DNA of 64,000 nt, taken from the NCBI GenBank assembly GCA_950295325.1, contig OX485808.1, positions 12,216,501 to 12,280,500 on the forward strand, in the 5' to 3' direction. The position numbers and the translations under genes were made by a program. The notes under the pieces are model-generated. The model was not told the DNA's origin and ran no database searches. It saw only the letters and a list, made by a program, of their open reading frames with translations. The stretch's first letter is position 1; each line of letters begins with the position of its first letter. Shown piece by piece: positions 1 through 64,000 of this stretch. This stretch comes from Polytrichum commune (lineage: Eukaryota > Streptophyta > Polytrichopsida > Polytrichales > Polytrichaceae).

Positions 1-294
1 GAGTTCGTCACCAAAAGAGCGGTTACGGCAAACTCTAGACATTGGTAATGTGTTTGGACCAACTTTCGACTTAAAAAATCCACAGTAATTTCAAGTTAAA
101 GAATAAAATTATCGAAAGCACTGCAATCCTCTTGATTTCTATCTTCCTACATGGGAAACATTTGCATCGCCCTATACTTCTCCAGGTTTGGCGTAGAATC
201 TCTTAAGTGATCGGTTACAGACGCCTCTACTCTAGTATAACGACTGATTGTTCTCATACCTATTTCCATGAAATCAACAATGTAAGACCTGGAG

Positions 295-468
295 CAATGA
301 ACAGGGAGAACCGACCGCTAGTTACAAATGGTTCAGCTGAGTTTGAGAAACAACCAGTCGACGTCGAAGAGTCCAGGAAATTTACTGATCGTTTTAGAGG
401 AACTTAGAGAATATACCTCAAATTACCAAAGCAAAACCCGAAAGATGTCAACGTGTACCTGGACACTG
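295..468 (+). mobile_element. hAT-type MITE, family A, internally deleted copy
   Basis: The element begins CAATGAACAGGGAGA and ends CACTG. It is flanked by a perfect 8-bp direct repeat ACCTGGAG (287-294 and 469-476), the target-site duplication length of hAT transposons. The interior matches the other family A copies (48043-48268; reverse 39298-39524 and 62677-62904), including the stretch around GAATATACCTCAAATTAC. At 174 bp it is about 54 bp shorter than full copies because the section before the right end is missing. It has no coding capacity; reading frames across it are incidental. Confidence 0.8.
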
Positions 469-476
469 ACCTGGAG

Positions 477-1773
477 CCTCTTCAATTCTCAAATAAGCCC
501 ACGAATCCTTTGCAAAAACATCAGAAAACAGAATTTAAAACCTGATTCAAGTAGCGCCAAACTGATCTTCCTCTTGAAAATAAAAACAATTACAATGAGA
601 TATGTATATCTGTGTCAAACATCCGCTAGAACCTCATCGCCATTTACAAGAGTCGTAGGTGTGGATGCTAGGTTTCACTAAGTACTGGGTTTTTAAAGTG
701 ACCTTCCATACCGATTCTTTTGCACTTTTCAGATGGTTATGAAATTTCTGATTGTGGGTTGAAAATCTGGCATTCACTACGGGAGTCAGGTTTCCTTGTC
801 AGATAGGTTTCAGCTCCGTGAATATGGATTCAAACTTTGCATATTTAACGGATCGTAAAACCGTCAAGTGGAAGAGGTTTTAGTGATAAGTAACCATGAT
901 TCTCATACTGATTGTAGTAGTTCATAAAAACATGTAGATAGTGGAAGGGAACTACTCGTAACTTGGCCTTACTTGAAAAGAATATAATATGTAGCACTTC
1001 TAGAGGTTAAACAACATCAGAACTGTAAGGATTGGACTACCCCGTAAATGGATCGCATGCTGCATTGAATCCACATGATTTTGCATAAGAGAGTGTTAAG
1101 TGTGCACTTCGCATGATTTGCTTCAAGATAATTTTGAGGAGCGGTTTCGTATCCTTGAACAAATCCATCTCGAAGCAAGAACTTGGTTAAGACAAGCACG
1201 TTGGGAGGGTGCTTGGTTTTAAATTTCTTTTGTTAAACTTAGCTACTGAACTCAAACGCAATGAACATCAAAGGTTGGATCCTGCGGTTTTTGTCAAAAA
1301 GAACACCACAAACATGGCATTCAAATTATAGGTTTGTGTGTTCAATTAGCACCAAAGAGCATCCATTTTCATCAAAGATTCCAATACTCTAGTGAAACTT
1401 CATTCATTAGCACTACACTAATACCCCCCTCCCATGCCCAAAAAACTTCATGATTTGGAGACCTAACAAAACCGAGGGATCCATGTTACGGCTCAAGTGT
1501 AAACGTGTGGTTGCACTCCAACGGTGATATTCCATGTCCGTTGTTGTCATGGATAATAGTGGGTTGGATGTGTTTTCATCAAGATAAAAAAAAAAACCAA
1601 ACAACTACATTATGATTGCCTTTCAAAATGCGGCGGGCAGTGACCATGAGCCATTAGACTTTCATGCGCCCACTAAACACATAAGATAGCATAGGCTGTT
1701 TGGCACATACGAACCCTACTTGCCACCAGATTTCATCTACATTTTTTCTCATTCCCACGGGAGCAAATTTCTT
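477..1773. other. gene-free interval
   Basis: No conserved coding region, RNA gene or clear repeat boundary is recognised. The short open frames resemble no known family. The sequence is AT-rich and probably old repeat debris. Confidence 0.5.
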
Positions 1774-1897
1774 TCCAAGGAATGACAAGTAATTTTAAGT
1801 TTACATTTAGTGTTGGTGATGGTACACATGTGGTTTACAATAAGTATTGAGCAAGACAAAATAAAATCGGTGACAATAAATACAATATTTACTGTAG
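1774..1897 (-). mobile_element. Partial MITE, family B
   Basis: The sequence from the AAGGAATGACAA motif to the terminal ACTGTAG matches the right part of the family B copy at 18383-19254, and the reverse complement of the left part of 57771-58132. Shared landmarks are TTTACATTTAGTGTTGGTGA, TATTGAGCAAGACAAA and the terminal half-palindrome TACAATATTTA. The other end was not found, so this is a truncated or strongly diverged copy. Confidence 0.6.
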
Positions 1898-4800
1898 TAC
1901 ACACAATTTCAAACCGTGAATGGGTCTATTGGGTTACATGCTTCGAAAGCACCGTCCATGGGTTGCAATGTACACCACATCACACTCATTGTCATTCAAT
2001 CGTGGACATGAACTTACAATGAACTCCATGTCCTCTTCTAATTTCATGGGATGCATGTGAAGTGGTTTTAAATTTACACCATGGGATTAAAAGTACAAGT
2101 TCTTCAATGCCTTGTAGCTGCGCATTTAACCAACCGTTGAGAGTGCACCATGGATAAACGCATGAATTCCACACAACCGTGTCTACAATGTATGCAAATT
2201 AACAAGAGGGTATTAAAATAAATAAAAGTCTTCACACCAAATAATTTGTTCTCTATTTGTATATGAATGTGGGTTTTACATTGGGTTCTAAGACCAAAAA
2301 AAAAAAACTTTGAGATTGAGTTATCATGTTGGTCACAGGAGTTTACACTAGGGTCCAAGTCCAGGTATTGAAAAAGTGAAGCGGTGCCAATGCGGAAAAT
2401 CACTCAAGAGGGTATTCCTCTCAGTTTGAGGAACCTATTTTTCAAGCTTGCATCGTATTTTGAGTTGAAAGAAAAAAAGTCCATCAAGGGGTATCTTGGA
2501 CCCCCCAAGTTTCTTGGACCTACACCCTCGTGTAAAAGCTAACCCCCAAGAAAATACTCTACCCAATTTGAGAAACCAAACTTTGAGGTCGAGTCAATAC
2601 TCAAGCCTCACAAATGTTAACGTCGTAAAGGGGTGTTTTGAACCCCGAGATTCAAGTTTTTAACAATTCATGTCAATTTGTTTTTCTTTTCTTTTCTTGT
2701 TTTGATGGATTTCATTTCTAAATTTTCATCAAGATGTAAAGATTTCATTTAAAAGCAGGTTAAGAGTATGAGACTTAAGGTGTATATTTCAACTTTCTAA
2801 TACACTATATACATCTTATTCTAGTGCGACCTGCACTCATCCTCAACAAAACATGCAAATGATATTGCAATCACTAGATGGCAAACTAGAGAGGGTGACA
2901 TAGGGCACTTGCTATGATAAGACAAATCATGCCTGCCACTCTAATAAACATGGCACAACAAAATTGATAGCATAGTGAAATAAATAAATAAAAGGTACCA
3001 AGTTCTCGTCCATTGGAAAGGTCTAAAAATCTATGAACATGGACAAATTATCTACTATTACAACATATCATAACACCATCCACTGGAAGACAACATTGGT
3101 AAATAAAATCATGATTCATGTAGTTCAAAAATAGTCTCAAGCATTGGATTGAAAACATTTCCATCTTCTCAATATGTTTTTGTTCACACGAATTTAGGAG
3201 AATTTTTCAAAGAAGAAGTACTTTTCTGAATGTATGGAGAAGTGACCATATTATTGACTAGTTTTGAAATCGAGTTGTTGAATATGCTTATTTCCCTAAT
3301 TTGAATAGTTCTTATCAATCACATTTCTCAAAGGAACTAAAATATCATGATATGTGGTTTCGCATGGTAACCCCACTGAGTTATATAGATGTCCCATAAT
3401 TATGATCTGAGAAAATAGGAAATTGTCACTAATAGGTATGGATATATGATCCATTCTCCCAATCCCCTTATCAACAGGTAGGCAATAACCCTATGACATG
3501 ATCTAATTTGTGTAAACGCATTCAGTATGGGATAGGTTGAAGGGACCCTCGATCTAAGTTGTCGATGTTCATTTTCTTTCTAGTCTCCCTCCACTTTACA
3601 TGTCAATGTTATGAATTACCAACCCTTCAACTCCCAAAGCTTTGATTCTTAATAATGTATTGAATTATGAATACCATTTGCCAATTGCATACTCTTCTTG
3701 GAGGTTGTGTAGGTAATGAAAGTGATCATATTTGCATGTGATGTGGATGTTGGAGATGAAAGCTAGTTTCCTCATGTCACACATAGGAGCTTTCACATGG
3801 TACGATATAAATTGTTATCCATTGAATTTCTTGAGTGAAATCGGAACACAAGTTCGATGAATAAGAATTTTCTATTCATTTTTACCTCTCATTCATCCAA
3901 TCCATCCTTGTTGAATTTGATGAATCGGGGCTTGTTGAATAACAAGCGTACCTCTCATCCATCCAATTCAGCCTTGAAAACATACACCCTATAGGTTCAT
4001 GATTAATTCATATGAAATGGTTTTTTTTTTTTTTTTTTCATTTGACTCATAAATTTAAGGTCTTTGCAATTGATTAAGCAATGGTTCAACTAAGAAAAGT
4101 AACATTTAGGCTACATACCATTTCATAACGATTTTGTTGAATGAATGTGAAGCACATTTTTTATGTAATAACTTCTTGTCCCCATAGCTTTGCATGCAAC
4201 GAGGGACTATTGGATAACCATTCTAAAATTCGGGGTTGTTATGTGTAAGGACTAAATGAATAGGTCTCAATAGCTCATCCTTGTCATGTGTAGGGACAAG
4301 GCAATTGGATGCTTGAATCTTTGCCTTGGGATGCAGATATTCTCTACATATCTTATTTTAAAAAATTGGATCCCTCAGTGCAGTGTCCAATCTCCTTGAA
4401 CTTCTAGAAGTGAACAAGGTTATCTTATTGAAGGTGCGTTTACACACAACCATTGTGGCGGTTGAGTTACAACTTGGGCCCACCTTCAATCACAACGATA
4501 AGTAGTTTTAATGTACACAAAATTGCTTTTGTAGTTGAAGATTGGGTTTGACCTCAATGATCACCCCACCTATTGGTGTAATTCACGGAATGGCGACAAG
4601 CAATTTCTAGTTTTAAGTGGAAAGGTTGTTCAAGAGTAATTTCTTCCTACAAATCCTCTATTATGCTTTGGCCTTGAAGTTCTCCCCAAGTGTTGAACAT
4701 TGACTACAAAAAAAGCAAACCATCGGACTACTCCCAACCACATCTTTTATTGTAGTTGGGCATGTAGAAAGAAGTTGTGATTGTGGTTGTCACCAATGCA

Positions 4801-4949
4801 CATTTTCCTTCCTTATCCCTCAGAAATAGAACCCCAAAATGGAACCCAAAACCATCACCCACCAAAAGTGGTGTTGTATGGATGCACCTTAAAGAATATC
4901 ATTGTCCATGTGGTGTGGCCAATACAAAGATCATTGTTTGGACCAAAGT
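1898..4949. other. gene-free AT-rich interval
   Basis: No gene is recognised. An 18-base T tract lies at about 4021-4038. The remainder is unassigned intergenic or decayed repeat sequence. Open frames at 1992-2403 have no recognisable domain. Confidence 0.5.
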
Positions 4950-6070
4950 TACAATACATGGATTTAACACTAACTTATTGGGTCAAAGTAGATAACTAAA
5001 ATAAACATGTACTCCCTATATGCACATCTAGTGTAAATATCATGGAGGACACACTATTGCATGTATGAAAGCCTTGATGGGAACTGTAAGGAAAGAAGCG
5101 GTAGTTGGTGTCACATATTGGGAACTCAAATCTCACCTATTCAAGGTTTTAGTGCTATCCTACTTTCACATATGACACCGAAATTTGGGGAAGCGACTTG
5201 AAAAACTCGCCTTGGAAAGTCTTTGAGAAGGGCATGAAAATGCATATAATGTCTCACATCAAAGTGCGTTCTTCAATTACATGTCATATCTTATTGGCCG
5301 AATTGGGAGAAATTCCCATAGAATTATATGCTCTCAAGCTTACTATGGGCTTCAACAACGGCTCGCCCGCCTATCCCCCTCTTGGCTAGTCAGTAAAGCA
5401 ACCTCACTATCCCAACACTTGGCCAAACAAGGATTTAACACTTGGTACAAATCAACAACCGTGTGGTCATCATGGGGATTTATCTCATTGGGAAACCCAT
5501 AAGAACCCAACCACATCATAAACAACATATGTTGATATCAAGGAGGTTTTCCTTGCTTAATAGTAAAAAAATTCCATCTCTTTGGGAAGAAACTAGATTA
5601 CCTCCGTTGCAAGGATTTTCTTAAATACTAATGTGAATTGTACTTGATGCAATTATTGACTCCACCACAATGCAAGATCATTTTTGCCTATCGCACCTCG
5701 AACTATAGACTTGCCATTGAAACTGGATGATGGACGATTATCCCAATCTCTAGAGATACTAGACTATGCCACTTTTGTTCCTACAATGTTGTTGAAAACG
5801 AGGCACACTTTGGGTTGGAATGTCCCCTATACAACCCCATTAGAGATAAGTTTCCATCACTATTTGAGAACCTAGTTCCAGGGAGCCTCAAATCTTTCTT
5901 TCAATTAAAACAAGTTAACATTAGCCTCTATCTCACAAAGGCTACCGCACTTCACCACTCTAGAGAATTAACTGAATTGAAACCATTTTCATGTACTTTT
6001 AGTCCCACTAGACTTTTTGGCTTCCTAGACATTGAAATCAAGTTCATTTCAATGCAACTTTACTACTAAC
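4950..6070 (+). pseudogene. LINE ORF2 remnant, C-terminal region
   Basis: Frameshifted pieces on the + strand read as the end of a non-LTR retrotransposon ORF2. Around 5150-5200 a phrase equivalent to 'YDTEIWG' appears, as often found just after LINE reverse transcriptases. The frame at 5198-5389 continues as a helical region with a LAELGEIPIELYALK motif. Around 5763-5850 a zinc-binding signature C-X2-C...H-X4-C is visible (CHFC, then HFGLEC) followed by PLYNPIRDKFPSLFENL. These parts fall in different frames, with in-frame stops (5539 onward), so the copy is dead. No catalytic reverse transcriptase core or endonuclease was found upstream, so it is 5'-truncated, as most LINE copies are. The clade cannot be assigned without a search. 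Confidence 0.72.
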
Positions 6071-6150
6071 ATAATGTAGTTTCCATGCGGGATTCAAAAG
6101 GTCTCGACCAATATAAGATTGACACATGGCAAAACTTGAGGGAAAATTTA
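6071..6150 (+). repeat. Probable LINE 3' UTR segment
   Basis: Directly after the LINE remnant, the sequence AATGTAGTTTCCATGCGGGA ... AAGATTGACACATGGCAAAA closely matches 17616-17687. A short dispersed segment at the end of a LINE is most simply its 3' UTR. Confidence 0.45.
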
Positions 6151-6984
6151 TTATTTTTGTCAAAATGGAGAGCTCTCTACAATAATCTAAAAATGTTGTA
6201 ACATTTGATTACATGAGTTGTTTGCTCCTTATTTGCATATGTTTTGTATGGGAGAGGAAATTATCATAAATGTGTGTACCTCTCAGCTATCCAACATAAA
6301 AGCCATTAATAGTATGCAGCCCGGAAGTTACTTTTCATCATTGATTTGACGCTGAAATTAGTTGTAAAGACCCCAAATGAGTCTACTTGAAGTCATTTGA
6401 AATAAATCAACAACAAACCTATAGGGGGGTCAAGTTTATATGTTGGATGGATGAGAGGTATACTCATGTACAATAATTCCCTTTCTATCCCTTTGTATGA
6501 TATGCAAAACCGATGTAATGTGAGACTTGTTGGATTACATTATAGTTTACATACCACAAGTTGGTGGAAATCCTAAACACCATTTATATGTAGACGGAGA
6601 CTAAGACTTGTAAACCTTCTTTGTTGACCCTAGTGTATTACATAGTGTATTTTTCGTGCTCCTATCGGTATTGACCGACACAACTCAAGAGCAAACACTT
6701 CATACTCTCTTTGATAACAGAAATCAGTTGAGTGTGGGTTTGAACATGTCAATTTCATAGTAAGGTATGTGGCCTTATTGTGGGCACTTCCAACTCCATA
6801 TACATTTATGACTGTTGGATTGATTTAGGAATGGCCACATCCAATGAGCACTTGTGGATTATGAAGATTGTTATTTCATGTTTTATAATGGAATAGAGAT
6901 GTAGAAGTTTTAAGAATCCAAAGTTTGTTTTTTCTTACTTTCCGAATGATAAATTTTCAATTACAAAGTTCTTCCAATTGTGTT

Positions 6985-8760
6985 CACAGTTATCAGACAG
7001 TAGATTGGTTTATGTATTTTGAGCCAATAATCCAATCTCGGCGTAACACATGTCTTTTTTGGTGTCCACTGTTAAGTACACACCTTACCATATACCACTC
7101 AAATATAGGTGTCCGATTAAGACAAGGGACCACATATGGCCTACATACCTTGGTCACTTGACATCCAACTCCTTTTTGTTTAACATTTGATTACTACATG
7201 GCTTGTTATCACAAAGGTTGACAAATTTCTACAAGGAAATTCACTTATTGACATGCAAAGAGTTGAAACAAATAACCCTCTATGAGAAGTGTGGACTTTA
7301 TGTGATCACTCTTCTTAACCCGGTTAATTGACGGCCAAAACACGCCACTTATTTGGACACCTATATTGGAATGGTACATGACAAGTTTGTAGTTAAGAAT
7401 AAAAACTTAGAAGACATGTTATGATGAGATTGGACTATGTTCTCATAACATATTAACCGTTATAGGTTAACCTTGTTAATACAATGGGGAGGGCCTCCGT
7501 GATCACTCAACGAGAAGAAAAAAAAAAAGTTTGACTTCTTTAAACTTATGCACCTCAATTCAATTTTGAAAAATATATGATAATCTTTGTGATTCACAAA
7601 TGGTAGCCAAGTTAGACAATTCTTGATCCGATAGCAAAATGTGTATGTGGAGTTCAAAGTGCCCACAATAGGACCACGTACTGTATGACCACAATTATAG
7701 TGACATGTGACTAAGTTGTACAAGTACTTTAACATTATCACATCAAATTTTGAAGTTCACACTAAGATTCCAAGTTATCAGAGGTCAAAGAGAACATTAT
7801 CTCTCTCTTTAAGAGATCATGGAGGCTGTCCCAATTATATCAACTATTGAACCTAGAATGATGGTGATATTTTGAGCATATACTTTATCTCATAGTGACA
7901 TGTGTCTTTTTTGGTGTTTGTTCTTAACCACAAGCCATGTCTTACATCACTCAAATATTGGTGTATGGTCAAGAAGATAAACCACATAATTCATGATCCA
8001 CTTACTTCAAAGTTTGCACGTGTTATTAAATTTTTTTCCTTAATCTGACACCTAAATATCAATATTATGTGGTTAGGTGTGGATCTAAAACAAACACCAT
8101 AAAGAGACACATCCAAAAAGGGATTGGGATACATCTTCAATTTTTATTAATTACACTAGACTCAATAATGAACACAATTGGGAGGACAATGACATTGTAT
8201 TCTCTTAAGGAAGTAACCAACATAAACTTATGATGATCATAACTAAATAGGGGGAGTTTCAATTCTCAATTAGGATATTGATTATGTTACATCACACATT
8301 TGCTAATGCAACACAAATTACTAAGACATGGACTTCATCAATAAAAGATGAAGAACAAGAAGAAAAATATTGAATAACACCCACGTACCTTAAGGTATGC
8401 ATGTTTTATTTGATTTTTTTTAATAATAAGACCCCCTATATTTGGTTGGTGTGTGGATAGGTGAGGATCTTAAAAAAACCGCCATAAAGTAACACATTTG
8501 AAACATATTGAACTACATCTTCAAATTTGGTCAACTACTCCACACTCAATAATGAACAGAATCAAGAGGACCTATACATCAAGTTTAAGAATCAACAAAC
8601 ATGCACTTCCGATAAGCATAACTAGTACACGGGAGGTCCGATTTTCAACCCAATTTGTGTTGATGCTTCATCGTAGATTTGCTAATGCACCTAAATTTTC
8701 GTTGTGTGAAATCTACCCAATAGAAGTTGAAGAACATGAAAAGCAAACTGAATAACACAC
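6985..8760. repeat. Cluster of dispersed repeat R1 copies, both orientations
   Basis: At least five R1 copies lie here: about 6985-7165 (+), 7280-7450 (-), 7795-8010 (+), 8040-8380 (-) and 8410-8760 (-). R1 is recognised by a phrase like CCTCCCAATTGTGTTCA, then TTGAGC..., TCTCTTTCAAACAC, TGTCTTTTTGGTGT and ACTCAAATATAGGTGT, ending near GGCCCACATACCTT. Other copies are at about 13190-13345, 30630-30815, 33885-34090, 34225-34435, 37690-37920 (-), 47540-48000 (-), 58400-58790 and 60090-60660. No coding frame is conserved among copies, which suggests a non-autonomous element. I could not define its ends or class. Confidence 0.65.
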
Positions 8761-8862
8761 ACATATCTTACTCACATACTTGATATAAAATCCACCACAA
8801 AAAGCTAAAAGCCCGTGGACAAAGTGACTCTTCAATCACGCTTGCTTCACGAGAGGCGAGCA

Positions 8863-8882
8863 TTTCTATCTATCTATCTATA
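8863..8882. repeat. (TCTA)n microsatellite
   Basis: About five TCTA units. A similar run lies at 48316-48336, also next to a family A MITE. Confidence 0.85.
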
Positions 8883-8936
8883 CATCTTGCATACTTGTGA
8901 CTTGAAAACCGATGTCAACACAGCTGATTGGTGCAC

Positions 8937-9165
8937 CAATAAAGGGGGAGATCCGGCCACTAATTACAAACGAACTGGTCGAATTTGAGAAACAACCGGT
9001 TGAAATTCATCAAGACTTCAGGGAAATCACCAATCTTTTAAGCGGAATCTATGGGAATATACCTCAAATTACTGAAGAAAAACCAACAACAGATCATGAC
9101 ATGCAACCAGCAGTTGGACTTGGAAGCACGAGGGTTTTGACTAATTGTGCCCAAAAAGCCTGTCC
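8937..9165 (+). mobile_element. hAT-type MITE, family A, diverged copy
   Basis: It starts CAATAAAGGGGGAGATCCGG, matching the family terminus CAATGATCGGGGAGA, and follows the family body through GAATATACCTCAAATTAC to a degraded end near GCCCAAAAAGCC. Its 8-bp target duplication is not evident. It faces the copy at 9292-9790 as an inverted pair about 125 bp apart, so a hairpin could form if transcribed. The reading frame at 8912-9199 is incidental. Confidence 0.6.
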
Positions 9166-9291
9166 TTTGCCTGAAAACGCGATCAGAGAATGTGAATGAG
9201 GACGTGCTATTGGGCTGCATGGCGTTCTCATAAACATTACTAAAAATGGATGCGAAGAATGATGAAGCAGCAACGCAACATACGTACAAGG

Positions 9292-9790
9292 CAGCGTCTG
9301 GGGAGATTTTTGGAGCATAATTGGTTGAAATCCGAGTGTGTTCAAAGTCCAACCGGTTGAATGTTGTGATCTTTTGAGTTTTCTTGATCGATTTGAGGTA
9401 TATTCCATAGATTCCTCTAAACCGGTCAGTACATTCGGTGCAATCTCGAACTTTGACTGGTTATTTCTGAATCTCGACCGGTTCATCTGCAACTACAGTA
9501 GACTGGCCTTATCAACTAAAATGAGCCAATTGGTCCGCTCAATTTAATGTAGGGAACGTGATGGGAACGTAATGATTGCTAGTTGGTACGAGAGAATACC
9601 TGTTGAGGGTTCTTAAAATACACTCAACCATTCCAATACACCCACACATGTTTATAAAACCGTGCAAATAATCAATGGTAATATGGAAGATCTCATCAAT
9701 TGTGACAAAAGGATTGTCTCATAATGGCCCAATTGGCTCATTTTAGTTGGTAAGGCCATACTGTGTTCTCGGTTCTCTCCATTCATTCGT
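9292..9790 (-). mobile_element. hAT-type MITE, family A, interrupted by another element
   Basis: The left end CAGCGTCTGGGGAGATTTTT and the body through about 9500 match the reverse-oriented family A copies. The body stops at about 9500, where another inverted-repeat element is inserted, and resumes at about 9765 with TTCTCGGTTCTCTCCATTCA, the family's other end. Removing the insert leaves about 235 bp, close to the 226-228 bp of intact copies, which supports the nesting. Confidence 0.65.
9504..9758. mobile_element. Nested MITE with 33-bp TIRs
   Basis: The terminal inverted repeats are 9504-9536 and 9726-9758, which pair over 33 bp with two mismatches (outer end TGGCCTTA(T/C)CAACTAAAA). The 255-bp element sits inside a family A MITE. 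No clear target duplication was found and the superfamily is unassigned. Confidence 0.7.
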
Positions 9791-11570
9791 ACAAAGGTTT
9801 CACTCAAATGGGAACAACTCTAGGGACCAGAATCACCAGCTGATGTTGAATAGGCTTGAAATATTCCCCCCCTAAAAGTGTTTGATCGTTTCGTATCCAC
9901 ATCCACTCTCGCATCCACTCCACATCTTAATGTTGGATCTCTTCTAGTAGATGGGTTTACAATCTATAATTGTGATATGTAGTAGATTTATAATCCATTT
10001 TTCGAAACTATCTACACTAATATGTGCAATCAGGTTGCCTTCGCGATAGGTTGCCTCTTTACCCATGCAAATTACACTAAATCAAAATCATGTTACAAAA
10101 ACTCATAATCATGTTCGTTAATCCATATAGCATTCTCGATAGAAACATAATTATTGATTATTTTTCTTTAATTGTGACAATTTCAACTCAAAATAGCGTG
10201 GAATGTCGATAAATTAGCTTGCAGCAACCTAATTGCACTTAGCTTGTGAAAGAGTTTGAGCTTCTACAATAGCTTTGATCTCGTCAATAGATCGTAAGAT
10301 GCACACGAAGAAGGCATGGCGTGCCCAACAACTAATTTGAAGGAGGGTCTCTTTAGTGGCTAATGGGAGATACACCGCCTAGCTAGAAGAACGGTGAGTA
10401 ATTTTTGGGAGGAAAAATTGCATGGTCTAGGCCTTTCATTTCATATGTCTAAAGGTTAACATGTGCCATGACAATTGCTTGATAGTATACTTCATAGTAC
10501 GAGTTGGAGTTGAGTCATGTAAGTGTGTTCACCATACTTGCTACACTAAGAGTTGATTTATACTACAGTGAAGAAATGCACTGGTCAAGAATTTTAGGGG
10601 AATAGAGCAATATGATTCGTTACGAAATGGGTTTTTCACTAGCTGGGGTTTACACTACATCCAAGACTTCCCCGGTACAGAACTTCAAGCATGAATGAAA
10701 AAAATGACATGGTTGCCAACTTGACAACTCTTTTCGCTAAGCAAGTTTTGCCGAGGTAAAAGTTTCTTGGGCAACCTCAACTCCTCGGACATGAAACTTG
10801 GATCTCCGAGAACTCCAACTTGAGATTTTCTTTTTTCGTTTTCCCATCTTGTCCGCCAATATCAACCGTCGCCTCAAATAGCTTTGTCTTGGGCTGGAAC
10901 TCTTGACCAAACGGTGCACTTCTTCAACATAGTGTAAACCGGCCCTAAGTTGGAGATTACATGTATGCAAGCGGCCAAAGCATGCAACTGAATCACACTC
11001 TAAATTATGTCAAGTGTTTTTATTTATCTTTTGTAAGTCCTTCATAAATCTCTCTCCAAAGCTGATTGGGAAGGTACATGAGGAGATCCCGAAGTATCTT
11101 TCAATTCAAAATTTACGCATAATGGGAGCGATCCATGTACTTAAATGGGTTAATATATGTCCCTTGGTTATTAATTAACCCACACTTCCTGCAAAGAGTG
11201 GCACCACATCCAACCAGCTGTGTGTGTCAGTCATGTGGAAATAGTTAGTGCAGCTGCATGGAAACAAGACCCCCGAAGTTACATCACATGAGGTGATAAC
11301 TTGCAAGTCCAACACAAATTAATTCACAAAAATTGAGTAAAGTGCCGCCACGTGTCAACTTTCTATTCGCCACGACTTCTACAAAATCTCATGTGTCACC
11401 TCAAAAACTTAGCATTTCAACACCAAAGTGTCGAACGTGCCTATCACCTTACGGTAGACATGAATATCACTATTTAGGGACATCTCGCACTAGACATCGA
11501 GGGGTTGTGACCATGGAAATTTAAATATAACATTGGTGGATAATATCAAAACTGACCAGTTCACTTTACA
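9791..11570. other. gene-free interval
   Basis: No conserved gene is recognised. The minus-strand frame at 10737-10970 has a basic stretch (KMGKRKKK) but no known domain, and is not called. Confidence 0.5.
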
Positions 11571-11897
11571 CTACACTAAATAGGTAGATTAGTGTTAGAT
11601 GCAATAGTTACCTAAAACACTAATTTTCAACTGATATTACAATTAGTGTTTGAATAGGGTTTGAACAAATTATACCTTTTACGAGGTTCTCATATTCTTC
11701 TTCCTTCAATTCTTCATTCCAAGATTTACAAAATATCATCTAACACTAAATGCGCTCATGTAAATATTTAAAGTTACTACTTGGTACAAATAGTGTTAGA
11801 GTTGACATTTAGTGTTCTAACACTATAGAGACAATTTACATTTAGCGTTTTCGTCGACTATTAGTGTTTCCAACACTAATCTACCTATTTAGTGTAG
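11571..11897. mobile_element. MITE with perfect 26-bp TIRs
   Basis: 11571-11596 (starting CTACACTAAATAGGTAGATT) is the exact reverse complement of 11872-11897. The 327-bp interior repeats TAGTGTT / AACACTA motifs and has no open frame. Its end resembles family B (CTACACTA...) but the interior differs. No target duplication could be fixed, because the TA next to CACTA may belong to the element or to the target. Confidence 0.8.
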
Positions 11898-13736
11898 AGC
11901 TTGAGGGACCAAGGGGAATCCAAAAAAAATTGAGGGATTGAAAATGCTACAAAGGATCTTACATGACATGGAAGTCTTGTGGATAATGGTGCATGGTCTG
12001 TCAAGTTTTGCGTCAAACATGCGTCCAAGTGGTGGATCATCTAACACAAAACTAGGAGACCATGAAACCTTGAAATCTCATAACCCACCTTCAAAATCTT
12101 GTATTGGGTGGCAGGGTTGATATGAATAGGATGGTGATAGGATGCTTATTGAAGTAGTAATGTCTTTAAACTGCACTTGAAGAGTTGTGATCACATAAAG
12201 CTCAATTTTCTTTTACGGTGTAAGGCCCTTGGATGAATTTATAGGGCCCTCACATTTACATGGTCACGGCCATAGTGTAAAAATGTAACATGACACCTAA
12301 ATGTTCACACATACCTAGGTTTGCCCATATTGACCTAGTTACATGCATGTGGAATGTGTTAGGCTAATAAATTAGGTCTTGCATATGCAATTCAAAGAAG
12401 AATAAAGAGAAAATGACAACAATTTAGCATTGCATCAATGTTTTATAAGAGTAAAATTTGGTTCACAACACATGCTAGGGGGGGGGGGGCACAAAAAACT
12501 TGACCTCTATAGATTGTGGTTGGTTCCTTTTAATTTGAATGCACGAGTGTAATTTTAGGTTGCTGAACCAAATAAAGGGTCAATTTGCCTAAAATTGGTA
12601 AATCCCTAAGATGTACAAATTATGTTTTTACCTTCTCCTTTGGTAGGTGTTGTGAAAGTTTACCCAAATCAGAGCATGTTATTCACATATTGAGTATCCA
12701 TAAAGTGCTAATGCAATCCCAATGATTGTACTCTAAGGTACATGGTCCTATTGTGGGCACACGCAGATTTGACTATTGGATAGAATCAAGAATCGTCTCA
12801 TCCAATTAGCAATTGCGGTCATGGCAAGTTTCAGGGCAAATTCTTGTGACACCTACCACATGGGGTGGTGAAAATATGAACAAAAACATTGTATATCATG
12901 AAAAGTTGTATTTCCAGCCCGTTTGACCTCTACATCGAGGTCAAAGCATGGTCAGAGATCCCAATCGAGTTCAGTGGGACTCAAATGACATGAATTAACT
13001 ACAATATTTGCACGAGGCAAGTTTCACCACACCCCCGATGGTAGGTGACATGAACTGAAATTCCAAATTCCAAGACCAAAATTGAGGGAAAAAAAACAAT
13101 AAGATGTCAAAACGACAATTTTCTTTCTCATGAAGTGATCCTGTAGCCCCCCAAACCCCCAAATGTATGAACTGTTGAATCGGGAACGGTGTCTAATCAT
13201 TCACACACAATCCAAATGCATTGCGACACATACCTTTTTGTGTCCTTTCTCACCTACAAACCTTGGCAAAGTTGGCATATAACTTAACACTCCAAATATA
13301 GGTGTTTGATCAAGAAGAGTGGCCACATGAGACCCACATCCCTTAGATCATGCTTGTTTTGTAGCCACCCAATCATTTATGGTTGAAATAGTTTCATGTG
13401 CACCTAATCCGTGCCCTAGGTACTAGTGGTATGATGCGTACACTTGTACACATGGATTGGATCTCCAAGTTGACTCGGTTGCTTCCCAAAATGCAGTTGA
13501 ATGAAATACAAACCCAATGCTTCGAGCATAATTTTGTCGAATGTTGTCAGCAAAGTCAGGTGATTTTTATTGAATACCTAGAGCTACATGTATACCTTAT
13601 AATGAGGATTTTGTATTTTGTTACACGACTAGGAGGGTGTGTTCGAAGCTCATCTTGTTTAGAATATCATTGGGTCTATATACCATCCATAAGCCCTTCA
13701 AATTACCATGACATCAATATGGTATGAGGTTGATAG
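11898..13736. other. gene-free interval with one R1 copy
   Basis: It contains an R1 copy at about 13190-13345 and a G run at about 12478-12489. The open frame at 13398-13727 has no recognised domain and is not called. Confidence 0.5.
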
Positions 13737-14243
13737 CATGTTGGGTGTAAAATAACTCAAAATAATTAATCATAACTTTTTTGAGAAATTATTGGGTTAG
13801 ATGGTCCAAAATTTCATGCATTTCGATTATTGGGATTTGATCATTTGATTTCTACTTCATCTGAAAAATCATCAAAATGCATGAATTTTAGGGGTATTGG
13901 TGTGTTGGAACAACTCAATCCAAAGTCAACAACTCACAACTAACAACACAGCCTGCCACACGGGGTCAACTTCACATTCACTCGTTAAGTATTGAACTAC
14001 CCAAATTCAAGTCAATAAAAACCTTGAGAGCATGCAAAGTGTGCTAGAGAAGTGCGTGTGTGGGTAAGCAAATCTAAGGTGAGGTGTTGCCATGTGAAGG
14101 CCGTTAGATTTGCTATGTGCTCAAAATGAAAAAATACACATATACATATTTACCTAATTTTTCATGAATGTTTTTGCGAATCACCAAAGCCTTTTTAACT
14201 TGATTAATTATTGGGCAAAATATACCCAACATGCTATCAACCT
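13737..14243. mobile_element. TIR element, about 507 bp
   Basis: The left end AGGTTGATAGCATGTTGGGT is the exact reverse complement of the right end at 14224-14243. Pairing continues imperfectly to about 45 bp, including AATAATTAATCA. No target duplication or coding frame was found, so the superfamily is not assigned. Confidence 0.65.
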
Positions 14244-14786
14244 ACTGTAACGTTTTGAGTATACAAAGATTCTCTCCCTGACAAGTGTCAATATTGAGTA
14301 GAATTACAATGTTGATACCAACTAGGTAAGTTCTTTTGATTATAATAATGTTATAATGGTGTACGAATAGCATGCATTCACTTATACCGGTTTAACATTT
14401 GGTATAAGATATGTTGGGCCCACAAACCTCGAAGAATGCCATTGATTTATTTTATTTTATTTGTTATGTACACATCTTTATAACGGAGGTACATGGTCGG
14501 AGGCACGAAGATGCATGGATACCATGAAGATGACCAATCTATTATACTATTTGGAGACATTGAACGGTGATTGCACATGTGTTGAGGCCATTGATGTTTA
14601 GCCTTTCCAAATGGTCGGTTATCAACAACCGTATGTTGAGCCAATGGTGCATGAATGGCCCAAAACATTAATTTATGTTGAAGTGTTGTAACTAGCCAAG
14701 ATGGTGTGGGCCCAAACTAGTTCAATTCATAAGGATGGGTTATCCATGTTCACTTTTTTATATTGAATATGTTTGTAGTAATTTGT

Positions 14787-14978
14787 TCTTTTTCTTTTTC
14801 TTTTTGAGACAGAAGGCCGACAGGCCAATGCCAAAGTACATGAGGCAATTGACCACCTGGCAAGTTTTCCGTCAAGTAGAGAGGAGATTTCACAGCCGGG
14901 ATTCGAACCGTCAACCTCTTCCTTAAGATTTGGGTATCTCTCCACCATCATCCGGTAGTTTAAGGTCATCTCGGACCA
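14787..14978 (-). mobile_element. tRNA-derived SINE with 12-bp target duplication
   Basis: Read on the minus strand, the unit has a tRNA-like head with a good RNA polymerase III B box (GGTTCGAATCCC at about 14895-14908 on the complement), an unrelated body, and an (AAAAAG)n tail. It is flanked by a perfect 12-bp direct repeat (ACAAATTACTAC on the minus strand; 14775-14786 and 14979-14990). A tRNA-type promoter, an A-rich tail and a long target duplication are hallmarks of SINEs mobilised by LINE machinery. The A box is weak. The perfect duplication suggests a fairly recent insertion. Confidence 0.85.
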
Positions 14979-15169
14979 GTAGTAATTTGTCTTTCATTGG
15001 CACTAAGTAGCTTGGAATTATATGTAATAATTTTAAATTGGACGAGGATTCAATTTTCTTACGATTACAGTTACGATATAGATATATCTTTTGAACTTTA
15101 TGAAACATAACAAAAATTTGACGGTAAGTTCCATTATTTGTAAGAGGTTATAATATTGTGTACACCATA

Positions 15170-15530
15170 ACCTCTGTAATGTTGCCCTCTGTAATACCAC
15201 TCCCTCTCTTATATCCTAGAACCCTATGGAACGGATGTGATTAGTTTAAACCTCCCTCCTTTTTGTCACGCTTCCCTCTCATATATCATGGTTTCCGACA
15301 TTAAAATAGTCCATCAAAGAATTCAAACCACATGCTCGCACGCATCAGGTTGTCATCATTTTCATTATTGTCATTATTGCAATGATAACTTTGTCTTATT
15401 CCATAATGTCACATGCTACACTAATTCTCTATTTACACACATCCATGCGAACAATACATGCCTCCTTAATATCACGTGCACTTTGGTGGCCACATGCTTT
15501 ATATTAGGGAGATTAGAGTACACCTAAGTG
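15170..15530. repeat. Dispersed repeat family C, copy 1
   Basis: This ~360-bp stretch aligns in the same orientation with 47050-47400. Shared blocks include ATATATCATGG, ATTCCATAATGTCACATGCT and ATATCACGTGCACTTTGGT (the second copy has ATATCACATGCACTTTGGTT). Neither copy keeps a common open frame, so it is a non-coding dispersed repeat of unknown class. Confidence 0.6.
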
Positions 15531-15968
15531 GCAATCGAAATAAATGGTGTACTTCAAGAACCACACTATCGATATTTTGGTATATATATCCACATGTCAC
15601 CCCAAATACTTGAAACAAAAGGGTAACGAGTACACATGGCATGGTGTGCCTTTGTTGCATGATTCCATTTGACATATGGAGACCTAAATGATGGGGTAGT
15701 AACCCTTATCCCATAAGCGGTGTTGTGGCAATTGGGGTGTGTCTATGACGACTATCTAGGAGGATCCACCTAGATCATAGATTCTAGGCAAGTGTCCATA
15801 TAATGTGGCCCATGTCCACACATTCATCACCCCTCGACCTCGAGAACTATACACCTTTGCTTATATATAAGCTTCATCCATTTTGACCTCGTTACAAAAA
15901 TAAAGCGGCTATGGCTCATTCTCTCATGTGCATGGTAACGTGGGGTCCAATGTGGTGGGGTTGAGTGA

Positions 15969-16369
15969 CTACACTACATATTGTGTTTAGTGTCACCACT
16001 TTTCTACTCATCTTGCCCAATACTAATTGTCAACCGCACATGTAGTGTCACCAACACTAAATGCCAACTGTAACATTATTTGGCATTCCTTGTTAATGCT
16101 TTTGGGCATTATAGATTTACAATGTTGCAATTATTGTCACTTGCTAAGTGATTTCTCATCCACATTTCAATCATTCATGACTATATTTCATTACAACTAT
16201 TTTAAGATGCATAATATACCAAACTTTGTTTCAATATTTGGCATGGATTTCATCCAAATTGCAATCATCCAGTCAATATTTGTGAACTTATTCACAAGAA
16301 GTGTCATTAGGAAACTCATCAAATTGACATAGAATACCATATGACACTAAAGACAATACTTAGTGTACT
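15969..16369 (+). mobile_element. MITE, family B copy
   Basis: It begins CTACACTACATATTGTGTTT and ends with GACACTAAAGACAATACTTA then GTGTA, approximately inverted repeats. The interior matches 57771-58132 (for example CTTGTTAATGCTTTTGGGCA against CTTGTTGAAAAGCTTATGCA, and ACAATGTTGCAA in both) and the reverse complement of 18383-19254. The frame at 16027-16332 is a by-product. Confidence 0.75.
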
Positions 16370-16535
16370 AATCGACTATTCAAATGGTAAGGAGACCCCA
16401 CAAGGTGAGGGCTCAAAGCCCAATGTGCTCGAAACCATGTTAATTTACCTCTATTGATACTATTTTTCAAATGCTCTTAGGCCCTTGTAGTGACATGGAC
16501 AATGCCCATGTAAAAATATACTTAGCACACACTTA

Positions 16536-17083
16536 GGGCCAAGTTCCATGTGCCGGTCCCGGTCCGTTTTTTAAATGGGTGAGAAACGGGTGACATCATC
16601 CAAAAAATGGGTGATGTCACCCATTTTATGGAGGGGTACTTCTATGTGGGGTGCCGGTTTTTTTCGATTTCCTACTTTCTAACTAAATTTGGTGAGTGAT
16701 AAGATATGACACTTTATGAAGGTCACCGGCAATGAAGGTCACCTAGATTCTAAAAACATCATAAAATACATGTTCCCTAGGAGTACTCCTCAAAAGAAGG
16801 GATTAGAAGAACAAAGTGGCCTTTAGTATCCAAGGGTGTACCCTAGGTGACCGGACGATCCGGTCACCGGAGCTTTCTAACCGGCACATGTCCTTCTCGT
16901 TACCGTTAGGACCGCCGGTCCTTTGGCACCCGTTCTTGCACAACACAAAATGTGGGACACCCATCCATGGGGGGTACCGGTCCTTGGGTGAGAAGGATGG
17001 GCACATGGCACCACCCTCTTTTCACCGCCCCACCCATTTATTTTGAAAAAAACGGACCGGGACCGGCACATGGAACTTGGCCC
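16536..17083. mobile_element. PIF/Harbinger-type element (TTA target duplication)
   Basis: The terminal inverted repeats are perfect over 37 bp (outer end GGGCCAAGTTCCATGTGCCG) at 16536-16572 and 17047-17083. They are flanked by the 3-bp direct repeat TTA (16533-16535, 17084-17086), typical of PIF/Harbinger and Tourist-like elements. The 548-bp interior is GC-richer than its surroundings and encodes no transposase, so it is non-autonomous. Overlapping open frames on both strands at 16803-17071 are incidental. Confidence 0.85.
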
Positions 17084-17086
17084 TTA

Positions 17087-18382
17087 TTGTTATACATGTG
17101 ATGTCCATAAAGTTAGTGTTGTTGGACTAGTATTTTTAATAATTTTTAATAATACCGATCATATATCTATAATGAGGATTTCACATCTTTAACCTAGTAG
17201 GGTACGGGTATTTGACAATATTTGTAATTTTGATATTATTCAAGTCATATACCATGCAAAAATGTGCAGACTTAGGTGATATCATCGTAGCATTGATATG
17301 GTAGTGGATGATATTGACTCAAAGAATAACTTGGGAACACAAAGATTGCCTCCCCTTGACATACCCACCAAATATCAATATTTGACTAGTATTACAATTT
17401 TGATACCCATGGCTAGGTTCTTTGATACCATTATGGATGTTGATGACTGATACGATGCATCCCCCTATATACTGGTCCAACCTTGGTTCATACATTGATA
17501 TGACTTCTTGGGTACATTGGGGATGATCCTTTTCTGTGGTTGTCTGTGGATGAGTTGGGGCCAGTTGTGGTGGGATTACTCTAGAGGGCACTTTGTTTCA
17601 TCTTTCCTAGTGCCAAATGTAGTTTCCACGTGGAATTTTAGACAATCTCAACCAATGTAGGATTGACACATGGCAAAACTCGAGTTCATGTACCCCACCT
17701 ATGGAGTGGGAGGTTTTTAGGAGAGCACACGTGACATGTTCGTGAATGTTATATACCGAGAGCATAGAGACCACACAAGGTATAAAGTAGGTGCTAGTTT
17801 TGTGTATTTTCATGGAATATTGGCCATTGGATGCCCACGACTCACCACGTGCATCTAATGGTCATTATGGAATGTAATTTCCATCACAAGGATCGGTTTG
17901 TGCACATCATTTAGAACTTTCTACACGATATGTTGGATGAAGTGGCATTTTTCTTTTGAGTGAGGTGGACATGCTTGAATGGGTCGTTCACCTAAGAAGC
18001 TTTGAAAAGAGGACATAATGTCATCGTGATGGAGATTATGTAGACACAACATGTCAACGAGCATTTTAAGATACTCTAATCGGGTACCATTTTTCACTTG
18101 GTTGCACATGACATCCAAATACAGGCCCACTTCCAAGGTTTAAGAGATATAGCTAGTTGGATGGATCCACTCCACTTGTACCATACCAATGGGGTTGCTC
18201 GATTCCCCAATGGGGTTGTTTTCAATGTGCTAGATATTGTTGACAATTCAATATAAAAATTCATCATTTAGAAAGTTATTGAGACCGCTTTTCATATGAC
18301 ACTTTGACTCTTTTCATGGATGGAGAGAGAGAGATTGTGTGAATAAAGAACGCTTCACGCTTGATCAAAGTCGGAAACTCAT
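17087..18382. other. gene-free interval
   Basis: Only a short segment at 17616-17687, shared with the LINE-flanking sequence at 6071-6150, is recognised. Open frames at 17319-18136 have no known domain. Confidence 0.5.
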
Positions 18383-18715
18383 CACACTAAATTTTTATTA
18401 ATTTTTAGTGTCATATGGTGTTGTATGTTATTGTGGTAACTTTTCTAATGACCATTCTTATGGATAAGTTTGCAAGTGTTGTCATCCCGGCTTACTTTTA
18501 GTTCATCTAAATGCCAATTACTGAAACAAGGTTTGGTATATTTTGAATCCTTAACAATTGTGTACTGAAATATTGTCGAGGATGATCAAAATTTGGATGT
18601 GAAAAATTCACTTAGCAAGTAACCCTAAACATTATAAATCATGTGATGCCCACTTTGTTTTACAAGGAATGACAATAATGTTAGGTTTACATTTAGTATT
18701 GGTGATACTACACAT

Positions 18716-19179
18716 CAGAGCCCAACATTTTCCTTTTTAATTGCACCCATACCCAGACCATGCCCATCAACAGTGACCTATGCCCACCCATGCCCACCCA
18801 TAGCATGACATGTGCACACCCATGCCCACACATAGCATGACATGTGCCCACCCATGCCCACCCATGCTATTCAAATTGCGCCCATGTATTCAAAAATTGT
18901 GTAATGTGTCTTGTATGATTATGTAATTGTGCCCCACCCATGCCCACCCATTATAATATCAAACCCATGCCCACCCATGAACAATAATATCGCAGTCATG
19001 CCCACCCATGCCCACCCATGAACAATAATATCGCAACCATGCCCACCCATGCCCACCCATGAACAATAATATCGCAGTCATGCCCACCCATGCCCACCCA
19101 TGAACAATAATATTGCACCCATGCCCACCCAAAACCCATGGGCATGGGCATGGGTATGGGCACCCAATGTAGGGCTCTG
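18716..19179. mobile_element. hAT-type non-autonomous element carrying a minisatellite
   Basis: The ends are CAGAGCCCAACATT and AATGTAGGGCTCTG, a 14-bp inverted repeat with one mismatch. The 5'-CAGAGCCC start is typical of hAT termini. A perfect 8-bp direct repeat CTACACAT flanks it (18708-18715, 19180-19187). Nearly the whole interior is a GCCCACCCAT-type minisatellite. It encodes no transposase. The exact duplication within a known host element makes both borders certain to the base. Confidence 0.93.
18780..19135. repeat. GCCCACCCAT minisatellite with 41-bp higher-order unit
   Basis: The basic unit is GCCCACCCAT. From 18979 a 41-bp unit (GAACAATAATATCGCA plus a linker plus two GCCCACCCAT units) repeats with starts at 18979, 19020, 19061 and 19102. 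The long minus-strand frame (18996-19217) only reflects the repeat. Confidence 0.92.
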
Positions 19180-19626
19180 CTACACATGCAGTTTATGGTC
19201 AGTCTTGAGCAAGACAAATAGAATCGGTGACACTAAATACAACATTTAGTGTAGTAAACGGGAGATGGGTTTATGGAAATGGTAACGATTTATTTATCTA
19301 ATAGTGGGGGGAGGTCACAAATATTGTTTGTTCCTTTTGGGTTTCCCATGTACTAAGTTCCGTAATAGACCCTTGCTCATGCCTTACACTTACGTCAAAC
19401 ACCATCCATGTACTTCTATTGCGCATCCAAGTGTGCCTTTTTCGAATGTGCATGGGGTGTACTCCTCCCTTGAATGGTTATGGTACGGGATGTATTCAAA
19501 TCCAAGTTCCGGGTTGATTTGAGAATTTAGAGGATAAAAAAAACCCTCACTTTTCTATAATGGGATTTTTTAAAAAAAACTTCAAGAAAAAGTATACGAG
19601 TGACTATAAATCGAGTTCTCTACCGT

Positions 19627-20116
19627 AAGGGCCACTTCACACACGAGCCAAGAGCCATGACCATGAAGTTGTGAGAGCCCGAAAGAAAGTGTCCAAAGGC
19701 CATCCCAAAACACCTCCAAAATCATGTAGTGTGGTCACGGATCCTCAAGCGCAGTGTGAAGTCATATGTGACCGGGCCCTCAACCAAATGTTATTTCAAT
19801 GCGGGTCCTCATGCATGATAAAATAGAATAAGTCAACAGTTGTGAGCGTTCATAATGCCATGGTCTCCTGGTTTTGTGTTAGGCCTACCTCCAAGAGGTG
19901 GTTTTTGAGACTAGTCCAAGTGACCATGAAACATGATCCATTTGATGCCATGTAGGAATCCATGTAGACTTGACATCCATCTTGCATTCACATACTCCGT
20001 TGGTCCCTCAAGTGTGGTGTGAAGCGAACTTGGACCGGCTCCGCCTTTTCCACCAATGAGAGTGCTTGAAGTGTAATGGTCACGGGCTCTCAGTCTCGTG
20101 TGTGAAGTGGCCCTTT
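19627..20116. mobile_element. TIR element with 21-bp TIRs
   Basis: AAGGGCCACTTCACACACGA(G) at the left pairs perfectly over 21 bp with CTCGTGTGTGAAGTGGCCCT(T) at the right. The GGGCC terminus suggests PIF/Harbinger, but the flanks do not give a clean 3-bp duplication. A diverged relative lies at about 32650-33145 in an MCTP intron (shared GGCC...TGATCATGAAATTGTGAG and AATGGTCACGGG...CTC ends). It has no coding capacity. Confidence 0.7.
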
Positions 20117-22244
20117 AGTATCTTGAATGGAAATGGTAGATATATACTAGTATCTTGGGTATGAATACGAGGTAGATGTAGAAAACTATTGAATGATGGG
20201 AACCTTGTGAACTACTTGCACTTGTTAATCCTTAATGGTCACCGAGGCCCCCGACGACGGAGCTTTGGGGACAAGGATTTTATTATCATTGTTGTTAACT
20301 TTGGTTTATTTCTTAAATCTTAACACGTGAGTGTGACAGGGCATTGAGTAAGCCAAAGATGAGATCCACTAATCACATGAGGCATTAAGTACAAAACAAC
20401 ACTTTTTGGCCATTTATAGTTGTTGTGTAAGAAGGGTGTAAGAAGGGTGTAAGAATGGTTCGATAAGAGCATCAAGTTTGGCGAATCATTGTGGCTAATG
20501 TATTATATACCCACTTAACGAGGTGGTGTGAGAGGTGTTCAGTGTTAAAAGGTGAAAAATACCCACATTTCTATTGAAGACTCTTACATCTTATAAAACT
20601 GATTTTGAGATGGTTTTCACTTAACAATCCAACAAAAGTGGAGTCCCTTATGTGACACCAAAACACCCTTGAATGTTGTAATGCACTTTGACAATGTATA
20701 AATGTCACCAAAAAACCATTTCTAAGCTTTTTTGATGGGCATGTTTTGTAACCCATTTGTTAACTCCGAGGAGTGGATTCTTTATGCCATGTATGAAGGG
20801 ACATGAGTGTTGAAAGCGTGATTATTTGAGGCATTAGCATACATAGTATATATATATAAGGAAGAGGTATTGTTTTTCTCTAGTGTGTACATTTAAAATA
20901 GCTATTTGAAAATTTGAAGTATAGGTAGATGTACAAAAGGTGCCCTAAGGTTTCGGAAAAAATTGACAACATATGTGCTAGTTTCATGTAATTTGCCTTG
21001 TTTCATCCAATTAGTTTTTGTTTTAGGATCAAATTTTGTTGAGTTATATACTATGAATGAAAAACCGACATTCAATGACCTTCTTAATGACTTGTATACG
21101 TAATAAAGGCCTATGTAGTTCATGGTTTATACTTGTGCATGCAGTGGAGGTATTTATCACATTAAATTGAAATGCTTGGTATAAATACACGAGTCCATTT
21201 TCTAGCCTTTTATAAGTACGTATACAATTTTTTTACTCTACACGATTCTTGTATATAGGGGGTTTATTTCATATTCACCCATGCACATCATTTAGGTTTC
21301 TAGCGAAGGGTCCACCCTCCGGGTTGCTAACCCAAGGTTATTTTCTTGAAATTTTCCCCAAAAGGCAAGAAACTCAAAATAAGCAAAAATTGTGGGGTTG
21401 TTGTTATAAGGACCACTTTACCTTATACACATGCATCACCTTTGTACATGTACTTACACAAGCAAGTCTTGGATTCTTTAGTAAAGGCTTAGGATCCATG
21501 GCTTCTGCATAAACTCATCCATTGTGGATGAAGGGGCTGCAGTATAAAAAAGGTCTCCTACAAGATTTAGGGTTGATTCATTTCAATTGGATACCACTAC
21601 ACTAATTCAAGGTCTTTGACTTTATTTTTGAAGTCAAATTGTTTAAAAATAACCAATAACATATTATAATATAATTCATTGCGTCTTCATCTTCACAATG
21701 GATGCGTTTATGTAGATACCACAAATCCTTAGCCTATAAAATGACTATGTTACCTATGTATCATGACCAAGTACATCCTAGTCATGCACGTGTAAGGCCA
21801 TGATGTACCAATCCCACTTGATTTTCGTGGCGCCTATGTAAACTCACCATCATGAGTGCATGGGTACGTCGTATAAAAAAAAAATCCCCTATTAATTTTC
21901 TCTATTAGAATTATTTGGGGTCTTTATTGTCTTTTCTGAAATCACAAATTTATAACCATACGTTATAAAGACATAAATAATTGATACGTTTTAACCTTCA
22001 TGTTACATGAGTTTATGGAGACACCACAAATCCCTGGCCACATTGGTCCTTACAAATTTATTGACACTTAGAGGCTGAGAATGACTTTTCGGTCACCTCT
22101 GTCCGTCTATACCAGTGTACACATTTATGTTATAGATTGTATTTCTATGAACAAGGGACACGTGGACAATTGAATGTTGTGTTAACAATCCCAACTTAGA
22201 TGCAATCATTAGATCCATCATTAGATCCATCATTAGAGGTACCT
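20117..22244. other. gene-free interval
   Basis: No gene or dated element is recognised. Short local duplications occur at about 20430-20460 (AGAAGGGTGTA units) and 22205-22235 (ATTAGATCCATC units). Confidence 0.5.
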
Positions 22245-22705
22245 ATTTTTGTTATTAAGTTGTTGAATTGCAATGGCATTTTTATTCTCCATGGAACCAA
22301 TCGCAACTCGTCCAATGCAACTCACGGCGAGAAAATATATACATAAATCATTGTGCTTGCCAACTGCAGGTTTTTGGTTGTCGATTCTCCTACATCGGTA
22401 ACTCATCCAAAGGAAATGCCTGAACAAACTAATATGGTTGCCAAATGGAGGTCATTTGGTTGTTGATGTGGTGAACAAATTAACAACCAAAAAACCTCCG
22501 GTTGGCAACCAAAATGATTTGTTTATGAATTTTATCGACATAAGTTTTGATTGTCGACTGGAGAGGTTTTTGGATACGGATTAGGGAGAATTGAGAAACC
22601 AAAAGCCTAAAGTGGGCAACCACAATGAATTATTTATACATTCTCTCGCCATGAGTTGTAATGAACAAGTTACAACAGAGGGTTGGGAATGGACAAGCTT
22701 TGTCC
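22245..22705. mobile_element. Fold-back element with about 105-bp arms
   Basis: 22280-22390 is the approximate reverse complement of 22585-22700. Shared landmarks are CAACCAAAA, GGCAA(G/C)CACAATGA, TTCTCGCC(G/A)TGAGTTG and GAACAAGTT/GGACGAGTT. A partial third arm is at about 22488-22570 with its inverse at 22433-22470. It would form a long hairpin if transcribed. Exact ends and target duplication are not resolved. Confidence 0.6.
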
Positions 22706-22739
22706 TAGGGCGCCCAAGGCACATGCATACCGCAAGCAT

Positions 22740-24250
22740 TAGGACCCACAAAATTTGACTTGGCCCAGGAGAACACATCCGGGTATAGCCGGGTATGATT
22801 ACTTTTCCCATCTCTGGGGGATGTGCAGGTGGGGCCCGGTTCAGGTGGGTCCCACATTGACCAGCGCTATGGGAGGGGAGGGGCCCACCGATGAGGAAAG
22901 GGCCAATAAAAAAGCTCCTAGCTGGCCGCCACAGTAGTAGGCCGGCAAGCACGCGGGAGTCTCCGCCAGAGCTCCCCCACAACTTCACCACGGACATCCG
23001 TGCCCGCGTCCGCGCCAACGCAACCGACAGGTAGCCACGTCAGCGCTGACCTGGTCTTCGTCTCTCCCACGGCCATAGACGCCCTAGTCGAGCCCCCCTC
23101 CATAGCCTGCCGTGGGCTGCGAGGCCGGGCGCCAGTAGGCCCCCCTGGGCTCGTTCGACCTCCCCTGATTAATTACAGGCAGATCGTTGCATTAGAAAAT
23201 AGCAGCTGGTAGCAATTGGATGTTAGCTGAAGTCTCAAAACTTTAATTTGTTTTGCAATTTTCCTGATTGTCGGCGGCAATAGGCCCTCGCCGCCGCCCG
23301 CGCTCCCCCCCACCCAAGTCTGCATTGCTTTCTTTGCCACTTGGGACTCTATTGGGAGCTCATTCAACCTCACCGTACTTACATACAGGCCGTATTTTTT
23401 GAGCAATGAACTGGCCATCAAATTGTGTGTGACTTAGTTGCGGGGTACATCTATCGGGAGCTTGAATTTTGGTTGTAGTTTCTGTGATTTTCAGCGGCTA
23501 TAGGTTCCCTGTAGCTAGCTTGCTTGCTTTGTCGGCTACTTCACACCTTGACAGCCAGAGTGCAGTAGGAGCTGCTACCTCAACCTCGCCTGACATACAG
23601 GGGGATCCTGAGCAAGGAGCTTGGTCATCAATTGCAGTTGTATTCACATCACTCATCCTCAGTATTGTTGCAGTCTTTGTACATTTCAGCGGCTATAGGT
23701 CCCTGGAGCTGTCGCTGCATGCCACTGGAGACTTAGCCAGCAGCCCATTGGAAATTGAGATAGAGCTCACTCCAGTCAATTTACATACAGGATCGGAGCT
23801 TGTCATCACTTCTGAATGCATACAGATAGGTAGATAGATAGATTGATAGATAGATAGATAGAAATCAGGGTGCAAGGATTTTGTGATTGCAGCGCCTATA
23901 AGGTTTGAGCGCCTTAACATAGCCTGTCTTCAACAGATCCAGGTGGAGTGGCAGTATCATGTGTATTCATTGAGATTTGAAGGTTACATACAGGCAGGGC
24001 AGGGGGGTGTCATCAAGTGGAGGTGGGGGTACTATTATGTCTGTTGGATGTCTTGTCATTGCTCTCGCATGCGTGTGACATGCCATCGACCTTCGAAGCA
24101 GGTGGCACATGTGAGCGGATCCGGCCGCCGGCTTTTATTTGAATGGGCGGGCAATCCTGCAGCAGGAACAACCTGGTGTAGAAATTGAATTTGGGGAAGC
24201 CAGGAGGTTTTAGTCACAGCAGTAGGTCACCATGACAGCATACAGCGTGC
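22740..24250. repeat. GC-rich upstream region with a degenerate ~200-bp tandem repeat
   Basis: This is the GC-richest part of the window and lies just upstream of the MCTP gene. From about 23260 to 24060 a unit recurs with starts near 23263, 23489, 23682 and 23882. It is marked by (T)TTCAGCGGCTATAGG near the start, then ACATACAGG and GAGC...ATCA in the second half, with a partial earlier unit near 23160. One 122-aa frame (23469-23837) spans two units and so contains an internal ~64-residue repeat, with no match to a family I know. It may be a promoter-proximal repeat or a decayed transposon; I make no gene call. A (TAGA)n run is at 23826-23860. Confidence 0.5.
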
Positions 24251-24500
24251 GGGGCTGAGTAGACGTTGTTAGAAACACAAACATCCAATATCAACACCAC
24301 CGGCGGCAGGGGGCGGGGCTAGGCCGATGTGAATGGCAATTTTCGAAATGAAGTGAAGTGAAGTGAAGGGGAGTTGAATTGGCGCGACAATTTTGAGTTT
24401 GAGTGTGGTTGTGGTGATGGTGGTGTATTCGGTGGAGGAGGGAGGTAGTTTCGATTGTTCTTGAGGTTTTTAGAGTTTCTGGGATTTTTGGGTTAAGGGT
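24251..24500 (+). promoter_or_regulatory. MCTP proximal promoter / 5' leader (inferred)
   Basis: The 250 bp before the MCTP start are purine-rich on the + strand (GAAGT repeats at 24347-24366, then GTGGTGATGG repeats). If transcription starts in this stretch, the leader would carry short upstream ATGs, including a two-codon frame ATGAAGTGA at about 24350. No TATA box is convincing, and the transcription start cannot be placed from sequence. Confidence 0.4.
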
Positions 24501-27500
24501 ATGGCGGGAGCTCGGAAGCTTGTGGTGGAGGTGGTGGCTGCGAAAGGTCTCATGCCAAAAGATGGGCAAGGCTCCACAAATGCTTATTGCGTGGTGGGTT
24601 GCACTTCATTTCTCTTCGTTAAATTTCTCGGTTCCGAAGCTCAGGTTTGCGTGGCATGCAATATTATTGCAGGAAGTCTAGTCGGTTATGGAGGGTTTTT
24701 TGTTGGGTTGACATATCCTCGGTGGAGTAGGCTCACGAAATGGTCATGTGAAACGAGGACTAGGTCCGATGTCAAGCTTCAGAGTGATTATTGAAGATTT
24801 CTAGTGGACACATACATTTGATACTATGTTTGATGTTAGTATTTGTTGCAGCTGAGTTTTGCCTGACAGGCAATATTATTGCAAGAAGTTTAGCCGGCTA
24901 TGGAGTTTTTGATTTTGAAATTTTTGTTTAGTTCACATTTCCACGTTGGCGACGACTCACGAATGGGTCATGTGAACCAGGACTAGGTCCAATGTCAAGC
25001 TTCAGAGTGTGCTTGATAAATGAGGATTTTCTATATGACATGGATGTTTGATGCTATGTTTGATGTGTATTTGGTTGTTCTGTTACAGCTGGATTATGCT
25101 GGACAGCAGAAGAGGACGAAGGTGATATCGAAGGATCTGGATCCAACATGGAACGACAAGGTATTAATCATTTCAAGAGTTTTGGATGTGTTGAATTAGC
25201 CCACGTGGGGATGGAAACTTGATGCATACGTTAATATCATGTCCATTTGGTTGTTGTTGAAAGTCTCGAGTATGGACACGACTTGGTCTCTCTTGAGCTT
25301 TTTGGCAAAGCTTCCAGAGCTCAACTAACCAGTCCTCCTCCATCCTCAAGTTTTGTTTTCAGTTGATGCGAACATGGAAATAGTGACATGGACATCATAT
25401 GTTTAGGTCATGTCCATGTGTCGGCTTTGCAATCTCGTTGAACCCTTTATAAAGCCAAGAGACTTTTGACGTTGTCAAAGTTTAGGTTCATTACATTTCT
25501 TAGTTGACCTGGGTCACCAAACTCTCTGATGAGCACAAGGCTTTATCACTAAGACCTGTATATATTCCTCTACAGAAGTATATTTAGTGTTGAGTTTAAA
25601 GCCTGCGAATTTTAGGAGTTAACGTGAATTTCAAACCATGATAAGCAATACATGAAAAACCTAGAGCTGAGCAGCAGCTGATTATGAGTTTTGAGTCCCC
25701 GCTAGATTTCTGTGATATAAAGAGGTAGTAGAGACTCTTGATCTGATAATTTTCTATCTTGACATGGGTCGTGTTTGGAAAACACTTAAAATCCCTGTTG
25801 AGTAGGCATAATTGATGTGGTATATTACTCTACAGAAAGTAGTAGCAGCGTCGAATTATAAAACTGAAAATTATTGGACTTTATGTGAAGTTCAAACTAT
25901 ATTAAGCAATACCCATGAGTGATAGATCAGCCTACAGGTGGTGATGATTAGCCATGAGTTTCGAGTCACCACTAAAACTTCTGTGATAAAAAAAGGGGTA
26001 TGAAGTTGTAGGACGCCTCTTGATGTGATAGTTTTTCTACTTGACCTGGGTGATGTTTCGAAAACACCAAACTCTCTGATTAGTAGCCATTATTTATACG
26101 GTATCTTACTCTACCTAAAGTAAGAGTGTCCACTTTCAAGGCTGGAAAAAGGGGTTCGTGTAAATAGGGGTTCTGAAAATAGTTTACTATGATAACTCTT
26201 AAGCAACACCTAAATATCATAGAGCTGATAGACATGAGTTTCGACTACACTGATTATCCCAATTAGTGCGTGTTACAAATTGGAGTTATGCAGTGCTATA
26301 ACTATTTAATGATAATGTAATATTTGCCAAGCGAAGTCATTTATGTTCATATTGAACTTTTGTTAGTAAAAATTGAACTCCTGAGTAACATGTAATGGCA
26401 CAGCGTGACTCCAAATAGTGACATGCACTCTTTGGGATAATCAGTGTAGTCACCACTAGATTTTCTGTGATAAAAAGCCCTAGGGAGAATGTAGGATGCC
26501 TCTTGATCTGATAATTTCTCTTTTTGACCTGTTTTCTTGTTTTGACAACATTCTGATGAGTAGGCATCATTAATATGTATATTACTTTACGGAAAAGTAA
26601 GAGTGTTGAGTTTTGAGTCTGGAAATCATAGGGTTCATGAGAATTTACTAGTAGGCAACATATGGATATCCTAGAGCAGACAGACATGTGTTTCGAAATG
26701 CCACTAAATTTTTCTGTGATATAAAGGGGTTTGAAGATAATATTCTACTCTTGATCTGATAATTTTCTACTTGACCTGGGTGATGTTTTGAAGACACCAA
26801 AATCTCTGATGAGTAGGCATTATTAAGACGGTATATTACTCTACAGAGAGTATCAGTGTCAAGTTTTGAGTCTGGACTCGTAGGGGTTCATGTGAATTTA
26901 CTATGATGAGCAACACACGAATTCTCTAGAGCTGATAGACATGAGTTTCGAGTTGTCTCTAAATTTATCTGATACAAAGTGGTATGAAGAATGTAGGTTG
27001 CCTCTTGATGATCGAAGTTAATGGTGTGTGTGTGTGTGAGATTTGAAGTTAATGTAAGCATTATTAATACGTTGTGTTACTCTACAGAAAGTAAGAGTGT
27101 CAAGTTTAAGGCCGGAAACAGGTATTGATGTGAATATACTAGGATAAGCAACACATGACTATCCTAGAACTATTTCTTAGACGTGAGTTTCAAGTCACCT
27201 CTAAACTTTCTGTGATAAGAAGGGTATGAAGATGTAGGAACACTCTTGGTGATTGAATTTAATGGGACTGTGTTTGTGTGAATCGTGCAGTTTGAGTTCG
27301 CAATCTCTGACTTGACTTCTTCCATGACTGGAGACTTGGAAATCAATGTCCTAAATGAGAGAAACAGTGGCACAGGCAGACCGAGCAGTTTTTTGGGAAG
27401 GGTTATCATCCCAGTTAACACTGTGCCCCCCAAAGCTGAGGCTGTCAGATGGTATCCATTGCAGAAGCGTGGTCTCTTCTCTCACATTAAGGGTGACCTA

Positions 27501-30500
27501 GGGTGAGTTGTTTTCAGTATTTTTTGACTTTGTGGTTGTCTAGTAATTTAAGAAAACCATTTGACATTATAACCAAATATGTATATCATTCTTAAGTAGC
27601 CTATTTACGTTCCAACACAAATGGATTACATCTTTGGTAATCTGGATAACCAAATACACGTAAAATTCTTAAGTAGTCTATTCAGGTTCCAGAGCAAAAT
27701 TAATGGAAAAATTCTTAGGTAATCTGGATAACCAAATATGCAAAGCGTTCTTGAGTAGCCTAATTAGGTTCCAATGCGAATGGAATGATTCTTAGGTAAT
27801 CTGGATAACCTCAGATTGATTTCAATGAGGACGCACCTCTTCAATTGAATCTTAGTAGGTGGAAGGAGGCTTTGCGTCTGAAGATGGACAACAATGAGGT
27901 GTTGAGTAATGGGAGCTTGCCATTCATGCATGTACTCAAAAACCTTGATTATAAAATAAAAATAAAATCTCGAACCTTGCATAGAGACAGAGCGTTTCTT
28001 GAAAGAATGCTATGTGGTTTGAAGATTGTCCCGGATAATGGTCCAAAAGAGGAGTGATTGTGGTTCTGGTGAACTTAATTATCAACAATTTTTTTGGGGT
28101 TAAGCATGTTGTCACTGACATTGTAGAGAAGTCTGACACAAGTATGGTTCATTCAAGTAAACATATTCAGCTCCAGAACCTGAAGGATCCGAGACACATG
28201 TACGATCTATTTACATTGTGGGTGACACTTCGGTTCACAATACAACTTGACAATTCTAAATAATATTGTTGGATTTTCTTTTGACAGGCTAAAGATCTGG
28301 TGGCAGTCGGACCAACCTTCGAAATTCAAGGTTGCCTTAGACGTAGGAGGAGGGGGAGTTGGAAAGACCAGGAAAGAAGTGAAAGCTGACATTGTTCCAG
28401 AATCTTCAAGGCCAAACATGATAACCGTGCCAGAAAATGATTTTATTGTCAAGGAAACAAACCCTGATTTAGGAAAGGCGGTCGATTATAAGCACCAGTT
28501 TGACCTGGTGGAGCAAATGACCTACCTTTTTGTTCGAGTAAACAAAGCACGGGATCTAATGGGGAAGGCTGAGAATGGGTTGAGTGATCCTGTAAGTGAT
28601 TTGTTTTATCATTATTGGTCCTTAACCTCTGTCAATTTGAGGTTACATATATGGTGATAACAAACTTAACTTATATATCTGAAGAAAAATGTAGAAAACC
28701 AGTAAGGTAAAGAGCTATATTGGCTTGGCATGGCTTGGCCTTGCTTAATATGTGTTCTAAACATTTTTCTGCGTGGTGAAGAACAGTACGTGAGGATCCA
28801 AGTGGGACCTGTAAGAACGGAGAGCAAGATCATCAAGGGTGACCTTAACCCTGTGTGGAATCAAGTGTTTGCGATTGGCAAAGATAAGGCTCACGGTGGC
28901 ACTATTGAATTGACAGTATGGGATGCGGTAAATATCACAACCTGGATCTCTATATTTTACTAGTTTTCTTTTGTCGCTCTCATAGACTCGAGAAATATTT
29001 GTCAAATGATGATGCCTTGTCCATAATGTGTTGATGTTTTTAACGAATGTGAGTTCTTTTGGCTTCTTTCTGTACAGGACAAAATCTCCAAGGATGACTT
29101 TCTTGGAGGTTTTATGGTTGATTTAGTTGAAGTCCCAGTGCGAAAGCCCCCTGAGCAACCACTAAAAGCAGAGTGGTATAAATTGGAAGCAAAAGGAAGA
29201 GGCACTGTTAGTGGTACGTGGAGTAACTTCCAATGCCTGAATTTAGTTCTTTTTTGGGACTACACTGATTATCCCAATTAGTGCGTGTGGCACTAATTTC
29301 CAAAACATGCACTATTTGCTAAGTCTCAAAAATAGTGAGGGCTGTAATTTTCACTGAGCGATAATAAATTCATGAATACATGCCCATTTACCATATATTT
29401 CAAGAAAATTAGTGCGTGCTCTAAGCTGCTTCTAGAGTGACAGTGAATAGTGCCAGGATAATGGTGCCAGGATGAATAGTTCCAGTACTTTCAGTGAACA
29501 GCATTGAGATGAGAGTGCTCCTAGGTCTTTTGGCAGCATTGATTACATAGCATAAAGAAATTTAGTATCACCTTCACTCATTTCCCACACGCACTATTAG
29601 CCCTCTCTCACTAATTGGGATAACCAGGGTTATTTTTGATGCTAAAAAACTCTGGACAAGCTGCTGGTGCTAACATTCTGCTGCTATATCATGAGTAAAA
29701 CATAATGATGAATGGAAATGGTTTTGGCCAAACCAGGAGAAATTGAGGTCGCGATTTGGTGGGGTACTCAGGCAGATGAGGCTTTTCCTGAGGCTTGGCA
29801 ATCTGACACTGGTGGGCACCAACAATTTAAATCCAAAGTTTACTTGTCACCTAAGCTCTGGTACTTGCGAGTTAACGTCATTGAAGCCCAGGATTTGGTG
29901 CCCTCACCAGAGCCGGTAACACCTTCACCCATAATTGTCTCATATTAAGTATTTGGAGTAAAACAAATATTTGTACAGTATGGACCCTCTTGTGATATTC
30001 CTGGGCAAGGTGGTTCTCTAAGTTCGATAACGCTGTGGGATTTAATTCCCATGCAAAGCAAGCATTTCTCGTGAACACCATGCAAGTTTTTAGGTCTTTG
30101 ATCATGTTGATTTTGGTGGTGATGGTAATTATAGGTACAACAGCTATTAGCATACTTGACTTGAAGCTGATATATTATGGTATTTCAAAATTGGAATGGT
30201 TGTGCGTTGATGTTGCAGATGGTCAGGGTGTGTGTTGGTCCTTACCAACAATTGAGGACAAGACCAATTCAAATGAAGCCTGGTGCCAATCCTTTTTGGA
30301 ATCAGGACTTGATGTTTGTTGCTGCAGAGCCTTTTGATGATATGATGCATATCATTGTTGAAGATAGAATGAATGGAAAGGTAATCCCAAGAATATATCC
30401 TCTTCTTAGTTTATAAAGTCTTGAATTGTCTAAATCTTCATTAAGGTAGATTGGTCTTAAATGGTTACCTTTTCGGATTAGCCCACTTCTCCTAGGATAT

Positions 30501-33500
30501 TAAATACACGATTAGTACGAGATAGTTAGCAAATCTATATTGAGGCCATAGCTGCATTCCTCATAATTTTTGGAGCTCATATGAATATCTTATTCATTAT
30601 TGAAATGGAGAATCTTGTGCTCATTCAATGGTCATATAGGTCCCTCCAATTATGTTGACTATTGAACCTCGAATGGTTATCATATTTTGAGCACGCAATC
30701 CATCTCTTTCAAACATATGTCTTTTTGGTATCTGTTCCTGGACCCAGACCAAACCACATGTCACTCAAATATAGGTATTTTAATAAGAGAAGTGACCATA
30801 TAAAGGATGTCTACCTTATGTTCCTAACCCCCACTATTAAAATTCACCTTTTCCTTTCTCACACTTTCACTCAGTTATCCACTGCCATTGCAATTTGATT
30901 TTCTTTCATAGAGGAACCTATGTACACTGTAAGTCCTGAGCTCTGCCAGAATATATGTAAGTAAAGGTTAATCAAGAACTCCTTCCACATTTGTCACTGT
31001 ACATACTTCCTGGCTTGTTGAGTGTCAAACCTGTTCTCGGAGGTTCAGTGTCTGATTATGTAGTATTAAAATTTTGTTGAATATGAGTTGTACGTGGTGG
31101 GGCTCCACTTAGCTTCTGCTTTGAATAAATGATTAGGCGCTCTGTAGGCACCAAGCTTTGATAAAGTCATTTTATAATAGAGAAAGAAAATGAAAACATT
31201 TCCTGTTTTAAATTTTGAAAAAGAATTCAAATTTAACGAGTCATCTTTGTTTGTGCTGTTTATATACAGCTCTCCACTGAATAAGTTATGATGTCTGTAC
31301 AGGATGAGCTTCTGGGTCACATAAGGATTCCCTTACTCTCTATAGAGCGTCGCATTGATGGCCGCAATGTAGCCTCAAGGTAAATTTCTTGTCCTTGTAA
31401 TTGTCCTGCTATGATATACTTCACCTCAAAAGTTTACATCGATTTTGAGTTTTGGAACTCGAACTTCACAGATATGTAATTTTCTAGATTAGTGAATGCT
31501 CTTTATAAGAGTACGTGACGTACGTGCACTCTAAAATGATGTACGTGCATTCTAAAATGATATATGTGAGTGCAGGTCAACTGGTTGCTTGATGTCTTAC
31601 AGATTTTGTCAGAGGGTTTAGGGGTTAGGGTTTAGGGGTGGTTGTCGGTTATCAAATTGGTTATTATACGGTTATGGAGTAGAGATATCCTTGGGTCTTA
31701 GATAATTGAGCGATGTAGATATCAGCCATGTAGAAAATTTCCAAGAAATCATTAAAATTGATATCTTTTTAGTTGTAGAGAAGTGTCAACTGTAGAGACC
31801 CCTAATTTTAAGAGTCAAAATAATGTTCAACATGATATCATTGATTACATATTTTATTAAGATATTGTTCTGGGTGCATGATTTTTTATTCAATGACTCA
31901 AAATCGAATGTAGCAACCCCGTAGCAACAAAAGAAATAAAGACTTGAGATTAGTATTCGAGTTAAGCAACCACCAACTGATGGTATTATAATATGGACAT
32001 AACCGTGACTATGTAAAAAAAATTTCTTTGTGTATTAAGACTCATAATGTGTGTTCATTGACTTGTCCACATTTTTTCACAACTTATAACCGTGATTAGA
32101 ATAGAAAATTGACCCCTTGATAATCCAAAACGTTGTGAAGTTCATTCAGGAGATCATTTATTCTTATGGATTTTGCAATGTTTCAGGTGGTATGTATTGG
32201 AGAGAGAGGGTGGAAGGGGCGGACCCTTTGTTGGAAAACTTCACCTTCGACTCTGCTTTGATGGTGGGTACCATGTCATGGATGAATCATCGAACTACAT
32301 TAGTGACACACGGCCAACAGCAAGGCAGCTTTGGAGGCCATCCTTGGGTATTCTAGAGCTGGGTATTCATGGGGCCAATAATTTACTTCCAATGAAGACA
32401 ACAAAAGATAATCGTGGGAGCACCGATGCATATTGTGTTGCAAAATATGGGCCCAAATGGATTCGCACAAGAACAATATTTGAGAGTTTCAATCCTCGTT
32501 GGAACGAGCAGTATACGTGGGAGGTCTACGACCCGTGTACGGTCATTACTGTGGGCGTATTTGACAATCGGTATGTAAATTGTTTTTTTGGTGTTTCCAT
32601 TTTAAATTGTCTTTAGATCACAAGATCCGAAATTCTATATTGGGTGCTAGCGCCGCTTTATGCTACGGCCGAGGGCCGTGATCATGAAATTGTGAGGGCC
32701 CTTGGTACCCATCCCACAGGCCGTATCATGGAAAATTGAAATTGAATATTCTGTAGTCATGGGCCGTCAAATGTACTGGAAAGACATACGTGATGGGGCT
32801 CTCCACCGAGTGATATTTCATTACTATCCTATTCATGTGGGCCCTTCCAAACAATTACATACTAAGGTATTAATTCAATTAAAAGGTTGTGAGATATTGA
32901 AGTGACATAATCTCCTGGGTTTGTGTTGCTTGGAGGTGGGCTTGACTCAAAATCTGGTAGACCCTAAAACGTTATCCATTGATGCCATGTAGGACTCCAT
33001 GTAAGTTTATCATCCATTCAAACCTTCTTGGCCCCTTAGGCGCTCAAGCTCTGGTGGAAAGCAAAGACGGAGGGCCTCGCATTTTCCATCAATGAGAAAA
33101 GTTCGTTTCCAATGGTCACGGGACCTCAAATTCTAGTGCCTCTTAATATTAGAGGAGGCAAATCATACAACCCCTAAATTCATCTGAAATATATCTAAAT
33201 TATGTATTCCAGTACTTACCACTGACATATGTCTCTTTGGGTTTGCAGACACACGTACCCAATGGGAATGGAGAAAGCGGTAGTGAAGGATCTGCCTATA
33301 GGTAAAGTACGAATTCGACTTTCGACATTGGAAAGCGATCGTGTGTACACAAATGCGTACCCCTTGCTGGTTGTCACTCCCCAGGGAGTAAAAAAAATGG
33401 GTGAGCTGGAGGTGGCTGTTCGATTTTCGTGCGCGTCGACCATAAATTTGATGCATGCGTACCTTCAGCCACAATATCCACGAATGCATTATTTCTTTCC

Positions 33501-35860
33501 TCTTGACATGAAACAGCAGGAAAGTTTACGTGTGGCGGCCATGAACATTGTGGCATTGCGAATGATGAGAGCTGACCCTCCCTTAAGACAGGAAGTTGTC
33601 CAATTCATGCTTGATACGGAGGCGGAGCGATGGAGCATGCGTCGAAGCAAAGCCAACTACTATAGGATCATGGTATGTTCCTTAACATAATATCCTAAGG
33701 TAGATGAGTCTTAAATGGTTACTTTTTCCAACCAGCCCAATTCTCCTAGGATATGAAACACGTGATTAGTACAAGATGTTTGGCAAATCCAAATCTTGCT
33801 CGTAGCCATCTGCCTCATAAATTTTGGAGCTCATATGAAAATCTTAATCATTGTCAAAGATTCTCATGCTCATGAAGTGGTCATATAGGTCCCCCAATCA
33901 TGTTGACAGTTGAGCCTAGAATGGCTATCAAATTTTGAGCACGCAATCTAATCTCTTTCAAACACAAGTCTTTTTGGTATTCGTTTTAAAATCCACACCT
34001 GAACACACACACCACTCAAGTACAGGTGTCTGATCAAGAGACGCAACTTTGAAAGATATATCAAACTAAAGTGTGTGGACCTACAGTGGCCATCTCCAAC
34101 TCCCAAATAAATAATGGCCGTCGGATGAAATTGGGAACCGTTTTATCACAAAGGTTGTCACTTAAAGTCTCAGAATCAGAATTGATATACAATTTTAAAC
34201 AATTTTATTATCTTTTTTTTTAACCTTCACAAGGACCCTCCCAATTGTGATGTTAACTATTAGACGCAGAATGGTGTCTATTTGTGGAGCACATAGTTCA
34301 ATCTCATCATGACACGGGTCCTTTTAGTCTCTGTTCTTTACTACATGCCTTGCCAAATACTACTCAAATGTAGGTGTCCAATTGAGAAGAGTAACCACAT
34401 AAGGCCCACATACCTTAAAGTGCAATCTTATTGAAATTTCTAATCACAAAATCTGAGCTTGTGTTTCCTGTTGTCCCTGGATTGATAACTTTCTTGAGGT
34501 TTGTAACAGCAATATTGAGCTGTTGTCATCACCATGACCATTGCCAATTCTTTTAATTTAATTTCTGAATTTTGATGTGCAGGGTGTACTGAGCGGGGTT
34601 TCAGCTGTAATGAACTGGTTTCAAGATATCTGCAGTTGGAAGAGCCCCGTCACCACTGTACTTGTTCACATGCTTTACTTAATTCTTGTGTGGTACCCGG
34701 AGCTTCTACTCCCAACAGTCTTTCTGTACATGTTTTTGATTGGGTCCTGGAACTACCGGTTTCGGCCGAGGACGCCGCCGTTCATGGATGCGAAGCTTTC
34801 ACAAGGAGAATATATTGGTGACTTGGATGAGCTGGAGGAAGAGTTTAATGTTATTCCTGCGAATAGAGCTCAGGAGGTATGAAATGCCCTTCTCCTTTTA
34901 ACTCCTTTAAATTTCAGCACACTTTCTTGCATAAGTTCTGTATTTACGGGGGTGTTTGTCAGATACACCGGCATCATCGTGGCAATCTCTAAATGTTGGA
35001 CCGGTAAATACATGTATGCATGATATCAATACACAATATTATTGATGGTATCAAGGAACCTACCCAACCCAGTATCAAAATAGTAATGCAAATCAATTAT
35101 TGATACTTGGTGGGTTCACAAGATGACAGTATCTTTGTATGCTCGAGTTGTTGTTTAGGTCAATACCATCCTAATACCATATTGATACTAGAGTAATTTT
35201 ACCTAGGTATGAAGGTTCTTGCATGGTATATAGACCCGAATGGTGCAAAAAACAAAAACACTCTCAAATTAAAACTGAAATTCAATCATTTTAGTGGTTT
35301 AGAAAGAATTGATACCAGTCCAACACTGGTCCATATGCCTCAATGTCCAGGTCTTAATTATTGACATGTGGATTTTAAGGTGCTGATGATTATTGTACTG
35401 GCTTCTGTGTGCAGGTCTTGAAGTATAGATACGAAAGACTTCGAGGAGTGGCTGGACGAATTCAACAAGCACTTGGTGATCTTGCCGGGGTTGGAGAAAA
35501 AGTTCAATCTCTTCTAAGTTGGAGAGACCCAAGGTACAGAAGACTAGACACGTGGAAGTTTTATTCAACAACCTGCAATTATCATCCTTGCCTGCTTGAG
35601 TTGAGTTTCAAGAGTAGTTTATTTGGAACTGACTATGTTGCATTTTTTGGGTTTCTGGTTGTGTGGTGCATAGGGCGTCGGCGGTATTTATAATGTTCTG
35701 TTTGATATGTGCCGTCGTGTTGTACGTGACACCGTTCCAAGTAGTGGCCGTGCTTCTTGGTGTCTATGCCCTTCGCCACCCCCGCTTCCGTGACCCTCTG
35801 CCTCCAGTGCCTGTGAATTTATTCAAGAGGCTACCGTCACAGTCCGACCGGATATTATAA
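24501..35860 (+). CDS. Multiple C2 domain and transmembrane protein (MCTP / QUIRKY-FTIP family)
   Basis: I assembled 14 exons by GT-AG sites and family continuity: 24501-24593, 25089-25160, 27291-27502, 28288-28591, 28787-28927, 29078-29213, 29737-29915, 30219-30380, 31303-31379, 32187-32570, 33249-33672, 34583-34876, 35415-35533, 35674-35860. They keep frame and give 927 aa ending at TAA. Domains: C2A about 5-120 (LVVEVVAAKGLMPKDGQG), C2B about 198-320 (DLVEQMTYLFVRV; DLNPVWNQ; SKDDFLGG), C2C about 360-480, C2D about 512-640 (DNRGSTDAYCVAKYG; FNPRWNEQYTW), then the PRT_C region with two hydrophobic segments near 740-780 and 860-890, and the typical C-terminal end after RHPRFR. MCTPs anchor in the ER by the C-terminus and bind plasma-membrane lipids with C2 domains, acting at plasmodesmata and in FT or receptor trafficking. 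C2C lacks the usual first-loop Asp (LVPSPEP), so it may not bind calcium. The C2A-C2B linker is short (about 70 aa). The start is the first ATG giving the C2A strand. Which subclade it belongs to is not settled. Confidence 0.95.
25161..27290 (+). repeat. MCTP intron 2: tandem array of ~250-bp units
   Basis: This 2.1-kb intron is mostly a head-to-tail array from about 25495 to the acceptor site. The marker TTCTGTGATA recurs near 25710, 25980, 26463, 26714, 26966 (variant) and 27209. Spacing is about 243-276 bp once a 205-bp MITE in the middle is subtracted. Other shared parts are CTTGACCTGGGTGATGTTT, ATTACTCTACAGAAAGTA and CATGAGTTTCGAGTCAC. The last unit runs into the exon 3 acceptor. Confidence 0.85.
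26245..26449. mobile_element. MITE, family D, in MCTP intron 2 array
   Basis: The ends CTACACTGATTATCCCA and TGGGATAATCAGTGTAG are a perfect 17-bp inverted repeat. Neighbouring array units supply the empty site: GAGTTTCGAGTCACCACTA there reads GAGTTTCGA[element]TCACCACTA here. Relatives are at 29272-29628 and 38416-38873. It has no coding capacity. Confidence 0.85.
27571..27812 (+). repeat. MCTP intron 3: ~78-bp tandem repeat, three units
   Basis: AACCAAATA...TTCTTAAGTAG...CTATT...GGTTCCA...GGTAATCTGGAT recurs with unit starts at 27571, 27648 and 27730 and a terminal partial at 27807 (spacing 77, 82 and 77 bp). Confidence 0.8.
29272..29628. mobile_element. MITE, family D, in MCTP intron 6
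   Basis: It starts CTACACTGATTATCCCAATT(AGTGCG), and the right end CACTAATTGGGATAACCAG is its imperfect reverse complement. It fills most of intron 6 and is larger and more diverged than 26245-26449. No clear target duplication. Confidence 0.7.
30435..30815 (+). repeat. R1-containing repeat in MCTP intron 8
   Basis: About 380 bp aligns with 33690-34090 in intron 11 of the same gene, over a longer stretch than other R1 copies share. Common blocks include GTCTTAAATGGTTAC, TTCTCCTAGGATAT, TTTTGGAGCTCATATGAA and TTTTGAGCACGCAATC. Confidence 0.7.
32650..33145. mobile_element. Diverged TIR element in MCTP intron 10
   Basis: It aligns loosely with 19627-20116. Shared parts are CC(G/A)TGA(T/C)CATGAA(A/G)TTGTGAG, GATGCCATGTAGGA(A/C)TCCATGTA, CATCAATGAGA/CACCAATGAGA and AATGGTCACGGG. 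The terminal repeats have decayed, so the borders are approximate. The in-phase frame at 32702-32905 is not an exon. Confidence 0.6.
33690..34090 (+). repeat. R1-containing repeat in MCTP intron 11
   Basis: It is the partner of 30435-30815, starting about 20 bp after exon 11 as the other starts about 55 bp after exon 8. A second, plain R1 copy follows at about 34225-34435 in the same intron. Confidence 0.7.
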
Positions 35861-36060
35861 CCACGAGATGGATGGATTTCGGCTGGCTTACCATTGGACT
35901 CCATCACAAGGACCAACTTACTGGAGATCTTTTGTATTTTTCATCCTCTTTTTCCCAGATGTTCTCCTTGTAAATTTTGTGCTATTTTTGATCTTTGTAG
36001 CTACATGAACTGAATTGCTGCCAGACCTCGACTAAATTAATAGGGGCTACTGAACTTAGT
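35861..36060 (+). other. MCTP 3' untranslated region (inferred)
   Basis: T-rich sequence follows the stop codon, with near-upstream AATTAATA-like elements around 36034. The poly(A) site cannot be fixed without transcripts. Confidence 0.4.
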
Positions 36061-38115
36061 AATCAAAAGATGACCGTGGAATTTGTTGCTTGAACTAGGA
36101 GTAGGTGGCTTTGTGTAGTTAAATCGGTTACCCTTGGCCCGTCCATTACTTTGTACAGACCTTGGATCCATTGGATGCAATCACATCCAACTGCAGGGTA
36201 ATATAAATTGAAAATACTTCATTGGCACCAACATGTACCAAACATCAAGTCCAGGTAGAGTTGTTCCAGAAACACTGTTGCCTTTGCCTAACATATTCAT
36301 CATAATGGTCTGTGATGTGTCAGAATTGACGAAGTTTGAGGCCTTTTAGATTTGTCAAGCCATACCTGTCTGCAAAGTGGGGCTTTCTCCCGAGTACTTG
36401 GAAGTTGGATAGGAAAACTTATGGACATACCTTATTGTTGCAGTCACCTGCATGATTCAGAAACAAAATTTCTGACAGGAAGGAATGGTAGGCACAGTGT
36501 CCTCCAGGTTTCTGTTGTACAACTACGCCTCATTATTTCCTAACGCCATAAGTGCAGAGCTTGGACATTTTTGAAACGCTTTGAGGATATTTTATGTATC
36601 TACCAAATAGCTAGTTTGGTAGGGATATGTCCCAATCATGATGCAATTCTGTTACAGAAGAGTGTTAATACGTCCCTGAAAAAACAGCTATATTCTGTTT
36701 TTAAATGCATTGCAAACTAAGGGTTATGCAATGGAATTGGAACAAACTATGCAATGGGGTTCAATGACTTTGCAACGGAATTTGAACAATCTATGATATG
36801 AACCTTCAATGCGATTTCAATGGAGTTTGAATGGTATATCGAATGATTTTACAACGGATTTTGGAATATCCCTTACAACAGTTCTGTCAGAAACCTAGAT
36901 TGAAATTCACCTACCTTACCCTCATTCTATCCAACTATTGAATATTATCTCAGACACAACGTATTGATAAAACTGTAAGCATTCATACACAATCTTTGGG
37001 CGCTTTTCCTCTCATGTTAAAATCATAAAAATGAGCAGTGTGATTAGGACCACTTGCTGCTGATCTAGTAAGTAAGTGTGTTGATTGCATGGTGGAAATA
37101 TACAACACTGACACAATCAAGCACACAGGAGAAGCATGGTTGGAGTATAGAAACCAGTGTTTTTATTATTTATCATTTTATTTATGAAAAAATTACAGGG
37201 TAATGAGTAACTGCATGTTGGATGCACAATGCAAATTGAAGTACGATTTGTTTTGTTTTGTTTTGTTTTGTTTTGGTAGTATCCGAATTTAAAGTTGGCT
37301 ATAGGAAGTTGAATATGATCCACTAAGCCACGTTGCCCCAATGTTGACTTTCTTGACCCGTTTTCTTTTTTTCAAGTTGGTTCTAAAGGAAAAGAATCAC
37401 CTTATTCTTTTTGGTGCAATTTGGTGTCATGAATCCAAAACAAAAACAAAAACAAAACATTGATAGAAACAAATTTGAGACCTCTCCATGATGAGGGCAC
37501 CATGCATGCCTATAGGATAGACCATGACAATTGAAGCGTTAGGTTGCAAGTATATGCGGCTTTCTAAGCTTGGCAACTTACTCTTTCACTTACTAGGGTC
37601 TTATTGGTCGAGAAAAAATTTATGGGTCCAAGGAGTTTAGATTAGATTTGGGTCCAAGGCATGGAGAAACGTAGAGGTGCCAAGGTACTAAGCGGGGCTT
37701 TCATGGTCACCTTTTTAAACCAGGCCTCTTTATTTGAGTGGTGTATGATTGGGTGTGGACTTAAGAATGGAAACCAAAAAGATAAGTGTTTATAAGAGAT
37801 TGGACTACGTGTTTAAAGTAAGTTAGTGAGTCTAGGCATAATAATGAACATGAATGAGGGGGGGACCTACATGACCATTTACTATCCATGAGACTCTTCA
37901 TTTTGATAATGATTAAAACATTCAATAAGCTTCAAAGATTATGAAGAAATTGGTTACAAACACCATTTGAAATTATAGAGTCCACACTATTTTATCTTGT
38001 AAAAAATGCAATGGGTGTTTGATATGCCAGTCAATTGACACAAGGTGTTTTCATTTATATATATTATGTCATCCAAGTTATGTTGTGTCAATTTGTTATG
38101 ACAATTGTCCACATG

Positions 38116-38150
<35 letters not shown>

Positions 38151-38415
38151 ACTAGTGTCTCATCATAAGGAATTTCTTTTGGGTGTCCATTATTAACTAG
38201 AAAAGTGGTGATATAACACTCCATTTTAGATGTTCAACCATAATTATTGGATAGTTATCCCCATAGACTATCGCTAGTAAGAAACATGGAACCTAACAAC
38301 ACGGCTTCAAAGAACACAACATGACCACATAGTCCAAAACAACAAAGGAATTACATTGTTTTAAATCCTAACTATGTCAATTTTACAATCGTGTTGTTTG
38401 GATCCATGTTTTGTA
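36061..38415. other. gene-free interval
   Basis: It holds a (TTTTG)n run at 37246-37276, an R1 copy in reverse at about 37690-37920 and a 20-plus T tract at 38119-38142. The frame at 36352-36543 has no recognised domain. Confidence 0.5.
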
Positions 38416-38873
38416 CTACATTGATTATCCCAATTGATGTGTGTTATTATTTGAAGTTACATAGTGCAACAACATCTTACTCATGAGTTCATTTTTATTA
38501 ATGAAAGTTCAATAGGTTGTTTGGACATTATAGAACACATTAATTGACTTTTCTTGGTGAGATATTACATTCAACATGGTATTCATGCAAATGTCACATG
38601 ACACGTAAAAATGCCATATATGTCATTTTCTCAAATGCAAGGGAGGTTGGCTAGAATTGGTCTATGAAGGTAGCTTTTACCAACCACAACTTTTTCCTAA
38701 GTTCAAGTGCATTCCACAAGACTGGAACTAAGTCAGCCTTGAGAAAACAACGTCATATGTGAATGTGATGTTTTCGCATATACAATGTTTCTCATTACAT
38801 GATTGTTATAGCATTGTGTAACTCTGAATAGTAACACGGGAGTAGCACACGCTAATTGAGATAATCAACGTAG
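38416..38873. mobile_element. MITE, family D, long copy
   Basis: The left CTACATTGATTATCCCAATT and the right AATTGAGATAATCAACGTAG pair with a few mismatches, and subterminal parts also pair (AGTTACATAGTGCAA with TTGTGTAACTCT). TGTA lies immediately outside both ends, a possible 4-bp target duplication. The interior is longer than in 26245-26449 and has no coding frame. Confidence 0.65.
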
Positions 38874-39289
38874 TGTATGTTAAGACAATGCATAGTGATG
38901 TCTTAATCTATGTGTGTAAGGCAATACAAGGACATAATATGTCATGTCATTTCATGTCAAACATGAATTAACACATTGTAAGTTAATAAGTCAATCAGTT
39001 TCAATACTCATTTTGACACAAACGACGTTTGTGTCACATTGAAATGTAAACCATCCACACGTTTGCTACTTGCAAGACTACAAGTTACCATTAAAAGTGC
39101 AAACTTGAAACTCCAAAGTGCAATTACCATTAAAAGTGCAAATTGTGATCCAAAAGCGACGCAAAAGGACTTTGCAAATAGGTTCTTATAATCAAGAGCT
39201 GTTTGTAGCAAGTGATGAGCTATCTCATGCTACACTTGGTTCTTTCATCACGGGAATTCCATTCCTTGGTCGATATATCAAAATTCAAT
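38874..39289. other. gene-free interval
   Basis: No gene recognised. A short direct repeat of ATTACCATTAAAAGTGCAAA lies at about 39085-39145. Confidence 0.5.
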
Positions 39290-39297
39290 AAGTAGGC

Positions 39298-39524
39298 CAG
39301 TGTAGAGCGAGTCTTTTGGGCATAATTGGTCAAAAGCCTAGCGTTTCAAAGTTCAATTGGTTACATGTTGTGATCTTTCAAAAAAAAATTTATTGACTTG
39401 AGGTATATTCCATAGATACTTCTAAAAGGATGGATAATTTTCCTAAAGTCTTGAACTTCAACTGGTTATTTCTCAAACTCAACCAATTCACCTATAACTA
39501 GCAGTCAATTCTCCCCGTGCATTG
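39298..39524 (-). mobile_element. hAT-type MITE, family A
   Basis: The ends are CAGTGTAGAGCGAGT and TCTCCCCGTGCATTG, and the body matches the other reverse-oriented copies. A perfect 8-bp target duplication AAGTAGGC lies at 39290-39297 and 39525-39532. The 227-bp length matches the family standard. Confidence 0.88.
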
Positions 39525-39532
39525 AAGTAGGC

Positions 39533-41274
39533 ATCAATTATGTTCGATGCTTGGCCAAACTTACTATCAAAGTGTCATCATAAGTTTTTTAAAAGGTTTT
39601 AGAATAGCATGACACTATTCGGTCATCCAACAAATCGTCAAGCTACTCAAATCATGGGCATACACAAGACACTGCACACTCACAGACGCACGGAATAATG
39701 AAGCCCATCCCCCCATGGTTCCTACAATGCTCATGCCAAACAATAAGTTAAACATGCTCCTGTCTCAAAAGGCTATGTCTAGACATAGTATATATCCAAG
39801 AACAATATGGCCCGTCCCCCCAGTCCCTAACCTTATCATCCAAATAATAGAATTCACATTCACCCACGACAAATTCACATACTAAGCCATCAAAACTAAA
39901 CAAGGCAAATATAAACCCCTTATAGTTGCAATGAAGGCCCAAGGCAGGGTAGTCAACCCATCTCATAATCATAAGAATCGGAGTCCGTGGCTCCATCCAC
40001 ATAAATAGCATACCGCTCCTAGAAACTTACACATATGTCCCAAATTCATCCAAAAACAATGAAAAACATCCACCACATTGCCATAAAATATCTCACATAC
40101 TTAGTCTTTAACAAAAGGAAATTGGATAACAAACAAAAATCTATTCATCCACCCACATGAGGGCCACTTGTTGAAACAATCTAACTACACATAATGAGCC
40201 CACCTACCAAAAGGATAGGTAGTAAACCTTGTGTTGAAATGAGGGGACGCTAGTTCAAAGTAGGACCAACATGCTCAAATTCATGTGTGTGATGACATCA
40301 CTGATGTTTATTTATTTATTGAATTATGTGCCCATTATATGTCAATTTCAACACTCAACAAAACTTAGAAGTTTGCTCCTCATATAGATATTTCATTTTC
40401 AATACGCTCATTGACATGTGCAATCAAGTTGCCCCATGCTAATTTATCAACATTCCAGCCTATTTTGAATACTTATTATTGCAACAACACAAAAGACAAT
40501 GATGTTTTAGAATTATGTCGTTGCTATATGGATGAATAAACAAAGTTAAGAGTTTGTGTGATGTGAATTTGACCCAAGGTAGGTTCATGGGTAAAAAGGC
40601 CACCTATTCAATTGAGCAACCTAATTGCACATATCAGTGTAAATATATTTACTCACAAGTTGTGCCAATTGATCAATGTGGAAATGTAACTATTTTACAA
40701 TGTGGAGTATATATAGTTAGGGGTCCCAATGCAAGATTGAGCTATTTCTGCTATTGGGGGATTTTCAAATGGGAGCATTCATAGCAGAGAAATAGCAATC
40801 TCATGTTGAATGACATGTATTCAAGTCAAGTCAAGTTGAAAACAAGGAGGAAACGCCACTTGCAAGTGGACTCGAGCCAACATGCAAATTGTTGTTTGAA
40901 GGGAAAATGACTCCCAAGTGGGTTGGTGAGTGTAACACTTAGATGCTTGAGAAATGGCACACAAACAGGAGGACAACCCTTCTTGAAGATGATGTCTCTT
41001 TTGCATTAGTGCAATCACAAGTTTGTAATCCAACCATGGGACCACGAAATACTTTATTTTTGTTGTGACTTGAATTTCTTTATTTTTCCCTTTTTTACGA
41101 ACATGTTTTTAGCATGGAAGAGGGAGATTAGTGCTTTTGAACAAGTTTTAATAAGGAGCAAAACATTGGAAGTAAGTTTATGTATCAAAAACATCATTGC
41201 AAGCACCCTCTATTTGAAGGAAGGAATTCGTAATGAGGAGGGAAGTGTGTGAATACACTCATGGTTGCTATGTT

Positions 41275-41319
<45 letters not shown>

Positions 41320-41762
41320 AAGTTGGTCTTTCTCAGAGGTGGTAAGCTTTTTGATTTTTCAAGTCTTGAGTTTGTGACTCCTCACTCCTTGGCCTAGCCT
41401 TGGCGTTTATGAGGTCTCATGGTTGTGCATGTTACTTTCGGCGCCATTCATTTGCACTAAAAGGGAAAAGAGAAATTGCCCCCAAAATATTTAGAGTAAA
41501 AAAAATCAAATGTATTATATATCTTAGTTAGTGTGGGCCACACTACCTAGTCATCATTGGCGCATGACAATAAATAGTAGAGTAATTATTGTGGGCAACA
41601 TGATTTATCACAATGTACATAGATTAATGTGATTGAGCAAAATTGCAGGTCAAATAAACTTACAACAAGTGAAGCATAAATTGTGACAAATGACACAAAC
41701 AACATGACTAGGTGACAATACACCAAGACAATTCAACAAATGTAACAAGACAACACAACAAT
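39533..41762. other. gene-free interval
   Basis: No gene is recognised. A (TTG)n run of about 15 units is at 41275-41319. Frames at 39748-40011, 40554-40784 and 40821-41045 show no known domain. Confidence 0.5.
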
Positions 41763-42890
41763 TTTAAAGGGCTTGAATATTAATGCAGTCCAAAATAAAT
41801 AAGTGCAAAACTAATTCTAATGCTATAATAAGCACATATATACATGTACTGTACTTGGTCGGCTATTTGGAAACTCGGATCTTGGATCAAATGAAGTTCA
41901 AGGATCCATGCATACACAACCTCATCCAAGTCAATGAACAAGATGCTACACCAAGAAGCTTCAACAATTTGTAATAAGACAACTGGCATCAACTTTTGAG
42001 AGTTTGAATATCAATAAATATTCAACCCTAATAATAATAAACATGTGACACATTAATTATAATTATAGATTATAATAAATCATATCTATATACAATATAG
42101 GCAGTGCACTTGGTCGTCGTTTGGAAACTCAGATGTTGGGTCAAATGAAGTTCAAGGATCCACACATACACAACCTCATCCAAGTCAATGAACAAGACAC
42201 TACACCAAGAAGCTTTAACAATTTGTAATAAGACAACTGGCATCAATTTTAAAGAGTTTGAATGTCAATAAATATTCAACCCTAATAATAATAAACATGT
42301 GACACATCAATTCTAATTATAGACTATAATAAATCATATCTTTATACAATATAGGTAGTGCACTTGGTCGTCATTTGGAAACTCAAATGTTGGGTCAAAT
42401 GAAGTTCAAGGATCCACACATACACAACCTCATCCAAGTCAATGAACAAGACACTACACCAAGAAGCTTCAACAATTTGTAATAAGACAACTAGCATCAA
42501 TTTTAAAGAGTTTGAATTTGAATAAATATTCAACCCTAATAATAATAAACATGTGACACATTAATTCTAACTCTAGGTTAAAATATTATATATATATAAT
42601 GCACTTGGAAACTCAGATTGTGGATCAAATGAAGTTCAAGGATCCACAAATGCACAACCTCACCAAAGTGGAATTTTTTTGGGTTCAATTTGCACTAAAT
42701 TGAGAAGCTTCAGTAATTTGTAACAAGACAACACATCAAGTTTATGAGTTTAAACACTAATGTGTGGCCCACTATAAATATCTGGCACATTAAATTGAAT
42801 GCTACACTAAACCATATGCCTATATATAGATTACGCGGTCGTCAACTTAGGGACTCGGATCTTGGGTCAAACGAAGTTCGAGGATCCACA
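41763..42890 (+). repeat. Five-unit tandem array (~240-255 bp) ending in the VPS60 promoter
   Basis: Units share ACTTGGTCGTC...TTGGAAACTC, TTGGGTCAAATGAAGTTCAA, GGATCCACACATACACAACC, AGAAGCTTCAACAATTTGTA and AATATTCAACCCTAATAATA. The ACTTGG landmark starts near 41853, 42108, 42362, 42603 and about 42844, giving spacings of about 255, 254, 241 and 241. The fifth unit keeps only about 50 bp after the landmark before it passes into the unique VPS60 upstream sequence. It keeps CpG where the others have TpG or CpA. Confidence 0.88.
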
Positions 42891-43323
42891 CGAACGAACA
42901 GAACGTGGGCCAACGTTTCGTTCGGAAACGCTGACCGACGTCGTCGTAGTTCTCTTCCCCTTCCCCAAAATGAGGAAACCGTCGTCTTCGCCCCTCCTCC
43001 TTTCCTCGAACTGAGAAAATCTTCGCCGCTGTTTTCTTCTTCCTTTCCTAGAATCGAGGAGACTTTCGTCGCCCATCGTCGTCGTCGTCGTCCCCGCGAT
43101 CGTCCCTTCGGCGAAGGCTACCACCCATGCCGTCCTTTCCACTTCAGCGTAGGGAAACAAACAATCCACAAGCAACGAAAGCGAAGAGCAAAACACGAAG
43201 AAGAGCGAGGTAATCTTAGAGAGAGCTTGTATCGGGTAGCTGATTGCTGTAGGGTTTGGGTTTAGGTTGTTGTTGTTGTTGTTGTTGTTGTTGGAGCGAT
43301 TTTTCTCTCGTGATTGGGGCACA
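42891..43323 (+). promoter_or_regulatory. VPS60 proximal promoter and 5' leader
   Basis: This 430-bp block is CpG-rich compared with its surroundings (many TCGTCG and CGTCG motifs) and has no repeat character except (TTG)n at 43265-43294 just before the start codon. Its position and composition fit the promoter and leader of a constitutively expressed gene. The overlapping 173-aa and 190-aa open frames on both strands are composition artefacts. Confidence 0.6.
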
Positions 43324-45840
43324 ATGAAGCGCGTATTCGGAGTGAAGAAGGACAAAACGCCAGGGCCTACGGTGGAGGAGGCGACACAAAGGGTAAGCTT
43401 TTTCCATTGTTTTTGTTTTGATTGCTTGGTACATTCCAAACATCAACTCCTTTGGTTCTACGTTAAGTTCGGATATGGATTTTGTGTGAAGCGATGGAAT
43501 CGGTTTTGGTTACGGATTCAGTGGTTGGTTGGATGAGGATGGATGTAAAGAGATGACTGTATGTATGTGTGTGCAGATAAATAAGAGGGGTGACACAGTT
43601 GATGAGAAAATAAAGAAGCTCGATGGCGAGCTTTTCAGGTATCGGGAACAGATCAAGAAGACAAGGCCCGGTCCCGCGCAGGAAGCTATCAAAGCACGTG
43701 CGATGCGGATTTTGAAGCAGAAGAAGATGTAAGCATACCTTTCCCCCTCTCATATTTCAATTGTTATTGCATCTCTTGCTTTCTGATGCCTCTTCTATTC
43801 TGAAAGCCTTTCTCTCGGCTCTAAAGGAATGTAGACAGAATTCCATGGAAGGAAGTTTTGAAGACATATTCAGAGGATGAGGATGTTGAGAATCAGAAAC
43901 TTGAGAACATGGACTTAGTAGTTGCACATGGTGGACATCCATATACATCACTTTAGGAATTGCTTTTGATTGATTCGCCAGAAGGTAGGGATGGAAAGTT
44001 TGGGGCAGCATCATGTGAAATTCACAAAACAGGAAATTAGGGTTTCCTCCCTGGGGTGTTGTTATTTTTGAACTGTAGGATGTAGTGGTTTGAGAACTGA
44101 AGTGGGCTGCTCTTACGTGGAGCAGGTATGAAGGTCAAAGGGATCAGCTGTACAGTCAAACTTTCAATTTGGAGCAAGTTGCATTTGCAACAGAGGGGCT
44201 CAAGGATGCTCAACAAACGGTGCGGATTTTCTTCTTTTGTGTTCTAAGATTTTGTTATTTTTGTAGTTAGCTGTGCATGTGTCAAATGATTAGGTGACCT
44301 CAATGAGATTCTTCTTCCTCACAAGGTTTGTAGAGTACATGTAATCGTTGGTCTTTATATCAGGTTGTTTAGGGTTCATTGTTTGAAAGATCAATATGTT
44401 GAGTATATGGTTTGTTGGCAATGGTGACATTCATATGTAATCTAAGTGTTTCTTCTGTGCAGATGTCAGCCATGAAAGCAGCTAACAAGGATTTGAAGGG
44501 AACCATGAAGACCCTCAAGATTGATGATATTGATGTATGGTGCTTCCTCTTTTTTATTCTCTTCCTCCATTTTTTTCAGCTGCTTCAAGATCCTACTCAA
44601 AAACTGTGATGAAGATGCTTGACAACAGTTGATTTTCTGCAAGGTGTCCTCTATTGCAGGTAGAAAAGAATCTTTTCTGGCCTCTTCACTATAAATAAGT
44701 CTATACATATCGAAAGCTCACCTGTGCAATTCCTACAGAAAATGCAAGACGAAATGATGGACTTAGTGGACTACAGCTCTGAAATTCAAGAGACTTTGGG
44801 TCGCAGCTACAGTGTACCCGATGACCTTGATGAAGAGGAACTCATGGGTGGTAAGCTTTTTGGTTTCCTATGTTGTTGTTGTTGTTTATAACCTAAGTTC
44901 TGGATTGCTTGAACTAATCAATCAATCACTTTCTTCCCTGGAGTAGTGGAGGTTTAGGGCATGGAACATAAAATGCAGATGGCCTCTTACAGTGCTGAGC
45001 TTGTTTTTTACTTCTGGTTGTTGTTGTGGGCTTGGAACAGAGTTAGATGCTTTAGAAGCTGATATGGGAACGGAAACCGAGTCTGAGGGTATGCCATCCT
45101 ACTTGATGCCTGATAAAGAACCCGAGATGGATTCGGATTTGAACCTACCTGCAGCACCCTCCGGTCATGCGGCATCTTCTCAGCCAAATCCACAGGTTTG
45201 TATTTGGAATGACTTAAGACCTTTATGCAGACATTAGAGTTATTCTTCAACTCAATGGCGCTTTTCAGCGGGAGTTCGTCCCTATGGTTTTCCATTGGTT
45301 GATTTGCATACAATATCAAGGAAATTCCCTCTTTTGGTGCATGCTCAGAGGTAGTATTTGAATCTTAATGAAGAGTAGCCTATTTCGGTTCATTGAGAGC
45401 CAAACTCATCCTAGCACCTCTTTGCATGCCAAAATGAGTTGGATCCTCAATGAACCGATATTGAATGTTCCTCATTCAAACCTCCACACTTCCTCTGAGC
45501 ATGCACCACAAACTTACTGAACATGGAAGGTGTTGTATGCAAAACAACCAACTCCTGACCCAAAGTTTTGTTCAATTAATTTTAGTGTTTCATTGTTCGT
45601 TCCAATTCACTAACTGCAACTTGTTTTATGAGCTAAAAACCTTTTTCACCATTTCAATGATACCACTAGATATGATGAATGACAGTAAGATGACAACACG
45701 AACAGCAGGAAGGGGTTAGAGGAGAGGTGCCACAAGGCTGACTTGAAGTGATTTTGTCTGACAGCGTGCGTGATCACCATGAACAGGCTGCAGATGAGTG
45801 GGGCTTTCCATCCGTTCCAAGAACATCGATACGAACATAA
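43324..45840 (+). CDS. VPS60: ESCRT-III subunit VPS60 / CHMP5-like
   Basis: Seven exons with GT-AG junctions: 43324-43392, 43577-43728, 44126-44219, 44463-44534, 44739-44850, 45041-45195, 45787-45840. They keep frame and give 235 aa, the family's usual length. The N-terminus is basic (MKRVFGVKK). The conserved core follows: INKRGDTVDEKIKKLD, the KKTRPGPAQEAIKARAM segment, QTFNLEQVAFATEGLKDAQ and DLDEEELMGELDALEADM. The C-terminal exon encodes GFPSVPRTSIRT, like the end of plant VPS60.1. VPS60/CHMP5 proteins bind LIP5 and help regulate the AAA-ATPase VPS4/SKD1 during multivesicular body sorting and membrane scission. The last exon is only 54 bp and lies 591 bp from exon 6; it is supported by the acceptor CAG, the phase and the family match. 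The frame at 45465-45719 is intronic. The gene looks intact. Confidence 0.95.
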
Positions 45841-47049
45841 CGGTCATTGTTGATGTGTAGACAGAAGAAAAACAACCGTCTAGTGGAAAATAGGTTACCC
45901 GGTTATTCTGGGGCCACCATTGCTATCATGTGGGGAACTTCAAAATAGTGAAGAAGGTAAGTAGGTGTGCATATGTCAATGTGTTTTCCCTGTGAAGCAC
46001 ATTCAAATTGATCGACAACAATCGACTCATAAATCTTTGGATGCTTGTGGCTGGTACTCTGTATTTTTAGTGGTCAATTGAAAAACACGTTGACCTGGAA
46101 ATTGTGTATATATGAAGTGCTTCTGTTACTCGGGACATAAATCGATGGACCTCCTGCATATTACAGGGCTAATGGCTGCTCATCAGTGTTTATGTAAACC
46201 CTAAACAGATGCACCAAGTTTTCCCTAAATAGACCTGTGAGCCTGCTTAAAATGAATTGATGCTGGCACTTTGCAAGCTGTAGAAGTAACTATACAATCT
46301 CAACGTTTCAATATTCCAGAGTAGATATGGATGAGATTTATTTGTCTTAATACAATAGCTACCTGGTTACCAACTATAATGAACTCCGGTTTTTGTTTTT
46401 GTAGTCATCGTGCTCCTTGTTTTGAATTTGAATCGATTCTGTGGTTGTTTCTTAATTTAAAGCATACAATGCAATTCCCAAAATGAGCAATGAATGCTGC
46501 AATTAACTTCCTTCAAAACCTTGAGGTTGTAGAGATGTATTTTCTTTCAGTTTGTCAACATGTTTCAATTTAGTCCTTTGTTAAGGATTGATTTGTGTTT
46601 GAGAAGCAAGTGCAGTTTGACCCATTATTGTAGAGAATTTCATCTCATCTTATTTGGCCCTGAAAAACATATCTTAAGGATATGATAGTTATATTACCTG
46701 AAGAGAGTCAAGATCTTGCATTGCGTATTGTCTATTTACAGGGAGAATCTCTCATGTTCCATTGCTTCTAATGATGTCTAAGGTAAGATAGACATATCTT
46801 AAACACCATCTTTAATCAAGCACCCACTGTTTGGGTGCACAATGGTTCAATATCCTCTTCAATGAACATTTCAAGTAGTATCCTAAAGGTGAAGATGAGA
46901 ATTCTTTGGATAGGATGAGATGGTCAAGAAGTCATTGTTCAATACATGCTCAACTCTAACCACTTTAGGCACACCTACTTAATCATTTAAGAAGATCAAA
47001 CATATGTTTTTGAATATGTGCCACAAATTGAGGTTTAGTAGACTGTAAA
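45841..47049. other. VPS60 3' region and gene-free interval
   Basis: The 3' UTR should begin here, but no poly(A) site can be fixed. No other gene or clear repeat was recognised to 47049. Confidence 0.45.
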
Positions 47050-47400
47050 TGTTGTAATATCAACCTCCTTACTGTCACTAACTCTCTTATATCTGGAAAC
47101 CCTAAGGAATTGATGTTCTTAGTTTAAATCTCACTCCTTATTGTCACGTTTCCCTATCATATATCATGGATTTTCACATTTAAAAAAAAACCACACAAGA
47201 ATTCAAATCACTCTTGCATGCATCACGTTGCCATTGTTGTAAATATTGTCATTATTGCAGTGTTGACTTTGTGTTATTCCATAATGTCACATGCTACACT
47301 AGTTCTCTTTTATCATGCATCCATGTTAACACTACAAAACTCCTTCATATCACATGCACTTTGGTTGCAACAAGTGTGATATTATGGAGTTAAGTGTGTA
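47050..47400. repeat. Dispersed repeat family C, copy 2
   Basis: It matches 15170-15530 in the same orientation, including CTCTTATATC, CATATATCATGGA, TTATTCCATAATGTCACATG and TATCACATGCACTTTGGTTG. Differences are scattered and no frame is conserved. Confidence 0.6.
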
Positions 47401-47539
47401 CTTTATTTTATTTTTATGGCTTTGCATTCATACCGGACTTGATGATTGAATGGGTGTTTTTTTGGGATTCTTTTGCAATTAGAGAGGCTAAACCTGTTGG
47501 AAGTGACCATAAGATAGATGGGTCTTAAGTGCCTCTTTT

Positions 47540-48000
47540 TTCCAAACCCCCAAATTTGACTGGTATATGGTTCAGTAAGGATCAAAGAGAAAACATCATA
47601 AGGACACATGTTTAAAAGAGATTGGACTACATCTTCAAATATTATTAACTACTCTCCACTCAATAGGGAGCACAATTGGGAGGACCTAGGTATCTAGTTA
47701 AGAAATCAACAACATGAACTTCTAGTATCCATAACTAAATCAAGGAAAGTCTGATTTTCAATCCGATTTTTACAGATGTTTCATTGTAGATTTGCTAATG
47801 CGACACGCGTGTTGTTGTGTAAATCCAATCGGAAGAAGTTGGAGAACATATAAAACAAAACAAATAACACCGGCATACCTTGGTAGACTCGTGTACTTTA
47901 TGTGGGCCTTGTACCATCCCTCTTCTTAATTGGATGCCTATATTTGATCGGTAGTTAAGAAAGGACACCAAAAAGACATGTAGGTCAATGAAAGTGGACT
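47540..48000 (-). repeat. R1 copy, long form, reverse
   Basis: It parallels 8410-8760, with TTGGACTACATCTTCAAAT, CACTCAATA...ACAATTGGGAGGACC, TTCATTGTAGATTTGCTAAT and GAAGAAGTTGGAGAACAT. As at 8410-8760, a family A MITE and a TCTA microsatellite follow on the same side. Confidence 0.65.
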
Positions 48001-48042
48001 ATGTTATGATGTCAACAGAGGTTTGACTGCATCTATTGTGAC

Positions 48043-48268
48043 CAATGATTGGGGAGAACCGGCAGTTAGTTACAAATGAACCGGTTGAGTTTGAGAAATA
48101 ACCGGTTTATGTTCAAGACTGCAGAAAAATCACCGATCAATTTAGAGGAATATATAGAATATACCCCAGTTTAATAAAGGAAAACCGGAGGATGTCAACA
48201 TGTAACCGGTTGGATTAGCAAACACTAGGATCTCAACCGATTATGCCCAAAAATCTACCCGATCACTG
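48043..48268 (+). mobile_element. hAT-type MITE, family A
   Basis: The ends CAATGATTGGGGAGA and TCTACCCGATCACTG form the family's inverted repeat with two mismatches. The flanks are ATTGTGAC (48035-48042) and GTTGTGAC (48269-48276), a target duplication with one change. Length is 226 bp. Confidence 0.85.
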
Positions 48269-48315
48269 GTTGTGACTGAGTGGAGACAATATTCCTCGGA
48301 AAGCAGATAGATTGT

Positions 48316-48336
48316 TCAATCTATCTATCTATCTAT
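48316..48336. repeat. (TCTA)n microsatellite
   Basis: About five TCTA units, 50 bp beyond a family A MITE. Confidence 0.85.
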
Positions 48337-48339
48337 ACC

Positions 48340-50080
48340 ATAATGTGCTTGCCATCTCATCAAAACCACAAATGCATACTAAACGAAAGACGTGGAAATA
48401 TGTATTATTAAACAAAAGACGTGCAAATCTGCGGTCCAAAAGACAAGAAAACAAAAAGCAGTTACGTCCAAACTTTCAATGTGCTGACATGAATAAGAGT
48501 CCATGGCCACACATTCTTTGTGGATTTCCACATGTTGTAAATATGATTTGATACATATGATTCCAATATTTTGATCCGATGTGCACTTGTTATACGGTCC
48601 CACATTCATAGCGTAGCTTACATGTGTTTTGTACTCCCATGTTGATCATGCACAATAACTTTGAGTGCATCTTAGTATATACACTAGATTGTTTAATGCT
48701 AGATTGTATTATCGTCAAGGATTTTAAAGTATACAACAAGAACCGGATATGAGATATCATGATCCCTTTCAACACTATTATTAATTCAAGAAGACTTCAA
48801 ATATGAGATATTTTTCGCTCCTCTTGATAAAAATTTACATGAAAATTTCAAATACGTATTGGAGAAGATCTCTTCAACGTAAGCATAAAATTTAATGGAA
48901 GGATATTTCTTGTGTCCAATTTAATGGAGATCCTACACATCAACTTGTTCCCTGGCCATGTAAATTACGGTCTCATTGTGAGTAATATTCACTTTTGGGT
49001 CTAAACCATGATAAGATGTATCATTAAGGACTAAATAGAAAGCAGTATGTACATTTCATAAGGACCATGTTTGAGTCAATACTACTGCTTAAAATTTACA
49101 AACCATTATTCAAATTTGATGACAATATTTATGATTGTGCTAAGTCTTGACTATAAACCTAAGTAAAGTTTAAAATAGAAACGTGATAACCATTCAAAGG
49201 AATGTCGAGGACTATGGAAAAGGTGACAAGTGTCACAATTTTACTACACCTTATTGTGATTGGACCGCTTTATTTTATTTTTGTACAATACATGCACATG
49301 ATGAAACATGTGGATCGTCGTAGGCTACTGAAACGCACCATGTTCGATAGGAGACAAATATGCTTGTGCCATAACCATCCTTTGTAGAATCACTTCGGGT
49401 TTACATTTGAGTTTGAGGCTATGAACAAAGGTGAAACACGCCATTCAGTGACTGGTGGCATGTGTCTCTATCTGAATATCCATTGTACATACCCATAGTA
49501 CATTATCACTTTCAACACAACAAAAGTCAATATCTACATGACCAGGGGGGTGGACTCTTCATTGGAAACCTATATGACCTGTATGGATCACTAAGAAATT
49601 AAACCCCTTATGTACAAGAAAGCTAAAGAGAAAAAAGAATGTATACGTACAAATGGCATGCTAGAAAATGAACTCATGTAATTAAACTAAGCTTTTCAAT
49701 TTAATGTGATAAATGCCTCCACTGCATATACAAAACATAAATCGTGAATTCAATAAGCCTCTAATACACATAAAATTCACTTTTTCTTTCTAATGAGAAA
49801 GTCATTGAACGTTTTTTTGTCCATAGCATGTAACTCAACAATTGTATCAAACAAACAAAGACAAGAGCATAATAAGTTAGCCACAATCCAAAGAGAATAA
49901 CTCAAGGAAACCCATTTAGTGCTCTGACAACGTCTAGTATTTAAATACTAGAATCCCATAACCCAAATGCAAACCCTAACAAAAACATACATAATAGTCA
50001 TTAAGGACTATGACCATATGACAACAATGGATGAAAACATGAATTGGATGAAACAAATACATCCCAACAAATGGATGTTA
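48340..50080. other. gene-free interval
   Basis: No gene recognised. The frame at 49202-49387 has a hydrophobic stretch but no known family resemblance. Confidence 0.5.
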
Positions 50081-50084
50081 TTCA

Positions 50085-50640
50085 TTGGAGCTAGACAACT
50101 CTCAATGAATATTCTAGTTGGAATTAGACAATTCCAACTAGAAGAATGGATGATTGGATAAAGTTGGAATTAGACTGTTCCAATTAGAAGAATGGATGAA
50201 TGCATCAAGTTGGAATTAGATAATTCCAATTAGAGGATTGTGATTGAGCCAAAAGATAAGACATGATCATACGGTGAAATGATCTATGTATATAAAGAAG
50301 GAAGCTTCATTCTAAATTTAGTATGACTTGAGACTTCTAAAAGTATCTCTTAGATTCTATGGATAAAAAATGGATGAACTAGGAGTGTCATTGGGGTATA
50401 GCAGAAAGTCGGGGGAAGAGAGAGGATCATCTTGTGTATCTTCTATATTTAGGTGGTTCGAGCCCAAAGCAACCACAATATTGTGATTTAGATTGTATTT
50501 TTTTTGTAATGTTCAAAGTTTGAAACTTCTCAATATTGGTGTCTCATGTGCATTCATGTTTATATTATTCTTGTGTTAAAGAGGAGTGTGACAATTATTG
50601 TGATATACTTGGATTAAAAGATTTGATGATCAATTATTCA
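50085..50640 (+). repeat. LTR-like sequence (+ orientation)
   Basis: From about 50150 this matches the reverse complement of 56490-56838 almost end to end: GATTGTGATTGAGCCAAAAG, TAGTATGACTTGAGACTTCT, AAAAGTATCTCTTAGAT, TCTCATGTGCATTCATG and TATTATTCTTGTG. Its upstream part carries a palindromic core TTGGAATTAGACAATTCCAA repeated with starts at about 50116, 50162 and 50208, as in enhancer-bearing U3 regions. A related phrase, GGAGCTAGACAACTCTCAAT, is at 50090 and again at 50960. The orientation is opposite to the pol remnant it flanks. Confidence 0.65.
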
Positions 50641-51158
50641 AGAATGAAAGACTAACTATATTTTGTTGTACTTAGCATATGAGCAAATGGTGATTGGGGT
50701 CAGAGAACTCCAAAGAAAGAATTGGGTCAAACAACCCAAGAGAGAATGGTGCACAAGGGCTAGACAACCCATGAAGGAGTTGTGTATAGGAGTCAGACAA
50801 CTCCCGATCGAAGATCTTTGCATTGAGTTAGATTGCTTCAACTGAGCTAGACACCTCCCTTTAGAAGATCTTTGTGTTGAAATTTGACTCCAACTAAAAG
50901 TTATGAATTGAAGTAGGCAACTCATAGCGGATAGATATTATTCTTTGGAGCTAGACAACTCTCAATGAATAAATCTAGTTGATGGGGTTAAAATAGTCAT
51001 TGGAGTCTTATAATCTTATCCATATAAAACAAAGAATGGACTACAACCACTACTATGCAATCTTTGGTTATACGCAAATTCACAAAGATATAATCATTTG
51101 TCCCAAGATTATTGTCTCTTATGAACATATAGTCGAAGCATGTTCTCGATGGTTCTAT

Positions 51159-51400
51159 TCATTGAGTTTGACCATCTATCTCAAGATGATAAGCTATACT
51201 AAGTTTAATTTTGGTTCCACACATCTTGAAGAGTGTGGTCCTAAATTGACTTATAAACTTAGGAACCCGATCACTAATGATTTCTAATGGCATTCCATGA
51301 ATCTTAAAGACATTTTTCACAAACAAATTAGCGATACTGGAAGCCATCACTGTTGTCGCCGTTGGTACGCAATGGGCTATTTATGTTATTTATTCTCACA
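51159..51400 (-). pseudogene. Ty3/gypsy integrase fragment
   Basis: The minus-strand frame at 51159-51350 reads as the integrase core: FVKNVFKIHGMPLEIISDR, then FISQF, and AYHLEIDGQTQ, the usual surroundings of the second and third acidic residues. The expected DRD motif reads DRV. The domain is short and its neighbours are in other frames. Confidence 0.8.
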
Positions 51401-51711
51401 AAGATGCTATCATAATCAAATTGTCTTGGGAAGACTCACGATAAAATACATACTAATTGATTCAAATTTTGAATTAGACACCTCTACTGGTTGTAACAAG
51501 CTGAGATTTTTTTAATTTGTTCCACCTTAGATACTTGACATTGTAAGCAATGCTCAACATATTCTTAAATATGGGCCAACAATAGTGGCGTCTAATAGCT
51601 ATGTATATTAGTAACTTGGATGGCCTGCTAGCAAAATATCATGAAGATCATGCATATTATTAAGTCTATAATTCTCAACCTTGAATATACAAACTATGAC
51701 ATTATAAACTA

Positions 51712-52000
51712 TTACTCTTTATTTCTCAATTCATAAGACTTGAATTTTTTTATCTCTTTAATAGATGTAGAAACTTTAGACAAATTTTTAATTGGTAATT
51801 TAAATGCATGATCATTCGCATAGTGAGTTTTAATCTTCTTTATCAAAGGTGACTTGAAACATGAGATTGGATTTTCCGTAGGTTGTCTATACAATGTATC
51901 AACTACAACAATTTCTTTATCATTAATATATTCTATATCAAGGTCAAATTCTTGAAGTAACTCCATCCATCTACATTGCTTTCTATGGAGATTTTGTTAA
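51712..52000 (-). pseudogene. Ty3/gypsy RNase H C-terminal / tether fragment
   Basis: The frame at 51712-51966 has LLQEFDLDIEYINDKEIVVV followed by DTLYRQP, matching the junction after RNase H in gypsy polyproteins (usually ...ADALSR). It lies in the expected order between reverse transcriptase and integrase. RNase H upstream (52000-52380) is too broken to read. Confidence 0.75.
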
Positions 52001-52383
52001 ATGGGCAAATATCTTAGAGATTTATAGTTAGTCTGAATCTTAAAGTTTGTCCCCAACAGGTAATGTCTCCACACCTTTAAAGCGTAAACTATTGCAAATG
52101 TTTATTTTTCATAGATTGGGTAATTTCATTTCGCAAAATTTAACTTACAATATTTGTAAGCAAACACCCATCTTTCTTCCATCAAAACAACATCAATAAC
52201 TAGGTTACTAGCATCAATATATAAAACACATGCTTGTATATGATCATGATTATCAAGACATGTGTTGAAGTTAAAGCGTTCTTTAAGTTCAAGAAACTTG
52301 AATCACAATAAAAAAATCCAACTAACAAAATCGGAATTTTTTCATATGTGCAGTCAAAGGAGCTACAATCTTGAAGAATCCTT

Positions 52384-53059
52384 TCACAACCTTCGATAAT
52401 AGCTAGTAAGATTTAAGAAGCTTTGCACTTCGGTCTTAATCCTACATATGGCCCACTCATGAATTATTTTAGCTTTTGTAGGGCCAACCAATAAGCATTT
52501 ATTTGTAACCATATGCCCAAAACACTCCACACTTGATGAGAAAAATTCATACTTGCTTTGCTTGGCATAGAGTTTATTGGACCTCAAGATATTAAACACT
52601 TGTCTAAGATGCTCTTTGTGTTCTTCTACTATTTTGGAGTATATAAAAATGTCATCCATAAATACTAAAACGTACTTACCCAATGTTTATGAAACAAGGT
52701 ATTCATCAAGGTCATAAATGTTACTGCAGCATTTGTGAGAAAAAAATCATTACAACATATTCATAAATTTTTAGCCATGACCAAAATGTTGTCTTTTTAA
52801 TATTTGATTCTTTCACTTGCATTTGGCGATAATCATTCTTTAGTTCAATTTTAGAAAACACCTTTGCTCCATAAAGATAATCAAACAGATCATCTGTCTG
52901 TGGTAAATGATATTTATTTTTTATGGTCAATCTATTTAGTTTGCAATACTCCACACACAATCTCAAAGACTTGTCCTTCTTTTTCATGTAGAGGATTGGC
53001 GCACCCCACATATTAGACTTACTAGGTTGAAAGTAGCCTTTGTTTAACAAATCTGTCAA
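52384..53059 (-). pseudogene. Ty3/gypsy reverse transcriptase remnant
   Basis: Two minus-strand frames, 53059-52721 and 52683-52384, cover the polymerase. The first has LNKGYFQPSKSNMWGAPILY, then LRLCVEYCKLN and FSKIELKNDYRQ. The second has the catalytic box as FMDD in VLVFMDDIFIYSK, and HLRQVFNILRSNKLYAKQSK. The two frames are separated by a frameshift and stop, so it is inactive. Confidence 0.88.
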
Positions 53060-53254
53060 TTAATTTTTTATTTTTTAAATTTTGAGCTAAAAAAAAAAAT
53101 GGAGCTCTTTAGACTGGGGCTACATTATCAACCACGTGTATAGCATGATCTATTTTCCTTACCTATAGTAATTCAATTATTTCATCAAGGAATACATCAT
53201 TGATTTCGTTATCATCCAAGGGACCTTCTATTTCTTGTTGACTGTGAATTCCAT

Positions 53255-53452
53255 TTATAATTCTATCACATACACGAAAGATATTTCTTCACATTTTTTG
53301 ATAGAACTTTTCATTTGTGAGTGAGAAAACATAAGAACCTTTAGTAATGATCGTTTACCTCTAATGAAAAATGATATTCCATCTGAAAGCTTTTCATATA
53401 CTGCATCTTCTTCACATGCAATATATGTGTCCACTTGACATAGCCATGTCAT
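53255..53452 (-). pseudogene. Retroelement polyprotein segment between protease and RT
   Basis: This minus-strand frame falls where the protease-RT linker of a gypsy polyprotein should be. It has no motif I can name; the assignment rests on position. Confidence 0.4.
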
Positions 53453-53470
53453 TCCTGAGATGGTATCGTA

Positions 53471-53701
53471 TCACACTCCACTCCAAACTTTGAAGTCGGC
53501 TACAATGTTGACTCCTTCAATGTCCACCAACACCTTCAACATGCAGTGGTTATTAACACTAGATTCGTTGTTTAGTAGTTTAACATAACACGCTTTTATT
53601 GGAACTAGGGGAAGTCCCAATTTCCTCACAAAATCAGTCGACATCATATTATGCGTGCATCCCGAATCCATCATAATAGTGCATGGTTGGGAAGAGTTCA
53701 A
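53471..53701 (-). pseudogene. Ty3/gypsy aspartic protease fragment
   Basis: The minus-strand frame contains the active-site motif as MMDSGCTHNMMS, followed by FVRKLGL, as in retropepsin-like domains of plant gypsy elements. It is upstream of the reverse transcriptase in the correct order. Confidence 0.78.
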
Positions 53702-53839
53702 GTTTCCTCTAATTTAAACTACTGTTCGTTCTTGCTCTAGTTCCATGTTCATCACTGCAGCAAAAACTTGAACCGACCCACCTCCATCATGCTTTTGGGT
53801 CTCTGCTAAATATTTTACTTCTAAGGCTTTTGTTTTTCA

Positions 53840-53905
53840 TTTTTTTAATCATGGGGCACTTGAAGGATTTGTGTCCAGGTTCATGGCAAACAAAACAAAG
53901 TTCTT
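53840..53905 (-). pseudogene. Gag zinc knuckle
   Basis: On the minus strand, CFVCHEPGHKSFKC fits C-X2-C-X4-H-X4-C exactly. It is the nucleocapsid zinc knuckle at the end of gag, just upstream of the protease. Confidence 0.85.
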
Positions 53906-56100
53906 TTTGGTGGTGTTCTTCATGCTCTTTTCCGTTCAATGTAATAATCTGACCATTTTTGCCACCTCACAATTTATCCTAGGAAATTTAGAGGATGTGA
54001 AAAATCAACCTTGAGGATTGGATCCTATAGGTTTTTTCTCGAGTCGACTAGACTCTGCTGCCCTACTTGGGGGGGGGGGGGTATTATATTGGAGAAGGTA
54101 AATGTTGTGGACCCTATTATTATGTACTTTTCAAATATTCATTATTTTTGAGGACCATGTGGGTAGGTTAGCTTGGTATTCATTCTTCTCTTACATGGGC
54201 AAATAATAGTCATAAATTATAGTTTTTGTTGAACTCATGAAAAATCTAACACTTACACATACAAGATCATAATTCACACATCAACACAACATGCACACAA
54301 TTTAGCTTCCTACTATGCACTTTACTCATTCAAAACATACACACATGGAAATGGTGATAAATGCTTGTGCTAAAAAATACACCCAAATGCTTTCAAATTT
54401 TATATTTAGAAACATAATTGCATACATATATGTAGCATCAGAATATTACCATCCAACACCAATCACATAATTTGTTTAGGTTTCACACATTCAAATATGA
54501 AACAATTTGTGTCATTCTTCAATTTCAAGTGGTTATATCCACTTAATACACAACATCCAATTTTTTGTGCTCAAGACACATATCCAAACCCTAATTCTAA
54601 TCCCAATGCTGCAAACTATACAATATGCCAAAACATTGCCACAACCTCTGCCTAAAATCCTACCCAAAACAATTTAACAAGCAGTTGGGGGTTTGTACTC
54701 ATGCATTTCCCCATACAAAGCAATTTTGCAATTCAACTCCGCATCATAGTAAGAATCACATAAAAGCATCTCTGACAACCTTGAATTGAATGACACTCAA
54801 TTCAACTAATAGTTGGAATAGCTAGGTTTTTTTTTGAGGACAAAATTGAAAATGATCCCCATAATAAGTATAGTCATCTGGGGGTGTAAGATCTTCAAAT
54901 TTCAACCTCCACTTTAGAGTTTGTTGAGAGTCATAATTAAAATCTAGGTCAACCACATGCATGTGCTTCTAGATTCAAGGTTGGGAACAACTAGGGCATA
55001 ACATATACATATGAAGAAATTTTATTCAACCCCTTAAGCTTCCAGTTAATCCTACATCTATTCTCAATATCAAAGAATTGACATGGCCAATCTACAAGCT
55101 AAATACCTTCAAGTAGTGGTCTAAATTTGATAGACGGTTTGCCCTCATCATATTCACAAGGTCCAATGAAATATGGACTAGCATTGGAATCAACAAGATA
55201 AGAACAATTTTAACTTCTGAATCAAAGACATTGCACACCTGGTTTGTCACCAATAACCTCACTAGAACCAAGTACCTTGAGTTGCCCACATGAATACCTC
55301 CTATTGACATCTCCCCCTTCATTTGCGTCAACAATGCTCCGCAAAAAAATGTGAGAAACCATAACAATAAATCAAAACCCTAAACCCTACCTATCTACCA
55401 AGCAAACAAAAAATTGACTAGGAAAGATGAAGTTTGGGATGGGCACACCTTAGAAGTGCAACTATGTGAATGGACCTACTATACAACCTTCAACAATAAA
55501 CCATCAACATTTGCCAAGTTCGCAAGAAGGTAAGAGTTTGCACAAACAAGAAAATTTTGAAAAGCTCCCGCAAATCTTAAGTGGAAACTCAAAAAGAAAA
55601 AAAAATTGCCCAAACCCGTCAAGACCCCCTCTCACATCTAACCCGACATATTACATGCAACTACCAAAATACATCTATGATATGTCATCCAATGGTGCTC
55701 ATCCATAGTGTGGGCCTTAAAATATTATTTTGAGTCCCCGCCCTACTGAACCTTATGATATGTTAGTCTCAAAATTTCGTTAACATAATCCATTTGTAAA
55801 CATCCTAATTTATTCATATCATGGAGTTCAATATATAAATTGGCCTTTAACACTATATTCGGTAATTGGAGACTTTTTGTTGATTATGAGACTATATAAG
55901 GATGCACATTTCAAAATTGGACCAGTAATGACGACTAAAAATCCCATATGTATAATGGTATACTACTATTATTATACATAAAGGCATGGAAGTGAACAAA
56001 AATGTGAGGCACAAGTTTGTTACAAGTACATATTTATAATTTGTAAGTTGCAATTTCAAAGTGGACCCTATATTTTTTCTCATGTAGTTTTCTAAAATAT
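53906..56100. other. Gap between zinc knuckle and gag, possible insertion
   Basis: The distance between the gag core and its zinc knuckle (about 2.2 kb) is several times the usual few hundred bases. No domain was recognised in it; frames at 55092-55367 and 55466-55708 match nothing known to me. A G run is at about 54069-54080. Confidence 0.45.
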
Positions 56101-56109
56101 GAGAGTGAC

Positions 56110-56470
56110 CCCCCAGGTTGCCCTATCTTGTTTCTCAAAGTTTGCAGCCAAACGATATGCTTCACTCAATATGACAGGGGCATAGGCTTTGACTTTAGAC
56201 CCAATAGAATCCCTTGAAGCTTCCACAAAAAACTCCACTCGATGTATCTCTGTCTACAAAGCAAAATAGGTAGAGTGCTCTTCAAACTTAGATTTAAATT
56301 CTGTGATAGACATTCCTCTATGTTTAAGCTTGTACATTTCTGATCGAATTTGTGATTGGACACTAATTGGAAGAAATTTGCCGTTCATGACTCCTAGACC
56401 TTCATTTGTTGCCATGACTATTTTGTGGCATGCTAGGAGATTGTGAACACCTCCTATAACTCCTTACCGG
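56110..56470 (-). pseudogene. Ty3/gypsy gag core remnant
   Basis: Translating the minus strand in sequential frames gives a gag-like segment with SEMYKLKHRGMSITEFKSKF, then FEEHSTYFAL and, after a stop and frame changes, an AYRLAANFEKQ-like end. It follows the minus-oriented LTR-like sequence, as expected for the 5' part of the element. Confidence 0.6.
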
Positions 56471-56489
56471 AGTCGAACATGGTCAACAT

Positions 56490-56838
56490 CTATCAACATT
56501 TTTCGCACAAGAATAATACAAGCATGAATGCACATGAGATACTAATATTGAGAACTTCAAACTTTGTACATTACCAAAAAAAAAAAATACAACTTAAAAC
56601 AAAACTGTGATTGCTATGAGCTCAAGCCACCCAACCATAGGAGAGACACATGTCTAAGACCAACCATAGTATCTAAGAGATACTTTTAGAAGTCTCAAGT
56701 CATACTAAATTTAGATTGAAGCTTCCTTATCTATATACATAGACCATTTCATAGTATGATCTTTTCTTATCTTTTGGCTTAATCACAATCCTCTAATTGG
56801 AGCTGTCTAATTCCAACTTTATCCAATCATCCAATCAT
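56490..56838 (-). repeat. LTR-like sequence (- orientation), probable 5' LTR
   Basis: It is the reverse complement of 50150-50640 with moderate divergence (same landmarks). It is immediately upstream of gag in the element's direction, so it fits the 5' LTR. Its upstream part lacks the triple palindrome of the other copy. Confidence 0.7.
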
Positions 56839-57770
56839 CCAATCTTCACACATGTAGGTAAAGTTAATTTAATTTGGTACATTCTACCTATCTAATGGGT
56901 AAATTAATCAACTACATTCTTAACCTAAGTCTATTCACATGCATAACATTAAGTAACAAGCCCGGAATGACCTTCTCAAAAGAGACAAACCAGTGCACTC
57001 TAGTTTGATGCTCTTTTGAGAGCAAAGTTGGCGCTACCCTTGAGTTTTTCTTCGATTGTTGCAAATCTATTTAGGTAGTTACTTTCATTACTTAGAGTTA
57101 ATTATGTTAGTTTGTATGATAAAACTAATGCCTAGTGGTGGTAAAGGTCCTAATCTAGTAGGCTAAGTAAAAATCTATAGAAATCTAAATAGCCATAAAC
57201 CAACGGGAAAAGTTGGTGGGGTCAAAAGGTACTTGTACTTTTTGAAAAAGTCTTCCAAAACTGGCATTTGAAACCTTTTTGAGATCTTTTTGAAACTATT
57301 ATTTTTTAATTGATTCCCCATGCATTCACTCTTGTCGTCCTAGCTTTTCCCTTCATGTTGAGGTAATATTGTGGGTACTCAAAGGGTACCCCGCTAGCAT
57401 TGCTACTTAATGTTGTGACTTGCAGGTAAGTTACTTAAGAAAACAAAAATAAGTTAGTTGGGCTCACATATTGAACTTAAATGTAAGTTAGAGGAGTCCA
57501 TACATATTGTATAATTAGTGTGCACCACATCAGTTGGTTCTAGGAATTTGATGTGGATATATTCATTTTATGGTTTTCTTAATGTTTATGTAAGATGATT
57601 TTATTTATTTCCTATTAAGTGTTCTTGAAAGTCTCAAGAAAGATTGAGGGGAGACCCCGGATCTTGGACCCACCCGCATTAATTCCATTCCAACTAGACA
57701 ATTAATGTGGCCCATGTTAATTCCTCTTTCTACTCTAATTTTCTACCCACACCACTGATACTACACTAAA
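56839..57770. other. gene-free interval
   Basis: No gene or clear repeat recognised. Confidence 0.5.
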
Positions 57771-58132
57771 TATTGTATTTAGTGTCACCAATTCTATTTG
57801 TCTTGCTCAATACTAATTGTGCACCTGACATTATTTATCATTCCTTGTTGAAAAGCTTATGCATTATAGGTGCACAATGTTGCAACTACTGTCACTGACT
57901 GTGTGATTTTCATCCAAATTTCAATCATCCATGACAATATTTCTTTACATAAATGTTAGAATACAAAGTATACCAAGCTTTGATTCATTCATTGGCATAT
58001 GCATGAACTAAAATTAAGTTGGGATGACAATACTTGTAAACTTATTCATAAGAAATGTCATTAGAAAAATTACCACAGTGACATAAAATGCCATATGACA
58101 CTAAATACAATCTTTAGTGTACGATAGTGTAG
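57771..58132 (+). mobile_element. MITE, family B, most complete copy
   Basis: It starts CTACACTAAATATTGTATTT(AGTGTCACC) and ends GACACTAAATACAATCTTTA...GATAGTGTAG. Each end is itself a small palindrome. The body matches 15969-16369 and the reverse complement of 18383-19254 in order. It has no coding frame and no certain target duplication. Confidence 0.8.
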
Positions 58133-58399
58133 TCTCCATATATACATATATATATAGAGAGAGATATATTCAATCCAGACATGCAACACTCGCCACATGT
58201 TTCTCTGTGCCGCATTGTTTCGTTGAAAGACATTGAGACCGAAGGTGTTTCTAGCTATCTTTGAGGTGAGCACTGCAAGGCTCAATGCGTAATGTATACA
58301 TGCACTCCAGTTCATTTTATGACGCCAACATTCTCTTAAATATCCTTATCTTTCTCTCGTTCTGTTGTAGCAAGCTTTGTCAACAATTGTGAGGTATGT

Positions 58400-58790
58400 G
58401 GGTGTTCTTTGGTTCGTTTTTCTTGTTCTCAAACCTCTACCGATTAGATTTCTGCAACGAAACTTGGGTTGCATCAGCAAAGCTATGATGAAGCATCAGG
58501 AGAAATTGGATTGAAAATCGGACATACCTTGATTCAACTGCGGTTATTGGAAGTGCTTATTTTTTTTTGGGTTGATTTCTAAACTAAATGTTACGTAGGT
58601 CCTCCCAGTCGTGTTCACCATTGAGTGTGGAGTAGTTGATAATATTCGAAGATGTAGTCCGAATTCTTTCAAACTTGTCCATTTATATGGTGTTTGTTCT
58701 TTCAAGATCCTCACCGAACCACACACCTATCAATTCAATTCTACGTGACCGATTACGAAAAGTAACCGAATAACACCTGCTTTTAAACCT
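58400..58790 (+). repeat. R1 copy, long form, upstream of the Gnk2 gene
   Basis: It matches 60090-60375 (GTTTTTC...TTCT, AACGAAACTTGGGTTGCATC against AACAAAACTTGTGTTGCATG, and CTATGATGAAGCAT) and ends about 70 bp before the Gnk2 start codon. The Gnk2 proximal promoter is thus at least partly made of repeat sequence. Confidence 0.65.
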
Positions 58791-58859
58791 TTGATCTGAA
58801 TGTCCGAATTATGTCACGCAGGACCGGCTGACGAACGAGCCATATTTTGATCAGAATTC

Positions 58860-59255
58860 ATGGCGGAGATCACAAAGCTTATGGTCGTGACGGCCTTGGT
58901 CGTGTTCTTTGCGCTACTAGCCCCAGCTCCAACGCACGCTTACGATGGTACATTTGTTTTCTACGCGTGCAACTCGCAAAAAACAAGCCAAGGAAGTGCG
59001 TTATACAACGCGACTGTAGCGACCATTGCCAACCTTGAGCAGCAAACTCCGTATTATAGCTACGACTACAAGAACTCGGAGTCGAGCAGTGGAGTGAGTT
59101 CATACGGTCGTGGCACGTGTAAGTATGCTTTGTCCGACTGCAATGCGTGCTTGACGAGTGTTGGCAAGTTGATCTTGCCAACATGTGACAATGCTGTGGG
59201 TGCACGCTACCAAGTCACGGACTGCTTCATCATGTACGAGAGCACCCCCTTCTAA
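58860..59255 (+). CDS. Secreted ginkbilobin-2-like (Gnk2/DUF26) protein
   Basis: One exon, 131 aa. Residues 1-27 form a signal peptide (hydrophobic core, cut after APTHA), leaving about 104 aa, the size of a single Gnk2 domain. Six cysteines at 37, 87, 94, 97, 109 and 122 would form the three disulfides of the fold. The spacing in the signature is C-X6-C-X2-C, two residues shorter than the usual C-X8-C-X2-C. The residues equivalent to the mannose-binding triad of Ginkgo Gnk2 are present: Asn38 (ACN), Arg116 (GAR) and Glu127 (MYE). N50-A-T52 is a possible N-glycosylation site. There is no kinase or transmembrane region, so it is the secreted single-domain type, as in seed antifungal proteins, not a cysteine-rich receptor kinase. 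Mannose binding and antifungal action are inferred from the family. Confidence 0.92.
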   Translation: MAEITKLMVVTALVVFFALLAPAPTHAYDGTFVFYACNSQKTSQGSALYNATVATIANLEQQTPYYSYDYKNSESSSGVSSYGRGTCKYALSDCNACLTSVGKLILPTCDNAVGARYQVTDCFIMYESTPF

Positions 59256-60085
59256 TGTAACTTAGCATCATAACATTCAAACTTTCAAGCATAATTTGAA
59301 GAGTTCTTCCATCTTCCATTCCCGGATACTACATACATGTAGTAGCATTGTAGAGTTGCTGCAGTAGTTGATTCATCGTCGGAGTCGCGGATCTGTCCAC
59401 CTTAAATGAAGATCTCGAAACTACTTCGGGCCGCTATCACATATGCAACTTATTATGAATATCTGCTACTGTGAATTGATGGAACTGATTCTACTTTTTA
59501 TATCTTACTCTCTCAATGTTTGGGATTATAATAGTGCGGGTATTATACGCCGCCAAGAATTCTACCGTTTTATGTGAACATATATCTATAATACATAGGT
59601 TAGAACATTATAGTACTTTTAAGTGCCTTTAGCCTTGAATGTCCATGGTCGAGTTTGCACATAGAATAATAGAATCTACTCAATGGATTAGTAGAGCCAC
59701 ATAGATGTAGTGGCGCAGTTCGGAGGTGCAAGCTCTCAGGGCACGAGTCGATCAAAGTTGGGTTTTCTTTCCTGTAGAGGATTGTGTGGAAGTGGGTATG
59801 GAATAAAATCTATAAAGTTAATCTGTGACAAGTCCTTGTGCATGATTAACTGATCAAGTCTGCCGTGACAAGTGTTTTGTTATATTGTACTAGTCTACTT
59901 AATGAAATATTAAGACCAATTATATTTTGAGCTTCAAAAGTCTATCTAGAATGTCAAATATGAACTTACTGGTCTCCTGTGGACTTTCATGATTCCTTGC
60001 ATCCAGTAAATGTGAATGATAGAGACTGTCTACTGCAAAATTTGGCATCAGAAGCCACATTCACCAATGTGTGCAAGTATGCATC
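59256..60085. other. Gnk2 3' region and gene-free interval
   Basis: It holds the presumed 3' UTR. Nothing else is recognised. Confidence 0.45.
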
Positions 60086-60089
60086 TTAG

Positions 60090-60660
60090 GTATGTGAGCA
60101 TTATTCGATTTGTTTTTCAGGTTCTCCAATTTCTGTTGACTAAATTTACACAACAAAACTTGTGTTGCATGAGCAAATCTATGATGAAGCATGATTCAGT
60201 AAAAATCTAATTGAAAAATCAGACTGGGATTGGACCTCCCCTAATTTAGTCATGGTTATTAAGTGTGAAGTGACTGTTAACTAAATTTGGTGACATCGTC
60301 CGATTGTTTTTAGACATATGCCTTTATGGTATTTGTTCTTTGATCTTCACTGAACTGTACACCAATCATATATAGGGCCGGGGATTCGTGGCACTCACTA
60401 AAAATCATCCGTGCGGATGAAAAAAACACAGGAATCATCTAAATGGCTATTTTGGGCAATTTGATTCCGGAAATAGAGTCAAAGGCCCCGAATTAGTCTA
60501 GTGACGTCACATTCGAATGAATCGGCCCTCAACCCCATAGGGGGCTTTTTTTTATTGGAGCCACTTCATCCACGATATCTTGGATGGATGATTTTTAGTG
60601 AGTGCCACGAATCCCCAGCCCATATATAGGGGTCTCATCAAGAAAAGTAAGTTCCAAAGA
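60090..60660 (+). repeat. R1 copy interrupted by a MITE
   Basis: R1 runs from about 60090 to 60374 and resumes at about 60622 with ATATATAGGGGTCTCATCAA, equivalent to ATATAGGTGTCYGATCAAGA in other R1 copies. Confidence 0.65.
60375..60621. mobile_element. TIR element with 36-bp TIRs inside R1
   Basis: The left terminus GGGCCGGGGATTCGTGGCAC (36 bp in all, 60375-60410) pairs with 60586-60621 with one mismatch. The flanks repeat ATATATA on both sides; in AT-rich sequence the true duplication could be as short as 3 bp. The GGGCC start favours PIF/Harbinger. Length is 247 bp. Confidence 0.85.
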
Positions 60661-61275
60661 ACACCCGCATACTAAGCAGTTGTACTAAGAGAAACCTTAA
60701 TGGCATCTAGAGTACCAAATCATTTCAATCTCATCTTGTAGTTTTAGTGTAAGTGTGAAATGCTATGTGGATTCAACTCACATGAATTAATTACGTAGTA
60801 TGAGTCTTGCATATCTGACATTTCGAGCCATAATCCTGATATTCATCAAACTGCACCAATATCTAGGTGTCACATGGAAAGCTATGGTTGCACAAGGCAC
60901 CGTGTTTCAAATCAGGTCATAACAAATCTAAATTTGAGTTGAAGATGTATGAATTTATATTACTGGGCGAGGATGCTGTGTTAGATCCATTTTATGTATG
61001 GGTATCTACTTTCGAACCAGGTATCAGTAAGGGTAGGTGTATGCAAATAAAATACATGACCCGGCTAGTAAAACATCCTCTATTATCAGTGTTGATATGC
61101 ACTTGGTATTTACATATATACCATGATTGAGAAGTTATATGGTATCACCTACATATACCATGACCCGGCACCAAGTACCAACGTCTACGTTATCTTTTGA
61201 TATCTTTATAAATCCATTGGTATGAGGCAAGAAATATTTGCACGACATTGATCTAAACATCTTGGATGAGGGAAT

Positions 61276-61548
61276 TTAGCACAACAATGACAAAATAATG
61301 GTTTCATAAGGAGGAGTCCTCATACCTCTATGAAAGCAGTCATTGACTTGGTAGCGAGCACCCACAAGTATGGTGCCACACCCACTTAAGATCAAATTTT
61401 CCATTATCATTGGTAATTTTTTTAATTTTTTTTTGAGACAACTGAAACAAGAATATGTCCACTGGTTAGATATGGTCATTGCAATCAGGTAGCCTATATT
61501 TGCACGACGCATAGTTCCACGGCCCATGCTACCAACCATTGTGACCAT
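61276..61548 (-). pseudogene. Decayed Gnk2 pseudogene
   Basis: On the minus strand, GCGTTILVGARYQVNDCF-like codons around 61325-61385 (read as ILVGARYQVNDCF) match the intact gene's AVGARYQVTDCF, with near-identical DNA (GCTCGCTACCAAGTCAATGA against GCACGCTACCAAGTCACGGA). A GRGT motif at about 61515 sits where GRGTC should be. The Cys-rich centre is replaced or scrambled, the end is frameshifted, and no signal peptide is found. It lies about 2 kb from the intact gene in opposite orientation. Confidence 0.72.
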
Positions 61549-62676
61549 TGACTTGGTTGTTGTGTGGTTATTATAGCTTAAATTAGTACAAGATATTCAA
61601 ACGAGCTCCACAAATTAATGAGGAAATCAGGCTACAACCTCAATTTCAAAGGTATCAGTTGTAGCCTTTGCTTCATGTTGAAGTCTTCATGGGTTGACAT
61701 TGATTCACAGATGTCAAACTGTTTAGGTGGGACGGTTGTGAATTGGATCTCACTTTGTTGGAAGTCTCTCAAATGCATATTATTTTTCATCCAGTAGAAA
61801 CATTGCAATCTCTAATGTTAAATACAGTGGGTTGGAATATAGTGTGCATTCCCAATAATATCCCTGACAAATTTAGTGTTGGTTGCTTCATTTATAGTTG
61901 TGGTTCTGCAACTTGGGGGATGGACTCTTTATTGGAAACCTAAATGACGTGCCTACCTTACTATGAAATAAAACACCTTACATATGATAATTTTATAAAG
62001 AAAGAAAATGTATATGTATTATGGTAGGCTAGAAAATGGTCTCATGTATTTACATTGAGCTTTTCAGTTTAATGTGATTTTGTAATCTAAATTTAATGTG
62101 ATACTATCACAAAGGCACTGTAATCTAGAAAGAAAAAAAGGTCCAAAAACAACAATAATATATATGAGAGCATTTGCACCATCAATACATGCCCATTTGA
62201 AGAAGAGTAGTTCGCAACAAGAGTTGTAGTCCACATCTAAGTTTTTGCATCTGTAAAGTATACACAACAAGTTTCCGTATCTTGCATAATAAGGGCCACT
62301 TTATACTTGGGGCCGGATTGAGGGCTGGCCCCAACACTCACTCATCCCATGTAGCGTCCTAAGTGACACAATTTTGACGCCAAACCATCAGGCCCTAGTG
62401 AAGACAATGTGGTGGGGATGGATGGATGAGCTTGGAGACTGCAACAACCTCATTCCATTGTGCATGCCAGGGTGGCAGAGGTCCAGCTCATCATGAACAC
62501 CCCATGAAAGTGTTCATGGGTCCACATGGATTGTGTGACGTGGCAAAGAGACTACCCTGGGCCTCACTGGTTCCTGCATGTAGAAAAAGAGGTGAACGCA
62601 CTTTGCATTCGTGGACTTTGGGGACTTGTTGGGGCTTGGAAAATTTGTTTCACCATCCCTGCCCAGTGCCCCACCC
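61549..62676. other. gene-free interval
   Basis: No gene recognised. TAAGGGCCACTT at 62289 resembles the end of the 19627-20116 element, but no partner end was found. The GC-richer stretch at 62300-62670 has open frames on both strands without known domains. Confidence 0.45.
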
Positions 62677-62904
62677 AGTGATCGGGGAGATTTTTTGGGC
62701 ATACTAATCGGTTGAGACCTAGTGTTTGCAAGGCCAACCGGTTACATGTTGACATCCTTCGGTTTTCCTTTATTAAATTGGGGTATATTCCATAGATTCC
62801 TCTAAAATGATCGGTAATTTTCCTGCAGTCTTGAACTTCAACCGGTTATTTCTCAAACTCAACCGGTTCATTTGTAACTAATTGCCGGTTCTCCCCGATC
62901 ATTG
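62677..62904 (-). mobile_element. hAT-type MITE, family A, best-preserved copy
   Basis: The ends CAGTGATCGGGGAGA and TCTCCCCGATCATTG form a 15-bp inverted repeat with one mismatch. A perfect 8-bp target duplication GCCCCACC lies at 62669-62676 and 62905-62912. It is 228 bp, with AACCGGTT-type motifs throughout and no coding frame. Its intact ends and duplication make it the best reference for the family. Confidence 0.92.
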
Positions 62905-63025
62905 GCCCCACCATCTTACAAGTCAACGCTTGATCCGAGATTGTTTCAATGGGAGGAAAATAGCCACCACCTTGGAAGTCAAGTTACACTTGATCCAAGA
63001 TTGTTTTAATGGGGGGAAAACAATG

Positions 63026-63182
63026 TCCAGGGAGATTTTTGGGCATAATCGGTTGAGATCCTAGTGTTTCCAAGTCCAACTGGTCCCACTTTGATATCTT
63101 TCAGTTTTTCTTTATTGAGTTGGGGTGTATTCTATAAATTCCTCTAAAATGATCCGTAACTTTCCTTCAGCCTTGAACTTCA
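63026..63182 (-). mobile_element. hAT-type MITE, family A, truncated
   Basis: It begins CAGGGAGATTTTTGGGCATA and follows the family body to CCTTGAACTTCAA, where the match stops; the last third is missing. It is 120 bp from the intact copy, in the same orientation. Confidence 0.75.
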
Positions 63183-64000
63183 AGATCTACCTAGTAGTAT
63201 CCAATTGTATGTATATTTGTTGCCAAATCTAGTATTTCACCTACATTGATTGTGGTAAATATTGGGGGCATGTATACACAACTTATCCTTTGCATGCCTA
63301 TAGTGTGGCCCATGGTATACACCACTCACGCATGAAAAAAGCATGCAATGCTAGCAACATTTACTACACCCTCTCGTTATGTTCCTATTCATGCGCTTCT
63401 CAATAACAATTCAATCAAAGCAAATATGAAGAGCACAAACTCGCTTCCTAAATCTAAGAATAGAGGGAGAATACATCAAAATTGATGTGAAAGTGTTTTG
63501 AAAATGTATATGCATATTATACTTGAATGATCACTACGGCAACACATTCAAATGGCTAAGAGTTAGGAAGTGATCTTGGTGTCTTTATTAAGAGCACAGG
63601 AAGTTCTATACCTAGGTTGTTTGTTTGTTTGTTTCTGAACAATGAGTAAGATTTAACGGTTATGTCATCACTCATTTTTTGGACCTTTGCAAGACCTTTG
63701 ATATTATATAATGTGGGTTGGTAAATGGTGTACACCCATAGTATTATCCCCAATGTTTTGAGTGTGGATTCCTTGTCAATGGCGTGACCCACATTATTGA
63801 CCATGATCAATGTAGTTTTTGATTCTTGGGACTATTTTGACATTTTCTGCCATGGAAATTGTGGAGCCTACATTTGGATATTCTAGTTTCATATGTCTTT
63901 TTAGAATTGCAATGTGGTTGCAATTAATAGGTTGAGTCTTCAAATTGCAGCTGATGTTATGAGGCTATGATCGTGTGCATTTCCACAAAGTTGAAGACGT
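63183..64000. other. gene-free interval
   Basis: No gene recognised. A (TTTG)n-like run is at about 63620-63635. The frame at 63556-63810 has no known domain. Confidence 0.45.

Follow-up and report, generated by a model that had tools for sequence, protein, structure and literature searches.

Why should the last copy of a tandem array, the copy that runs into the promoter of a probable VPS60 gene, carry CpG dinucleotides at positions where preceding copies read TG or CA? A preliminary description of this locus had proposed that the array grew out of, or into, an unmethylated promoter and was later methylated, that CpG decayed in all units except the promoter-side one, and that the locus may mark a heterochromatin border. 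We compared the units with one another and with the window in which they lie (the window being the whole 64-kb stretch of DNA that was analysed), and arrived at a plainer reading. With a probability of about three in four, a housekeeping promoter that is rich in CpG, and presumably free of methylation, simply ends here on its upstream side, as such promoters ordinarily do, and this edge lies by chance in the last copy of the array.

Self-BLAST and a repeat search of the window delimit an array of ~4.6 copies of a ~254-bp unit (Table 1). The tandem array described before VPS60 is thus present, with five core copies starting at 41864, 42118, 42372, 42602 and 42844 (spacings of 254, 254, 230 and 242 bp), but its span had to be corrected from 41763-43000, since homology in the self-comparison begins at 41714 and ends at about 42891-42899. 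The TRF row at 41853-42585, with a period of 254, corresponds to the most regular part of the array. Unit borders were set in phase with the right end of the array, and the left end of U1, at 41690, is a generous cut in that BLAST homology starts only at 41714.

Table 1. Coordinates of the array, its units and the adjoining promoter and gene (positions within the window).
Feature	Position	Strand	Basis
Whole array	41714..42899	+	self-BLAST, repeat search, TRF period 254
U1, left edge copy	41690..41921	+	MAFFT alignment, pairwise identities
U2	41922..42175	+	MAFFT alignment
U3	42176..42429	+	MAFFT alignment
U4, with deletions including the GGTCG segment	42430..42659	+	MAFFT alignment
U5, promoter-side edge copy	42660..42899	+	MAFFT alignment, CpG positions, segment statistics
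CpG-rich putative promoter / 5' leader domain, with the final ~65 bp of U5 in it	42834..43324	+	edge scan, segment statistics, CpG positions
TGGGCC, putative promoter element	42906..42911	+	motif scan of 41501-43400
Snf7-family gene, probably VPS60/CHMP5	43325..45230	+	three-frame translation; exons by eye; last exon further downstream

Unequal crossing over leaves homogeneous inner copies flanked by diverged edge copies, and minisatellite and satellite tandem arrays evolve in this way. In the MAFFT alignment U2-U4 share identities of 0.896-0.945 with one another, U1 shares 0.714-0.727 with U2-U4, and U5 shares 0.655-0.684 with each other unit. Because the inner copies are closer to each other than the edge copies are, the array appears to have grown by unequal crossing over, with U2-U4 as its young inner copies and U1 and U5 as its old, diverged edges. 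Although it resembles minisatellite and satellite arrays in this respect, it differs from them in its low number of copies, ~4.6 in all, with no further copy detected in the 64-kb window by BLAST at an E value of 0.01. Two other candidate identities were rejected for the array: ARAGORN identified 0 tRNA genes across the window, and a search for known RNAs with Rfam gave 0 matches at E values up to 1 in 41500-43400.

To the right of the array lies a gene whose spliced reading, assembled by eye without the last exon, matched SNF7 among PDB sequences with an E value of 1.1e-8 and the VPS60 fragment 2luh with an E value of 1.2e-4. Exon 2 alone matched Pfam Snf7 at an E value of 8.7e-4, under the curated cut-off. 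On the basis of these matches the gene is probably VPS60, and we would expect it to be expressed. The stretch preceding it has a CpG o/e of 1.63 in 42834-42899 and 1.32 in 42900-43324, and a GC content of 0.545 and 0.513, respectively, compared with 0.315 in the array and 0.36 in the unique flank. This joint rise of CpG o/e and GC over the promoter and 5' leader relative to the flanks is CpG-island-like, and the CpG-rich stretch is likely to be the promoter. Within it lies TGGGCC, which we take to be a candidate site-II-like promoter element; two further instances within 41501-43400 lie at 41534 and, in reverse orientation, at 42766. Our search of the literature found nothing on VPS60 that brings together a tandem repeat, the promoter and CpG.

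The upstream limit of the CpG-rich domain is abrupt. No CpG starts in 42370-42833, which leaves a gap of 465 bp between the CpG at 42369 and its successor at 42834; to the right of 42834 there are 23, 37 and 43 CpG within 200, 300 and 400 bp, and to the left there are 0 at each distance. At all three widths 42834 is the largest CpG rise of all window positions scanned, and GC jumps there from 0.315 to 0.545. A sharp boundary had been placed near 42840-42890 in the preliminary description; we recovered one, at 42834, inside U5. The body of U5 contains no CpG and its last 66 bp contain 8, indicating that the edge does not follow a repeat boundary. Positions at which a distal unit reads TG or CA are CG in U5 at 0 of 22-27 sites left of the edge and at 4-6 of 11-14 sites right of it, a contrast whose p values (0.0004-0.014) are flattering in that the edge was picked after inspection. 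A sharp CpG edge within the last repeat copy is consistent with a border between methylated and unmethylated DNA at the promoter.

Comparable edges, though lesser ones, occur elsewhere in the window. In the 400-bp scan, positions 22927 (11 to 33 CpG) and 58744 (11 to 32) rank second and third, the latter 116 bp upstream of a ginkbilobin-like start codon at 58860 and the former ~1.6 kb upstream of a probable MCTP start, read by eye at about 24501. Each of the three recognised genes therefore has a CpG rise upstream of it, but because the edge at 22927 lies so far from the predicted start codon, its link to the MCTP promoter is one that we assume. The third-ranked edge of the 200-bp scan, at 35676 (2 to 15), lies away from any recognised gene start, and lower-ranked edges of the window scan fall within the C2 gene.

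If repeats had drawn methylation to themselves, the array would be expected to stand below its flank in CpG. It has a CpG o/e of 0.18 (5 CpG in 1120 bp), compared with 0.24 in the unique DNA just upstream (13 in 1713 bp, 40001-41713) and 0.35 in 38001-41713. The array is thus largely as CpG-poor as its surroundings, and its deficit below the flank, an indirect sign of repeat-targeted methylation, is small (0.18 vs 0.24). As the unique DNA upstream is about equally CpG-poor, the special role that had been proposed for the array is not supported. Under the promoter-edge reading, the promoter would be unmethylated and the remaining DNA methylated; the last ~65 bp of U5 would form part of the promoter, which would give them their high GC and CpG, and the other copies would lie outside the promoter, about as low in CpG as the intergenic stretch that precedes them. 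What was observed, namely the anatomy of the array, the position and sharpness of the edge, and a scarcity of CpG much alike in the array and its unique flank, can be explained with no appeal to array-driven methylation, and none of the findings requires heterochromatin.

The case for decay of CpG in the distal units must then come from individual sites. Four had been quoted in the preliminary description, of which two read as quoted: all four other units have AAATGAAG and GTTCAAGG where U5 has AAACGAAG and GTTCGAGG. The other two are less uniform. CACACATA is found in two of the four units, U1 having CATGCATA and U4 having CACAAATG; TACACAAC is found in three of the four, U4 having TGCACAAC, and because aligning it with AACGAAC of U5 needs a gap, it does not represent a clean CpG transition. 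By position, the CG of U5 at 42872 and at 42879 is matched by TG or CA in 4/4 other units, and CGCGG at 42836 by TG in the 3/3 units that align there with MAFFT. These sites, together with p values below 0.05 in some tests (the looser all-site comparisons described below, the contrast across the edge and the dinucleotide test for U4), are what decay of methylated CpG has in its favour. That CpG is kept only beside the promoter was, however, an overstatement: GGTCG (42840) retains its CpG in U1, U2 and U3, the three other units in which this segment is present (U4 is without it), a retention that speaks against decay, and CTCGG (42856) retains its CpG in U1, with CA in U2-U4. In addition, three transitions within the core that set U5 apart from all four other units, at 42849, 42851 and 42852, are outside CpG.

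We compared decay-type changes at CpG with those at other sites using every aligned C or G of the U5 core (42834-42899) and one-sided p values, with a second cut at 42890 that drops the doubtful end. Up to 42899, C>T or G>A was found at 5/16, 6/16, 6/16 and 5/10 CpG bases in U1 to U4, respectively, and at 5/20, 4/20, 5/20 and 4/18 other C/G bases (p 0.48, 0.21, 0.33 and 0.14; up to 42890, p 0.69, 0.36, 0.49 and 0.24). Scoring whole dinucleotides gave p values of 0.29, 0.07, 0.12 and 0.026 up to 42899, where the simulated power of the test was 0.85-0.94 for a tenfold CpG rate and 0.50-0.66 for a fivefold rate, and of 0.60, 0.22, 0.32 and 0.12 up to 42890, where the test for U4 has no power. The units are non-independent, so that U1-U4 do not amount to four separate tests, and all p values are uncorrected. 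Looser comparisons, of CpG with all other sites in 42828-42899, favoured CpG both for sites at which U5 differs from every unit (p 0.024 with four units, 0.037 with U1-U3) and for transitions (p 0.044 and 0.004); in two shorter segments, with A/T likewise included, p was 0.04-0.25. When sites differing from every unit were matched to other C/G sites, p was 0.051-0.058, and 0.051-0.64 over all settings. Alignment of the five units, then, leans towards CpG in the looser tests and not clearly so in the C/G-matched ones; the data leave room for a moderate excess at CpG but do not demonstrate a strong one, and the clear CpG-specific footprint that had been claimed is not borne out by base-level comparison with other C/G sites (p 0.14-0.69).

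The distribution of the changed states bears on their timing. Because TG/CA states are common to U1-U4, they suggest few events, with change before amplification or homogenisation, rather than one decay per unit, which runs counter to the earlier picture of separate CpG decay following amplification. Taken with the unclear CpG excess over other C/G sites, the retained GGTCG and a unique flank about as CpG-poor as the array, this leads us to regard as improbable the full decay account, in which units derived from the promoter edge left the protected zone, were methylated as repeats and shed CpG through deamination, while U5 stayed protected at an array-driven silent-chromatin border.

The differences in the core are also lopsided in a way that extends beyond CpG. 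U5 has C/G where another unit has T/A in 9-11 cases, and the reverse in 1-2, compared with 13-17 to 10-14 in the body; 4-5 of the 9-11 core differences, about half, lie outside CpG. This imbalance fits loss outside a GC-rich promoter and gain inside it equally. On the gain reading, CG within U5 would have arisen from TG/CA either by GC-biased gene conversion or because binding sites were selected for; this reading would agree with the excess of CpG over expectation in the promoter (o/e 1.32-1.63, beside a GpC o/e of 0.72-0.2) and with the uniform TG/CA of the four other units at 42872 and 42879. Its difficulty is CTCGG, whose presence in both edge copies, U1 and U5, suggests that CpG is ancestral there and was lost at 42856 from U2-U4; this is the sole site that favours loss, and hence the one that decay can cite as an ancestral CpG. 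On balance we think it unlikely that the CpG of U5 was gained.

Among known systems, the promoter-edge reading places the locus with CpG islands and other CpG-rich 5' ends of genes, which it resembles in its high CpG o/e over the promoter and 5' leader, in the sharp drop outside and in the excess of TpG/CpA beyond the CpG-rich domain. It is unlike them in that the edge falls inside a tandem repeat copy. A review that deals largely with vertebrates states that CpG loss is slower where CpG is dense (PMC9624357). The promoter tandem repeats of Arabidopsis SDC and FWA are described as targets of RNA-directed DNA methylation (PMC2582956). Direct repeats in or upstream of the promoter are found both there and here, and no measurement on this array carries the likeness further: the SDC and FWA repeats carry methylation that silences the gene, whereas VPS60 would be expected to be expressed. 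A literature search on CpG or DNA methylation at fern gene promoters (Ceratopteris) found nothing. If the promoter-edge reading is true, the locus is a routine case and also a warning, in that repeat copies straddling a promoter edge will mimic a decay footprint. Since related copies flank a sharp CpG edge, the locus would nonetheless have some use as a natural site at which to test whether such a border is set by sequence or by position.

One part of the unit stands out for its constancy. A 43-bp core at 42846-42888 aligns with its copies in U1-U4 with no gaps in 5/5 units, and in comparisons with U1 its conservation exceeds that of the remaining sequence of the unit: identity of U1 to U2-U4 is 0.91-0.93 in the core and 0.65-0.67 in the body (p 0.0001-0.002). 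The contrast between core and body has a p value of 0.01 for U1 and U5, is weaker for U5 against U2-U4 (p 0.04-0.14), and within U2-U4 gives p values of 0.47-1.0. Because the U1 values might equally reflect a crossover in U1 close to the core, we treat constraint on the core only as a possibility. It is very improbable, in our estimation, that the ~43-bp core was copied out of the VPS60 promoter edge, was kept more constant than its surroundings and may block the spread of methylation into the promoter; were this so, the array would provide a natural five-copy comparison across a methylation border. A conserved hairpin in the core was rejected when the five cores were folded as DNA (z of -2.17 for U4, and -0.33 to 0.68 for the other four).

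Several other features of the window were recorded. The reading frame at 58860-59255 specifies a single-domain, probably secreted protein that matches Pfam Stress-antifung (E 3.2e-6) and ginkbilobin-2 (E 9e-24), with a CpG rise at its start; the ginkbilobin-2 match makes a land plant the most likely source of the window. A C2-domain gene, first readable by eye at about 24501, has a Pfam C2 domain in 32113-32613 and is presumably MCTP; a ~241-bp tandem duplication (1.9 copies, 76% matches) lies within this probable MCTP region at 26813-27281. On the minus strand, 51715-53713 contains pieces that by eye resemble a decayed retrotransposon, which we take to be a candidate of Ty3 type; the single piece scanned, 52724-53059, matched 0 Pfam families. 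Finally, 18774-19131 contains short tandem repeats, with units of 32 bp and 41 bp, that have ACCCATGCCC-like words in common.
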